From: Amblyomma americanum | Taxonomy: Eukaryota > Arthropoda > Arachnida > Ixodida > Ixodidae | NCBI RefSeq assembly: GCF_052857255.1 | Contig: NC_135497.1 | Location: forward strand, 344,574,183 to 344,638,182 | Direction: 5' to 3' | Length of the DNA: 64,000 nt | In this document: piece after piece, positions 1 to 64,000 of the stretch | How positions within the stretch are numbered: position 1 is the stretch's first letter | Layout of the letters: each line of letters opens with the position of its first letter | Notes under the pieces: generated by a model | Databases searched by the model: none | Seen by the model: only the letters and a program-made list of their open reading frames with translations | What the model was told of the DNA's origin: nothing | Translations under genes and position numbers: made by a program

Positions 1-734
1 CAGTTGCTTTTCGCAAAGACGGTACGTTTCAGGGGAGAAGCAGCAAAAGATAATTATTCAATACCACATTGTTTGTTACTTTTGCAGTAGATTCATCGAA
101 GCAAGGAAAAAATACAGGTACTGGCGGCCGGTAATAGTGGATCGAGAGAGGTGGTCTGGCTGACCTCTGAATGTTTACGCGCTAGTGGGCGCTTTATGCT
201 GGGCGCCCATTCTCTATAAGTCCGTTTCATAGATTAACTGCAACGTTGTCCAAGCTAGCGTTCTTTTATGCGCTGCCTTCATCCAAGACCAAAAAGTAGT
301 GCGTTCCTTGTGGTGAGCGAAACATAGTAAAAGCTCTGCCTGCAGGCTTACTGCGTACATTACACTTTTGTCATGAGCTTGATTGAATGCACTCTTATTG
401 CTGACGACACGTTGTCGCTTTCTCGTGACTCGGACCAATTGGCCACAGAACAAGCGCGGAGTAACACACACGCCTCTCTGTATTTTCCCATGCGGACTAC
501 TTCCGTAACTTTCACAGCGTTGCACCGGATGTATGAAACGGAGTATATTGGGCGTTGTATGCTGCAGTGTATTTAAGGAAAGGAAACGGCATGTATTAAG
601 GGAATTGCAATGTGCTACATCGGGATGGCGTCACGCCAGCTTACAGCAACAGTTATCGCCGCTGTCCTCCTCCTCACACTTACGGCAAAAGTTATCGCTC
701 CGCTGTCCTGCTCTTCACACTCCTCTAACCGTTT
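1..734. other. No gene recognised
   Basis: Only short open frames with no family resemblance are visible. The stretch lies upstream of the gypsy remnant at 838-2190 and may include the rest of its 5' LTR, but no partner copy exists in the window to fix where that LTR begins. Confidence 0.5.
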
Positions 735-812
735 CGCACAACACCTATATTAACACGCCTCAAAGCAATAAACGTTGTGTTGGTGCACCCACCGCTGTGC
801 GTGGTGCTGATT
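735..812 (+). repeat. Tail of the 5' LTR of a K02A2.6-like gypsy element
   Basis: The segment holds an AATAAA signal followed by a stretch ending GATTCTTCA. The same stretch recurs at 9232-9293 behind the Gmr1-like element. Two copies flanking gag-pol remains are best read as the R-U5 ends of two LTRs of one old element. A degenerate primer-binding-like sequence (GCGGAGACAAGGATGG) follows directly, before the gag remains. Confidence 0.5.
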
Positions 813-837
813 CTTCAGCGGAGACAAGGATGGAATG

Positions 838-2190
838 ACAACGGGCCGCCCTCTTAGTACGCCGCAGCCTTCGCCACCATGGGAGGACATGCCAGCCAGC
901 CGAAGTTTGACGAGACGAGCGACAAGTGGCCAGCTTACCAAGTTCGACTGGAGGTCTCTTTTAAAGGCAATGGCGCCACGGACGACAAAAAGCGGGTCCT
1001 GTTGGTTGCAGCGCTGACGACCCACACCGTGGATTTACTTAGTGGTTGATGCGCGCCAGACAGGAGGAACGAACTTTCTTACGCCCAAGTATTAGCTTTG
1101 TTGCAGCAGCACTTTTCGCCTTAACTAAGCGAAATAGCACAGTCTTACAAGTTCTTTACACGCGACCGGCTGCCAGGAAAACCTATCAAAGATTTCATAG
1201 TTGCCCTTCGCAAATAGAGGACACATGCAATTTTGGCACAACGTTAGATCGAACGCTCCGATATATCATAGTTTGTGGGCTCCAAAGCGCAGGAGTGCGC
1301 CGGCGGTTGCTTGCGAAGCCGCAGCTGACGAGGAGTGAAGCAGAAGAAATCGCGCTATCCGCCGAAATGGCAGAAGCGAGCGCGGAGCAGGTAAGGAGCC
1401 ACGCCGCTGAAGGAAGCGTACATGTATGTACATGCGATTGGAGGACAGGCGTATCGCTGAAGAAACCGGCCACAGAGTATTTCGTGCAACCGCTGCGGAG
1501 CGAAAGGGTACGAATATGAGGATTGTCGGTTCCGTTCGGCAACATGCTTCAAGTGCCAACAGCGGGGCCATATCGCCCGAGCCTGTTGAGAGAGTTCATT
1601 GAAGGGCCATCAGATCTGTCGCGTCAGGTAAATTCCTTGCTGTCTCGGGAGAAAAGCACATCTGTAGGCACGGACGGTATATTTGCGTTGGAAGCAGCGG
1701 ACAGTCATGTCAGCCACGTCGGCATCACGCAAACCATTGTACGCACATTGAATTGTGGGGGCATTCCAGTGCACATGCAGGTCGATACAGGGTCACGAGT
1801 GTCGGTCATCACATGGCCCAACATGAGCAAAACAAGACAGTGCGGCCCAAGCTGCGTGATTCACCATTGAAGCTGACTTTCTTCTTGAGAAGGCTTCCCG
1901 TTCGATGACAACTCCAGCTCAAAGTTTCGTGCAGAAACCGGTCGATGGATGGATCCCTGACAGTCCTCGGTTTCTCGGGCCCGAACCTGTGCGGACGCGA
2001 CCTGATCCAGGCGTTCAACATGCTGGAGGTGCCAGTAATGAACGTGAACACAAAAGGTGAGCGCTAGCCTTTTGTCGGGAAGGACGATGTAAAACGTGCA
2101 CCGTTTGGTAACAGAATTCGCTGACATGTTCGCGTCAGGCCTAGGTCTCATCCGGGCAGCAAGGCAGAAATTTAGGCGAGTTGGTAAGTG
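838..2190 (+). pseudogene. K02A2.6-like Ty3/gypsy gag-protease-RT start, decayed
   Basis: Pieces in several frames line up with the gag-pol of K02A2.6-like gypsy elements: an N-terminal gag segment near 890-1020, the middle of gag near 1230-1390, two zinc knuckles at about 1483-1612 and a protease active site DTGS near 1786. The second knuckle is a regular CX2CX4HX4C; the first lacks the histidine. A protease-to-RT linker follows near 1950-2050, then the start of RT (VTEFADMF) near 2105. Several frameshifts break the frame, so it is non-functional. Everything after the RT start is missing; the Gmr1-like element begins there, so insertion was accompanied or followed by loss of the rest of pol. 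Confidence 0.75.
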
Positions 2191-2201
2191 TTCATTTTCG
2201 C

Positions 2202-3101
2202 TCCCCCTCCCTACCCCCGCAAGCAGTGACAAAGGCACAGGAAGCACTGGCTGCTTGACAGCACCACTGTGACGGCCGAGGACACCTGGCGCCAAGAAGG
2301 CATGCGAGGCGCGAACAACGAGCACGTGGGGCCGCTAGGTCTCAGGCAGCATTCCCATGGTGGCAGAATGCGAATTACCTCGCATTCCTCGATGGGCCTT
2401 TTTTTTTCTTCTTTTTTGGCATTCTCGATGGCACCAAAGCGTCGCGGTTCTCCGCCGTCTGACATTCCTGCGGCGAGCCAGTGGGTCAGTGGCCCGCCAA
2501 TTAGCTAAAGAAAAAACGCTTCATCTTTTGAGAGGCGACGCGGGGGTGCGGCAGGGAAAGGGAAAGCATCAAGCACTAAGGCCGAGAACTCCCCTCGAGG
2601 ACAGGGCTTTCAGAATGTTTTCTGTATGTGTTTCTTTTTCTTTATAGCCAAGCCCCGGGCTCGAAGTTGGGTCCAACCTTCAGGGGCTGTGGCTACCTCC
2701 ATTGGTTATCGGAGCTTAGGGCGGGCCTCGATATATGACCGCCCTAACTTCTTTGTTTTGAAAAAGCTTTAAAATTGCATGAAAAATCATTGGAGGGCAG
2801 TCCTGTCTAGTTCAGCTAGAGGCTCCGTGCAGAGGCACGTAATTCTGCAACCCTAGACTCTAACCTCGCGTCGATGAGTAAGGGCTTGTAGAGAGTGTTT
2901 CTCTGTGTGAGAATTGTCTTTGTCAGTTACAGCTTGACCGTCTGTGTGACTCAAATTGTAACGCAGTTTGCCTTTGTACATACTGTAAATATATTCTCTC
3001 TTTGACCTTCATCTGCACATCTCCATTCATCACCGCCGAACAACAACGTTTGGAAGGGTCTGCACCCTTCCGAAGAACCCAACGGACCATCAAAAAATTA
3101 C
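2202..3101 (+). repeat. 5' LTR of the Gmr1-like element, 5'-truncated
   Basis: Aligns with the right LTR over about 900 bases with few differences. Similarity starts at the shared CCCCCTCCCTACCCCCGC, so about 80 bases at the LTR start are missing and gypsy-remnant sequence adjoins directly. No target duplication can therefore be scored on this side. The repeat ends in ATTAC immediately before TGGCGCAGC. Confidence 0.8.
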
Positions 3102-3119
3102 TGGCGCAGCACGACAGAA
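3102..3119 (+). promoter_or_regulatory. Primer-binding site candidate
   Basis: TGGCGCAGCACGACAGAA begins directly at the end of the left LTR. The leading TGG matches the CCA end of a tRNA, as expected of a minus-strand primer site. I cannot name the tRNA from sequence alone. Confidence 0.5.
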
Positions 3120-3405
3120 TTTGGCGGCCGTCAGCCCCGAGCTGACACCACCCGCAGGCCCAGCAGTGTCCAAGCGCTCGGCAACGCCCAGCACGTGGTA
3201 GCCACCCAGGAGGACCAGAAGGAATCGATCTCCGGCACCAGCCAAGCTGAAAAGGTACCCCGGCTCACTGACCCCAAGGCAGAGTTCACCCTTCGGCTCC
3301 GGAGGAGTTTGGAGAAGGAACGGCACCTACTACCGACAGCAGCACGGGTGAGCGTGATTCCTTACGTCTCTTTGAGGTGGTTATGGCTCAAGCGTAAACG
3401 GGTGT

Positions 3406-4326
3406 ATGGTGCAGACGCGGAGCATGATGGCAGGCTCAGCTGACAGAGGGGCAGAGGAGAGTGCATCGGACCAGAATGTATTTGAGGAGGACGACCTGTC
3501 AAGTGATATTTCGCAGGAAGACGCGATGTCGGCAGGGGCAGCATTAGATGGGGCGACGAAGGAGCCGGTAGCGGAAACGCGACGGAAAATAACTCCAGGG
3601 ACAAGGTCTGATGCCGTACAGATCCGCTGCATGGAACTAGATTTTCAGCTCGAAAAGCTTAATATCGAATCTCGAGAACGCATCGAGTTGGGGAAACTTG
3701 GCATAGGAACGATAGGTGACAGACAGACTCCCTTAATGCTGGTGCCTGACGAGAAACGGCGAACGGGCCTCGACCCAGTATCGCAATGAGCCAAGGTCCT
3801 AAAGGGGCTCAAGTTACCGTGTGACGCGGATGTACCGCTGTGGTTTGACGAGGCAAAAAGATTATTCACAACGTACGATGTGCCAGAAAACAGCCACGTA
3901 CATTTGATAATGCCAGCGCTGACCGAGCGTGTGCGGTGCTTGCTTCGTGGACTCAAAGACGATGAGTGCGGTGACTACGACTTAGTGAAGAAGGCCGTTT
4001 TAAAGGAGCTAAAACTCACCCCCGCTGAGTACCTACACCGGTTCGAACGCGCCGCAAAGCGCAAGGAGGAAACACGGGCGCAATTTGCCTCTCGCGTAAA
4101 AACTTACTTCCAGCACCACCTGCGCTCGAGGGATGCAGACAGCAAGGAAGACATGGTGGCTCTCGTCATGGCCGATAGGATGAAAGCGAGTCTAAGCACC
4201 GAGGGCTTAGAATACGTGCGCCTCCGCAAGGGAGAGAAATGGGTGAAACCGGACGAGATGTCACGGATGCTGCAGACATTCGAGCAGGCTAAGGGCGCCG
4301 TTGCGACAAACGGTCACACACTCTGA
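3406..4326 (+). pseudogene. gag: Gmr1-like gag with SCAN-like capsid region
   Basis: The frame starts at an ATG at 3406, has one in-frame TGA at 3787-3789, and continues to 4326. The second part carries a helical region (about 4018-4300) with the pattern of SCAN domains and Gmr1-type capsid C-termini: a TPAEYLHRF start, a QFASRVKTYFQ helix, a DMVALVMADRM helix and a closing MLQTFEQ helix. Established work derived the vertebrate SCAN domain from the gag of Gmr1-like elements, so the match agrees with the pol gene order. The zinc knuckle is encoded in the next frame. Gag would form the virus-like particle. The TGA makes this copy inactive unless read through. Confidence 0.75.
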
Positions 4327-4783
4327 GAAAGAAAAGACTCCTACACAATCTGCGACCAGCGACAACAGACGACAGGTGCAGTGTTTCGTGTGCCGCGCAG
4401 TAGGCCGTCGCGCAAAGGACTGCCCACGAGCCGCTCACAATGCGCAGAAAACAGATAAGTGTGCCCGGACACAGAGAGTAGCGGTAGCCAGCGTAGAGAC
4501 AGCCGAAACCCTAGCATCAGTCCACCCGCACTGGACTTTGGTAGCAGAAATAAATGCCCCAGGGTCGTCCAAAAAAGCACGGAAATCAAAGCTACAGCAG
4601 GTTCAGATCGAATGCGCCGGAGTGCCGACAACTGCAATCATAGACACCGGCAGCGAGATTACTGTAGTCAGAGAAAGCCTCGTGCCCAGCGTATCCCAGG
4701 AGCCTTCGGGCAAGATTAAGCTTGTTTCCACCTTTGGCGAAACAATAGAGGCAAAACTAGTTGCCCTCGCGGTCAGTCTGTAG
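4301..4783 (+). pseudogene. Nucleocapsid knuckle and aspartic protease of the Gmr1-like element
   Basis: The frame overlaps the end of gag in the +1 frame, consistent with frameshift expression or one old indel. It begins with a degenerate zinc knuckle (CFVC then AKDC, with the usual histidine position occupied by arginine). A retropepsin follows with active site IIDTGSEITVV near 4637 and a downstream beta-strand region. The frame stops at 4781-4783, and protease-like sequence continues in the same frame for about 40 codons. The protease would cleave gag-pol. Confidence 0.75.
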
Positions 4784-5078
4784 CGCTGCCCCACACTTGT
4801 AGCGCGACCGGAGACGGTACATATCGTCAGTGCACTTACAGGGAAGCTCGCGGAGGGTGTAGACTGCTTGCTATCGCGGGAGGACTGCAGGAGCTGCTAG
4901 CGCAGATCAACAGCCGCGGCGGGGCGCTTGCCCAGAGCAAGAGCCACGTTGCGGCTGACACAGCTAGCGTGTCCTTCTCTGTGGCCGAGAAGTACTACGA
5001 GCCGACCCCAACGACGGGCGAGGTCCACGCGAACCAATCCCAGGCGGACGAACAGGAAAACGATGAGTCGAGCGAGGC

Positions 5079-6299
5079 ATGGGTGGGCAGCATAAAGCGG
5101 GCCGCGACGAGTACCCGATTGAAGACCAGTGCTCAATGCGTGACGACGAGGACGCGTCCTCAAAGCAACGAGAGAAGTTCCGTTCAGCCCAGCTGTCCGA
5201 TGAAAGCCTTGGGAAATCTTGGGAGGACGCAAAATCGGGAAAAGGGGGCATGTTCATCTCGGACGGTCTTTTATACCACCGGGAATCCGTCGCAGGCGCA
5301 AAAGTCAAGCAGCTTGTGCTTCCCCTCAGCAGACGGGAAGAAATGCTTTCACTGGCCCACGAATCTCTCTGGGGTGAACATTTGGTCCCAAGAAAGACGA
5401 GGGCGAGAATTAAGTATAGTTTTTTTTGGCCCGGTTTAGAGGCAGATGTGGCACGACGATGCAAGACGTGTCACGCTTGTCGGATCGGGTCAGATAGGCG
5501 GCTTAAAGACAGGATGATTATCACGCCACTCACCAGACCCGACCACCATTTCCAAGGAGTAAACGTCGACATCATCGGGCCGATTGACATGCCCTCAGGC
5601 CGGGGCCATAGGTACGCTCTTTGTCTGGTTGATTTGTGCACGCGGTGGCCCGAAGTGGTTTGTCTGCGTTCACTAACCGCGAGAGCAACATGCGACGCCC
5701 TACTCGCAATCTTTAGCCGCACCGGTATCCCGGAAGTTATATGCTCAGACCAGGGAACTAACTTCACTGCACAGCTGACAAGGAAGATGTTAGCAAGATT
5801 GGGATGCGCGCCCCGTTTTTCGACTCCAGAACGTCCCGAGAGCAACGGGACAGTAGAAAGGTGGAACCGCGTCTTCAAAAACATGCTTTTTCATGTAATA
5901 GAGAAAGACCCGAAAAACTGGGACAGGTTCATCCCATTTGTGCTATGGGCGTACAGGGAGGTACCCCATGACACCACAGGGGTTGCCCCATTTCGACTCC
6001 TTTACGGCAGGAATCCTACGGGGCCGCTGGCCATTTTGCAGAGCACTTGGACGGGTGAGCAGCCACTCCCAAACACACTAAGGGAAGAGCCCGCAAAATA
6101 TTTGAGACAGCTGCGCGAACAGCTAGAGATAGCCGCGGCAGTAGCGGGGCTAACGGCAAGCGCACGACAGGGGAGCTACGCGCAGACGTACAATAGGCAG
6201 GCTAGGAACAAGGTTTTCAGCATCGGAGATCAAGTTCTCGTGTTTGATACCGACCGCGACAGCAAACTAGCTCCTAAACGCTCGGCCCATATGCCATAA
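5079..6299 (+). pseudogene. Integrase of the Gmr1-like element, upstream of RT
   Basis: An ATG-started frame of 406 codons. An HHCC zinc-binding region (two histidines in the AHESLWGEH segment, then CKTCHAC) is followed by the catalytic core: D in VNVDIIGPID, D in ICSDQGTNF and E in SNGTVERWN. A GPY/F-type C-terminal module is split: the open frame ends at 6299, but the GPY motif and a VHANRLRPFY ending read on in a second frame from about 6280 into the RT frame. One lost base there would separate a once continuous integrase-RT polyprotein. The catalytic residues are intact. Integrase inserts the cDNA into chromosomes. Confidence 0.9.
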
Positions 6300-6358
6300 C
6301 CGCGCAGGAGAGGCAATACTCCTACAGGATCGATACCGGAGCGCGAGCCCCGCCACTT

Positions 6359-7935
6359 GTGCATGCAAATAGGCTTCGGCCTTTCTACGCACGGGTTAGC
6401 CACGTTGGTGTCGTATTCGACGAAGACACAGATTTCGGAGAAATTGAGTGCACACCTCGCCCTGCACCCACACAGTCGGGTCCCTTCTCCACCGAACAGG
6501 AGAAACTGGCACATTTGGACTCTCAGCAGCGCGCTGAAATGGCGAAACTGTTCGCCGGTCACGCTGACCTGTTCGATGAAACACCGGGAGAGGCCGAAGT
6601 GGGATTGCATAAAATCGAGTTACAAGACGGGTACCAGCCAAAACGCGCCTTCCCATATCGAGTGCCCGAGCGCCTTAGGGTTGAGGTTAGCCACCAGGTT
6701 GACGAGTTGTTAGACCTGGGTCTCATATACCGCGTAGAGAGCGACTACGCTCATCCCGTGGTCTGTGTGGGGAAGAAGGACGGCTCTGTGCGCATGTGCA
6801 TCGATTACCGCGCGCTGAACGCAGCTACACGCACTGATGCATTCCCGATGATAACCCCAGAGGAGTTAATTATGAGGGTAGGCCGCGCGAAGTTCATTAC
6901 ACTAGTAGACCTGCGACAAGGTTATTGGCAGGTACCAGTGGCCCCCGAAGGCCAGCATTTGACCGCGTTCGTGACCCACGAAGGACATTACGCTTGGCAC
7001 GTCATGCCATTTGGGCTAAAAAATGCGGCTGCCATTTTCCAGCGAATGATGAATACGATGCTGTCCAGGCATCAGGTATACGTTGCGGCGTATCTCGATG
7101 ACATTGCCATTTTCTCAACGTCGTGGCAGGAACATCTGAAGCATCTGACCATTGTTTGGCTTACTCTACGAAGCAACACTTAAGGTGAGCCCGGGGAAGT
7201 GCCAAATCGCACAGGCACAGATTACGTACTTAGGTCACGTAGTGGGAGGTGGTACCCACCGGCCGGACCCCGAGAAGCTAGCCGCTATTCAGGACCTCGC
7301 GCCGCCCACCACAAAAAAAAGCAGCTGCGAAGCCTGCTGGGGCTATGTGGCTACTACCGCGAGTATGTCCAGAACTACGCTGAGATCGCCGCTCCACTCA
7401 CGTCCTTAACGAAGCGAGGGGTACGAAACGCGATTCCTTGGACTCTGGAAGCGCAGCAGGCTTTTGATAAGCTAAAGGAATCGCTTTGCGAAGCCGCAGC
7501 GCTAAACACCCCGATATCCGCAAGCCGTATTGGCTGTTCACGGATGCATCCGAAGTAGCGGCCGGAGCTTGCTTGGCACAGATGGGAGAGGCGCGGCGAG
7601 AGGAACCGATCGCCTGCGCCAGCCACAGGTTCACGCCAACTCAGACCCGCTGGTCAACAATCGAGCGCGAGGCATTCGCCATAATTTGGTCGCTTAAGAA
7701 ATTTGACCACTGGGTGTTTGGTGCACAGATTAACGTGGTCTCCGATCACAATCCTCTCGCTTATCTGACGACGAGCACGCCTCATGGCGCGAAACTAGCA
7801 AGGTGGACACTGGCCTTACAGCGCTACAGTGTGGTTGTAACGCACAGGCGAGGCGCCTGCAACGGCAACGCCCCCCAACATCTCGCGTCCCCAACGTCAG
7901 CTGGGGAAAAGAGCAAAGCAATAATTGAGCCATGA
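6359..7935 (+). pseudogene. Reverse transcriptase and RNase H of the Gmr1-like element
   Basis: The first frame (to 7183) contains a full gypsy-type RT palm: VDLRQGYWQVPV, the MPFGLKNA motif and catalytic YLDD at 7091-7102. Frameshifts at about 7150, 7315 and 7515 move the thumb and RNase H into other frames. RNase H motifs are visible: D in FTDASE, E in IEREAFA and D in VVSDHNPL. The last conserved position appears changed (GNAPQHLA where a DALSR-like motif is usual). The frame closes at 7933-7935. The enzyme would copy element RNA into DNA; this copy cannot be translated whole. Confidence 0.85.
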
Positions 7936-8245
7936 CCCCTCAGGCAGGCATGAATGTTCCCGTTCACTCGCTGCACTTTGTGATGTGACCAGTGGTGTGT
8001 GACTGGAACCATGTGCAAAGACGCTGGCACGCTGACGCTCGTACTGTGATGAACTTCATTTATGAAGAGTTTTTAACGAAGTGGGTTGTTCTTTTGTCAG
8101 TGGCGCGACTTTTTTTTCTTTGTTTGTAGAACTGATTATTTCTGGCTGCATGAGGCTGCAATTTGAGTTTCACGTTGCCGCGGCCTTTATTTGGTTTTGC
8201 GTAAATGAGCGGACTCCAAGCTCATTTAGCATCTTAGGGGGGACG
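7936..8245 (+). other. 3' untranslated stretch and polypurine tract
   Basis: Noncoding sequence between RNase H and the right LTR. There is no env-like frame. A purine run AGGGGGGA at about 8236-8243 lies directly before the LTR start TGTAAGG and is the likely plus-strand primer. Confidence 0.6.
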
Positions 8246-9227
8246 TGTAAGGCCGCGCTTCATCAACGCGCATATTTTTGTTTTATTCCTTTAGCTTGTG
8301 GTCACTGCGGGCCTCCGGTCTACGCCCCCCCTCCCTACCCCCGCAAGCAGTGGCAAAGGCGCAGGAAGCACTGGCTGCTTGACAGCACCACTGTGATGGC
8401 CAAGGACACCTGGCGCCAAGAAAGCATGCGAGGCGCGAACAACGAGCACGTGGACTGCTAGGTCTCAGGCAGCATTCCCATGGCGGCAGAATGCGAACCA
8501 CCTCGCATTCCGCGATGGGCCTTTTTTTCTTGTTTTTTTTTTTGGCGTTCTCGATGGCACCGAAGTGTCGCGGTTCTCCGCCGTCTGACATCCCTGCGGC
8601 GAGCCAGTGGGTCAGTGGTCCCGCCAATTAGCTAAAGAAAAACGCTTCATCCTTTGAGAGGCGACGCGGGGGTGCGGCAGGGAAAGGGAAAGCATCAAGC
8701 ACTAAGGCCGAGAACTCCCCTCGAGGAGAGGGTTTTGAGAATGTTTTCTGTATGTGTTTTTTTTTTCTTTATAGCCAAGCCCCGGGCTCGAAGTTGGGCC
8801 CAACCTTCAGGGGCTGTGGCTACCTCCATTGGTTATCGGAGCTTAGGGCGGGCCTCGATATATGACCGCCCTAACTTCTTTGGTTTGAAAAAGCTTTAAA
8901 ATTGCATGCAAAATCATTGGAAGGCAGTCCTGTCTAGTTCAGCTAGAGGCTCCGTGCAGTGGCACGTAATTCTGCAACCCTAGACTCTAACCTCGCGTCG
9001 ATCAGTAAGGGCTTGTAGAGAGTGTTTCTCTGTGTGAGAATTGTCTTTGTCAGTTACAGCTTGACCGTCTGTGTGACTCAACTTGTAACGCAGTTTCCCT
9101 TGTACATACTGTAAATATATTCTCTCTTTGACCTTCATCTGCACATCTCCCTTCATCACCGCCGAACAACAACGTTTGGAAGGGTCTGCACCCTTCCGAA
9201 GAACCCAACGGACCATAAAAAAATTAC
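8246..9227 (+). repeat. 3' LTR of the Gmr1-like element
   Basis: A 982-base repeat beginning TGTAAGGCC just after the polypurine tract and ending ATTAC. It matches 2202-3101 apart from its first ~80 bases, which the left copy lacks. Remnant gypsy LTR sequence follows at 9232. Confidence 0.8.
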
Positions 9228-9231
9228 TCAC

Positions 9232-9293
9232 ATCAAAGCAATAAACGCTGTCTTGGCCCAGCCGCCACTGTGCATGGTGCGGATTCTTCACAA
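9232..9293 (+). repeat. Tail of the 3' LTR of the K02A2.6-like element
   Basis: Resembles 755-812: an AATAAACG signal and the closing GATTCTTCA. It marks the outer right edge of the old gypsy element that hosts the Gmr1-like insertion. Confidence 0.5.
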
Positions 9294-9733
9294 TGCATTA
9301 GAATCTCCGCGAAAGACGAATGTCAGACAATGTGTGCGTGGACACCTCACCACCTATCATTTCCACACTACCTCTCCCTTTCCTTCCATTCCCCATTTCG
9401 TCCTGTGGAGTCGCAGGCCAGGATCGTGTTTCTGCCTGCCAACCTCTCCGCCTTTCTTCTCATTGAATTTTACTTCCTCTCTCAAGGGAAAGAAGGGGGG
9501 GGGGGGGCACCGCCTACTTGAGCGTGAAAACATTTCGTTGAAATCATGGAAAGCCTTATATTTGGGAGATCAGGAATCTACAGCCACTACACAGTGGCGA
9601 CAGGCTCTCCCATAAATCTTTGCCCGATACTAGTAATGCGCCTTGCAAGTCATGCTCACAAAACGTTGCTGTAAGATACTATACTATGTGGTCGTGAACA
9701 TTAACCACGGTCCAGAAGAAGAATCCGCATATC
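9294..9733. other. No gene recognised
   Basis: Noncoding, with a pyrimidine-rich tract and a run of 14 G near 9497-9510. No motif or repeat partner was found within the window. Confidence 0.5.
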
Positions 9734-9735
9734 TA

Positions 9736-12407
9736 TAGTCGGGTGCAACTTAAGAAGGCAGCGGCATTTGCCCCTCAAAGGCGGATGCACACGAGCCTCC
9801 GCCAATAGGTGCGCACTTCAGGTGACGTCATGAGCCGGACGGCCGGTGACCCCGCCGACGGAGAACATGCCTAACATGGCCGCCCTCGCTTCGAACTGGG
9901 CCGAGTCGCATCAGCTGTGTGCGTCTCCCTTCGTCAGAGTGAATTCGAATTGTTTGTGGGCGTCTGTCATATCGGAAATATTATTGCAAGCTTACGATGC
10001 ACAACTTGTGCCGCGTGCGTTTGTTCTGAGCCGTGAGGCGACGAAAAAAGGTTACAGCGAACATCGGTGACTGCGCTGCGCTTCGTCTGGAAACAGGATC
10101 CCGCAGCGGCACACCGCTGCAAACAAACATCGTGCGTGTTTGTTCTATGGTGTTTTGTTTTGCTCCTAAGTGAAGTTACGACGAGGAGAATTTGCCAAAG
10201 TCTGGTACCTACTGCGAGCGGCGGGTGTGTTAGTGTACTGTGCCCCTGCGTTTTACGTCGGACGTGGCGAAGTGATGGAGCAAAACCATTCTCAGGACAA
10301 ATGAGAAAAGCGTGCGTGGATGAAACCAACCTACGAGGTCCTCAACAGAAAAGATTTGCGGAAGCAACCTCCAACGCAAATATTTGTTGCTGCCAGCTCA
10401 GCGCGCAAACGATCGATCGTTGGCAGCAGTATGATAAGATATCCGAGCGTCTAGCAGGGCGTCGTTCGAGTGTTCTGTAGCATCGTCGATTGATCACTTT
10501 CCACCAGTGCTAACAATCAGTGACTAACGCGCTCTGCTTGAGCGAATGTCATTGGATTATTAACGGCCAGGCGTGTGGGAGCAGTGTTTGTTTCCTTAAT
10601 GTCAGCCTTAGTAATATAAAATTATGACCGATACACTGGTGCCTTTACAAGGGAGCTTGGCATGAATTCGCGTCTCTGTATGGCTTAGAATTCTTCACTC
10701 ACTGCACGCGCCAGCTGTAGAATGCCTGCTGTGACACAATCGCACATCAGTTGTGCTGCCAGCGCTCGGCTTGCTTTCCCACAACACAGCTTTGCGCTGC
10801 TTTTCGATTGTTATGATATGTTGCTACTAAAACAATTCCAAGACAGTGAAGGCAACAGAGCCATTATGTACATCAAATAAAAGTACGACAAAGTAGGCAC
10901 AGCTGCTTGTGAACTGACTCCTAATACCTCTACTCGCGTCTGCATTAAATGTGCGTGCATGGTTTCTTGCGTGTTTGTTTATATTTGTTATTTTCCCCTT
11001 TTTTGCATTTTAGATCTTAGTTTTCGCGCTCGCGTTTGTGTGCATGTGTGTGAATATGTGAGTGCTTCTGTGCGTGTATGTTTATTATTCCTATTTGGGT
11101 CCCTTTATTTTTGTGTTTGTTCTTGTAAGCATGCTGCATCCTCCTCTTCCTTTACAATTTCATTAACTCGTCTCATTCAAAGCACCAAGTCCTGTGAATA
11201 GCAGGGCTGGCCTCTTCGATGTCATTAAATCCTTACATTCTTGTCTACCTTGCCTCCTCAGTCTGCCATCTTGCTGTGTTTTCTCCTACTATTCTGACCT
11301 TGCTTCTTGTGCTGTTGTCGCAACGTGATTAACCAACTTGCACTAAAGAAACTTCTATCAGCTGTGACGACAGAAACATTGACCGATACAAAATCTTAAA
11401 AGCATCACGTGGCTTGCGCAATAACTTCGTCTCTTACCCCTGTTAATGTGTTTATGCATCAGTGCATACGGCAGCTCGCCAGGAGTGCACATGAAAGGGT
11501 CGACCGTCGGTATCTCGTTGCGGCGAAAGAAATCGTGCACACATGACCTCAGCGCGCACAACGTGAAGCTGTCAAACTTCGCGCTGCGTCTTCTCTTCTC
11601 CGCATTGCGTGGGCGCTTTCGGGACGGCCTCGTCAGTTTGCCATCCGAAAAATGCGGAGCTTTAACTTCCTTCCTCACCCTGAACACAGTCCTTTCACTG
11701 ACACCGAGCATGTCAGCGACAAACTTGCTCGTCTCCTCTACGCTGCGTTCAGGCTCCCTGTTACGCCAAAATGTGTAGCAGTGCAAGATCATATTGCATG
11801 AATCGCTGTTCAGGATGATGCCGCTTTGCTCTTGCCGAGGCTCCTTGGTGGTGTGATCATCGATGCGACACAAGGCTCGTTCGGCAACAAAGGCTCGCGT
11901 TCCGATGTCATCTCGCTGGGCTCCATGGCGGAAAAGAGGTACGGAATGCCGTGCGCGAACGTGCGTGAACTCACGAGATTGTAGGTTCGCAACCGCAAAA
12001 AAAAGAAACAAGTAGCAATTGAAAAATAAGCCTCACACATTAAAAAATAAGCTTGTGAAAACACACAAAAAGTACATATGAATCCTATGCTATTGAGCCA
12101 GACTGTTTTGTAATTACACGCCCGGTGCCGTCGATCTCGCTCCGTAGCAGACCACGCACAGCGTTGTAGAAGGCACGGAGTTATTTTTCTCTCGCGATCC
12201 GGCATGTGTTGAAGCATTTGCATCATGATAGTTTTACTAAACCACTCATGAAGATACACAAATCTTATTTATACAGAGAAATACGCGGTTTAGAAGCAGT
12301 CACAATTTTTTGAGCGTGACTATTTCTGTAGTCGCGGAGGCAATTGGCTGCGGCGCTTCGGTCATCTGGGCGGGGCCTCTCCAGTCTTCTAAAGTTGTAC
12401 CCGACTA
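9736..12407 (-). mobile_element. DNA transposon with TAGTCGGGT inverted repeats, internally deleted
   Basis: The left end reads TAGTCGGGTGCAACTTAAGA. The reverse complement of the right end reads TAGTCGGGTACAACTTTAGA. Both are preceded by TA, which can serve as a Tc1/mariner-type target duplication (9734-9735 and 12408-12409). Inside, the minus strand carries a transposase-type helix-turn-helix (11358-12011) but no catalytic domain that I can see. About 1.3 kb of the interior (10070-11350) holds no recognisable coding sequence. Best read as a deleted, non-autonomous IS630/Tc1-like element. Confidence 0.6.
11358..12011 (-). pseudogene. Transposase DNA-binding fragment (IS630/Tc1-like helix-turn-helix)
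   Basis: The useful part is the middle of the frame: a SVEETSKFVADMLGVSERTV stretch typical of a homeodomain-like helix-turn-helix, followed by a basic linker (RPSRKRPRNAEKRRR) and FDSFTLCALRSCVHDFFRRN. These resemble the N-terminal half of tick and insect DDE_3-type transposases. After that helix the family similarity stops, and no aspartate-containing core follows. A plausible initiator ATG lies near 11927 in a neighbouring frame, so the start is also broken. Function here would be binding to the inverted repeats. Confidence 0.5.
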
Positions 12408-12409
12408 TA

Positions 12410-13581
12410 GAGAATGACGTATCATCCACGGATCCCAGCTGGAACAGGTAAGAAAACCAATTACCGTCGGGGGAGCTGGGAACACGGCTGACAGATCTTC
12501 CAGGCAGAGATTCCTTCCAGTTGGGAGCTCGCCAAGGCATCGGCTGCCCTCGGCCTGGAGAGCGCGGTGGTGATGGCAGTCTTTAGCGCAGAGTTCCGAG
12601 AGAGCCTGCTCGGGGTACCGAACCGAGACGACGAAGGGCTTGGAGAAATCGACGATCCGCTGCCGCCAAAAGGAAGTCGTAGCACGGGCCCAGGCGCGCG
12701 CGTTCCTTTCGCCTCAGGCGCCCACTGCTGATTCGATGGCGGCGGTTTAACACCGACGCCAGGGAGGAAGGCCATATTCGTGGTGCCAAGAAGTTGAGCC
12801 TCGGACCAGCCAACAGACATCGGAGGATCAAAGATGGGGAGCCACGTTTCCTGCAGATATAGTGCCTCGTCATTGTGCCTCTGCGAATCTTTATTGCCTG
12901 GAAGTGCAAACGGCAATTTAACGAAAACCTCGCGCCATTCCTCTGTCTTCTGCCTCGTATCTTTTGTGGCTCGTGCGGGGGCAACTATGCGCGCAGGGAT
13001 AGGCAGGAGGCGTAGTTTGACCTGTAGATACATTACCGGCGGAAATTAATAATTCTTCAGACTTTAACATCTCAACTCTTGGAAGCAGGTAAAAAAATAT
13101 TAGTCTCCCTCGTTGTCGAGGATAGACGTAGGTGATGGTGATGATAAACTTTTACTGCTAGGAACATGACCGGAAAATCTGTACAAGCGCATGTTTCAAC
13201 TAAAAGTGGCTTATGAACGCAACTTTTTAATATATCGCACGATTCTACTATATCAATTATTATTTCCCAATATCTCTCGTCGGAATGCTTGCATTTTTTA
13301 TTTTTGCTGTTAACTTCTTTGCTATCGTCAAAAACGTATTTCATTGATTTTATGTGGTAGTCTTTATCTGCTCCGTTCGAGCGATCGACAAATTTTAAGT
13401 GAAAGAGAATGATGCGCATCGGAAGAATGAACCATCATGTTCAATATTTCCATAACAGTAGTTTGCAATATTCCACAGTTGCCTCATAATTAAAGAATAT
13501 GCCGCCACCGGCTGGAAGACGTTGGAGTAACGAGCGTTAGCTCTTTGGTTGCGCAGTCTATCATCCATGCGATTAGGCTAC
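12410..13581. other. Unassigned sequence; no supported gene
   Basis: A minus-strand open frame covers 12461-13033 (190 codons). It contains a short ALYLQETWLP segment reminiscent of LINE endonucleases, but the rest is Pro/Ser-rich with no continuing motif, so I do not call a gene. 13050-13480 is AT-rich with nothing recognisable. Confidence 0.4.
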
Positions 13582-13737
13582 TTTTTCATACCTCATGGCG
13601 ACCGGGCACTTACCGCCTTGAGGTCACATATTTTTGACCAATTTGGGCCGAAAAAGTTTTTCGACTCTTTGAAAGGCCATTTTTCCTTACCTTAAGCGGT
13701 AGGTGCCCGATTGCTATGAGGTATGAAATTGTGAGCT
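13582..13737. repeat. Foldback repeat (MITE-like)
   Basis: Two arms of about 43 bases are inverted copies: TTTTCATACCTCATGGCGAC on the left, and on the right the reverse complement reads ATTTCATACCTCATAGCAAT and continues in register through the GGGCACYTACCGC block. The spacer is about 65 bases. No coding capacity. Confidence 0.65.
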
Positions 13738-13983
13738 GCCGAGTGCTGACGTCACGGCCACCATGTTAAGCCTGACGATAAATAAATATTAACCTAATTA
13801 GGCGATACTGGCGTTTAACATTTACTCATCGAGCCCGTTACGAATATGCCATTAGTGGGGTCACGACGTCATCGGATAATAATTTATACGCAATGAATTT
13901 AAGCCTAGCTATAACTAAATATTAACTTCATTAGATCACGGTGGTGTCTAAAGTGTTCTACTCATCTAGACTATCCCAAATAT
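13738..13983. other. AT-rich flank of the gypsy insertion
   Basis: Noncoding, with repeated GACGTCA-type words. It ends in ATAT (13980-13983), the left target duplication. Similar AT-rich sequence with GACGTCAC resumes after 21019, so both belong to the same interrupted host sequence. Confidence 0.5.
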
Positions 13984-14575
13984 TATGGGGTCACTCTGCG
14001 TCCAGCCGGCCGGGAAGGCGAGCTTCCGTGCCAGCTACACGCAGGCGTTATTCAAGTACGCAACACGTTTCCCCAACCCGTGGAGCAGAGTCGCAACCAC
14101 GGCAGGTCCGGACGAAATAGGCAACGGCAGGGCACGCTAGGAAAAAGTTTATTATCCTAACGTGAGGTAAAGCACACTGCGGAAGAATGTTCTATCCGTA
14201 AAATAGATGTTCAGCAGCTCACCAGGTCATTGACATCGTCTGGCGTTGGTGTTCGGGGGCCGGCGGGCAGCGAAGGGGGTCCCTTGGGGCACTTAGGTCA
14301 GGTTCGGCAGCGATAGTCCCCTTCCCGCCGCGCGTTCCCCCCTTTTATCCCCCTCAGTCATTTCCTCCCTAGCAGCAAATCGTTGCCGTCAATCTTAGGC
14401 ATGCTACCCTCTCCGCAGAAGGCAGCGCGCTGCCGTGACGTCACGTCAGTGCTGGGGCGGAAATGAGCAGTCGTAGGGGTGCCTTCTCTCCACATTGCTG
14501 GTGGCCAGCGCGCACGTGTAAGTCACGATAGCCGCTGGCGCGGGGGACGAGGAGCGGATACCAGTGTATCCCACA
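13984..14575 (-). repeat. 3' LTR of the minus-strand gypsy element
   Basis: 592 bases, matching 20423-21015 with scattered substitutions. On the sense strand it starts with TGTGGGATAC directly after a purine run GGAGGGGAGGA (the polypurine tract, plus coordinates about 14576-14587). Confidence 0.85.
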
Positions 14576-14587
14576 TCCTCCCCTCCT

Positions 14588-15335
14588 TAAGAAGGCTCCC
14601 GAACACAGAAACAGGGCAACATTACTTGATCTTCTCCGCCATCCAGGTGTCGAGGTTGGAAGTTCTTCGGCTCCCGCAGGTGCATCAGTTGACGGCCGCG
14701 CCACGTCCCCGCCGATCAGCTGCTTCGCTCCGAGGGCTTGGCCTCCCGCACGATGACGCTTGGCAACTTGCTCCCCGTCTCGGTCTTCCGAGTGCGCGGG
14801 GCTGCGCCGTTCCGGTGAATTTGGTCGACCGCCTCCTTGGCACCGGCTGCGATTACTTGAAGATCAGGTCCTTGGCTGCGCCCCTGAGGTACTGGGTCAG
14901 GTGGATTCAGGGGCCAGGGCTGCGGCGCTTTATGGTTGAGGCCGCGGTTGGGCTGCCGTGGCATACCTGGTCAGCAGGCGAGGACCCAGGGTTGCGCTGG
15001 TAATGGGGCCCCGCAGGCGATGGCGCACAGTCGGTGGATGGGCAGCTCGGATGCGATGTGGCAGGTAGCCGGGGTGGCCAGGGTGGCGACTGCAGGTCGT
15101 GGGCGGGGCGTAGTGTCGAGCCTTGGGCTCGGCGCGTTGCCGAAGCTGGATGGTGGCTGGTAGTTGGTAGTGGAACGGTGTCGTTCTGATGTGCGCTGAA
15201 AAGGTCAGCACAGATGTAGCCAACTCTCGCAGCGGGTGCTACGTGGCTGTTCGACCCTCACGAGAGTCATGCGGGTTGACGCAAGTCAGTCTTGCGTGAC
15301 ACTGATCGGCATGAGCGGCCCGTACGTTCATACAT
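14588..15335 (-). other. 3' untranslated region of the minus-strand gypsy element
   Basis: GC-rich stretch between the end of integrase and the polypurine tract. Open frames exist on both strands but none resembles a known protein; no env motif is seen. Confidence 0.5.
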
Positions 15336-16889
15336 CTAACGAGACTGCCTGCCGGCTCGCGCCCTCGCTCTAGGTTGCGCAGGCAGATTCTGTTTCTGCC
15401 TAGGGCGCAAGTTATAGCGAGACGCGGGGTTCGCCGGCTGATCGCAGCGCTCGTTATCCGACTGCGGCGCGGGTCGGGTGGTGTGCTCTACCCACTCATC
15501 TCGCTGCACGTAGCGTTTCAGGTCGCATACGTGCACCGATCCGCCTGTCGGTTTCGACCGCAAGTCCTCGAGCCTGTAAACGAGCGAGAAAAGTTTCTGT
15601 CGCACGCGGAACGGCCCGATCCATTTCAGCGCCAACGAGGCCGCAAACTGTTTGCTAGCGTCGCTGAAAATGTGCTGGCGTCGAAGCACCAGATCGCCCA
15701 CTTCGTAGCGAACATCCCGGTGCGATCGGTCGTACTGTGCTTTTTGCTGCGCCCTAGCAGTGCCCAGGTTGCGGCGAGCCTTGCGTAAGGCCTCCGTCAT
15801 CTTAGCGCGCAGCTGCGTGGCGTACTCAGCTCGTGCTGACGAAGCGACTGGCGTCTTCCTGCTCTCCGATAGAATCCGGTCCATCGGATTTAGCAGCTCT
15901 CTACCCAGATTGAGAGAAGACGGTGCATACCCAGTCGAGCGGTTAACGGTCGAACGCAAAGCAAACACGATCTAAGGCAGATAGGAGACCCAATCTTTTT
16001 TCCTCTCAGAGTACGCGACAAGCAAGAGCTTAACGTTGCGATTGGCTCGTTCCGTGGGGTTCGACTGAGCATGATAGGTGGTCGTTTTCTTGTGCTTAAT
16101 GCCGAGTGCAGCGCACGAATCAACGAACACCTTCGCAGTGAAGCAGGATGCGTTGTCCGTTATCAGCTGCTCTGGAAAACCGAACCTGGTGAATACGTCC
16201 ATCAGATTCTGCATGATCACTCTTGCCGCCAACTTTCGAAGGGGGAAAAGTTCAACCCACTTGCTGAAGTGATCAGTAACCACCAGCAAGAACTTGTTCC
16301 TACTCGGTGTCATAGGATACGGTCCCATGATGTCACACGCCGTGATTTGCCAGGGAGTCTGACTGTTAATCGGGTGCATGAGGCCGGGTGGTCGTCCGCC
16401 TCGGGGCTTCACGCTTTGGCACACATGGCACGAGCGGGCGTAGCGTATTACGTCCCTTTTCATGCCAAGCCAGGTAGCAAAGCGACACAACTTAGCGAAA
16501 GTCTTGGGGCCGCTTGCATGCCCGGCTATGCACGAGTCGTGAAAGTAGCGTAACAGTGCTGCTCTCAATGCTCGCGGTATCACCACCTTGAACGCCTCGT
16601 TTGTGTCGTTCTCAGAGGGGATATACCTTAGCAGGACGCCGTCGGAATCCAGCAGATACGAATCGATCGCGCTCACAGCACTACCAGCTGTTTTCGAGCG
16701 CTCCGCACCGACAGCAAAACCAGCTGTCTCCGTGTGCGCGGCGGCCCTGCCGCCCGGCTCCCGGAGCCCGTCAAACAACTTTCGACAAAACGCATACTTC
16801 TGCTGAGCTTCGAGCAGCTCCTTTCTGTTGAACACGATCCCGACGGGACTCGCGTAGTCCACGTGGTTCACGCTCTCGCCCTGGATCAA
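15336..16889 (-). pseudogene. Integrase of the minus-strand gypsy element
   Basis: A single frame with one in-frame TAG at 15969-15971. Zinc-binding CHVC is preceded by a histidine pair region. The catalytic core has D in ACDIMGPYP, D in ITDNASCF and E in NPTERANRN. After the stop comes the C-terminal part with YEVGDLVLRR and a GPF module (WIGPFRVRQK); no chromodomain is seen. One reversion would open the whole frame, so integrase is the best preserved part of this element. Confidence 0.85.
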
Positions 16890-16935
16890 CGGTTGGTCCG
16901 CGTTCCTTACATGGGCTACGGCTCGGGTCTGTCCC

Positions 16936-17478
16936 TCACTCTCTCCGGCTGGTCTGGGTGGTCAGGCGCGTGACCTTCCTCGCACTGGACAGGCGCTCGC
17001 GAGAGTGCGTCAGCCACAGCGTTGTCTTCCCTTTGCGGTAGCGCACGGTGAAGTCGTAACGCTGCAGCAACAGGGACCAACGCGCTAGGCGGCCGCTCGG
17101 CTCGCTGAGTCGTCTCAGCCAGGTGAGCGCCATGTGATCCATCTCGATCACAAATGCCACCCCATCGACGTAGTAGTCGAACTTACGCAGAGCAAAAACT
17201 ATCGCGAGACATTCCTTCTCTGTCACCGAATAGTTTCTCTCTGCCGGCGTCAACGAACGGCTCACGAAAGCTACCGAGCGGAGAACGCCTTCATGCTCCT
17301 GAAGCAACACTGCTCCTAAGTCCAGGTCGCTTGCGTCGGTTTGAATCACAAACTCTCTGTTTAGGTCGGCTAGCTGCAACTCAGCCGTGTCAGCGAGCAC
17401 CTTGGTGAGGTTGCGCAGTGCATCCTCTTGCTCGTGACCCCAACTCCAGCGCTCGTCTTTCTTCAAAAGCTTTGACAA
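16936..17478 (-). pseudogene. RNase H of the minus-strand gypsy element
   Basis: Contains the RNase H sequence D in QTDASDLDLG, E in VTEKECLAI and D in IEMDHMAL, and the GRLARW segment that follows in gypsy elements. The last motif is frameshifted (GKTTLWLTHSRERL where a DALSR-like ending is expected). It would remove the RNA strand during reverse transcription. Confidence 0.8.
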
Positions 17479-17499
17479 AGACGCCTGCAGCGCTGCGCA

Positions 17500-18381
17500 A
17501 TCTGGGATGAACTAGCGATAAAAGTTCGCCATTCCCAGGAAGCGTCTGAGACCGGCTATATCTGTGGGCGACGGAAACTTAAGCAAAGCCTCAAGCTTAT
17601 CATCGCACGGCAGAATGCGGCCTCTGTCAATCGTGAACCCCAACAGTGTTATTCGGGTCGCGGCGATCTGTGCCTTCTTCGGGTTCAAAGTGATTCCCGA
17701 AGGGCCTCAGCCTCTCTAGGACATCCCTCAAGTGGCGCAGGTGTTCCTAGAACGTTTTCGAGTACACCACGATGTCGTCTAGGTACGCGAGCGCATGTTA
17801 CCACTTCGCATCTCCCAGAACACGGTCCATTAGGCGCTGATATGTAGCGGGTGCTCCTACCAAGTCAAAAGACATTCTCTTGAATTGGAAAAGGCCTGTC
17901 TGGCAAGTGAAAGCAGTTTTCTCTTTGTCCCGCTCATTCATTTCAACCTGAAAGTATCCGCGGCTAGCATCGAGCGTTGTGAAGTACTTCGCCCCACCTA
18001 GGTTGGACACGAGGGAAGAAATGGTTGGTAGAGGGTACGCGTCTTTTCTCGTAACCTCATTCAGTTTGCGGTAGTCCACGCAAAGTCGATATGTATCGTC
18101 TTTCTTCGGAACCAAGACTACCGAGAAGCCCCAAGGGCTGTTAGGCCTCTCACCAACGCCAGTGTCGATAAGTTCGTCTAAGGCGCTGTCCAGTGCTTTT
18201 CTCTTAGCCAAGCTAATGGTCTAGGATTGCACTTCCAAGGCAGTGCGTCACCCGTGTCTATTCGATGCCTAACTAGGGTAGTTAGGCCCGGGCGGTCAAT
18301 GAATGTCGCGTTGTACTCGTAGAGGAGCGATGACAACCGTGCCTTCTCCCTCTCCGTCACGCTGTTCACTTCCGACAACAA
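17500..18381 (-). pseudogene. Reverse transcriptase of the minus-strand gypsy element
   Basis: The N-terminal segment (18381-18178) and the palm (18211-17798) are in different frames. The palm has LCVDYRKLNEVT, TLDASRGYFQVEM and FKRMSFDLVGAPATYQR. A stop lies directly before the catalytic ALAYLDDIVVYS, which is present at about 17770-17800, and further stops and a frameshift follow in the thumb. Clearly non-functional. Confidence 0.8.
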
Positions 18382-18419
18382 GGGGTGCGCTGACCTTCCC
18401 TGCGCGGCAGAGCATCTTT

Positions 18420-18974
18420 CTACCGCGGCAACCTACTCTCTGCCCCCTCTCTCAGCGGCGATGGTCCGCTCGCCTCCTGGTCCTCGGGCTGGAGGGGTGT
18501 ATTATCACGGTCTCCCCCCGCTCGCCCCGCGTTTGGAGTCTGAATGGTCTGCGACGCCGCGGGCGCTTTCGCGAAAGGCTTCAAGGCGCCTGACATGCGC
18601 TCCCGGTAGCCTCCGCTGCTGATGTCTATCACAATACCTGTCTTGGCTAGGAATTCTCGTCCAAGAATTACAGGAACGGATAAACAGGGAAGATGAACGA
18701 GGCGTTGTCGCCGCACGCGCCTTTCCCAGCGAACCACTATCCTAGCTGCACCGCTTGATTGCGCTGTGCCGCTCGCGATGCGAAAAGTGGTATCGCACTC
18801 TCTCAGCCGGATTTTGTACTCGCGTATATGGTTTACCACCTCGTCACCGAACAAGGAAGCGCTTGCTCCTGTATCTAGTAACGCGGTGAACTTCTTTCGA
18901 GCTATTGTTAGCTCAATGAACGGCGCTGACAGGTCAACAGAACTTCCTATGCGACATGCCAAAGGCGCTAGCAA
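18420..18974 (-). pseudogene. Aspartic protease of the minus-strand gypsy element
   Basis: Retropepsin with active site LLDTGASASLFGD and the flap-to-C-terminal ILGREFLAKTGIVID. It lies in the same frame as gag, separated from it by an in-frame TGA at 19017-19019. Confidence 0.8.
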
Positions 18975-19016
18975 ACCGGGGCTTTTCTGTGTACGCCGCG
19001 CGGGATCGAAGGTCGA

Positions 19017-20252
19017 TCACCGGCGGCTTTGGCCGTTTCCCGACCGTGTTTGGTCATGGGCGGGAGGGCGGCCACACTCGCGGGCGAGGTGCCCCGGCTG
19101 GTCGCACCGGTAGCAACGGTTGTCCTGGCCCCGACGGGCTAGGCGCTGGTCGCCGCGTTCCGGTCGGTCATCTCGAACTCGCGGCGCGGATGGTGGGGGC
19201 CGCTCGTGCGGCCGCATGTCGGCCTCTCGATCTCGCCTCGGTTCGTTCCGCTCTGCGGCAGCGTGTGCTGTTCGCGACGCGTAGCTAAATGGGTCCAAAG
19301 CACGGTCGGACAACTCCCAACCCTTTGACCTTGACGCTTCAGCTTGACGCTTCAACCCTGACGCTTCAGCTCTGGATGGACTGCGCGCTGAGATGCCATT
19401 TCACGCGTAGCGCGGCTCAAGTGACAGCGATGCGGGTGGGGGCGGCCGATACGCTCGCGCAGAGAGGATGTCTCCCTGAATGCGCTTCGCCTCTGTAGCC
19501 AGCTCATCCAAATATCTGAACCTGACTCCTCTCAGGCAGGCCGTGAAAGTCGGGTGCGCTTGTCTCGTGACACGCTCAACTTTCTCCGTGTTCGTGGCGC
19601 AAGGGTCAGCGAGGCGATAAAGTTCGTCCATCGCTCGGACGTTCTCTAACAGAGACTCGTCGGGGTGCTGGGTTCGGAGCTCTAGCTCTCTTCTCAAACG
19701 CCACTCATAGTTTGCGGGAAGGAATTCGTCGCGGAAGCTTGCGCAAAACTCCTCCATTGTCCTCGCTCGGTTGCCGGCTAGTCGGTACCAGCGAGCCGCT
19801 TGCTCCGTCAAAGCAACAGGCACAACATGCGCGAGCATTTAGGCGTCTGCGATCCCTGTCACTTGCTGATAATGCAGCAGACGGTCGAGGTACTCATTTG
19901 CTCCTGTAGTGTCGTGGTACCCCGTGTAGGTAGGCAAGTCTATCCTAACGCGTGGTGACTGGGCCGGGGCTTGCAAATTGTTTTTCAAAATACCCGCTAG
20001 ACTCTGCATAACCTGCATTGCGTTCTGCAAGAGCACCTCGGATGATTGCGGGCTAACGCCCACTGAGTTGGGCGCAGCCGCTGATGGCTTCGAATGATGA
20101 GGCCTAGGTGTTTCATTGTTCGCGCCGCCGAGCGGTGAGATGCCCGATGTGGTGCCCCCCATGCCAGGCCTAAGTCCTGCCAACGCGTAAGGGGATTTCC
20201 CTCGGCTATTCCGCGTGGAACGCCCAAGATTCACAAATTCAAACCCTTCCAA
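19017..20252 (-). pseudogene. gag: Gag of the minus-strand gypsy element
   Basis: One frame runs from 20252 to 19017 with in-frame stops TAA at 19839-19841 and TGA at 19401-19403. The capsid-like middle includes ARWYRLAGNRARTMEEFCAS and RDEFLPANYEWRL. A regular zinc knuckle CYRCDQPGHLAREC lies near 19100. The order capsid, Arg-rich linker, knuckle is typical of gypsy gag. Confidence 0.8.
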
Positions 20253-20407
20253 AGGAGCGTCAAGTAGGGATCCCTGGTTCTGTGCCGCTGGCTCTGAAGC
20301 ATGAACAAAGACTGCAAGTCACTCCTGTCGGCTATCATCCTTTGTTAGGGCGACGGTCGTCGTTCGCTCGAACAAACGGCACTGCTCGATTGCCTAGTTC
20401 GCCCCAC

Positions 20408-20419
20408 GTTCGGGCGACA
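20408..20419 (-). promoter_or_regulatory. Primer-binding site candidate, tRNA-Lys type
   Basis: On the minus strand TGTCGCCCGAAC lies three bases after the 5' LTR. It differs at one base from TGGCGCCCGAAC, the complement of a tRNA-Lys 3' end. Confidence 0.55.
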
Positions 20420-20422
20420 AGG

Positions 20423-21015
20423 TATGGGGTTACTCTGCGTCCAGCCGGCCGGGAAGGCGAGCTTCCGTGCAAGCTACACGCAGGCGTTATTCAAGTACGC
20501 AACACGTTTCCTCAACCCGTGGCGCAGAGTCGGAGCCACGGCAGGTCCGGACGAAATAGGCAACGGCAGGGCGTGCTTGGAAATAGTTTATTATCCTAAC
20601 GCGAGGTAAAGCACACTGCGGAAGGATGCTCTATCCGTAAAATAGATGTTCAGCAGCTCACCAGGTCATTGACATCGTCTGGCGTTAGTGTTCGGGGGCC
20701 GGCGGGCAGCGAAGAGGGTCTCTTGGGGCACTTAGGTCAGGTCCGGCAGCGAGAGTCTCGTTCCCGCCGCGCGTTCCCCCCTTTTATACCCTCGGTCATT
20801 GCCTCCCTAGCAGCAGATCGTTGCCCTCAAGCTTAGGCATGCTACCCTCTCCGCAGAAGGCAGCGCGTTGCCGTGACGTAACGTCAGTGCTGGGGCGGAA
20901 ATGAGCAGAGTCGCAGGGAGGCCTTCTCTCCACATTCCTGGTGGCCAGCGCGCACGTGTAAGTCACGGTCGCTGCTGGCGTGGGGGACGAGGAGGTGATA
21001 CCAGTGTATCCCACA
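20423..21015 (-). repeat. 5' LTR of the minus-strand gypsy element
   Basis: 593 bases matching 13984-14575. The right outer boundary CCCACA is followed by ATAT, the target duplication. Confidence 0.85.
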
Positions 21016-21019
21016 ATAT

Positions 21020-21584
21020 CTAATTCGTTTTATGACCTAATTAATTAGTGAGTTATAAGCGATTAACCAGTCACGGGTCTAGTTAATTACGACGTCACAA
21101 AATCAGTGATCTCACCTATCAATCACCACTTCGATATACTAATGACGTCACCAATCAATCAACAATTGCGTTGCTCTACCGATTTTCTATGGGGGCCGCC
21201 ATCTTGAATTTCTCTAACTTCGAAAATTTCACACCAAAGGGGGTGGTAGCGCCGAAGAAATCGAGAAACGTTATGAATAAGAGCTAACGATCTTAAAACT
21301 GATGTCCAAGACTCCTGGACTTGGGGTGACTGTAGGGCAGATACTCGTGTGTAAGCGTGAGATAGATCCACCGCACGAAACGCGTTGCTGGGGCTAGGGC
21401 TCCACATCGCCGGTAGACGTACTCGAGTATTGGCTAGTTAGTTTCGCTTCTGGACGGGCCGCAGCCTTCATCTGCTTGAACCCATCAATCCGACCAGCAT
21501 GCATGACCTCCCTGACTGCTTTCAAGGATTTAGGAGCCCCGCCATCAGTCGCTTCTGTTCCAACTGAAGGGTATGTTGTTGGCT
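21020..21584. other. AT-rich noncoding sequence
   Basis: Continuation of the host sequence interrupted by the gypsy insertion; repeated TTAATTA and GACGTCAC words. No coding signal. Confidence 0.4.
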
Positions 21585-21860
21585 TTGGCCGCGATGGCTC
21601 TGCGGTTAGTGATTTCGATCGTGCGCTGAGCTCGAGACGCACGAACGAAATCCCTGCCGAAGTGGCCGCTTTTCGATGCAGGCGAAATATAAAAGGACCC
21701 CATGTGCGCTGCGCTCTCAGTGCAGGTTAAAGAACCACGGCTGGCCGAAAGTAAGCCGGAGCCTTCATCTACGGCGCCTCTCTGTCTTCCTTTTTTCATT
21801 CCCTTCTTCATCGCTTTTCTCATGGCGTGGTTGGGGCGTCCACCTTTCCTCACGGCCAAT
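21585..21860 (+). repeat. tRNA-derived SINE, Ruka-like
   Basis: The head GGCCGCGATGGCTCTGCGGT resembles a tRNA A box. The body has the tick SINE pattern around 21690-21770 (aggaccccatgtgcgc, a gtgcaggttaaagaacc block, then a pyrimidine-rich tail). It matches the layout of the SINE at 25305-25515. Confidence 0.6.
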
Positions 21861-22039
21861 TTTCATCTCGAAGGGCACAACTAATGGCAGAGATTATGAG
21901 GAAACTGGAGGGGACGCTGAGCTCCGCTTTGTGGTATGACGACACAGCGTTAATGTGTTAATACCCATATATGCGAAATTGGTTATTTTCTGCTTCGCAT
22001 TCACGGATTTCTGGAAGTTATAGTACCACTCCTGGTGCC

Positions 22040-22140
22040 GTTGCGCAACGGTTAAGAGACGTGCCACTGTCCTGCTATGGCAGGTGCTGCCACCATTGGG
22101 GCTTGGGAGAACCAGGTTGGTCTTCCCGAGCAACCTCTCG
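22040..22140 (+). repeat. Possible tRNA-like repeat fragment
   Basis: GTGCCGTTGCGCAACGGTTA followed by a short palindromic block and CCCGAGCAACCTCTCGCATC looks like a tRNA-derived head. It ends where LINE coding sequence begins. There is no second copy in the window to confirm it. Confidence 0.3.
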
Positions 22141-22144
22141 CATC

Positions 22145-24238
22145 AACACTACAAGTCGCTCGCATGATTACGCGCATCTCCCACAGACGATCGGGCATGC
22201 GGGAAAAGACACTCTAAAGCTAGTCAGGAGCCTAGTGATCAACCGGGTAGCATACAGCCTCCCGTACTACAACCCAATCAGGTGTGAGGTCCAGCAAATC
22301 GACGCGATAATCCGAAGAGCATACAAGAACGCACTCCACCTACCCCAATGCACATCTTCAGAGAAGCTCCTAGCACTAGGACTTCATAACCCTTTTGAAG
22401 AGCTCAGAGAAGCGCAAAACATCACCCAACTGCAAAGACTACAACAGACTCCGACTGGCAGGGACCTACTGCACAATCTAGGATGCAGCGAACCAATTAA
22501 AGAAATACAAAGAACCGCGAATATCCCGAATGAAATACGACACGACATCAGGGTGGCCTAGATTCCTAAAAACATGTACCGCCATCTACATGAAGAATGC
22601 AGAAAGGCGAGAGCCGACTACATATAAAAATCACTAGCCCCTTAGGACACAACGGTGTAAGTGGACGCAGCCACATACACTAGGAAAACAGGGCAAGCCA
22701 ACCCCAATGTGGTAGCGGTGGTGATAAACTCGAACACACGAGAAATTTTTAGCGCATCGCTACGAGACAGCACGGTAACCGAGGCTGAAGAAGCGGTCGT
22801 CGCTCTAGCGGCAGCGGAGGGCTACCGGACTAAGCGGTCCCTAACCATTCTCACCGACTCTCAAGAAGCATGCCGAAACTACACGTTAGGCAGAATAGCA
22901 CACAGAGCGCTCCGCATACTCCGCTCTGGAGGTCACCACTATGGGAGTTATTCTTGTAATAACGCTCAGTGGGCTGGAAGCAGTAGTCGCTCTCTAGCGC
23001 CAGCGTGCCAGCCCTAGCAGTCAGAGCTGTGACCCCCAACCCGCGGTGCGGTAAGTCGCAACCACGGTGGGTTCGGGCCAGAGGGGACAAACACGAGTAT
23101 GCTACTCGGATGAGCGTTTTTTGCTCCCGAGCAATACAGTTAGCACCAAGCAACAAAGCAACCGCCGCAACGAGGGAGTGTTCCGCTCGCGTACGGGGGT
23201 GAAAGGCGCAAAAAGGGTGGAACGCACACAAAATGGTGGGGGAGGAAGGTTCCGCTCACCTCGCGTGGCTCCTCGCTCACGGCCCGCGGCGGTCAGTTCA
23301 CACACGGTGGCCGGGCGATAACGGCAGCGGTCTCCGTGGCAGATCTGCGTCCGCGCGTGTGCGCGGCTCCCGCCAGAAGACCAGCGGGCCCAGGAGAACC
23401 ACGCGACCGCGCCTTCTCCCGGGATGTGGAGAGGAGGTCTCTCCGTGCTAAGAGGGGAAAGAGGGAGTCTCCGCGGCGGCGTCGCTGCGGGGGTGCGAAA
23501 GGATATGGGGGCGGCATGAGTGCCCTCCCTCGCAAACCTCCCGAACGGCGCGCACATAACATTGCGTGATAATTACGCGCGGCCGTTACTATGAGACAGG
23601 GGATTCGCGTGTATCCACACACCACACAAGAAGCACACAAGAAAACCCAGTTAAACACACGATATTGTGGACGCCAGGACACGAGGACGTGGAAAGCAAC
23701 CGAGAGGTCAACAAGGTAGCTCGAGGATACACTTCATACCGAGCCCCCTACGATATCAGTCTCGGCGAGCCAGTCCCTAGAGAGTACTCGGCTATACTCA
23801 ACCACTACAGGGGCATCATTAAGCGGTATCCCCCACCGCACAAATCTCTCACCAGAGAAGACTCCGTAGCTTGGAGGGTTCTACAAACAGGCGCATACCC
23901 GAACTTGAACACACTCAGTAAGATACAACTCACACAATACACAAATACCCATGGTGCAAAGAAACACCCACGCTATACCACATAACGTGGGCGTGCCAGG
24001 AGATAGATGCGGTACGAATAATGCCAAGCCCGAGAGTGGAGCAGTGGGAAGGAATGCTCTCCGGCGACCGTCAGGACGTCCAACTTGGGCTGATCCGACG
24101 GGCTCAGCTGCCAACAGCATCCAGCGGAGCCCTGGACTAGGGGCAGACGGCCACTGCTAAGAAGATGGAAGACACCATCTGATTCCGCGAATCTAACCAA
24201 TCTTAGAGCTCAATAAAGGTTTTTCCTCCACTTCCTCC
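22145..24238 (+). mobile_element. I-type LINE, 5'-truncated, with RNase H
   Basis: Only the last part of the ORF remains: a post-RT domain (22180-22560), RNase H (22650-22937 resuming at 23593), and a C-terminal zinc-knuckle-like segment (PWCKETPTLYHITWAC near 23950). RNase H motifs are VDAATYT, an acidic TEAEEAVVAL, LTDSQEACRN and WTPGHEDVESN. An AATAAA lies near 24210, close to the 3' end. Several stops and frameshifts are present. The RNase H coding region is split by the solo LTR at 22943-23587. Confidence 0.75.
22943..23587 (-). mobile_element. Solo LTR of a Ty3/gypsy relative
   Basis: A 645-base insertion with ACTAT on both sides (22938-22942 and 23588-23592). Removing it with one ACTAT rejoins the LINE RNase H frame. 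Part of it (near 23030-23075, CCCCAACCCGCGGTGCGG then AGTCGCAACCACGG) aligns with the LTR of the 13984-21015 element at 14069-14110, in the same orientation. It therefore looks like the solo LTR left by recombination of a related element. Confidence 0.65.
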
Positions 24239-24485
24239 TCGCGACTAACCATTAATTGAACTGCCACCTGCCACGGGGAGCTTTTTTCTCACAATCCACT
24301 AGGCAGGTTGTGAGGATGTCGCAAGGTCACAAGGCCGTAGTGTTTTGTTGTGTCTAGCGACCACCTAGAGGTCACTGGTTCAAATCCTGGTGTCGGCGTT
24401 CTTTTACTTCTTCTTTATTTCTACTTTGTTTTATCAAGCGAAACTTATGCGGCTTCTTGTGTTTCTGAACTTTTTAAAAGTCTTA
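24239..24485. other. Flank of the Harbinger element
   Basis: Noncoding. It contains GGTTCAAATCC near 24378, the consensus of a tRNA B box, but no cloverleaf can be drawn around it. It ends in TTA (24483-24485), the left target duplication. Confidence 0.4.
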
Positions 24486-24517
24486 CCCCCGTATTCACCA
24501 ACGGATCTTATACTTAT
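24486..24517 (+). repeat. Left terminal inverted repeat of the Harbinger element
   Basis: Starts CCCCCGTATTCACCAACGG and ends CTTATACTTAT, directly after TTA. Its inverted partner is at 47858-47889. Confidence 0.8.
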
Positions 24518-25304
24518 GGCAAAAGAGCTACTTTCATAAGAATAAGATAAGAAAAAGAATAAGGAAAAGTATAGGTGCGCTTCAGAATTCCTACTTAACG
24601 CACCAAAAGAAAGACTTAAGAAAGTTCTACTTATCGTGGCAGGAAACAAGCCTGGGAACGAGACTGCAAGATGTTTTCAGAATAAACTGCTAGTTTATTC
24701 CCAAATAAGTAGCTATACGTGGCTGAAAACAATTGAATATGTGTTGATTCGTGCGTTAACATAGTTTCACTCAAAATTTGAATGCAAAAATGCTACTTTC
24801 AGCGAATCGTCATCTTTTTAGTCTGGCAACACTTCTCCCTTTCCGTGCGTTGTGCTGTGCTGTTCGTTTGGTGTTTCCTTCTGCTGATTTTTTCATCGTG
24901 CCAGCGTTTTGTTTGCAACCTCTCCTTTCTCTTTGTTTTTGTCATTTTAGCCCGCATATTTATTGTTTTTGTTATGGCTGGTGAACGAACAAAGATTAAT
25001 TTCACCGGGGACGAAAGACGTATTCTGACGGACCTCGTTGACATGCACAAAGATATCTTTGAAAGCAAGCGGATGGACGCGGTGTCTGTGCTCCAAAAGA
25101 AGAAAAAATGGGAGCAAATCACGTTTTACTTCAATAGTCAGCATGGCGTGCGACCTTGCAACGCCCAGCACCTGCGTAAATGCTGGGAAAACCTGAAAGA
25201 ACAGTGGCGGAAGTGCAAGGCCGCCGACACGAAGGAGGTGTTCCGAACAGGTGATCTGCCTTCTCATCACATCCATGTTGCGCTGTAATAAACTATCATC
25301 TTCT

Positions 25305-25515
25305 CTCCGCGGTGGCTCAGTGGTTACGGCGCTTGACTATTGAGCCGGAGTACCCGGGTTCGAACTTGGCCGCCTTTTTATAGAGAAACACAAAAGGCGC
25401 CCGTGTGCTGTGCGATGTCAGCGCACGTAAAAGGTCCCCAGGTGGTGGAAATTACTCCGTAGCCCTCCACTTCGGCGCCTATTTCCTTTTTCCTTCACTC
25501 CCACCATCCTCTCTT
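25305..25515 (+). repeat. tRNA-derived SINE, Ruka-like, in intron 1
   Basis: A box-like CTCCGCGGTGGCTCAGTGG and B box GGGTTCGAACTTGG, then the tick SINE body (GTCAGCGCACGTAAAAGGTC, CCCTCCACTTCGGCGCC) and a pyrimidine-rich tail. This is the clearest Ruka-type SINE in the window. Confidence 0.8.
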
Positions 25516-25948
25516 CCATCGTGGTGCAATTAGAGTGTCCACCGAGTTGTGAAACTCAACATTACCTTTACTCAAAAATCACTTTTCTTTCTAGCGTACC
25601 ACTATGTTCCAAACATTGCATTAACGGCTGTACATTATTCGAGTCTAAAGCTACTGTGGAGTGCTCTTATGTCAAGACATGTATCTAGCTATAGTCATGA
25701 CATATGCTCTTACATTCCTTCAGGTGGAGGCTCAGCGGTGCCCTCCTCGATGACGGACGAACTTGAAAGGGTTGGCGCTGTCGCCTCGCATATGTCGGTG
25801 CGAATCGCCAACCCTTTCGACAGCGACCGCGCGCGACACGACACAGCCAACGCATCTGATTCTGCGACACTAGCTGTGGCTCGGCTGTTGGCGCCGATGC
25901 AAGCGGAGCCGGTCGTTGCCGCAAGCGCTGCGGTCAATGGAACCGAAG

Positions 25949-26425
25949 GTAGGGTTTTCCAACGCATTGCTCATTACTCGCGCTTTGCAGTGTTGTGCAC
26001 TGTTCACGCCCGGCTGAATAGTATGCATTTATCGCCTTGAGTTACGTACTGTTAACATTGAAACCGGGCTGGAAAAGAGCGAGAGTGTTTGACCCTCTGC
26101 TGCACCAGTGTTGAGGAGCGTATGTTTTTATCGGACGCAAAAAAAAAGATAACGTGAGCAGCGCAAACACACCATTTATTTTAAAGCTACCATGTCAAAC
26201 CCACAGCAAGCAGGCATCACTGAGCACTAAACTCTTATCACCGCGCACAAAGAGTCGGTTCATAATCATTGCCAACTGAGCAGGGAGCAAATTCATTGTA
26301 ATTGTACCCAGTTGCAACTCAGGATCAGTACTTTCTGCTTGATTATTTAAGTACCACATAATGCTATTATGTACATGTGCAAGGATAATGCATTCACAGA
26401 CTGAGCAAGTGTGTGGATGTACTAG
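25949..26425. other. Intron 2 sequence left of the P-like transposon
   Basis: Noncoding; an A-rich run near 26140. It ends with GTACTAG (26419-26425), the target duplication of the next element. Confidence 0.5.
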
Positions 26426-29400
26426 CACGGCCGCTTGATGCAAAGCGCGAAGCGAGGTGCGGCCAGCCACGTCGCGCCGCCGCCAATGGGCGTACGCGAC
26501 GTGTTGTAAGAGGCGGAAAAAGGAGACAAAGCTGCAGTTATTATCCGCAACCAAGTGGCTAGTTTTAATAAGAAGCCTACAATGAAGGAATTCTGCGGGA
26601 ATGTGTTTTGTGGAAAGCCTGCTCAAACAAAGGGTATGAACACGTTTGAAGCAGAGGCCTTTTGAAGCTCCCATGTCGTTCTACGCTCCAAAATTACGTA
26701 GGGCATTCAACCGGCGAAATTGGAATGACTTCACTGATAAGAGAGCGGCTTCGTGTGGAGCACGAAGGGCTAGGTGTGGAGCAGGAACCTTACTGTTCGC
26801 TCATTGTCGATGAGATGTCGATATCTCAGAAAGTTTTATACGACCAACAGGTGGGCAAGATATTTGGTCTTGTTGACATGGGCCCCGAGGATCAACCTAG
26901 TGCAGCCCTTCAGGTGGCAAACCGCTTGTTGTGCTTCGTTTCAAGAGGACTATCGACAGCCTATATGTCATACCGGTTGGCTATTTCTTCACGCGGTGCC
27001 TCAAGAACGCCAAGCTCTCTACAATGACAATGGAAGTCATGAAGGCAGTCGAAGATGTGGGTTTTCGCGTACTAAGAATCGTCACCGACAACCACCAAAG
27101 AAACGTGGCTCTTTTCAAAGGCCTCTCAGAAGATGGCACGCTTGAGCATGCCGTGCTTCACCCTCTGCGGACAGGCACCCACTGTTTTTGTCCTTTGACC
27201 CTAATCACCTTATAAAGAATCTTCGCACTAACGTTCTTGAGCGAGAAATGATATATGGCGAATCACTCATCCAAGGGGGTTTCAACTTGAAGAAGTTCTT
27301 TGAAATTCAGTCACAGCTGCTGGTCAAGCAAGTCAGGTTCCTTAGCCGTGCACACGTTGAACCCAACAACTTGGAAAAATGAAGGTGTGAAGGGCCACTC
27401 AAATATTTTCTGCGCCAACAATAGCAACACTCCAGTTTCTTCAGGAGAACCCAAACTGTCATCCTGATGCAGGCCAGTTCAAGGACAGCTCGGCCACAAT
27501 CAGTTTTATGAGTATGGTTGCGAAATGGTATGCCCTCCATGATATCGGTGCAGTGAAAGCACGAGGAGGAAAGCATGAGGAACCGTTCTTCGTCACAGAT
27601 GATGAACGGCTCTCCTGGCTGGAACTAGATTTCATCTGTTACCTTGAAGATCTCCAGATGAATGGCGGCCGATCGAAGCGAATGACCAAAGAGACCTACG
27701 AAGCGACGCTTCTCACAACTAAGTCAACAGTGGCACTGATTGAATATCTCCTTGATCACATAAAGTAGGTTACTTTTCTTCAACTCTGCTTTTCGTTATA
27801 TGCATCAATGTGTTATAGAAGTAATTTAATTAATTGCAACTTCCGCTACGTCTTGACACGCGGCCTAAACAGCGACCCTGTGGAATCACTCTTTAGCTGC
27901 CTTCGGCAGTTCAATGGCGGCAACGACAGGGTGGATGCCAGGACTGCAGTTTTTACAGCGGAAAAACTGCTAAAGGTACTGTTAAATATTTTAAAAATAT
28001 TGTTATTTAAAAAATTCTGAAACATATTTAATTGCCTCGTTTCTCTTTTTTTCAGGTTGGTATCCTTCAAGCCGCAAGAAGTGGCAATACACCCACTTTT
28101 GAAATGAAGGCACCTCTGAGGCTGGCAATTTCGGATGCCGAAACATCTGCCCTGCCAGCTGGCGTTGAATTTGCTACCAGGGAATTTTGCAGTGAGCTCG
28201 GCTTCTTAACGCCATGTTCTGAGGCAGACCTTGAGGTAGCACCAGTAGCTTTTCTGGCTGGCTACGTTGCGAGAGCATGTAAGGAAAAGGTATGAACAGT
28301 TTTCTCTATGTGGATACAAACCGTGTAATTTTTCTAGTTTGAGTGGTCTTGGTAGAAAACCTGTGCATTATGCTTCGTACAGCAAAACTGTTTACATATA
28401 CGGTTATGACAGTTTGAGCCGGAGCATTTTTATCCCTGCAAAGTTGTTGCTTTATGCGATTTCGTCACTGATTTTCAGGCGACATGCGAGTCATGCAAGA
28501 CCCTGCTGCAGGCACGAGAGCCGACCGGACCAGCTTACGGGCTAATCAAAAACATGGACAGTGGAGGATTGATATACCCTAAAATGGAAGCGGTCAAGAT
28601 TTGCGAACTCACGTGCATCTTCGTTAACCGAGTAATGAAACTCCCAGAGGTCAGGCGCAGCAGTAAGCTGTGCAAGCTGTTGATGTCAGTACTGCTCCCA
28701 CACGTTACACGGTGCCCGCAACTCATCTGTGAAAGCATCGACCGTGCCCACACTGAGGAGCTTTGCAAGATATTTTTAAGCAAGTTGCTGCGACCTCTGA
28801 TAACTAACTGGGCTGGGAATGTTAATTCTACAGTGGAGCGACTTTTGAGGCTTTGTCACAAGCCTCTCTCAAGGAAGGTTCTCCGTCTGTGAATGGTTCC
28901 TTCCTTTTTTGTGTGACCGTGCAATAAAAGTGCCAAGCTGCTGGTTGAAGTACTTTCTGGTTTTCTCGGCTGCAGTTGCGCTTAGAAATGCTCCATAACT
29001 TCACCTATATTAATGTCTTTTTTTTCTAAATTGCAATAACTTACATAGATGGGCTCTGTATAGCGCTATGTGTGTGTCCATCTTGTTCACCGTCCTTACC
29101 CGCTACAACTGGAATCATACATGGGCTCGCGAGAAGTGAATAAAAGGAGATAAAGCCTCAGGTGCATTAACGCAGCATCCTAAGGCAGAGCCGCTCCCCG
29201 GTAGTCCATCATGCAAGCAGCCGTCATGGATAAAGGTGTGGTTTGTGACATAATCGGCGCTTTCAATGACGACTTAAAAATGCAGTCTGTAATGAGTAAC
29301 TAGAAACCGCACTGTTTACGCCCTCAAACAGTCAACACCGGGCGTGCCGACGCAGCTGTCGCGGCGGTTCTCCACTAGCTGTTGTCCCCGAGCTGTGGCG

Positions 29401-29495
29401 CCGCGGCGGGCGCGCGGAGAACTAGGCCCAAGACGCCGCTTCTGTGCGACGTGGCGGGCCGCACCTCGCTTTGCGCTTTGCATCAAGCGGCCGTG
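26426..29495 (+). mobile_element. P-element/THAP9-like DNA transposon
   Basis: 3,070 bases bounded by inverted repeats of about 50 bases (CACGGCCGCTTGATGCAAAG at each end, two mismatches over the first 50) and flanked by a perfect seven-base repeat GTACTAG (26419-26425 and 29496-29502). P elements usually make 8-bp duplications, so the seven-base form is slightly unusual. It encodes the core and C-terminus of a P-type transposase. The THAP exon is absent, as only ~235 bases lie before the core, so this copy is deleted at its 5' part. Confidence 0.85.
26661..28891 (+). pseudogene. P-element/THAP9-like transposase, N-terminally deleted
   Basis: Coding blocks: 26661-27370 with catalytic D in SLIVDEMSISQ and D in RIVTDNHQRN, then SFDPNHLIKNLRTN; 27385-27768; 27850-27975 with LNSDPVESLF holding the likely catalytic E, followed by GTACTG donor; 28055-28291, with TTTTTCAG acceptor and GTATG donor; 28480-28891 after GATTTTCAG, beginning with CESCK and continuing GGLIYPKMEA. 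Frameshifts near 26950 and 27150 and a TGA at 27377-27379 break it. AATAAA at 28922 follows the stop. The enzyme would cut and paste the element using GTP in the P family. Confidence 0.8.
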
Positions 29496-29502
29496 GTACT
29501 AG

Positions 29503-30286
29503 ACTAGACGTCTAAACTTTTAACGACTTTCTGGCCTGAGGACAAAGTTCTCAGCGTTCAATTGAATCCTAGTCAGAGCGGACTGGCGTAGCCGCTTGGT
29601 TCTCTGTTGCTATTGCTGAAATCAGAAATCTATCTTGTTCTATGTCCCTGTCATTCTGGATGTTAGTGTAATGCATGTTAGTGTTAGTATGTTAGTAATG
29701 CATGTTAGTGTAATTTAGGAGAAAGACGACTGATGCCAACAAAGGTAATTTTTCGAAAAAACAGGACGTTTCCGGACTGGCATGGTCCATTCTTCATGTT
29801 GTGACTACGGGCGAGGCGCAGCTTGGCTTTTTAAGCCCTCGTGTGCAAGACTTCTGGGTCAGCGGCCGCAAACCATGGATGTAAGAAGAGGGAAGTGTCC
29901 CCAGAGAGCGATTAACATTTTTACTTGTCTGTTGGATGTACCACGACTCGAGTAGAAGCCTCCTGCGTGGGTTAGGTTTGGCTTCCAGTATATTAGTACC
30001 GTCAAAGTCAAGAACGGACCGAGTCGGTACTGAAACGTCGTGTTTTTTACAAAAATCAACTTGGTTGGCGTCAATCGTCTTTCTCCTAAATTGAATTTCC
30101 CAGACAGACAGAATTCTATCAAATGTTTTCTTTTCATGTTACTGTAAGTTATGCTCTTCTTCCAGCTCTGCTGGTGAACATTGCAGGATACTGGTGAACA
30201 CAGTCCGTAATACGAAGTTCCTATAAAAATGGAAAACTTATTAGAGCAAATTGATTGGTATGGCCTCATGCATGTTAATAAACAGG
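29503..30286. other. Intron 2 sequence with a foldback repeat
   Basis: No coding sequence. 29640-29710 carries short TGTTAGTGTAATGCA-type tandem words. 29711-30095 is a foldback repeat listed separately. Confidence 0.5.
29711..30095. repeat. Foldback repeat (MITE-like), ~385 bp
   Basis: The left arm begins AATTTAGGAGAAAGACGACT; the reverse complement of the right arm begins AATTTAGGAGAAAGACGATT. Similarity continues for about 80 bases (GCCAACMAAG, AAAAAACAGGACGTTTC-like blocks). No clear target duplication. Confidence 0.6.
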
Positions 30287-30376
30287 TTTATTTATTTATT
30301 TATTTCACATACTTTCAGGGCCCGAAGGCATTACATAAAGGAGTGGTACAACAAAACAAAAAAATACAGTGCATAG

Positions 30377-33190
30377 TTACACAACACAAGTTATGATGGC
30401 AGAAAACACAGTTTTCTTGAAGTTCTCAACATCGGTAATGGCAGCGATGGAGGGAGGAAGGTCGTTCCAGTCAACGCTGGTTTTAGGAATAAAAGAATCA
30501 TAATACAATTTTGTTCTCGAAAATGGAACACCGACTTTAAATATATGATCGGCACGGGATGAAATGTATGAAGAGCTCGAAAAAAGATGATCCTTTAACA
30601 GAGGGTTATGGTGATACAGTCTGTGGAAAAGACACTGTCGAAAACACTTTCGGCGCAAAGAAAGGTCTGGTAAGGCAAGTGTGTTTTTCATAGAAGTAAT
30701 GCTGGCGTAACGGGAATAGTTAGATAAGATAAAACGCGCTGCACGATTTTGAATGGATTCTAGTGTGTTTAACAGTGTGATTATATTAGGATCCCAAACT
30801 GCAGATGCATATTCTAACTTTGGTCGTACTAATGTTTTATAAAGGGTTAGTTTTATCGGCAGAGGTGCGGTAGAGAAATTTCGGCGCAAGTATCCAAGAG
30901 TCCTGTTGGCGTTATTTGCGACATGTTCGACGTGTCTATGCCATGATAAGTTACGTGAGATATGAACGCCTAGGTATTTATAGGAGTTAACTGATTCAAG
31001 GGGAATGTCGTGAAGAACATAAGTACGCTTGTTATCAGTGATGTTAGTGCGACGTGAAACATGCATCGTTTTACATTTATTAACGTTTAGCCGCATGCAC
31101 CACTTATCACACCAGTTAAATATGCTTGTGAGATCATACTGAAACTAAATAGAATCAGTTTGGTTAGATATTTTGTGATAGATGACACAGTCGTCTGCGA
31201 AAAGCATGATAGAAGAATGAGAGATACATTCAGGAATATCGTTAATGTAAATTAGGAAGAGAAGAGGTCCCAGTACCGACCCTTGTGGTACACCGGATGT
31301 CACAGAGGTGTGAGAGGAGGAACAGCCGTTAGCAGAGACATATTGAGTTCGATTCGATAAGAAGCTTTGTTTCCAGTTAAGTACGTTAGGGTCAATGTTA
31401 AGCAGGCTAAGCTTAAGAATTAGGAGATCGTGGGGAACAGTATCGAAAGCCTTCGCGAAGTCCAAAAACACACAGTCTACATCTATGTTCAAGTCAGTGT
31501 AAGCAAAAAGGTCATTAGTAAAACATACAAGCTGTGTTTCACATGAAAATGTCTTCCTGAAACCGTGTTGTTCTGCTGAAAAGAAGGAATTAGACTCAAG
31601 GAAATCAATCAGATGAGAGTATATGATATGCTCAAAAATTTTACATGGTATACTTGTGAGTGATATAGGACGATAGTTATCGGGAGAATGAGTGTTACCG
31701 GATTTTGGTACTGGAACAACCTTGCCAACCCTCCAATCGCCTGGAAGTACTGAGGAACAGAGTGACTGGGAAAAAGGCATTGAAAGCATGATAGAAGAGT
31801 AGGGTTCAGTGAGTTTTAGCATTTTAGAGCTGATTGCATCGTCACCGGGTGAAGAAGACATTTTCAAGTTTCCAACCATCTTTTGCACGCCGACCCAATC
31901 AATACTGATAGGGTCCATTGACAAATAAGAGAAAGTAGTTACAGGCGGTACAATATTAGCACTTTTCTGGAAAACGGAAGCAAACGCATCATTTAAAACG
32001 GAACAACACTGGTTCGGAGGAATGGAAATATTGTCAGAACGGGTTGGTTGAATTACCTTATCTTCTTTGCCCCCAACAATATTCCAGAATTTACGCGGAT
32101 TAGACTGCAGAAGTGATGGGAGGGTGTTGTCAAAAAAGTTCTGTTTTGTATATTTAACAGCTATTAAATATTCAGCATGAATGCGATGATATGCTGTCCA
32201 GCGTTCAGGAAGGTTAGATGCTTTAGCGCGACGAAAAATACGCTTCTTTTTGTTGCATAAGCGGCGTAGGGTTTTGGTAAACCACGGAGAGGTAGTATTT
32301 GAGACAATCCTAATTTTAGGTACGTATCTATCTATTAATTCTATCAGTTTATTTTTGTACAATGACCAGTTTTCTTCAATAGTAAGTTCGGAAAAGTTTT
32401 GAGTGTAGTCGGCAAAGAATGATTCTAGTTCAGATGTGATGGACGTGGTATCGGCGGCATTGTAATCACATATGATCTTAATTATTTTCTTAGGACGAAC
32501 ATTCTTCCTAATTGGGAAGTGAAGCAGTGAGTGGTCACTCAGTCCTTCCAGGTACGTTGGCGGAGAGACCAAATCTGGAGCTGTAGTAAAACAGAGGTCT
32601 AATATATTAGACGATGTGCTGGTGGTACGTGCGGGTTTGTTAATTAGCTGGGTTAGATTAAAATCGGCGCAGGTGTCTAAAAAATTAGTGCACTCTGAGG
32701 ATGGCTGCTTAAGGGAGGGAATACAGTTTCGCCACACTATGTTTGGGAAGTTAAAATCACCCAGTAGGAATAAGTGTGATTTCGGGTGTCGAACAATTAA
32801 TTTGTTCAGGGCATCATGAAGGTCGACGCAAAAAGTAGTAGGTGAGGATGGGGATCTATAACAACCGCAAAAGATAAGGTAACCCGTTGGAAAGCTAACA
32901 TGTATGCAAGCGATTTCTAGTGGGGAATCAATAGAGATAGCAAAGGAATTGATAGCAGAGCTCACGGCAAACAGTACACCTCCGCCTGATCGGAAGTCGC
33001 GGTCGTATCTGTAAAGCTTATATGTTTTTTCGCAGTCTAGTATTTCGCTGTTCTTTATTTTTGCTGAGAGCCAAATTTCGGTGAGCACAACAATATCAGC
33101 CGAGCATGCATCGATATGTGACGATAGTGATGTACGTTTGTTGATGACACTTCGGACATTAGTGAAAAGAAGCGATATGCAGTCTGTTTG
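30377..33190 (-). pseudogene. LINE ORF2: APE endonuclease and reverse transcriptase
   Basis: Endonuclease motifs: [11 protein letters not shown] at the N-terminus, [24 protein letters not shown] and [11 protein letters not shown] motifs: [58 protein letters not shown] and catalytic FADDCVIYH. One in-frame TAG at 31142-31144 follows the catalytic site; the same frame continues to 30377 with the connection domain. It would nick genomic DNA and prime reverse transcription there. A single stop suggests recent activity. Confidence 0.9.
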
Positions 33191-33286
33191 CGTTTGATCA
33201 TGAGATAGCTATGCTGAGCTTGAATGTGTGGTGGGTGAACCTGGTGGTGTGATGTCTCTTTTTGGGGTAATTGCACTCCTGGCTGG

Positions 33287-34195
33287 TCAGATTTCGCATA
33301 CTTCGTCAGTAGCTGCACAATAAGCGTAGCATTTTGTACCTATGATCAATTTGTTGTGGCGTAAGGAATAGAATTGGCCGCTAGCCTTGCCGAAATCATT
33401 AAGGGCTTTCCGCGATTTACGGGTAGCTTTACAAAAATCTTCACCGATAGAAACGCCTTCTTCTTTAAACTTTGATTTTTGTGAAAGTATATATTCGCGA
33501 GTTTTATAGGACGCAAACTTAGCAATAACAGGTCGTGTTTTGCCATTTCCAAAGCTGCCTAACCTATGAGCTCTGTGAATCGCGACTTCCGAGGAATTCA
33601 GATTGAGACATTTGGAAAGAAAGTGTGGGATCTGGGCTTCCGATTGTGCCCACGTTTCTGACGAATTGTCAGAGATGCCATAGAATATTAAGTTGTCGCG
33701 TCTTGACTGGTCCTCCAGCTCGTCCAGTATGGATGCGAGCGCAACGCTCTCATTTGAAACAGCCTCTTGAACTGCTGCAGTAAGATCGATACTAGAAGGC
33801 ATGTTTTCGAGACACTCAACCGCGCCTTCCATAGCAGTCATCCTATTAGAAAGGTCTGAAACAGTGTCGGACAGCGCTTCCTGGTTAACCTTGAGTTCAG
33901 CAATGGCATTCACCATTTCTTCATGTCGTGTATCAAACTTGGACGATAAAGCAGCTATCGCGGCCATAACTTCACCATGCTGACGATCCGCATCCTTGTT
34001 AGGACCAGGATTTAGTTCTACATCGCCGTAAAGTAACAGCAACATTGCAGTGGATACACAATCATTCAAGGTGGCAGCAAGCACTTGTGGGCAAGGGAAG
34101 AGCAGCAAACATACATTGCTTGTACGTTTGCAAAATAGCGATTCAGGTTGACTAACCTGCACAAGAAAGCAGAATGGAGAACTTAGCGACCGCAT
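33287..34195 (-). CDS. LINE ORF1 with N-terminal 2A-like sequence, coiled coil and RNA-binding domain
   Basis: I choose the ATG at 34195; the frame is open further upstream, but that part is 5' repeat sequence. The first ~55 residues are hydrophobic, ending AMLLLLYGDVELNPGP, a match to the 2A consensus D-V/I-E-X-N-P-G-P. A heptad-like coiled coil follows (about residues 65-125), then an RRM-like L1 ORF1-type domain (RRDNLIFYGI, AHRLGSFGNGKTRPVIAKF). ORF1 proteins bind element RNA. No stop or frameshift is seen. 2A would release the N-terminal leader from the RNA-binding part during translation. Confidence 0.85.
   Translation of the reverse strand: MRSLSSPFCFLVQVSQPESLFCKRTSNVCLLLFPCPQVLAATLNDCVSTAMLLLLYGDVELNPGPNKDADRQHGEVMAAIAALSSKFDTRHEEMVNAIAELKVNQEALSDTVSDLSNRMTAMEGAVECLENMPSSIDLTAAVQEAVSNESVALASILDELEDQSRRDNLIFYGISDNSSETWAQSEAQIPHFLSKCLNLNSSEVAIHRAHRLGSFGNGKTRPVIAKFASYKTREYILSQKSKFKEEGVSIGEDFCKATRKSRKALNDFGKASGQFYSLRHNKLIIGTKCYAYCAATDEVCEI
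34001..34030 (-). other. 2A-like translational recoding motif
   Basis: The ten codons encode YGDVELNPGP. The ribosome-skipping consensus D(V/I)EXNPGP is met in full; the expected break falls between the last G and P. A leucine-rich run precedes it, as in active 2A sequences. Confidence 0.85.
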
Positions 34196-34512
34196 GGTAG
34201 CCGCTCTCCCATGCCCACTGGAAGCGCCTCGTAGATGCCAGTTGCCTAAATAGGGGCGGCGCAGTGCTGCCGCTGACGAATGCGTCGATGTTCCACGAGA
34301 CTCGGACGTGAAGTTGATGACGTCTACTGTGCTCAGATAAGGCCCGTTGTCAGCTGTTGGTAGTCGCAGATCCAGGCCAAATTCCCAAGCAGATATCGAT
34401 GCATAACACGTGTCAGTCGGTGAGAACGGGAAGCCGTAGACAGCAAGCTGCACAAGAAAGCAGAATGAAGAACTTAGCGACCGCATGGTAGCCGCTCTCC
34501 CATGCCCACTCA

Positions 34513-34895
34513 TGAAGACACATGAAGGCACATTGCATGCTGATGTAAATAGTACATTTGCATTTCTGTCTAGCCTGATAGCACTGTTATCATATGCACG
34601 AAAGATAGTTAAGCCTGTGGTAGCTGCAGCCATTTGAAGGATATCCATGCATTCCCAGTGCTTAAAAATATGAAAATGGCGAATGATGCTGGGCACAAAC
34701 TGCTGCAAACATATCATTCTATCATCGCATAGTGTACCATGTGATGTTTTGTTGGTCAATATCACTTACTGCTTTGGCTAACAGAAAAGACTGCTTATAA
34801 AAGACCGCTTATGGCACCTTGCTTTATTATATGATAGTCATGGCAAGGAGTAAAAACAAACAGCAAAAGTGCTCATAGTAAATAATATTTTGCAG
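34513..34895 (+). other. End of intron 2 of the Myb-like gene
   Basis: Noncoding; ends with the acceptor TATTTTGCAG at 34895. Confidence 0.5.
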
Positions 34896-35307
34896 AACCC
34901 GATGACCTGCATGATTTCCTGTATGAAGGGACCACTGAGCTCGTGTCTCTCAGCAGCCACGGGGAGTTCGAAGAGCTGTTGCCGCCACCACGCCACCACG
35001 CCAGTCAACGCCACAACCACCTGGGCCGCCGGCACATCCCACCACTGGCTTCGACGTACCAGACGCCAGTACAGCCCCCAACATGAGTAAACCGACGCGG
35101 CACACACTTGAAGACGAGCTGCAGGCACGCCTCGAAGCAGTGGCGGAAGAGAACAACAGGCGAAAAGAACACCTCCTCCGCATGCGCATGATGCGTGCGG
35201 AGAGGAAAGAGCAAGAAGCCAGAAATGCTCAAAACCTTTAAAATGCAGAAGCGAAAGGGGCTATTTTACAGCTGCAATTGCAGTTTCTGCAGCGACAGAT
35301 GCAGTAA

Positions 35308-36228
35308 CACGACAAACAGGGCAAAAAAACTCAAGACAGAAAGAAAGGGCACAAGAGTGCTTTCTTTTCGCTTTTGTTTTTTTTTGCACTGTTTGGTGTA
35401 ATGGTTAACTACCAATTCACACCGCATCAACAATAAATGACTGTTTCACTGAAAGTCTAGTTCGGGCTGTTTGGTCCGAGTTCATCCGGACGGTGTGGCA
35501 CACAGCACACAAGTTCAAAGACACGTATAGCAATAACTAGTGCTTACAGCCAATCTTTCTTCATTCAGCCTTGAACCTTTCAGGAAGCCATCATCATGAG
35601 CAAACTGCAATCTTATAATAGAGTAACACCCAATGCTTCAGGAGGCTAAGCATGGCATTTTATCACTACAGTGCCTACAGGATCAGCCGAACACATAGAA
35701 TTGGTGAACTGAGATGTTCCAATGTAAGATCAGCCGAACACACACGACCACTGAATTGCAATGTTAATGAATTGCACTAGGTGGACCATATTGGAAACCA
35801 ATTTACCATGCTTCACTTCCTGCTGTATCAGAACGTATATTGTAGTAAAAACAAGATTGCTTATGTTTTGATCGTGATGAGGTCTTCCTGTGAAGTGCTT
35901 AATACAGATGATTACGAGCCAGCAATGCTCCTTGGCATATATGTACAATGTACAACCGCCACCACAAGTAAATGTAAGGCGGCTGTGTTGAAGTCGAATG
36001 GGTTTCGTTCATTTGAATTAAAATTGTAACTTTCGGCACCTAATGGTGTACAGTGTAATTCGCACAATCACAATTGGGCAGCTTATGTCTGTTTAAGGAT
36101 ACGATAGATGGAGAAAATATTATTTTTTTTGCTAACAATGCCCTGGAGTTATTTTTGATTGCACCAGTACCTTGGTTGTATGATTTGTGCCAAACACTTA
36201 GGATGCCTCAGGAGCTCTCTCACATTCA
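35308..36228. other. 3' region of the Myb-like gene; no further gene
   Basis: AATAAA near 35432 is the likely polyadenylation signal. Between 35460 and 36228 I see no coding similarity. A short direct repeat GATCAGCCGAACACA occurs at about 35681 and 35728. Confidence 0.5.
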
Positions 36229-36252
36229 TCATCATCATCATCATCAGCCTTA

Positions 36253-37307
36253 CTAAACCCACTGCAGGGCAAAGGCCTCTCCCATGTCTCTCCAATTAAC
36301 CCTATCCTTTGCCAGCTGCATCCACCCTTTGCCTGCAAACTTCTTAATCTCATCCGCCCACCTAACTTTCTGCCGCCCCCTGCTACGCTTACTTTCTCTT
36401 GGAATCCACTCCGTTACCCTTAAGGACCAGCGGTTATCTTGCCTTCGCATTACATGCCCTGCCCAAGCCCATTTCTTTCTCTTGATTGCGATTAGGATGT
36501 CATTAACCCGTGTTTGTTCCCTCACCCACTCTGCCCGCTTCCGATCTCTTAACGTTACACCTATCATTTTTCTTTCCATGGCTCGTTGCGTTGTCCTTAA
36601 CTTAAGCTGAACTCTTTTCGTTAGCCTCCACGTTTCTGCCCGTAGGTGAGTACCGGTAAGATTATGCTGTTGTACACTTTCCTCTTGAGGGAAATTGGTA
36701 AACTGCCACTCATGATCTGCGAGAATTTGCCATATGCGCTTCACCCCATTCTTATCCTAGTTATCTCCCTCTCATGATCCGGATCAGCTGTAACTACCTG
36801 CCCTAAGTAGACGTATTCCGTCACTATTTCTAGGCTCTCGCTGCCAATTGTAAACTGTTGTTCCCTTGCTAGGCTGTTGAACATTACCTTAGTTTTCTGC
36901 ATGTTAATTTTTAGACCCATCGATCTGCTCTGCCTGTCTAACTCATTGATCATGATTTGCAGTTCACCTCCTGAGTGACTCAGCAAGGTTATGTCATCAG
37001 CAAATCGCAGATTATTTAGGTATTCTCCATTTATTCTTATTCCCAACTGTTCCCAATTCAGGCCTCGAAATACCTCCTGTAAACATGCGGTGAACAGCAT
37101 TGGCGAGATCGTGTCTCCTTGCCTGACGCCCTTCCTTATTGGAATTTTATTGCTGACTTTATGGAGGACTATAGTAGCTGTGCAGTTGCTATATATATCT
37201 TCCAGTATTTGGACATAAGGCTCTTCTACCCCCTGATTACGCAATGCCTGTATGACTGCTGAGGTTTCCACTGAGTCGAATGCTTTCTCGTAATCAATGA
37301 AAGCTAT
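36253..37307 (-). pseudogene. RTE LINE ORF, 3' half (RT and C-terminus)
   Basis: RT from the IAFIDYEKAFDSVE motif through GVRQGDTISPMLF and catalytic LRFADDITLLS, then thumb and the RTE-type tail (RDRKRAEWVREQT, RSRGRQKVRWADEIKKFAG). A frameshift near 36742 separates RT from the tail. The upstream half resumes at 43252; a four-base target duplication joins the two in frame. Confidence 0.85.
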
Positions 37308-37311
37308 ATAT

Positions 37312-37688
37312 TGCCGCGAAGCTTGCTTTTTTTGTCTGATCTTCTTATCGCGGCAGGCACGCCGCATTATCAATTTTCTGGGACGCGAGACGCGACCAGA
37401 GTTATCTCGATTTTTCCTAGCCTCGCGCAAGTGTGCCTACTATGTTCTGGAGCTTTCCTTGCCGCCTTTAAAATTGAGCACGGCTAAGAGCGGCGGGCAT
37501 TCTGTTAGCCGACGACCGCCGAGCACGTTCGCTGCTATCGCCGCCGCTGAGTTTTCAGAGCTGTTCTTAGTGGGCGTAAGCCAGCCTATTAAAGTATTCT
37601 CTTACGAGCTGCTCTGTGCCTTCCTCAAGACCGGACCCCAGTCGGTGCTACGTGACCCCGGCGGAGTTCCCGTCACCACCTCGTGACA
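37312..37688 (+). repeat. 5' LTR
   Basis: Begins TGCCGCGAAGCTTGC and ends CCACCTCGTGACA (TG...CA). Same length as the 3' copy. Confidence 0.95.
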
Positions 37689-37690
37689 TC

Positions 37691-37708
37691 TGGTGGAGGT
37701 GCTGGGTA
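37691..37708 (+). promoter_or_regulatory. Primer-binding site candidate
   Basis: TGGTGGAGGTGCTGGGTA begins two bases after the 5' LTR and opens with TGG. The matching tRNA is not identified. Confidence 0.5.
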
Positions 37709-37709
37709 C

Positions 37710-38951
37710 ATGCACACAACCCAACCTGGAAGATCCACCGTAGAGAACGAGAGCCAAGAAGATCCCGAGGTACGACACAGCCGCCGTCTTCAAGGCCTGC
37801 AAGCTCAGCACGGATTACTACCGGATCCTACTCGACAACGACAACAAGCTCCAGCGCCCACCATGACCGAGCCAGCGACGTCCACCCCTGTCATGCTCCA
37901 CCAGCCACGGGTGCCTCCAACCTTCCACGGCTACCCTGGCGACGACCCGGAAGAATGGATAGACAACTTTGAGCGCGTGGCTACATTTAACAGGTGGGAA
38001 GATGACATGAAGCTCCGCTATGTTTTCTTTTCCCTTGACGGTCCTGCAAGAACGTGGTACGAAAACCACGAGACTACCTTGAAGACCTGGAAATTATTCA
38101 AGTCTGAGGTCGTGAAGGCGTTTACCAACATTCTCCGGAAGGAAAAGGCGCAGATGCTGCTGGACTCACGGATGCAGCACCCAAACGAAACTGTCAGCAT
38201 GTACGTCGAAGAAATGCAGCGCCTTTTCCGCCGAGCTGGCCCGAATATGACGGAGGAGAAGAAAACCGGATATCTAATGCGGGGCGTAAAGGAGTCTCTT
38301 TTCGCTGGCCTCGTACGAAATCCGCCCAAGACTGTCGCCGAATTCGCCGAAGAAGCGTCAACGATTGAGAAGACCCTGGACGCCCGCACAAGGCAGTACA
38401 ACCGACCACCGCAGGTCTGCTCCAGCTTTCCGGACACGACGACTACAACCAGCGACTTGCGGGAGATCATCCGTGAAATCGCCCGCGAAGAACTACGCCG
38501 GCTGCTGCCATCATCTTCACAACCTCAAGTAGCGAGCCTGACGGAAGTCGTCCGTGAAGAAGCGCGGCATGCGCTTGGCTCCTCTTCTGCGACGACTGAA
38601 CCTCAAGCTCCAGCCATGAGTTACGTCGCTGCAGTACGCAAGCCCGCGCCTCGACGTGCCACCCCAAGCCCTATTCAACGTGAGCCAGCAGTGCTGGACC
38701 GCCGCCCTCCGGGCCCCGCCCACCCGACCTACGAACAACGTTCGGGCCCAAGGAAATGCGACACCTGGAGAACCCGTGACAACCGTCCGCTGTGCTTCCA
38801 CTGCGGTGAAGCCGGTCACGTCCTGCGTCACTGCCCGTTCCGACGCATCGGTCTTCGCGGATTCGCCGTTGACGCACCACGACCACGCTTCGGCCAACAT
38901 CCACAAGAAATCGACGACTACCTGCGCCGCGACGAATACGTGTCGAGCTGA
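37710..38951 (+). CDS. gag: Gag
   Basis: The start is taken at the ATG 37710; the frame is open further up into the primer site, but no earlier ATG exists. Capsid region around residues 75-220 (FHGYPGDDPEEWIDNFERVA, MKLRYVFFSLDGPARTWYEN, MYVEEMQRLFRRAGPNMTEE), then a basic Pro/Ala-rich linker and one zinc knuckle CFHCGEAGHVLRHC near 38790. Gag packages the element RNA in particles. No stop or frameshift. Pol follows in another frame. Confidence 0.9.
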   Translation: MHTTQPGRSTVENESQEDPEVRHSRRLQGLQAQHGLLPDPTRQRQQAPAPTMTEPATSTPVMLHQPRVPPTFHGYPGDDPEEWIDNFERVATFNRWEDDMKLRYVFFSLDGPARTWYENHETTLKTWKLFKSEVVKAFTNILRKEKAQMLLDSRMQHPNETVSMYVEEMQRLFRRAGPNMTEEKKTGYLMRGVKESLFAGLVRNPPKTVAEFAEEASTIEKTLDARTRQYNRPPQVCSSFPDTTTTTSDLREIIREIAREELRRLLPSSSQPQVASLTEVVREEARHALGSSSATTEPQAPAMSYVAAVRKPAPRRATPSPIQREPAVLDRRPPGPAHPTYEQRSGPRKCDTWRTRDNRPLCFHCGEAGHVLRHCPFRRIGLRGFAVDAPRPRFGQHPQEIDDYLRRDEYVSS

Positions 38952-38954
38952 TTT

Positions 38955-41900
38955 TCCCGCTCACCCTCACCGCGAGCCTCGCGCTTCACGTCGCCCTGCC
39001 ACAGCTACGCAGCGGCTGTGCGAGGAAGGTCCCCCAGCCCTCGTAGAGGAAACTGAAAACAGCAACCTTAGGGGCTGAGGTTGCTTCCCGGCAAAAAAAC
39101 GAAGACCCTCCAACGACGATAACTCACGGCGACGCCGCACCGACGACGACACGACGCAACTTAGAGACCCCCAGGCCACCGACATCGACAAGCCCCTGCA
39201 GCGGCAGTCGCAATCACCGACCAAGCCGTGACCCGACGCCGAAAGTTACGTGCAACGCAAGAGCAAGGACTTCCGATCTAGAGGTGACTGTCGACGGCCG
39301 AAACGTTACTGCTCTAATCGACACGGGAGCTGACTATTCCGTGCTGAGTGGTTCCTTCGCCGACCGGATCAAGAAAGGGACGACGACTTGGGATGGCCCG
39401 CAGATACGCACAGCAGGCGGACACCTCATCACGCCATCAGGAGGGTGCACTGCGAGACTGACTGTCAACGGACACACATACCCGACAGTATTCGTCGTAC
39501 TTCAGAAATGTTCCCGTGACGTCATTCTGGGGATGGACTTCTCGACACAGCACCGCGCAGTCATCGACCTCAAATCCAAGTCCATCACGCTTTCGACGGA
39601 CGAAGCTTTACCTCCGATAACGACCCCAGAGCAGTCAAAGGCCCTCAGTGTTCTCGATGAAGAACTAACCATCCCACCCCGGTCCAGCGTCATCGTCCCC
39701 GTCTGTGCAAGAAATTTCGGAGACGCAGAAGGCATCATCGAGGGAAACACGCAGTTGCTCTTAGACAGACGACTTGGCGTCGCAAGAGGCATCGCTCATT
39801 TGCGGCATGGAAAAGCCGAAGTATACGAAGAATACCGACACCTCAACAGAGGCAATACAATTGCGTTCTTGGACGAAGCAACTGATTTACTGGACGCCTT
39901 CATCATCTCCGACGAGCCTGCAAATGACAGCCTAAAGCAAGACCATGCTCCCACGTTCGCCATCAACCCAGCATTACCCCGGGACCGACAAGAGAAAATC
40001 ACCCTTCTTCTTCAAAGTTACAGCGAATGTTTCGCCTCGTCATCAAAGGTGCGACAAACGACGATAGCCAAACATCGAATTATAACCGACGAACACACCA
40101 GACCTCTCCGCCAAAGCCCTTACCGTGTGTCGCCGCGAGAACGACAGGCCATCCGGGACCAAGTAGAGGAAATGCTTCGCGACGACGTCATCCAACCTTC
40201 GGAGAGCCCATGGGCGGCACCGGTCGTTCTAGTGAGAAAGAAAGACGGTGCTCTTCGATTCTGCGTCGATTATCGGCGACTGAACAAGATTACGAAAAAA
40301 GACGTCTACCCCCTCCCGAGGATCGACGACACACTGGACAGGCTCTGCCACGCCAAGTATTTCTCGTCGATGGATCTCAAGAGTGGATATTGGCAGATTG
40401 AAGTCGACGAAAGAGACCGGGAAAAGACTGCCTTCATCACACCGGACGGACTGTACGAGTTCAAAGTCATGTCATTTGGGCTTTGCTCCGCACCCGCAAC
40501 TTTCCAAAGGGTAATGGACACAGTGTTGGCAGGCCTCAAGTGGCAAACCTGTCTCGTCTATCTAGACGACGTTGTAGTCTTCGCAGCGAGCTTCGAGGAA
40601 CACCTCCGGAGGCTGAAGGCAGTACTCGACGCAATCATGTTATCCGGACTTACCCTGAAGCCTGAAAAGTGCCGGTTTGCCTACCACGAACTATTGTTTC
40701 TCGGCCACATCATCAGCAAGGACGGCGTGCGCCCCGACCCGCAGAAGACAGCCGCCATTGCCAATTTCCCGCAGCCTCATGACAAGAAGGCGGTCCGCAG
40801 ATTTCTGGGATTGTGTGTTTATTACAGACGCTTTGTGAGGAATTTTTCGCGCGTCGCGGAACCTCTGACCAAGCTCTCCAAGGCAGAAGTACCATTCACA
40901 TGGAATTCGGCACAAGCGGAAGCCTTCAACGAACTTCAGCGTCTCCTGCAGTCTCCACCGGTGCTAGGGCACTTTGACGAAAACGCCGAGACAGAAATTC
41001 ATACCGACGCAAGCAGCTTTGGTCTAGGCGCCGTGCTCGTCCTGAAAAACGAAGGAGTCGAAAAAGTAATAGCATATGCAAGTCGTTCATTGTCGAAAGC
41101 AGAAGCGAACTATTCGACCACTGAAAAGGAGTGCCTTGCGATCGTCTGGGCTACATCGAAGTTCCGTCCCTACTTGTATGGACGCCCGTTCAAGGTTGTG
41201 AGCGACCACCATGCATTGTGCTGGCTGGCTAACTTGAAGGACCCCTCTGGCCGTCTCGCTCGATGGAGCTTGCGCCTCCAAGAATTCGACGTCACGGTGG
41301 TCTACAAGTCTGGGCGAAAGCACTCCGACGCTGACTGCCTGTCACGAGCCCCTGTCGACACGCCGCCAAAAGACGATGACGACGACGCTTTCCTTGGACT
41401 GCTAAGTTCCAGCGACTTCGCACGACAGCAGCAATCTGATCCTGACCTACAGCGCCTGCACGAGTATCTTGAGGGGAAGTCTCCTTCACCTCCTGCCCTC
41501 TTCAGGCGTGGACTATCGTCCTACTGTCTGCAACAGGGAATCGTCGTGAAGAAGAATTTCTCACCGAACAAGGCCGCCTACCTTCTCGTCGTCCCGAAGA
41601 GCCTTCGGGAGGAAATTCTGCAGGCTTCGCATGACGAACCAATGGCTGGCCACCTCGAGTTTACTCGCACCCTCCGCCGAATCCAAGAGAGATATTACTG
41701 GCCTCGTCTATCCTCCGACGTCGCGCACTACGTTAAGAGTTGTCGTGAATGTCAACGCCGGAAAACGCCACCGAAAAGACCAGCAGGGTTCCTGCAGCCG
41801 ATTCGACCGCCATCAAGACCTTTCCAGGAGGTCGGTATGGACCTACTTGGCCCCTTCCCAACATCAACGACGGGCAACAAGTGGATTATTGTGGCGACCG

Positions 41901-42298
41901 ATTATCTCACCAGGTACGCCGAAGCAAAGGCCCTCCCGAACGGCACAGCAGCAGAAGTCGCCAAATTCTTCGTCGAATCCATTCTTTTACGACACGGCGC
42001 CCCCGAAACACTGATAACAGACAAAGAGTATGGTGGAGCTGCCATAAAAAAACGTAAACCAATGAGCTCCTGCCTGTGCCAGTCTCCTGCCTGTACTGAT
42101 AACAGACAGGGGGACAGCGTTCACGGCGGAGCTAACCCAGGCCATTCTGCAGAACAGCCATACAAGTCACCGGAGAACAACTGCGTACCATCCGCAGACA
42201 AACGGGCTTACAGAACGCCTCAACAAGACCATCGCCGATATGCTTTCTATGTACGTAGACGCAGAACACAAGACATGGGACGTCATTCTTCCCTATGA
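38955..42298 (+). CDS. pol: Pol: protease, RT, RNase H, integrase (broken by a small insertion)
   Basis: Open for over 1,000 codons; the recognisable part begins about 39260. Protease LIDTGADYSVLSG; RT with CVDYRRLNKITKKDVYP, SMDLKSGYWQIEVDERD, VMSFGLCSAPATFQRVMD and YLDDVVVF; RNase H with IHTDASSFGLGAVL, TTEKECLAIVWA, VVSDHHAL and DADCLSRAP; integrase HHCC (CRECQRRKT) and the first aspartate in GMDLLGPFP. At 42023 an insertion shifts the frame just after LITD, so this frame ends at 42298 in non-homologous sequence. The rest of integrase reads from about 42100 to 42761 in another frame. Confidence 0.9.
42011..42107 (+). repeat. 73-base insert flanked by a 12-base duplication
   Basis: CTGATAACAGAC occurs at 42011-42022 and again at 42096-42107, with 73 unrelated bases between. 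The insert ends with a 17-base near-repeat (CTCCTGCCTGT twice). The total of 85 bases shifts the integrase frame. Confidence 0.85.
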
Positions 42299-42761
42299 TG
42301 CGTTCGCCTACAACACCGCTGTGCAAGAGACCACCCAAATGACACCATTTAGTCTCGTCCACGGGAGGGAGGCCAAGACCACACTCGACGCCATGCTGCC
42401 CGACGTTACCGACGAAAGTAACCTCGACGTCGCCGCCTACCTGCAGCGCGCAGAACAACCTCGACGACTTGCCCGTGAGAGAATACAAGACCAGCAGTGC
42501 ACCGACGCCCGACGCTACAATCTTCGAAGACACGCAGTGCAATACAAGCCAGGCGATAGAGTTTGGGTTTGGACGCCGATTCGCCGCTGCGGACTGAGTG
42601 AAAAACTTCTGCGCCGCTATTTCGGCCCGTACAGGATTCTTCGCAGACTGGGTAGTCTGGACTATGAAGTCGTCCCTGACGGAGTTACAGCATCCCAGAG
42701 ACGCCGCACACGCTCAGAAGTTGTCCACGTCGCCCGTCTGAAGCCTTACTATTCGCGCTAA
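42100..42761 (+). pseudogene. Integrase C-terminal part, displaced in frame
   Basis: Downstream of the 85-base insertion the integrase core and C-terminus continue in another frame: ADMLSMYVDAEHKTWDVIL, PYDAFAYNTAVQETTQMTP, LVHGREAKTTLDAML, a VQYKPGDRVWVWTPIRR strand, the FGPYRIL GPY module, and VVHVARLKPYY at the end. Confidence 0.85.
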
Positions 42762-42870
42762 TGACTGTTTGTGTTTACATTATGAGTATTTATTTTGTAT
42801 GCTCTGTATCTTTATATCCGTTATCTCTGTTTTTAAGCATTGGGTCGATGCTTCTTTAAGGGGGGAGTAA
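42762..42870 (+). other. 3' untranslated stretch and polypurine tract
   Basis: Short AT-rich stretch, then AAGGGGGGAG at about 42858-42867 directly before the 3' LTR. Confidence 0.75.
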
Positions 42871-43247
42871 TGCCGCGAAGCTTGCTTCTTTTGTCTGATC
42901 TTCTTATCACGGCAGGCACTCCGCATTATCAATTTTCTGGGACGCGAGACGCGACCAGAGTTATCTCGATTTTTCCTAGCCTCGCGCAAGTGTGCCTACT
43001 ATGTTCTGGAACTTTCCTTGCCGCCTTTAAAATCGAGCACGGCTAACAGCGGCGGGCATTCTGTTAGCCGACGACCGCCGAGCACGTTCGCTGCTATCGC
43101 CGCCGCTGAGTTTTCAGAGCTGTTCTTAGTGGGCGTAAGCCGGCCTATTAAAGTATTCTCTTACGAGCTGCTCTGTGCCTTCCTCAAGACCGGACCCCAG
43201 TCGGTGCTACGTGACCCCGGCGGAGTTCCCGTCACCACCTCGTGACA
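42871..43247 (+). repeat. 3' LTR
   Basis: 377 bases, TGCCGCGAAG to CGTGACA, about 98% identical to the 5' copy by eye. The ATAT duplication follows. Confidence 0.95.
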
Positions 43248-43251
43248 ATAT

Positions 43252-44942
43252 AGAGGTTGGTTATATTCTGCGCATTTCTCTATCACCTGATTGATAGTGT
43301 GAATATGATCTATTGTGGAATATCTTTTACGAAAGCCTGCCTGATCATTTGGTTGATTAAAGTCTAACGTTGCCCTGACTCTATTAGCGATTACCTTAGT
43401 AAATACTTTGTAGGCAACGAATAGTAAGCTGATCGGCCTGTAATTTTTCAAGTCCTTGGCGTCTCCCTTCTTATGAATTAAGATAATGTTTGCATTCTTC
43501 CAAGCTTCTGGTACAGTCGAGGTCATAAGGCATTGCGTATACAGGGTGGCTAGTTTTTCAAGCACGATGTCCCCTCCATCCTTCAACAGATCTGCTGTTA
43601 CCTGATCTTCCCCAGCTGCTTTTCCCCTTTTCATTGCTTCTAAGGCTTTCTTTACTTCATCTTTCGTTATTGGCGGGATGACGCATTGCTGTGCACTGCT
43701 GTCTTTCTCATTAGCGCTCTGATTACATTGGCTACTGTACAGGTCTGTGTAGAACTCTTCGGCTACGTTAACTATCTTATCCATATTTTTAATGACATTG
43801 CCCTGCTTGTCTCTTAATGCACACATCTGGTTTTTACCTATGCCTAGTTTCCTCTTCGCTGTTTTTAGGCTACCTCCGTTCTTTATAGCATGCTCGATTC
43901 TCTCCATATTAAACTTCCTTATGTAGGCTACCTTGCGCTTATTTATTAAATTTGATATCTCCGTTAGTTCTATTCTATCGGTAGGGTTAGATGCCCTCAT
44001 GTTTTGGCGTTTCTTAATCAGATCTTTCGTCACCTGAGATAGCTTCCCGGTATCCTTTCGAACTGTCCTACCGCCTACTTCTACTGAGCACTCCGTAATT
44101 ATTGATGTCAGATTATCGTGCATTGAATGAACATTAGGATCATCTTCCTCAGTTAAAGCCGAATATCGGTTTTGCAGCGCTATCCTAAACTCCTGTGCTT
44201 TCCCTCTTACGGCTAACTCGTTAATGGTCTTCCTCTTCACTAGCTTCTTCCGTTCCCTCTTCAAGTCTAAGCTAATTCTAGACCTTACCATTCTGTGGTC
44301 GCTACAACGCACCTTTCTGAGGACGGCCACATCCTTAATGATGCCAGGTTTAGCGCATATCATGAAGTCGATTTCATTTTCAATCTCAATATTGGGGCTC
44401 TTCCAGGTCAATTTCCTGTTTTCTCGTTTGCGGAAGAAGGTATTCATGATCCGTAAATTATTTCTATCCGCAAATTCGACTAATAACTATCCCCTGCTAT
44501 TACTAGAGCCTATCCCAGAGTCACCTACCGCGTGGTCGTCAGAATGCTTCTTGCCCACCTTCGCATTGAAGTCGCCCATCAGTACAGTGTACTGCGATTT
44601 TACTTTATTCATTGCCGATTCTACGTCCTCATAGAAACTTTCAACGGTCTGGTCATCATGGCTGGATGTGGGTGCGTAGGCCTGCACCACTTTCAGCTTG
44701 TACCTCCTATTCAGCCTAATTACTATAGCTGCTACCCTCTCATTAATACTGTAGAACTCCTCCACGTTACCAGCTATATCCTTATTAATGAGGAATCCCA
44801 CACCTAGTTCTCGTCTATCCTCTAACCCGCGATAGCACAGTATGTGTCCGTCCTTTAGTACTGTATACGCCTCACCTGTCCTCCTACCTTCGCTAAGCCC
44901 TATCACATCCCATTTAATTCCCGCTAGTTCCTCAAACAGCAC
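43252..44942 (-). pseudogene. RTE LINE ORF, 5' half (endonuclease and RT start)
   Basis: Endonuclease motifs IKWDVIGLSEGRR, VVQAYAPTSSHDD, TVLMGDFNAKVGKK and CSDHRMVRSRI, then a linker and the RT fingers (NANIILIHKKGDAKDLKNYRPISLL, NQPNDQAGFRKRYST). An in-frame TAG at 44484-44486 interrupts it just before LLVEFADRNN. The ORF probably began slightly upstream, as FNAEL-like sequence is visible near 44970 in another frame. Confidence 0.85.
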
Positions 44943-45224
44943 TGCTAGGCTAGCCTCACTAGCTAAAGTTCTGCGTTAAACGTTGCCAGGTTCAGATTCC
45001 AATGGCGGCCTGTCCGGAGCCAGAGATTCTTAGCACCCTCCGCTGACCGCCGCCGTGGTCAGTTGCTCTGCAGCCGCTGGGAACTGAGGGCCGAGGGTTA
45101 ATTGGTTTGATCATAGAAGGTTGTGGCCAAATCCTGCTCTGGTGAGAGAGTACGTTGTCGGTTCTGGTCACCGAGATCAGGCCGCACTCCAGGCCTGGTT
45201 ATGCAATTCCATCGACACGCGGAT

Positions 45225-45335
45225 TTTTTTTTAACCCGGTGGAGAATTCCGCGGCACCAGGATTTGAGCCCCGGTCCTCTTGCACGCGAGGCGGATGTTC
45301 CACCTCTACGCCATCGCTCTCACATTACTGTGACG
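45225..45335 (-). repeat. tRNA-like head upstream of the RTE LINE
   Basis: On the minus strand GCGATGGCGTAGAGGTGGAA resembles an A box and GGGGCTCAAATCCTGG a B box, spaced about as in a tRNA. It lies immediately upstream of the RTE leader in the same direction. Either a SINE head next to the LINE or a Pol III-type promoter region of the LINE. Confidence 0.5.
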
Positions 45336-47716
45336 AAAAACGCTCCTCAACAATTCGTTTACGGATTCTGAAGTCATTATGTGTGTCCTGCGGCCGTGGC
45401 TGTGCAGATGCCCCCGCTGTTCCAACAGGAACTGCGGCAAGAGACGGCTGTGTGAAGCTGGAAGGCTGGACATCTGGAGGGATTGGATCCACTAGGTGCA
45501 GGCTCAAGTTGTGGAGGGCAGGGCGGCACATGCATTTATCACGAGCGCAGAAGTGAATTCTTTATCTGAAGTTTCATATCCAGGCATGGAAAGCGCCTTT
45601 TCCAAATCCCAAAAACCCTCTCTACGCTGTTTCGTGTCCTCTTCTGTGAGGTGTTGTACCTAGGAAAAAAAATATTGGCTAAAATGCTACAGTGCTCAAA
45701 GCAGCAGCAATTTTCTACACAGTGCTATTGTATTTATAGCTTACCTTCTCTCTGCACTGCTTTTAGGGTCGATAAATGGAGTCATAAGGTAATGGCTACA
45801 CGCATAGCCTGAGTCTCCAAGCAGAATTCCAGGCACGGCACCATTTTCGAACCGGGCTATTGCATGGCTGTTGTCGATGATACGACTGTCACGGGCTGAG
45901 CCGGGCCAGCTGGCTACGACGTCAAAAAATTGAAGCCGAAGCCCTGTGATTGCCTGTGAAAAGAGATTCCCTTGTCATCAACCCTTTCAAACTATTGCAA
46001 GCCGCTCACAATGCAGGCAATCTACTCCAGTATCATTAAGTGTTACATTCACAATGTCACTGTGGATTGATAACGCCAGTTTGGAGGCTGCTTCTCCTTG
46101 GTCGAGCTGTGAGTTGTAATGCCACAAGTGTGTGACATCTGGCTTGGTAGTAACAAAGTTGGGAAACCACAGCCGACGTCAGAGACTGCCTCTGCTGTCG
46201 GCCCATCTCCAACCCACTTCTTTGGTGAGACGCACGCCTCAACATGGTCAATAGCAGCAAGCCGTTCTCAATACAGGCAACCTATGCCAGTATCATAATG
46301 AGTTCCATTCGCAATATCACTGTGGCTTTGTAACACCAGTTTGGAAGCTGCTTGTCCTTGGTCGAGATGTGAGTTGTAATGCCACAAGTGTATGACGTCT
46401 CGCTTGGTAGCAACAAAGCTGGGAAACCACAGCGGACGTCAGAGACTGCCTCTGTTGTCGGCCCATTTCCAAGCCACTTCTTTGGTGAGACGCACACCTC
46501 AAAGCGGTCAATAGCAGCAAGCCGCTCTCAATACAGGTACCCTACGCCAGTATCATAACGAGTTCCATTCGCAATATCACTGTGACTTTGTAACACCAGT
46601 TTGGAACCTGCTTGTCATTGGTCGAGATGTGAGTTGTAGTGGTACCAGTGAATGTTGTTAGGCTAGCTAGTGACGTGAAAAAACTGCAGGTTAGGCTTTA
46701 CAACGGTTGCTGCTGATGAAAAAAAAGGAGTTTACTCCATCAAGCCAAATTGATAGCCCTCATAACTTGGTCACTTTCACCCGATTAGTACGGCAACAAA
46801 ACATTTAAAAGTAATCACATGACAACAGCTTAAGCAGCACTATTAGTTACATTGCATGTAGTGAACTGAAATGAAATAACTGCAATGCTTTTATTAAGTA
46901 GAAGGTTACGAAGGTAAGCTTGATGTGTTCATGCTGTTATTGTTTTTAAATGCATTTCTCTGCAACTTGATATAAAAGAACATACAGCCCAATTTTTGTA
47001 GATAAGGTAAAATAAATAATGCGAACCCAAGTGGAAAAACAAAAGCCCACTGCTAATGCTGCTAAAGCTGAGGGCTTTAGCAGAAGGCTGCTAAAAGGTA
47101 GGAGATAGAACTGAGCATATACCTGAACATTGAAGGAAAAATATCCTTTTCTGTTCCGGAACACCTCGGCGTCGTTGCCCCCGGGACTCTTTATGCGCAC
47201 GTGAGTGCAATCCAAGCAGCCAGTCACTCCCGGAAACTGTCCCATTCTGTAAAATTCCTGCATTACTTGAGGGGCTTTCGTGCAGTCAGGGAGCTTTACC
47301 AGCGCCGGAAACAATCTTGCTGCGATCATAGTTGTAACGCGCCCCACGATTCGCGATACCGTTGGCTGAGATATATTTACGAGGTCTCCGCTAACGACCT
47401 GGACGGTTCCAGTGCCGTAAAAGCGCAGTGTTACTAGCACTTGCAGGAGCAGCGGCATGGGGCAGCCGCAGTTCTCGATGTTCGCTTCCAGCGGAAGCAT
47501 TTCCAGCCGCTGCAGAACGGCTGGTTTCGTGAATCGGTGCCGGCCAAGGAACTCGCCGTCTCCGTATACTTCCATTGGGTTGGTGCGGTCCCTGAGCATG
47601 TGTTGTAATGCTTTTGCATATGGGCGACCATCGCGGCTTTCAATTTCCCTTGCGAGGGCGAAGAAATCAACGAACGCCGAGAAACTTTCGTGGTGGTCAG
47701 CCATTTTGGATCCCAT
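45325..47716 (-). pseudogene. HARBI1-like Harbinger transposase, three exons
   Basis: Exon 1 (47716-47123) starts at ATG and ends TTCAG/GTATAT: helix-turn-helix near residues 108-125 (SGDLVNISQPTVSRIV), then catalytic D169 in GVTGCLDCTHVRIKSPGG and RNRKGYFSFNVQ. Exon 2 (45953-45745) opens after TTTTCACAG in phase with the second aspartate region (FFDVVASWPGSARDSRI) and GDSGYAC; donor GAAG/GTAAGC. Exon 3 (45659-45325) opens after TTTCCTAG with the catalytic E in NSVERVFGIWKRRF. Exon 3 has two small frameshifts, one from a doubled GCCCT, and ends RKRIVEERFSSQ. DDE nuclease that excises and inserts the element. Intron 1 holds 260-base repeats. Confidence 0.85.
46001..46660. repeat. Tandem repeat, 260-base period
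   Basis: Units start at 46001, 46261 and 46521 (each GCCGCTCACA/GCCGTTCTCA/GCCGCTCTCA); the third is partial and diverges after about 46650. Located in intron 1 of the transposase gene. Copies two and three are more alike than either is to copy one. Confidence 0.85.
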
Positions 47717-47857
47717 AAGTTGCGCGTTAAGGTAGCCCGCGAGCTACTTTAGAAATGCGCCCTTACCCTTTAGTTAAGATCGCGAAAAAGTTCAGTTTAA
47801 GTTCAAGTTTGGATTCTGAAACACGTTTTCGCGCTGTTAAGTGGTGGAAGGGAGAAG

Positions 47858-47889
47858 ATAAGTATAAGAACCGTTTGTGAATACGGGGG
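47858..47889 (-). repeat. Right terminal inverted repeat of the Harbinger element
   Basis: Inverse of 24486-24517 with two mismatches; followed by TTA at 47890-47892. Confidence 0.8.
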
Positions 47890-47892
47890 TTA

Positions 47893-48486
47893 GAGTAAGA
47901 TTTTTTGGGGATAGCATGGGGCGAAACTGAAAATAAGTGCGTTCAAATTTAGTTTACAGGCATTCGAAAAGTTTTCGTTCACACAAAGTTCAAAGGCGGA
48001 CGCCTTGGCTTACCTCGGGGGAGTGGAGTTTCTATTCAAAGGAGACAAATATTTTCAAAAAGAAAAAAAAATTCTGACTACTTAATTTTTCTTGCGCTAA
48101 GCAGTTAAAAGAGGCGAGATTACTACAGAAATTACTACAAGCGGAACACAGCGCCCCAAATAGCATTGCTTACGACCCTTCTAGCGTGGGGCTAAATCCT
48201 GAACGCCATCAACGACGTGGAATACCGAACCCTCAGTTGTTACTAGGATTGGCAAAGCCTGGTCTGCATTTGAGTCCAGTGCCACCCAGAGGAGTTAAGA
48301 ATTGCATCTTTTCAATCGAGTAATTACATCTGCTGATCCAGGAAAAACTGAAGAGGTTTTTTATGCTCTGAACACTCTTATGCAGCCATTGCGATTTAAG
48401 GCCTCCTTAATTGCCTCCTCCTTAACGTTTTCAGCCAACGTGGTTAAAGTGGCAATTATCTGGCCTTCTACACTCTGTTCATATAG
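47893..48486. other. No gene recognised
   Basis: AT-rich noncoding sequence between the Harbinger end and the 3' end of the next LINE. The LINE's 3' untranslated region must lie here, but its end cannot be fixed. Confidence 0.4.
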
Positions 48487-50269
48487 CTAGGTAATACAGT
48501 AGCGTACACCAAAAATGCGAACATTGTGCGGGTATGAGTGACTACGGCAAGAACGCGTGCAGTCTAGAACATGACGTAAATCATAAAGTAAAATGGAACC
48601 GGCGACCACGCAAATTTCCACTGCACAGAGGCTCACCAAAGTTCGCTCACGAGTGCGCGCACTGCCCTGCGGCCACAATAGCGTCTTGATAGAGTCTGGT
48701 AGTATGCCCTGCGTCCTATAGGCCGCGAGCATATCGCGACGAGCATCGGCGAAAGCGGCACAGTGAAGGAGCAGGTGTTCTAGTGTTTCCACTGCGCCAC
48801 ATCCTTCACACACATCACTCGTTGCGATTCCGTGACGCACCCGTCGTTCTACGAGCCACACGCAGCCAATGCGCGCGCGGAGTATCATTACACGTTGTGA
48901 CCGTGTAAGTGCGCGACAGCCGGTGATACTGTCGATGCGCTCACCTCCTGCGATGCGTGTGTCAGGGTGCTGCTTTCGGAGATGGTCGTGGATGGACGCA
49001 CGCACGTACTCCAGCGCAAGGGGCAGATCGCTGGCAGGTAGTTGGTGCGCAGCGGTCGCGAGGTCGTCAGCTTCTTCGTTGCCGCCGATGCCGCAGTGAC
49101 CGGGCACCCATTGTGCACGCACGGTACAACCTCTCTGCGCGAGGCGCTCGATGCGCGAGCGAATTTCCCGCACTAGTGGGGTAACGCGGCCGTTAGATTG
49201 CAGGCGGCTGAGGGCGGCGTGGGAGTCGCACAGCAGAGCACTCCTGGGCGGCGGAGGGCCGAGGGTGAGGAGCAGGTCCAGGCCGAGCCGGATCCCCATC
49301 AATTCCGCCGCAGTGGAGGAGCCCAGGAAGGGTGCGTGCTGCTGGTTGTGCAGCCGCAGGGCGGGAATGGTAGCCGCCGCTGCAAGGGAGCAGCTGTCGC
49401 GGGCCACTGAGCCGTCGGTGTACACGAGGAGATGGTCCTAGAGCTCCTCGTGTATGACGGCTCTGGCCAGCTGCTGCACAGCACAGAGAGGTGTGCTCCG
49501 CTTTCCCACAATGCCGACGATCTCTCGCTGAACCTGCGAGGCAGCAGGCCAGGGCGAGCAGGAGCCGTAGGGGGTGGGCTTTTTGTCAATTGCTCATACT
49601 TGATCAGCGCCGCGCCCATTCGTGAGCGCGGGTGCGAGCGCATACGCTGCAGCAGCGAGCCGCCGTCCGGTGCGCGGTGAAGCCGGTGGATGCGATTCAG
49701 TGCCCTGCGAGCTGCTTGGAGCTCAAGTGGCCACGCTCCTGCCTCGGTCAACGTTGCGGCGCACTGCGAGTTTTTCGGCAGGCCTAGGCACACGCGCAGG
49801 GACTTGCGGTGCTGGAGCTCGAGTTTCTTCCAGCACAGCTTGCGCACCGTGACGAGCGGCAGCGCATAGAGCACCGCCCCCAAAGCTACGACATTGTATA
49901 GCCGCAGCGCGGCTTACTGGGAGATGCCGTGGCCTCGAGCGGTGAGCTTGTGCACGGTGGCGGTGATCCTCTTCATCTGCAGACAGGCCTTGGTCGCCGC
50001 GGGGCGGAAGGAAAAGCACCAGGCGATGTCCAGGCCAAGGTACTGCACCGATTTACGCCAAGGAATCGGAGTGCCGTCCATTGACAGTGGCGCAAGGTGT
50101 GCGCGCGTGCGCGAAATGCAGGCCATGGCCACCGATTTGTCCGCGCTCAGCGACAAACCAAGGCCGCGCAAGCTGGCATCGATTGCGGTCAAGGCTCCCT
50201 GAAGGCACCCCCGCACGCGGAACGCCTTGCCCGGTGGTCCCCGGCACCACAGAGCTATGTCGTCTGCAT
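48487..50269 (-). pseudogene. LINE ORF, 3' part: RT catalytic motif, RNase H, zinc-knuckle-like end
   Basis: Begins at the catalytic YADDIALWC, then the thumb region (LSLSADKSVAMACIS, WRKSVQYLGLDI). One TAA-type stop at 49914-49916 and a frameshift near 49440 interrupt it. RNase H: VYTDGSVARDS, SSTAAELMGIRLGLDLL, LLCDSHAALSRL, and WVPGHCGIGGNEEADDLA. The C-terminal CEGCGAVETLEHLLLHC is the Cys/His segment common in I and R1 groups. The last codon is near 48487. Confidence 0.85.
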
Positions 50270-50271
50270 AT

Positions 50272-50310
50272 TCGCAAGTTCCGTAGATGGTGGCGCCGCG
50301 CACCGGTGAG
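50272..50310 (+). repeat. Left terminal inverted repeat of the ISL2EU-type element
   Basis: TCGCAAGTTCCGTAGATGG, then a GGCGCC block. Partner at the right end 58933-58971 (reverse complement TCGGAAGTTCCACGGGC). Confidence 0.7.
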
Positions 50311-50432
50311 GCCGAGAAACGCCACAGAGATGATCGGCGCGAGCAAGCGCAGGCGTGTGTGCGGGAGCTAGGACTTCGCAGTTTTTTACTTTGTTCGAGC
50401 TGCGCGTCAGCGGCGTCTTAAGGCTGTTTGCG

Positions 50433-53400
50433 ATGGAAAAAAGAAGAAAGTACAAGAGCAACAGGATGTGCTGCGTGCCCCAGTGCACAAACCGGGCAGT
50501 GTGCGGACAAACAAGTCTGCATTCTTTTCCCGCTGACGCCCGTCTGAAAAAGCTGTGGGTGATTAAGCTGCGCATCTGGAAACGTGTGACACCGCCGATG
50601 AAGGTGTGCAGTGCCCACTTTGTGGAGGACGACTTCTTTTGGAGCCGTATTGGTAAGCGATGCGCTATTCATTTCACTATTATGCAAGCACAAATCGACT
50701 GTCTAGCGCAAATATCTCTGCAGTGTATGTGCGCAAGGAATGAGCGGGCGACCAATGCAGATCTCAGGCTGTAGAAGGGAGCTGCAACAAAATGCGTCGC
50801 TAAGCTGGGAAGTTGGCGTCAAGCTGTGCATTTGTGTAAATGCACAATCGTGAGATCTTTTCTGCCCACTAACAGCTGCTCATTTGTATGATGGTACCCG
50901 CCGCGATGGCTCAGTGGCTTTGGCGTTCGGCTCGTGATCGCAATGTCGCGGGCGAAATGCAAAAAAAAACGCCCATGTTTTCTGCGATGTGAGCTCACGT
51001 TAAATAACCCTACATAGTCTACATTAATTCAGAGTCCTCCACTACGGCAACCTCTCATTAGCTGAGCCGCTTCGCGACCTGAAACCCACAATGCACAATG
51101 TGAGGTCACTTATGCTCATTGGTACCGTCGCGGGAATACACAAGCAGACGTGGGCACAAGTTTCTTGTTAATTTCTGCTTAAAGCGAATATCACTGTCTG
51201 AGTCACCCACTACGGTGAAATAACAGCCTGTGAAGGTGGTGCAGGGTAGCTATGATACAGTTCAGCGTAGTGTGCGATGCCGCATTCTACCACTGTCTTT
51301 TGCTGCAGTTCTATGCACGGAGCACCCTCAATGGAAGCAATATATGGTTGTACTTAAACAACTGTGTAATGCATCTTTTGTCAGTAATTCCTGCAGCAGT
51401 CCTAGTGAAGTGCTGCATCAGTTTGCAAAAATTAGTAGCTTGTGCAGAGTGAAGCAACTAATGATAGCATTTCTGTCTTAACAGTGCCGCACTTTCAAAC
51501 CATTGTCAGAGATAGAAGGCGTAGCTGCATTGAGCTAGGAGGTAATTCATAATTTACTCTACAGATGCAAACATATAGACACCAGTTCGCAAGAGGCTCA
51601 AGAAAACTGCTATACCTTCACAATGCCTACCAAACAGAACTCACGACCACCAGGACCTTCAAAGAGCACAAGCATCAGCAGCCCGTGCTGCGCGAGCATC
51701 CGCTAGGGATAGCCACGGTAAGTTATTTTCAAACCTGGCTGAGACATGGTTGCATTATTGCCAAATTTCTTTATTAGATGCTAATTTCATTCAGTCAAGC
51801 ACTTCGCTTTTTTATAAGTCTACGCTGTACAAATTACAATACACTAGAAACAACTGACGCATACACCTTTCTAAAATCTAAGGTACACAACAGATTACAC
51901 AACTTAATGCAGTGGCACTCTTATTTCTTTGTTATGGCAGAGAAATGTGCGTGTTCATTTTTTTTCAGTGATGCTACCCGAACGCAGTGGTATCTCGGAC
52001 CTGTCCTCTCCACCATTGGCCCCTTCAGATGGAGATACATCTACAGGGATGTCTGCGGTGAGCATTGACTTACCACATTTGTCTAGTTTGAAGCATTACT
52101 TTCCCTCTGAAAATTCTCACATACTCTTTATCAGCTGTCAATTTCCTGCACCATCCTTTGCATCTCTCGTCATTCAGGTGGCATGTGCAGACAGTGACAC
52201 TATCCCTTAAGCCTTCGTTAAGGCATATTGATAACATCCGCTGTGAAATACAAAACCCCTTGGTAAAAGATTAACATCTAATGAACCACAGTGTGGCGCA
52301 TGTGCAACTCATAAATTTCTGCAGAAATGTTGTGCAGCTGAGGGACGCATTAATAGCTAAATATTAACATTGCAGTAAAAATATTCCTTTGCATGGAACA
52401 TAGAAAACTGAGAAGTATGTAAAAGGTATGTTACTACTCTTTGTGCCTATTTTAGTGCTCATGTTGTAGCTACATCTTTTTCTTCAGTTGCTGGTGTGTG
52501 GAAATTTGTTTTGTCAAGGTGTGCTAACCCAACCATAACGAGACAGAGGGAGCCTGCAAGCACTGATGGGCAGTTTTTGAGAGTTAGGAGTATGAATAAT
52601 TGAAAATCACTTGTTCCAGTACCAAGTTGTGCCTGTTGCATGAGCCTCGCAGTGATTGTTCTTCGGGGTGTAATGTAAAACACTAATAAGATTTGTTTGT
52701 GCATAAGATGGGGAAAGAGGACAGTCCCAGCTTGATTTGTAGATAACGAGGCGAGCTGAAAATTATGACATGTAGGTATGTCTGGCTTCTGTATTTGTTA
52801 ACCGTGCAACTTTAAATGTTTATTCTCCAGATGCTACTGCAGCAAATTGCAGTACCAGCAGCATGTTTCACAGCATACTTGTCATCCTGGCCTGAAATGC
52901 TGGCTCAGATTTAGAAGGAATTTTGATATTTTTCGTTTAATGCCTTGCCCATAAACATCTTTCAATGCAGGTGGAAGATGATTGGCATGCAGCTGCATTT
53001 CATCCTGCCCCCCATGATTTCGAGACTGTGCCCAATCCAACAATGACGGATGCTGAAGTGGCAGAGGTCATGCTTCAGCTAGCAGGGCACAGCCACACCT
53101 ACACAGACAAAGGTGTACAAGTTGATACACTTTCTGCTCCGCAAAGAAAGAGGAAGGTTGTTGAATTACTGACAACAGATGTAGCTGTGTGAGTCTTCAC
53201 TGGTGTGAAGTCAAAAAGTGCGCCTTTAGCTATTTCAGAAGAGGTGGCATTGGTAGACGAAATGACCACGGACATTCCTGTGTATGAGCGTGTTGTTCTT
53301 GCACTTGTACGCCTAAAAACATGCCTGTCACTAAACTGCCTTGCCACACTATTCTGTACAAGTAAAACGACAGTGCAGAAGCATTTCTATGGCACCCTTC

Positions 53401-54043
53401 GCATCCTTGCTGCCATACTCAAAGCAGCCATTCCATGGCCATCAAAAAATGAAATAATGCTGAATATACCTCTTTGCTTTGCTCAATTTCAGGAGGTGCG
53501 GGTTGTCCTAGATTGCACAGAAGTGCAGGTAGAGAAATCGCACTGTCAGTCTTGCCGCATCCTGACATATTCTTATTACAAGGGAACACACACGGCTAAG
53601 GCACTTGTTGGGGTGTCACCTGCTGGCCTTATAACATTCATTAGTAATGGATTTGGAGGTCGTGCATCGGATAAAGCTTGTGTGCTAAAGTCCAATGTGT
53701 TGGACAAGCTGAAAAGCTTCGAAGATGACGTAATGGTTGGCAAAGACTTCTGCATTGACATGTGTGCAAAACGGGGCCTTGGTGTGGTACAGCCACCATT
53801 CCTGCGCTCTGAAGAGCAGTTCTCAGCTGAGGATGCGACTAAAACAGTTCACATTGCCAGAGCTCGAGTGCATGTGGAGAGAGCCATTCAACGCATGAAG
53901 GTGTTCAAGGTGCTTAAGGGGCCGATTCCGTGGATCTTGTTGGGGCGCTCGACCAAATCATGGTTATTATAGCAGGCATTGTTAACCTGTCAGCTCCGAT
54001 ATTGTCTGAAAAACGATTTAGTGGGGGTGTCCAGTTGCAGTAA
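50433..54043 (+). pseudogene. THAP-DDE_Tnp_4 transposase, about four exons
   Basis: Exon 1 (50433-50652) encodes a THAP finger: CCVPQC, FPADARLKKLWVIK, and KVCSAHFVEDDFF (C2CH ligands CxxxC...CxxH); donor ATTG/GTAAGC. Exon 2 (about 51565-51720, donor CACG/GTAAGT) carries KRLKKTAIPSQCLP, a usual post-THAP segment, with a TAG four codons in. Exon 3 (51969-52058) is a linker. Exon 4 (52973-54043) has an in-frame TGA at 53190-53192, then FTGVKS, a helix-turn-helix (LALVRLKTCLSLNCLATLF) and the DDE core: D in VVLDCTEVQVEK, D in GGRASDKA and E in RVHVERAIQR. A frameshift near 53935 precedes the end (RFSGGVQLQ). Phases of exons 1-4 agree. Cut-and-paste transposase in the nucleus. Confidence 0.85.
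50898..51110 (+). repeat. tRNA-derived SINE in transposase intron 1
   Basis: CCGCCGCGATGGCTCAGTGG head, then the tick SINE body (gcgatgtgagctcacgttaa, gagtcctccactacggc, ctgagccgcttcgcgacc). Same family as the SINE at 57478-57677. Confidence 0.7.
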
Positions 54044-54265
54044 TTCTTTCAGTGTAATTGTGATTATTGGATTGTAAGGTTAGCACCATGGTCATATTTT
54101 TTTGCACTGTCTTCAAAATACCTTACTACAAATCAACTGTCTGCAACTAACACTATTGTTTGCTGTGGCCTTTTCACCACTTAATGCAGTTTATCAGGCC
54201 TCATACGCCCTGGCATAACGAAGAATTGTTCTAATCATAAAATGCTTGTAGCTCCCATTCTCAGC

Positions 54266-55011
54266 AAATTCAGGCAAACATCGCCTGTTTGCAAAAGTCC
54301 CTATCAGATTGGTTTGGCTCAATTTCTGGGATTTCATGTCCTAAAGTGACTCGGGCTATGAGAGGCGTCGTAGTAGAGGGTTCCGAAATTTTGTCTGCCT
54401 GGGGTTTCTTTAACATGTGCCGACATAGTATAGCATACACGCCCTATCATTTTGCCTCCATCAAAATGCGGCAGCTGTGATTGGGTTCATGGCAAGCAGA
54501 AAATAACTTCAGGACTGAGTATGATTCAATCCAGCACTGGCACCAAAAGATCTGCTTCAGTTTCTCCTGCTGCGGCAAACTTGGCTGTCGCCACAGCTTC
54601 TCATATGGTGTGTTTTACTCATAACATTTTGCACTGTGTATCGTTGTCCTCATCTTTCATCATTTTTCTGTGCTTCCAAATGCTTGAATCCAATTGTGTG
54701 CGCTACTGCCGCCGTGCCTGTGCAACGGAGCCAGTCATGCTTACAGATACAAGACCTCGACAAGGTCTCTGCAGCTTTATTTAGGTAGACATGAAAGTGA
54801 GAAAAAGAGCAAGGAGGCCAAACTCGTCACTACGACCAGGAAAGAGCTAGTCAGTGCTATTGTGTGCCGAACAGCAAAACTAATTAGGAATGCTAAGCGC
54901 ACTGCCTGTCAGCAGCAGCCAAAGCAGCTGAACGCACCGGCAGATAAATCACAAGAAGTGGCGACTGAAGGCGACCTGGTGATATCAGGCAAAGACCGTG
55001 ACCTATACTAA
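54266..55011 (+). CDS. Unrecognised third coding segment of the ISL2EU-type element
   Basis: Plus-strand frames with coding-like composition follow the transposase. 54266-54480 encodes SLSDWFGSISGISCPKVTRA and FFNMCRHSIAYTPYHFASIK. An overlapping frame has KCGSCDWVHGKQK (54460-54605), and 54760-55011 encodes a Lys-rich C-terminus (SEKKSKEAKLVTTTRKELVS) ending in TAA at about 55010. Splice-like signals (TTCAG at 54265, an ATG/GTGTG near 54608) suggest two exons with one frameshift. I do not recognise the family. It could be the C-terminal exons of the transposase gene or a separate small protein. Confidence 0.35.
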
Positions 55012-55016
55012 TGTGT

Positions 55017-56042
55017 GCCATCTACACTCCATGAGCTATGCTAGTGTGAGGTACGCTATTTCACGCAATGCATTTCAAGCTTGCAGCCATTTAGTGCGGA
55101 GACAGGCTAGAAATTTTTTGCATTACCAGTAAACTCAAGGTTGTGTCAATGGACAGTTATTCTTTTTCTGTTAGGTGGGCCATTACTGATGGGCCAAAAG
55201 CTGTATAGCACTGTTTGCACCTTTTGTTGTGATGGTACTCTAGAGTTAATTTTATTTCTGTCTGGACATATTCTTTGGTCTGTCTGCCTTCAGGTAACTG
55301 GGTACTCTGCTATGGTCAGTACTGTTCTATGTTATTGAGCACCTGTATAATGTGCACTTTTAATTAGCACGACCTACTTGAAAATCCTTAGCATATTGTG
55401 AAGTTTTATGCTCAGAATTTTGATGTATTGTTCAATGCTGTGCATATTTCTTTCTCCTGACTTCTTTGTGACGTTAAGAAAACGTGATTGTGACGTGCTG
55501 GCTTTTGCAAACTGCCATCACACATTAACTTGTGTTCTGTTAATAATGAAGTTAAATTAAATGGAAATAAAGCTATAAATGAGATTTGTAGTTTCATGCA
55601 AAACACCTTTGAAAATTTACCCTCGAGGCAGAAAATCTTGCCGTCAATGAGCTGTAGGGCATGTGCTTTGGAATCACACAAGTGATTTCGAAACTGATCT
55701 TTTAGTGCTGTCTTGGGATACGTTTTCTGTAAGTAATACTGACAGGCTGACTGTTTTTGAAGCTGGTTATTTTTCTTTCACTGTCTATGTTGTTGTTTTT
55801 CACCCTTTGCAATTGCTGCATAAAGCGGTATGTTCCTGCTGTGTACAAGTCCAAGAAATTACGTCTCTTCTGCAATATCTTTAACCTTCCTTAAGGTAGC
55901 ACTGCTTGTTTCTTTAGTGCAACAAGTAAAACAACCACAGGTTCTCTGTGCACTAGAATGAAAATGTTTATTAAAATTGCACAAAACCTGCAACGCAGTC
56001 TTCCATCTTACAAGCTGTGCTTGTTGGCGTAGCAAATCAACC
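55017..56042. other. Space between convergent genes of the ISL2EU-type element
   Basis: Noncoding, AT-rich. It separates the plus-strand genes from the minus-strand nuclease gene. Nothing recognisable. Confidence 0.5.
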
Positions 56043-57428
56043 TTACACAACTTTTGTCAGCTTTGGCAGCAGATGTTTAAAATACACGAACTGCAGTTTG
56101 CGTACAAGATCATCAATGTGATGGTCACATCGCGCCACATTTACAATGAGTGACTGTATCTTAGAATACACGATGAAATGTGCCATATCTAAGTTCAAAA
56201 GGAACATCCCAAGTTGCACTTGAGAAAAATAATTGTGAATTTTGTTTACAACGAAATTTTCACCATCTTTCTTTAAGTATTTTAACTTCCCTTTATGGGC
56301 AATATCAATTGCTTCCCGAGTTTTTCCCAGAAGGGGACTTTTTACCTCAATCAGGATGGCAGGACAACCATTCTTGAACACAACGCCATCAGGGCTGTAG
56401 TCAAGCCAAGGGAAGAGAGGGTTCACAAGCAGCCCTAGCTTTGTTACAGCATTTGATGTCATTTTGTAATACTCTTCTAGAGCAGGTTCCTCGGAAGCTT
56501 TCAAATACCGAGTAGCCTTATTTTCTTGGAAACAATAGGCGAGCATTGCGGTCGCTTTTTGTTCCCATGACTGGTCTTCTCTGGGTAAAAAGGTGAAATA
56601 TGCACGGCACTTGCTGCCAGTTATCCGCACTTGCCGTTCTCTTTCCCACTTGGTGGTATTCTGGGAGTGGGTTTCTTTGCAGATCCTCACTGCTTGTTCT
56701 TGGGACACTTCTACATACTTCTCGTAAAACTGTTGTTCTGCTTGTGACAGATGACTGTACGAAAATCTATATATTTTAAGCTGAAATTCATCGGTGAATG
56801 CCACGTCATGGAAAAGCATCTTTCTGTATGGCATCACTCTTCAGCAGCCATGTGGCACACCATCACATGCTCTTTTAATGTTGCGGTGGCTTTAGTTTCA
56901 GTGGCATCAGTTTGCCGAAACCTTCCGTGAAAGTGCAGCGCAAGTGCACTATCTGGTACTGCTGCCATGAGGCGCTGTCGTATATCGTGCAGTCTCTGCT
57001 CTGTAAGTTGCAGTTGTGGCTGTGCCGGCACATGGCACAAATTCTTCAGCTCTTGTGCTTCGTACAGCAGTTTGGATCTCAATCTTCCCCACGCCCTTTC
57101 CATATCCGTGCATGTAAGATGTTCAAGGTTCTGTATGCCCGTCATGCAGATCAACCAAGAAAAGAACACAGGTGTTACTTTGCTAGTGCTTAAAAATATA
57201 TTGCTTCTCGTATTCAAAGTAGTAAGACATTTGAAGAAGGTGGTAAAAACTGTTTAAATTTAATGTTTAAAAAGTGTTTAAACTGTTTAAAATTTAAGCA
57301 GTTCAGCTCATTAACAATGTATTTCTTTGGAAAAATAAAAAAGAAAATTTCTTGCCTGTTCATAAACAGCAGCATTGCAATTATGTGCTTGCAGCGTTGT
57401 GATTTTCCTGCTTTGCATGAGCACTGGC
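56043..57428 (-). pseudogene. SWIM zinc-finger and YqaJ-like nuclease protein
   Basis: An exon at about 57428-57358, after a polypyrimidine/CAG acceptor, encodes CQCSCKAGKSQRCKHIIAML, a SWIM finger (CxC...CxH). The next exon (57150-56840) begins NLEHLTCTDMERAWGRL. The YqaJ domain follows in another frame (56837-56043, 264 codons): TKWERERQVRITGSKCRAYF, then catalytic D150 in LDYSPDGVVF and E164/K166 in AILIEVKSP, the PD-(D/E)xK core of lambda-exonuclease-like recombinases; the end reads KHLLPKLTKVV. The frame change at 56835 is an indel or a small intron. Such proteins may process transposon ends; their exact role is not established. The N-terminus is not located. Confidence 0.8.
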
Positions 57429-57462
57429 ACTGAAAAAAAAAAAGAGGGGGAGATTGCACAAT

Positions 57463-57692
57463 CAAATACTGCAACTGAGCTGCCGCGGTGGCTGAGTGGT
57501 CATGATGGTCAGCTGCTGAGCTGAAGAACGTGATTTCGATCCCGGCCGCGGCAGTCGCACTTCGCTTATGTGCGATGTCATTGCACGAATCCCAGATAGT
57601 AGAAATCACGGAGTGCTCCACTACGGCGTCTCTGATAGCCTTGAGTCGCTTGAGACGTTAAACCCTACAAACCAAACCAAATACTGAAACTG
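57463..57692 (+). repeat. tRNA-derived SINE with 15-base target duplication
   Basis: The SINE body is 57478-57677: AGCTGCCGCGGTGGCTGAGT head with B box GATTTCGATCC, GCGATGTCATTGCACGAATC, TCCACTACGGCG and GAGACGTTAAACCC. CAAATACTGCAACTG (57463-57477) and CAAATACTGAAACTG (57678-57692) flank it, a target duplication with one mismatch. It sits upstream of the SWIM exon in its likely intron. Confidence 0.9.
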
Positions 57693-58084
57693 CTCGCAAA
57701 CGTTAATGATTTTCATTCAATTTTGCGTGCATGCCTTTCTCCCCTAACGCCTCTGCAAGCGGAAACATCGTTACGGGTGCGCGCACGTGTACGCACGGTG
57801 CCAAAAACGTAGTAAATGTAGAGCACTCGAAGTGGCGTACTGTAGAGCAAGTGAATTTAAACCATCTTGCGGCACTCTTGGCTGTGCGGTTATTTCTGCT
57901 CGGCTGCGCTCGTGCGCAAATATCAGTACATACTTTAGAATTTCGCTTCATTTCACCCGCACAGCACAACTCGCGTGATCGAGAGAGAGCAATGTGAATT
58001 GCCGCTGCTGCATGCACGCGCTTTTCACTGCGATTCGGGCCCCGCTTGAGACCGCACTGCCTATGAAACGAGATCTGCCCTCAG

Positions 58085-58515
58085 TTATCGCAGGGCCGTT
58101 TCACATGATGCGATTGTTGCCGCAGCGCAGTGCGATTTATGCCACTGTGCGACAGAAATGCGTGTCGTTCTCGTCGCAGGTCCACTGCGACAGACTTTCA
58201 ACAAGGTGGTCGCACTGTCGCAGCGTCGGTGCGGTCGGAGCGACGGCCACAGTACTTAGCCTGGTTATCTGCTTTGGAAAGGCGAAAACGTTTTACTGAA
58301 CATAATAATACATCATGGCTCGATATTATTACCCATGATTACGAAATCAACGCCTGCCACGATGTTTGACATTTGTTGCAGCCGAAGAATTTTCGGCCAC
58401 TGAAAGGCCGCACCGACGCTAGGGCGCTGGTGCCGACGGCACCGACTGAATTCATCGTTGTCATGTGAAACGGTGGCTGCGATTACCGTCGCAACGACAG
58501 TGCGACCGGGCCGTT
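58085..58515. repeat. Foldback (MITE-like) repeat inside the ISL2EU-type element
   Basis: CCGTTTCACATGA occurs directly at about 58094 and inverted near 58460, and GCGTCGGTGCGG occurs at about 58219 and inverted near 58415. Arms are imperfect, about 150 bases. No coding sequence. Confidence 0.45.
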
Positions 58516-58932
58516 TTTTTTTTTCATTCGCGTCGCACTATACAACAATTTGTATGCAAAATGTAAACTCACATGCCTGCAACGAGGCATCAATTCCATA
58601 AACGCACTTCACTTCGTGCGGCTTCTGCTCCACGTCCGATGTTTGCAAGCAGAGGCCTTGCACTGTCGCAGACGCAGGGGAGCAATCCTTCAGGCCACAG
58701 CAGATCAGGTGGCCGGCGTTGAGGACTTCTTCGCCTTCAATCAAGCACTGGATTCGTCTTTTCTCTTGTCCAATATGTTTCATTATGCCTCCAAGACACA
58801 ATGGCCGAGTAAACGAAGGTGGCATGGTTGCTAGCGAGCGAAGAGCACAACAAAGAGACCGGCCGTACGCTGCGCTTATGGACTAGACCAGCTATGCGGC
58901 CGCACGAATCATCTCTCCGGGAGCCATATTGG

Positions 58933-58971
58933 ATTGCCTCGCGCGCCACCTATAGCCCGTGGAACTTCCGA
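58933..58971 (-). repeat. Right terminal inverted repeat of the ISL2EU-type element
   Basis: Ends CGTGGAACTTCCGA on plus, directly before AT. Inverse of the left end with several mismatches and short gaps. Confidence 0.7.
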
Positions 58972-58973
58972 AT

Positions 58974-59866
58974 ATGGACATGTACACACGTTGTCGGCCG
59001 CTCGTGGGGAGGGAGGCCGGCACCGCCGACATGGCCACATAAAACAGAAATGGTGATAAGACAGAGCCCTGCGGCACGCCCATGTCCACCGGGCGAGGCT
59101 TGGAGAGCTTACCCCCTACTCGTAGGCGCATGGTGCGCCCGCTCAGGAAGCCATGAACGTATCGCAAAAGGCGCCCGCTCACACCGGCCCCCTCAAGCAT
59201 TTCGAGAATTGGTGCGCGGTGAACGTTGTCCAAAGCGCCCGAGACGTCCAGTAGTAGCAGCAGCGCAACCTGGCCTGCCACCCTGGCATGCTGCAGCGCT
59301 GTAACAACGTCCGATATAGAATGAGCCGTGCACCGCATCCCACGGAAACCCGTCTGCCGCTCGTCAAAGAAATCAACCTCAGCAGCCCGCTCGTTCAGAC
59401 GCTGCAGCGCCATATACTCCATGAGCTTACCTGCCGCCGATGTTAATGCCACTGGCTGGTATCCGCTCAGCTCCGTAGGTGGGCGCCCTGCCTTTCGTAT
59501 GGGACAAACGACCGCGGTTCGCCAATCCTCCGGTACCTCCCCGCGTTCCCACACCAGGTTGATGCGCTGCAGGAGGATCTGTCGTTGCTGCGCATTCAGG
59601 TTTCGCAGCATCTGGTAGGTCACCCCGTTCGGTCCGGGCGCTGAGCGGCGGCGGCTGCGCTGCAGCGCATTGTTGAGTTTCGCCGCGGTGAACGGCCCAT
59701 CACATGAACCTTCCGAGGCGACAGGCGAGGCACTGGCGTCGCTTCTGGGGCTCTCAGGAGCAGCTATGCTGGCTGCGTTTGCGGGGCTGGGCGGCGCGAA
59801 CAGATCGGCAAACCGCTCTGCCAACTCTTCAAAGCTGAGCCCGCTGGAGATTTCGAGGGCGGCCAA
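58974..59866 (-). pseudogene. LINE ORF, 5' part: RT fingers and palm
   Basis: RSRRRSAPGPNGVTYQMLRN, AVVCPIRKAGRPPTELSGYQ, FDERQTGFRGMRCTAHS, LLLLDVSGALDNVHRAPIL and [19 protein letters not shown] are RT blocks in order. The frame stops being LINE at 58973, exactly where the DNA transposon starts. Upstream, 59870-59995 shows further LINE-like sequence (RRLLDTVRPSLNHRQTV) in another frame. Confidence 0.85.
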
Positions 59867-60004
59867 CGTTTGACGGTTTGCCTATGGTTCAGTGAAGGCC
59901 GCACGGTGTCAAGCAGCCTCCGCGAGCTGACATCTTCCTCCATCCTTTGGCATAGTGTGACGATTCCCCAAGGCAGCAGACACCAAGGACACCGCAGGCG
60001 CCTT

Positions 60005-60212
60005 CTCAGCGGCACCCAGCTGCACGGGGAAAAAGGGAGAGGGAAAAGATACTAAACTCTCCCCCTCTTTTCAAGGAGGGGCCAGTCTGACTCCCTCCAG
60101 CAATGTGTACTGTCGTTTTACGTGGTTGCTCTTCCCGCGCCCTCGTTAGGGCACGTCGGTGACCCGTTTCGGCATTCGCTTCTAAGCTCACCCCCTTACA
60201 ATACTATAACAA
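60005..60212 (+). repeat. 5' LTR (at least its end) of the K02A2.6-like element
   Basis: Ends CAATACTATAACA before the primer site. The LTR may begin at TGCACGGGG near 60016, giving a short repeat, but without the 3' copy the start is a guess. Confidence 0.45.
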
Positions 60213-60215
60213 TTC

Positions 60216-60233
60216 TGGCGACGAGGTGAAAGT
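60216..60233 (+). promoter_or_regulatory. Primer-binding site candidate
   Basis: TGGCGACGAGGTGAAAGT three bases after the LTR end; TGGCGACGAGG is the usual start in K02A2.6-like elements. Confidence 0.55.
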
Positions 60234-60259
60234 TTTCCGGCATCGCATCCTCTGGAACC

Positions 60260-61420
60260 ATGGCGACCTACGGAGCATTAGAGCCATTCCACGGGGAAGG
60301 AGGAGCCTGGACGGAATACTTGGAGCGAGTCAAGCTGTTCTTCGACGCCAACAGCGCTCCAGGGGAGAAGAAAAGGTCCGTGTTCCTGACATGCTGCGGG
60401 TCCAGTACCTACTCCTTACTACGAAGCCTGCTGACGCCTAAAACTCCAGATCAAGTCTCTATCGACGAGATATTCTCCGTGCTTTCGGGCCACCACATTC
60501 CGAACCCTTCCGTGGTGGTCTGCCGCTTCAGATCAAATAGACGCTCTCGCCAACCTGAGGAGTCTGTCAGCGACTACATCGCATCACTGAAAAAGCTTTC
60601 ATCAAATTGTGAGTACGGCACCTTCCTTCCTGACATCCTGCGGGACAGACTCGTTTGAGCCATTAATGACGCGTCAGTGCAACAACGCCTGCTTGAAGAG
60701 CCAAACCTGACGTTCGAGTCAGCAGTCAAGCTTCTAATTGCAATGGAGACGACTAAAAGAGACTCAAGCATGCTGATGCAAGCTCAGGGCATGACCGAAG
60801 CGCAGACAGTTCACAGTGCAATGAGCAAGCAAATGAAACAGACGATAAGTTGTTATCGCTGTGGAGAGCCGCACTACGCAACAGTATGCCAGCACGACAA
60901 ATCCCGGTGCAACGCATGCAGCAAGATCGGGCATCTGGCCAGAGTATGCCGCTCAAAGGCTGCCGACGCGAAGCAAAAGAACGTGTCAAGGAAGCTCAGT
61001 ACGCAAAAGCAAACAAAGCAGCCAGTTCACAGGCTTGAGGACAGTGGAAATCTTTCTGAAATCCAGTCACAGGTCTACGAGACGTGGCAGATGAACAGCG
61101 AGAAAACACTTCCTCCGTTTGTAGCAGTTTTGCAAGTCGCAGGCAGGCCTCTTAGAATGGAGCTAGACATTGGGGCCATTGTCTCCGTAATAGGGGAGAC
61201 CGCATTCCGGCAGCGGTTTCCTAAGCTCTCAGTAGACCCATCAGACGTAATTCTGAAGAGTTATTGCGGAACACTGACACCCGTTAGGGGCAAGGTTACC
61301 GTTTCAGACCAGTTCGGACGAATAGAGGCAACACTGCCTTTGTTTGTAGCTCCGGACCAGTTTGTAGCTCCGGAACCTTTCTCGGACGAAACTGGATCAG
61401 TGCGCTTCAGCTCGACCTAA
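60260..61420 (+). pseudogene. gag: Gag and protease of the K02A2.6-like element
   Basis: Starts at ATG 60260. Capsid part (FHGEGGAWTEYLERVKLFFD, FLTCCGSSTYSLLRSLLTP) ends at an in-frame TGA (60656-60658); the same frame goes on with LEEPNLTFESAVKLLIAME. Two zinc knuckles follow: CYRCGEPHYATVC (near 60853; its histidine is present but spacing is one residue short) and CNACSKIGHLARVC. The protease active site reads MELDIGAIVSVIG; the usual threonine is replaced by isoleucine, which should abolish activity. Confidence 0.85.
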
Positions 61421-61429
61421 ATGACGTAA

Positions 61430-62962
61430 GTCCGTTGACTCACGAGCGTTGACGAGCTGCTTACTTGGTACAAAGTATTTTCGGACGGACTAGGAACATT
61501 CAAATGTGTGAAACCCAAGATTGTTGTCAAGGAAGATTCACCTCCAAAATTCTTGAAACCACGAACGATTCCTTTTGCATTGCAAGACAAAGTTGCAGAA
61601 GAATTGCAAAGAATGCAACGAGAAGGGGTACTTACACCCGTCAGAACGTCTGAGTGGGCAGCCCCGATTGTTCCTGTGCTCAAGCAAGACGGCCGCTTGC
61701 GCATATGTGGCGACTTCAGAGTCACAATTAACGGTGCCACAGTGCTGGAAAAATATCCTGTGCCGCGAGTCGAGGACCTCTGGGCGAAACTTTCAGGTGG
61801 CAAAAATTTACGAGGCTGGACCTCAAAGACGCTTACCAGCAGGTAGAACTTGACACGAGCTCACAGAAGCTAGTACCATCAGTACACCTCAGGGCCTCTT
61901 CCATTACACCAGACTACCTTTCGGAGTAGCTTCAGCGCCGGCCATATTCCAGAGAGAAATGGAAAATTTGCTACAAGACATGCGCCATGTCACCGTGTAC
62001 TTTGATGACATCTTGGTAACGGGATTGGAGACGCAGATCACTTGAGCCACGTAGCCAGTATACTACAGCGTCTACAGGAAGCAGGCATCAAGCTCAAGCT
62101 AGAGAAGTGTTCATTTCTAGCGACAGAAGTTGAGTACCTGGGCCATATCATAAACGCAGACGGACTGAGGCAAACACCAAAGAAAATAGAAGCTGTCGTG
62201 AATGCTCCATGTCCCAAGGACGTCAAGCAACTTCAAAGCTTCGTTGGACTCATTAATTTCTACAGGCGTTTTATGCCTAACCTTTTGACAGTTCTCCGGC
62301 CCTTTATTCTGCTACTTACAAAAGAAACTCCATGGAAGTGGGCAAGCGTAGAGGAACAAGCTTTGAGAGAAAGTAAAGCTCTCCTGACTTCTGCGCCGAT
62401 GCTGCGTCATTTCGATTCTTCGAAGCAAATCGTTCTCAGTTGCGACGCTTCACCGTACGGAATCGGAGCTGTTCTCGCACACCGAGATGAAACAGGGGAA
62501 CGTCCCATTGCCTTCGCATCGAGAAGCCTTCTTCCAGCAGAAAAGAATTACAGTCAGCTGGACAAAGAAGCCCTTGCCTTAATTTTCGGCGTATCGAAAT
62601 TTCATAAGTATCTCTGGGGCCAAGATTTTGAAGTAGTGACTGATCATAAACCACTTCTAGGACTTCTCGGACAGGGCAAGCCTATTCCCGACAGATCATC
62701 ACCGAGAATGATACGCTGGGCAATTTCCCTGTCAGCGTACAAGTACACGCTTGTGTACCGCCCTGGCACCAGCATCAGCAACGCGGACGCGCTGAGCCGA
62801 CTACCGCTTCCTACAGAGCCAGGCACAGTACCCAAGCCTGCTGATATCTTCATGCTTAAAAGTGCATATCCTCGACTTCTTTCACCATCCGCCATCGCCA
62901 AAGCTACAGATCGTAATCCTGTTATGTCACGCCTACGACTGGCGCTCCATACTGGTGAATAG
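61430..62962 (+). pseudogene. RT and RNase H of the K02A2.6-like element
   Basis: Begins near VDELLTWYKVF. RT fingers (61508-61800, VLKQDGRLRICGDFRVTING) lead into a frameshift near 61805. The palm then runs to about 62036 in a shifted frame: LPFGVASAPAIFQREMENLL and catalytic VYFDDILVTG (YFDD instead of YLDD/YVDD). From 62042 a new frame carries the thumb (KLEKCSFLATEVEYLGHIIN) and RNase H: SCDASPYGIGAVLA, QLDKEALALIFG, VVTDHKPLLGLL and SNADALSRLP. Confidence 0.85.
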
Positions 62963-64000
62963 CTGCCAAGAGGAACTGATTGGACACTATTTAAGAAGAA
63001 CCGTACAGAGATTAGTGTTCATGAGAACTGCGCCCTGCGAGGAACACGAGTCGTCGTTCCTAAAGAACTACAAGCAGAAGTTCTTGATCTCCTTCATGAA
63101 ACTCACCCAGGTGTGGAAAAGATGAAAGCAGTTGCACGGAGCCACATTTTGGTGGGAAGGACTTGACAGCAGCATTGCACACAAAGTGCAACTTTGCAAA
63201 ATCTGCCAAGAACATCAGAGAATGGGACGGAAACCACAGTCTAATCCGTGGCCGTTTCCGAAGAAACCATGGTCTAAACTGCATGTAGACATTGGTGGTC
63301 CATTTCAAGGACACTACTTTTTCGTCCTAGTCGATGCCTACTCTAAATGGGTAGAGGTGGTTCCCGTTCATGCACCTTCAGCGGACGCCACAATTCGATG
63401 CCCGCGAACCATATTTTCCACACATGGCATTCCAGACATCATTGTCTCCGACAACGGCACCGCATTCACCAGCGAGAAGTGCGCTGATTCCTTGAGCAAG
63501 AACGGCATTCGGCGAATCCTGATCCCACCATACCACCCAGCATCGAACGGAGCAGCGGAACGCGTCATGTGAACAATTAGGGGAAACTCAAGAAGGCAGC
63601 GCCTGGAGATTTCCAAACAAACATCGACAGGATCCTGCTTTCCTACAGAACAACGCCGCACGCGCTTACTGGGTCTCCTCCTGCTGAGCTCCTCATGGAC
63701 AGGCAGCTGCAAACGCCCATTCAGTGAATGCACCCCGGCCTAAGGGCGCATGCGGACTTCAAGAAATTGAAGCAAATCACGCGCTGCGACAGCAACGCAC
63801 GCAAAAGCTGTTTGCCTTCGCCCGGCGAGCCCGTCTTTGTTAGGAACTTCCGACCAGGCCCAGCTTGGATTGCCGGAATGGTTCGCCATCCCACAAGTTC
63901 TTCGCCGCTTCAAATAGAACTCGAAGACGGAACGCTGTGGAACAGGCACGTGGACCACGTGCGACCGCGAAGGAAGCCCGGCGTTATCTCAGACGACGAG
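62963..64000 (+). pseudogene. Integrase of the K02A2.6-like element, incomplete
   Basis: After the RNase H stop the frame changes. Zinc-binding parts: LLHETHPGVEKMKAVARSHI and CKICQEHQRMG. Core: D in LHVDIGGPF, D in IVSDNGTAFTS and E in NGAAERVM, followed by an in-frame TGA near 63570. Then RILLSYRTTPHALTGSPPAE, a GEPVFVRNFRPGPAWIAG strand, and WNRHVDHVRPRR near the window end. The element continues outside the window. Confidence 0.8.

Follow-up and report, generated by a model that had tools for sequence, protein, structure and literature searches.

A DNA transposon of 8,700 bp occupies positions 50272 to 58971 of the 64,000-nucleotide stretch of the Amblyomma americanum genome analysed here (the window). 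It very probably belongs, as a decayed copy, to an ISL2EU-type (PHIS superfamily) transposon family in this tick, and its second gene, encoding a putative nuclease, carries a signal, read from changes among the copies, of purifying selection between sublineages, comparable in degree with that on the transposase gene. Such selection on the nuclease of an ISL2EU-type element is what is new here; the ISL2EU kind has been described before, and the tick element adds one further member to it.

The limits of the element were set by both ends, which are common to other copies, and by an empty site obtained from the joined flanks. An AT target-site duplication (no strand assigned) borders the element on the left (50270 to 50271) and on the right (58972 to 58973). 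Joining the flanks minus one AT yields an unbroken 421-amino-acid reverse-transcriptase frame with a YADD motif, and removal of 2 bases at the junction restores the flanking frame, while removal of 3 bases breaks it, showing that the element sits inserted in a reverse-transcriptase gene. The terminal inverted repeats, TCGCAAGTTCC on the plus strand (50272 to 50282) and its partner TCGGAAGTTCC on the minus strand (58961 to 58971), are imperfect, with 10 of 11 bp matching, a score that none of 20,000 pairs drawn at random from the element equalled. Local alignment of the ends over 60 bases was only weakly unusual (40 of 1,000 shuffles reached the same score), so the ends are taken as proven by the empty site and by comparison with other copies. 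Inside the repeats, GGTGGCGC is found at only two sites in this element, one near each end and in opposite orientation: at 50289 to 50296 on the plus strand (element position 18) and, inverted, at 58943 to 58950 on the minus strand (element position 8672). ARAGORN predicted no tRNA within the element.

The transposase gene lies on the plus strand. Exon 1 (50433 to 50652) encodes a THAP domain (PF05485; E value, 1.9e-10) and was matched by tblastn with P0033, its splice donor being placed by eye. Exon 2 (approximate limits, 51561 to 51720; tblastn with P0016, P0017, and P0019) contains one stop, and exon 3 (52971 to 54043) encodes the Pfam domains HTH_Tnp_4 and DDE_Tnp_4, the latter with an E value of 1.7e-31. 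The HTH_Tnp_4 match (1.7e-5; 24.7 bits) is slightly below the cut-off of 27, and every one of the 18 members of A1 has the domain at E values of up to 0.01. Exon 3 has one stop, a 1-base deletion, and a 3-base deletion, and glycine stands at the second catalytic aspartate (53739 to 53741), which is kept in all 42 relatives in alignment A4. The gene as a whole has thus accumulated two stops, a frameshift, and a lost catalytic residue. A sequence profile of the transposase found no relative of solved structure, and Foldseek gave weak DDE-type matches, the best being the Rous sarcoma virus intasome (E value, 2.4e-3), with Metnase at 9.2e-3.

The convergent nuclease gene is on the minus strand. 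Its exon 1 (58556 to 58825), ~145 bp inside the right end of the element, was found by tblastn with residues 1 to 90 of P0002 (60% identity; 2.4e-31). A further exon, with approximate limits at 57350 and 57432, encodes a SWIM zinc finger (PF04434, 1.3e-4; tblastn), and exon 3 (56043 to 57151) encodes a YqaJ domain (PF09588, 1.5e-6; 29 bits against a cut-off of 22) with the PDG and IEVK core. Exon 3 has one 1-base deletion and no stop; the nearly invariant glycines of A2 at positions 113 and 147 are leucine and aspartate in this copy. The preliminary description of the region had recognized both ends with their inverted repeats and AT duplication, the THAP and DDE_Tnp_4 gene, and the minus-strand SWIM and PD-(D/E)xK gene, and these stand: the four profiles that it proposed (THAP, DDE_Tnp_4, SWIM, and YqaJ) all matched. 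However, it took 57428 as the end of the nuclease gene and missed exon 1, and its view of a complete copy with few lesions is not supported for the transposase gene.

The nuclease core keeps its D, E, and K in all 44 sequences compared, and the predicted protein combines the PD-(D/E)xK core residues with a lambda-type exonuclease fold. The second protein could instead serve chiefly to bind DNA and aid nuclear import, as the equivalent of Harbinger's Myb-like protein, its nuclease activity mattering little; such an invariant core would be superfluous for binding alone, and we consider this reading unlikely. That the element uses the nuclease activity is, by contrast, quite probable. The best structural matches are the exonucleases lambda Exo and LHK-Exo, which the tick nuclease resembles in fold and sequence profile and from which it differs in being joined to a SWIM module and carried in an animal transposon. 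In Tn7, TnsB and TnsA, the latter a restriction-like nuclease, cut different strands, and the presence of two metal-dependent nucleases within one element would likewise be consistent with excision shared between the DDE enzyme and the nuclease, each cutting one strand. This division of labour is rather improbable, as the best structural matches are exonucleases, related DDE elements described in the available text of PMC4482050 have no second nuclease, and a Spy transposase is reported to be active in the opening of the abstract of PMC11304231. No match named TnsA appeared among the 50 structural matches listed in either search, which is not in itself evidence of a difference.

The genome search found 35 loci for the nuclease and 29 for the transposase, and 25 nuclease loci pair with 25 transposase loci within 10 kb. 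The preliminary description would have been undermined if no other copies shared both ends or if the nuclease gene always occurred without the transposase, and neither is the case. Both ends and AT duplications are common to all six independent insertions in which both ends were read (the window copy included). Chance capture of an unrelated host or viral gene by this copy alone, as the origin of the nuclease gene, was rejected as practically negligible: it is refuted by the 25 loci with both genes, searches suggest that the pair is present also in Ixodes and other assemblies, and nothing was found in its favour. The structural relatives of the nuclease include phage and viral recombination nucleases (one library searched was viral only), which could point to action against other DNA, such as competing elements, extrachromosomal copies, or viruses, and not in the element's own movement. 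A direct role accounts better for a nuclease that recurs with one transposase type between one pair of ends, and we regard such a function against other DNA as very improbable. Ten of the 35 nuclease loci have no transposase within 10 kb, five of these ten with internal deletions, and two transposase loci, 95 to 96% identical to that of the window copy, lack the nuclease.

With each set of segmental duplicates (C1, C4, and C5) counted once, the AT duplication was present at 10 of 10 right ends and 9 of 9 left ends of independent insertions with a readable end; the duplicate copy L050 reads AC instead. The base before AT is T in eight of nine left ends, and the base after it in the 10 right ends is A in seven, T in two, and G in one. 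ISL2EU elements, as characterized in the available text of Han et al. (2015, PMC4482050), have an AT duplication, a THAP/HTH/DDE transposase, and, in most autonomous members, a second ORF with YqaJ. The tick element shares all of these and an animal host, and the preliminary assignment to this type was right on published make-up. Its ends begin with TCG, whereas published ISL2EU ends usually start with GG (not treated here as defining); its target is mostly T|AT|A and not A|AT|T; and it is 8.7 kb long, compared with a mean of ~4.8 kb (PMC4482050). Because that source states that empty sites confirm A|AT|T, from which the tick family departs, we lowered our assessment of the assignment from nearly certain to the level given above. 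The name was kept despite the flank difference since the same source defines groups by the composition of the target duplication itself.

The word SWIM does not occur in the text of PMC4482050, and no passage there matched tick terms; a literature search of titles and abstract openings, with subscription journals mostly outside it, found no tick ISL2EU or SWIM-YqaJ transposon protein. Elements carrying such a nuclease had been called rare and poorly understood in the preliminary description, which is half right: the available text of PMC4482050 reports 25 ISL2EU families in 14 animal species but gives the function of the second ORF as unknown. KolobokE, described in the accessible part of PMC9587614 as Kolobok transposons with a lambda-exonuclease-like nuclease, similarly pairs a DDD/E transposase with a PD-(D/E)xK lambda-exonuclease-like protein; membership was rejected, as KolobokE has a Kolobok transposase and TTAA duplication and the tick element has DDE_Tnp_4 and AT. 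PIF/Harbinger elements also have a related DDE transposase plus a second protein, but with a TWA duplication and a Myb-like (Myb/SANT) protein according to the same portion of PMC4482050, whereas the tick element has a nuclease instead; TWA was rejected on the 2-base restoration of the flanking frame and the AT seen in the copies.

In the nuclease gene, changes between sublineages divide into synonymous and other as 43/36 in one comparison and 50/50 in another, and private changes as 81/241 (P = 1e-6 and 6e-6 for the two contrasts with the private changes), suggesting that natural selection kept the nuclease functional. A third, older comparison, the C4 set, gave 33/62 (P = 0.07, not significant), with nuclease changes at the three codon positions of 25/34/36 (P = 0.34). 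The C4 copies are duplicated and have many lesions. After insertion, both genes show a signal consistent with near-neutral decay. Because the apparent purifying selection is similar to that on the transposase, the question of whether the nuclease is a passenger or a machine part leans, on the evidence of the tick copies, to the machine and is fit for the bench.

DDE chemistry needs no such nuclease, because the relatives Harbinger and Spy carry none (Spy has only a transposase in the available parts of PMC4482050 and PMC9179366). In the best explanation, the THAP and HTH domains would bind the element ends and the DDE domain would cut and join at A-T-centred targets. The second protein would work as a 5'-3' exonuclease of the lambda type that the SWIM module recruits to the transposase or to the ends, and after excision it would resect the donor site's double-strand break. 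Repair by copying from the homologue or sister would then restore the element at the donor and raise its copy number. This explanation as a whole, an ISL2EU-type element whose nuclease resects the donor break, falls a little short of an even chance; donor-break resection as the use of the nuclease is possible at slightly less than that, and the strict order of two enzymes, DDE excision followed by exonuclease resection with ZSWIM-like delivery and copying back, is doubtful. We counted against the explanation the relatives that carry no such nuclease, the unpaired nuclease loci (10/35), the nuclease-less transposase loci, the nonsignificant C4 comparison, and the ends and flanks that depart from the published pattern. 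The strict two-enzyme order, if true, would mean that a cut-and-paste transposon encodes its own copy-number amplifier and does not depend on host resection.

Local hopping was rejected as the cause of clusters C1, C4, and C5, whose copies are segmental duplicates with identical flanks: the window copy, L010, and L011 (C1) share a right flank, as do L032 and L033 (C5), and L047 to L050 (C4) share a left flank. The fourth C1 copy, L031, has a left end and no readable right end. Among the pieces examined, 6 of 15 end pieces held no element end and 2 of 11 transposase pieces (L068 and L074) no element sequence, the transposase at the L074 locus lying farther away. The left-end search found no large burst of small non-autonomous relatives, with a query that included part of exon 1 and could let short derivatives escape. 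It returned 33 loci, 28 with the nuclease within 20 kb, 2 with the transposase only, and 3 with neither. The window copy lacks ~360 bp near 55461 to 55467 that are present in the remaining loci aligned across this point.

The element spans 50272 to 58971 and has AT on both sides; its flanks are parts of one minus-strand reverse-transcriptase gene: one flank matches RVT_1 profile positions 1 to 143 (6.6e-16), and the other matches positions 150 to 204 (1.4e-5; 25.4 bits, below the cut-off of 29.6). When the flanks are joined and one AT is taken out, they form one 421-residue open frame that includes the YADD motif. The frame is broken when 0, 1, 3, 4, or 6 bases are removed; removal of 5 bases, which are not common to the flanks, also leaves it open, one residue shorter. 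Since the flanks share both 2 (AT) and 4 (ATAT) bases and only 2 keeps the frame, the duplication is 2 bp, and the limits and AT duplication proposed in the preliminary description hold. The inverted repeats that it reported were also found, with 10 of 11 bases agreeing between left and right ends. An 8-mer, GGTGGCGC, is present at just two places within the element, inverted, once near each end. Based on its structure, the element is very probably of the ISL2EU type.

Three exons make up the transposase gene (plus strand): the first encodes THAP, and the third, a long one, carries the HTH_Tnp_4 and DDE_Tnp_4 domains. The nuclease gene (minus strand) has a first exon at 58556 to 58825, followed by one exon with SWIM and one with YqaJ. 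The genes converge, each starting close to a different end of the element. Exon limits are predictions from homology. The convergent THAP/DDE and SWIM/YqaJ genes had been recognized previously, whereas the first nuclease exon had been overlooked. Two stretches judged by eye to be SINE-like (50902 to 51100 and 57478 to 57672), in one intron of each gene, have a common 17-base motif (94%), and ARAGORN called no tRNA in either. The former looks old, because the alignment of C4 copies (those on contig C4) spans it.

The copy in the window had been described as having few lesions. However, its transposase has one stop in exon 2 and one stop, a 1-base deletion (frameshift), and a 3-base deletion in exon 3, as well as Gly at a site where Asp stands in 17/17 and 42/42 relatives in two alignments (A1 and A4, respectively; the 42 were picked from the best 120 of 480 transposase matches). 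Ten other genomic copies were compared, and nine of them keep this second catalytic Asp. In a model of an Ixodes relative, Asp 258 lies in a strand, Asp 334 (the equivalent of the lost residue) follows strand 330-332, and Glu 381 lies in a helix, a predicted placement much like that of the PHIS transposases described in excerpts of PMC4482050. Given the lesions and the lost Asp, the transposase of this copy is expected to be inactive. Nuclease exon 3 has a single 1-base deletion and no stops; PDG and IEVK, the PD-(D/E)xK core noted earlier as intact, are retained together with RITGS and the late Gln, while two nearly invariant Gly residues are substituted. At 55461 to 55467, ~360 bp carried by other loci spanning this point is absent.

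DNA searches of the host genome (G000; 2.56 Gb) gave 39 nuclease and 32 transposase matches, merged into 35 and 29 loci, respectively; 25 nuclease loci have a transposase locus within 10 kb and 25 transposase loci a nuclease locus, one pair including a nuclease remnant of only 46 bases. Among the 10 nuclease loci without transposase, alignment revealed an internal deletion in five (L010, L011, L012, L023, and L046), with different sequence occupying the gap in L046; two of the four transposase loci without nuclease are <70% identical to the family. The sampled DNA comprised ~10 kb at 12 loci and ~4 kb at 30, along with end pieces (15, at 8 loci) and short pieces (11, at 11 loci). Averaged over all pairs of 24 copies, nuclease exon 3 is 96.4% identical; the highest value for a pair not in a duplicated block is 98.4%, and the C1 duplicates reach up to 98.6%. 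Judged from its sequences, the family is not young. At C1 344.62 to 344.73 Mb the element sits in a segmental duplication, with four left ends in ~105 kb. Copies L047 to L050 (C4) and L032 to L033 (C5) also lie in segmental duplications, with flanks common within each set, and a direct repeat of ~905 bp (2199 to 3102 and 8323 to 9228; 95.5% identical) lies outside the element.

Selection on the nuclease was examined in exon 3 (369 codons; 24 family copies, 30 aligned rows), omitting L035 and rearranged or unsampled loci. Private changes are distributed over codon positions as 93/111/118 (P = 0.21); 81 are synonymous and 241 of other kinds, which is close to the neutral share (0.277). In contrast, among the states that set the family apart from other lineages of this genome, differences from the C5 pair are 23/12/44 (P = 4e-5; 43 synonymous, 36 other), those from the C1:434M copy are 28/21/51 (P = 6e-4; 50 and 50), and those from the C4 set are 25/34/36 (P = 0.34; 33 and 62), with Fisher P values against private changes of 1.3e-6, 6.4e-6, and 0.07, respectively. 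For transposase exon 3 (six family copies, the C5 pair left out), private changes are 37/34/31 (P = 0.77; 24 synonymous, 78 other), compared with 25/18/39 (P = 0.015; 36 and 46; Fisher P = 0.004) for C1:434M and 33/25/44 (P = 0.07; 42 and 60; Fisher P = 0.011) for C4. These tests cover few lineages, their statistics ignore CpG hypermutability, and the outgroup copies include their own decay, which weakens the signal. The simplest reading is that the lineages retained both proteins as they moved and that, once inserted, both decay. An idle nuclease is unlikely in light of this selection result. Among roles for a lambda-type exonuclease, resection of the donor break would fit best, a suggestion we make tentatively; that the protein serves as a binding partner seems rather unlikely, and participation in strand cutting is more doubtful still.

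Counting each duplicated block once, AT stands before the left end in 9/9 insertions and after the right end in 10/10. The base before AT is T in 8/9, and that after it is A in 7/10, T in two, and G in one; the counts omit unreached or diverged ends, including the right ends of L042, L043, L019, L031, and the C4 set and the left ends of L015, L018, and L019. The published ISL2EU pattern, as given in excerpts of PMC4482050, is A|AT|T targets and ends usually beginning with GG, and the tick family differs in both target flank (T|AT|A) and end start (TCG). The combination of transposase and YqaJ nuclease is itself not new. New here are the tick family with TCG ends and T|AT|A targets, its SWIM/ZSWIM-like module, and the test for selection.

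The best-named relatives of both proteins are from ticks, and an Amblyomma americanum protein (P0015) is 93% identical to a transposase piece. A DDE_Tnp_4 search of the host genome gave 6367 first-look candidates; at least 150 of them, many lying in long open frames, matched on scoring; the genome evidently holds a large stock of related transposases. Pairing in other assemblies was assessed from the 65 of 69 nuclease matches and 118 of the best 120 (of 480) transposase matches with a source-contig size. Six contig sizes occur in both lists (120 shifted controls gave 0.77 on average and at most 4), equal size being an indirect sign of one contig and chance agreement being likely among short contigs; the clearest case is a 17,034-base Ixodes persulcatus contig. 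A 746-residue gene model from Holotrichia oblita (P0190) combines an ISXO2-like (IS1595) transposase domain with SWIM (below cut-off) and YqaJ domains and could represent either a second transposon type with a YqaJ nuclease or a mis-joined model.
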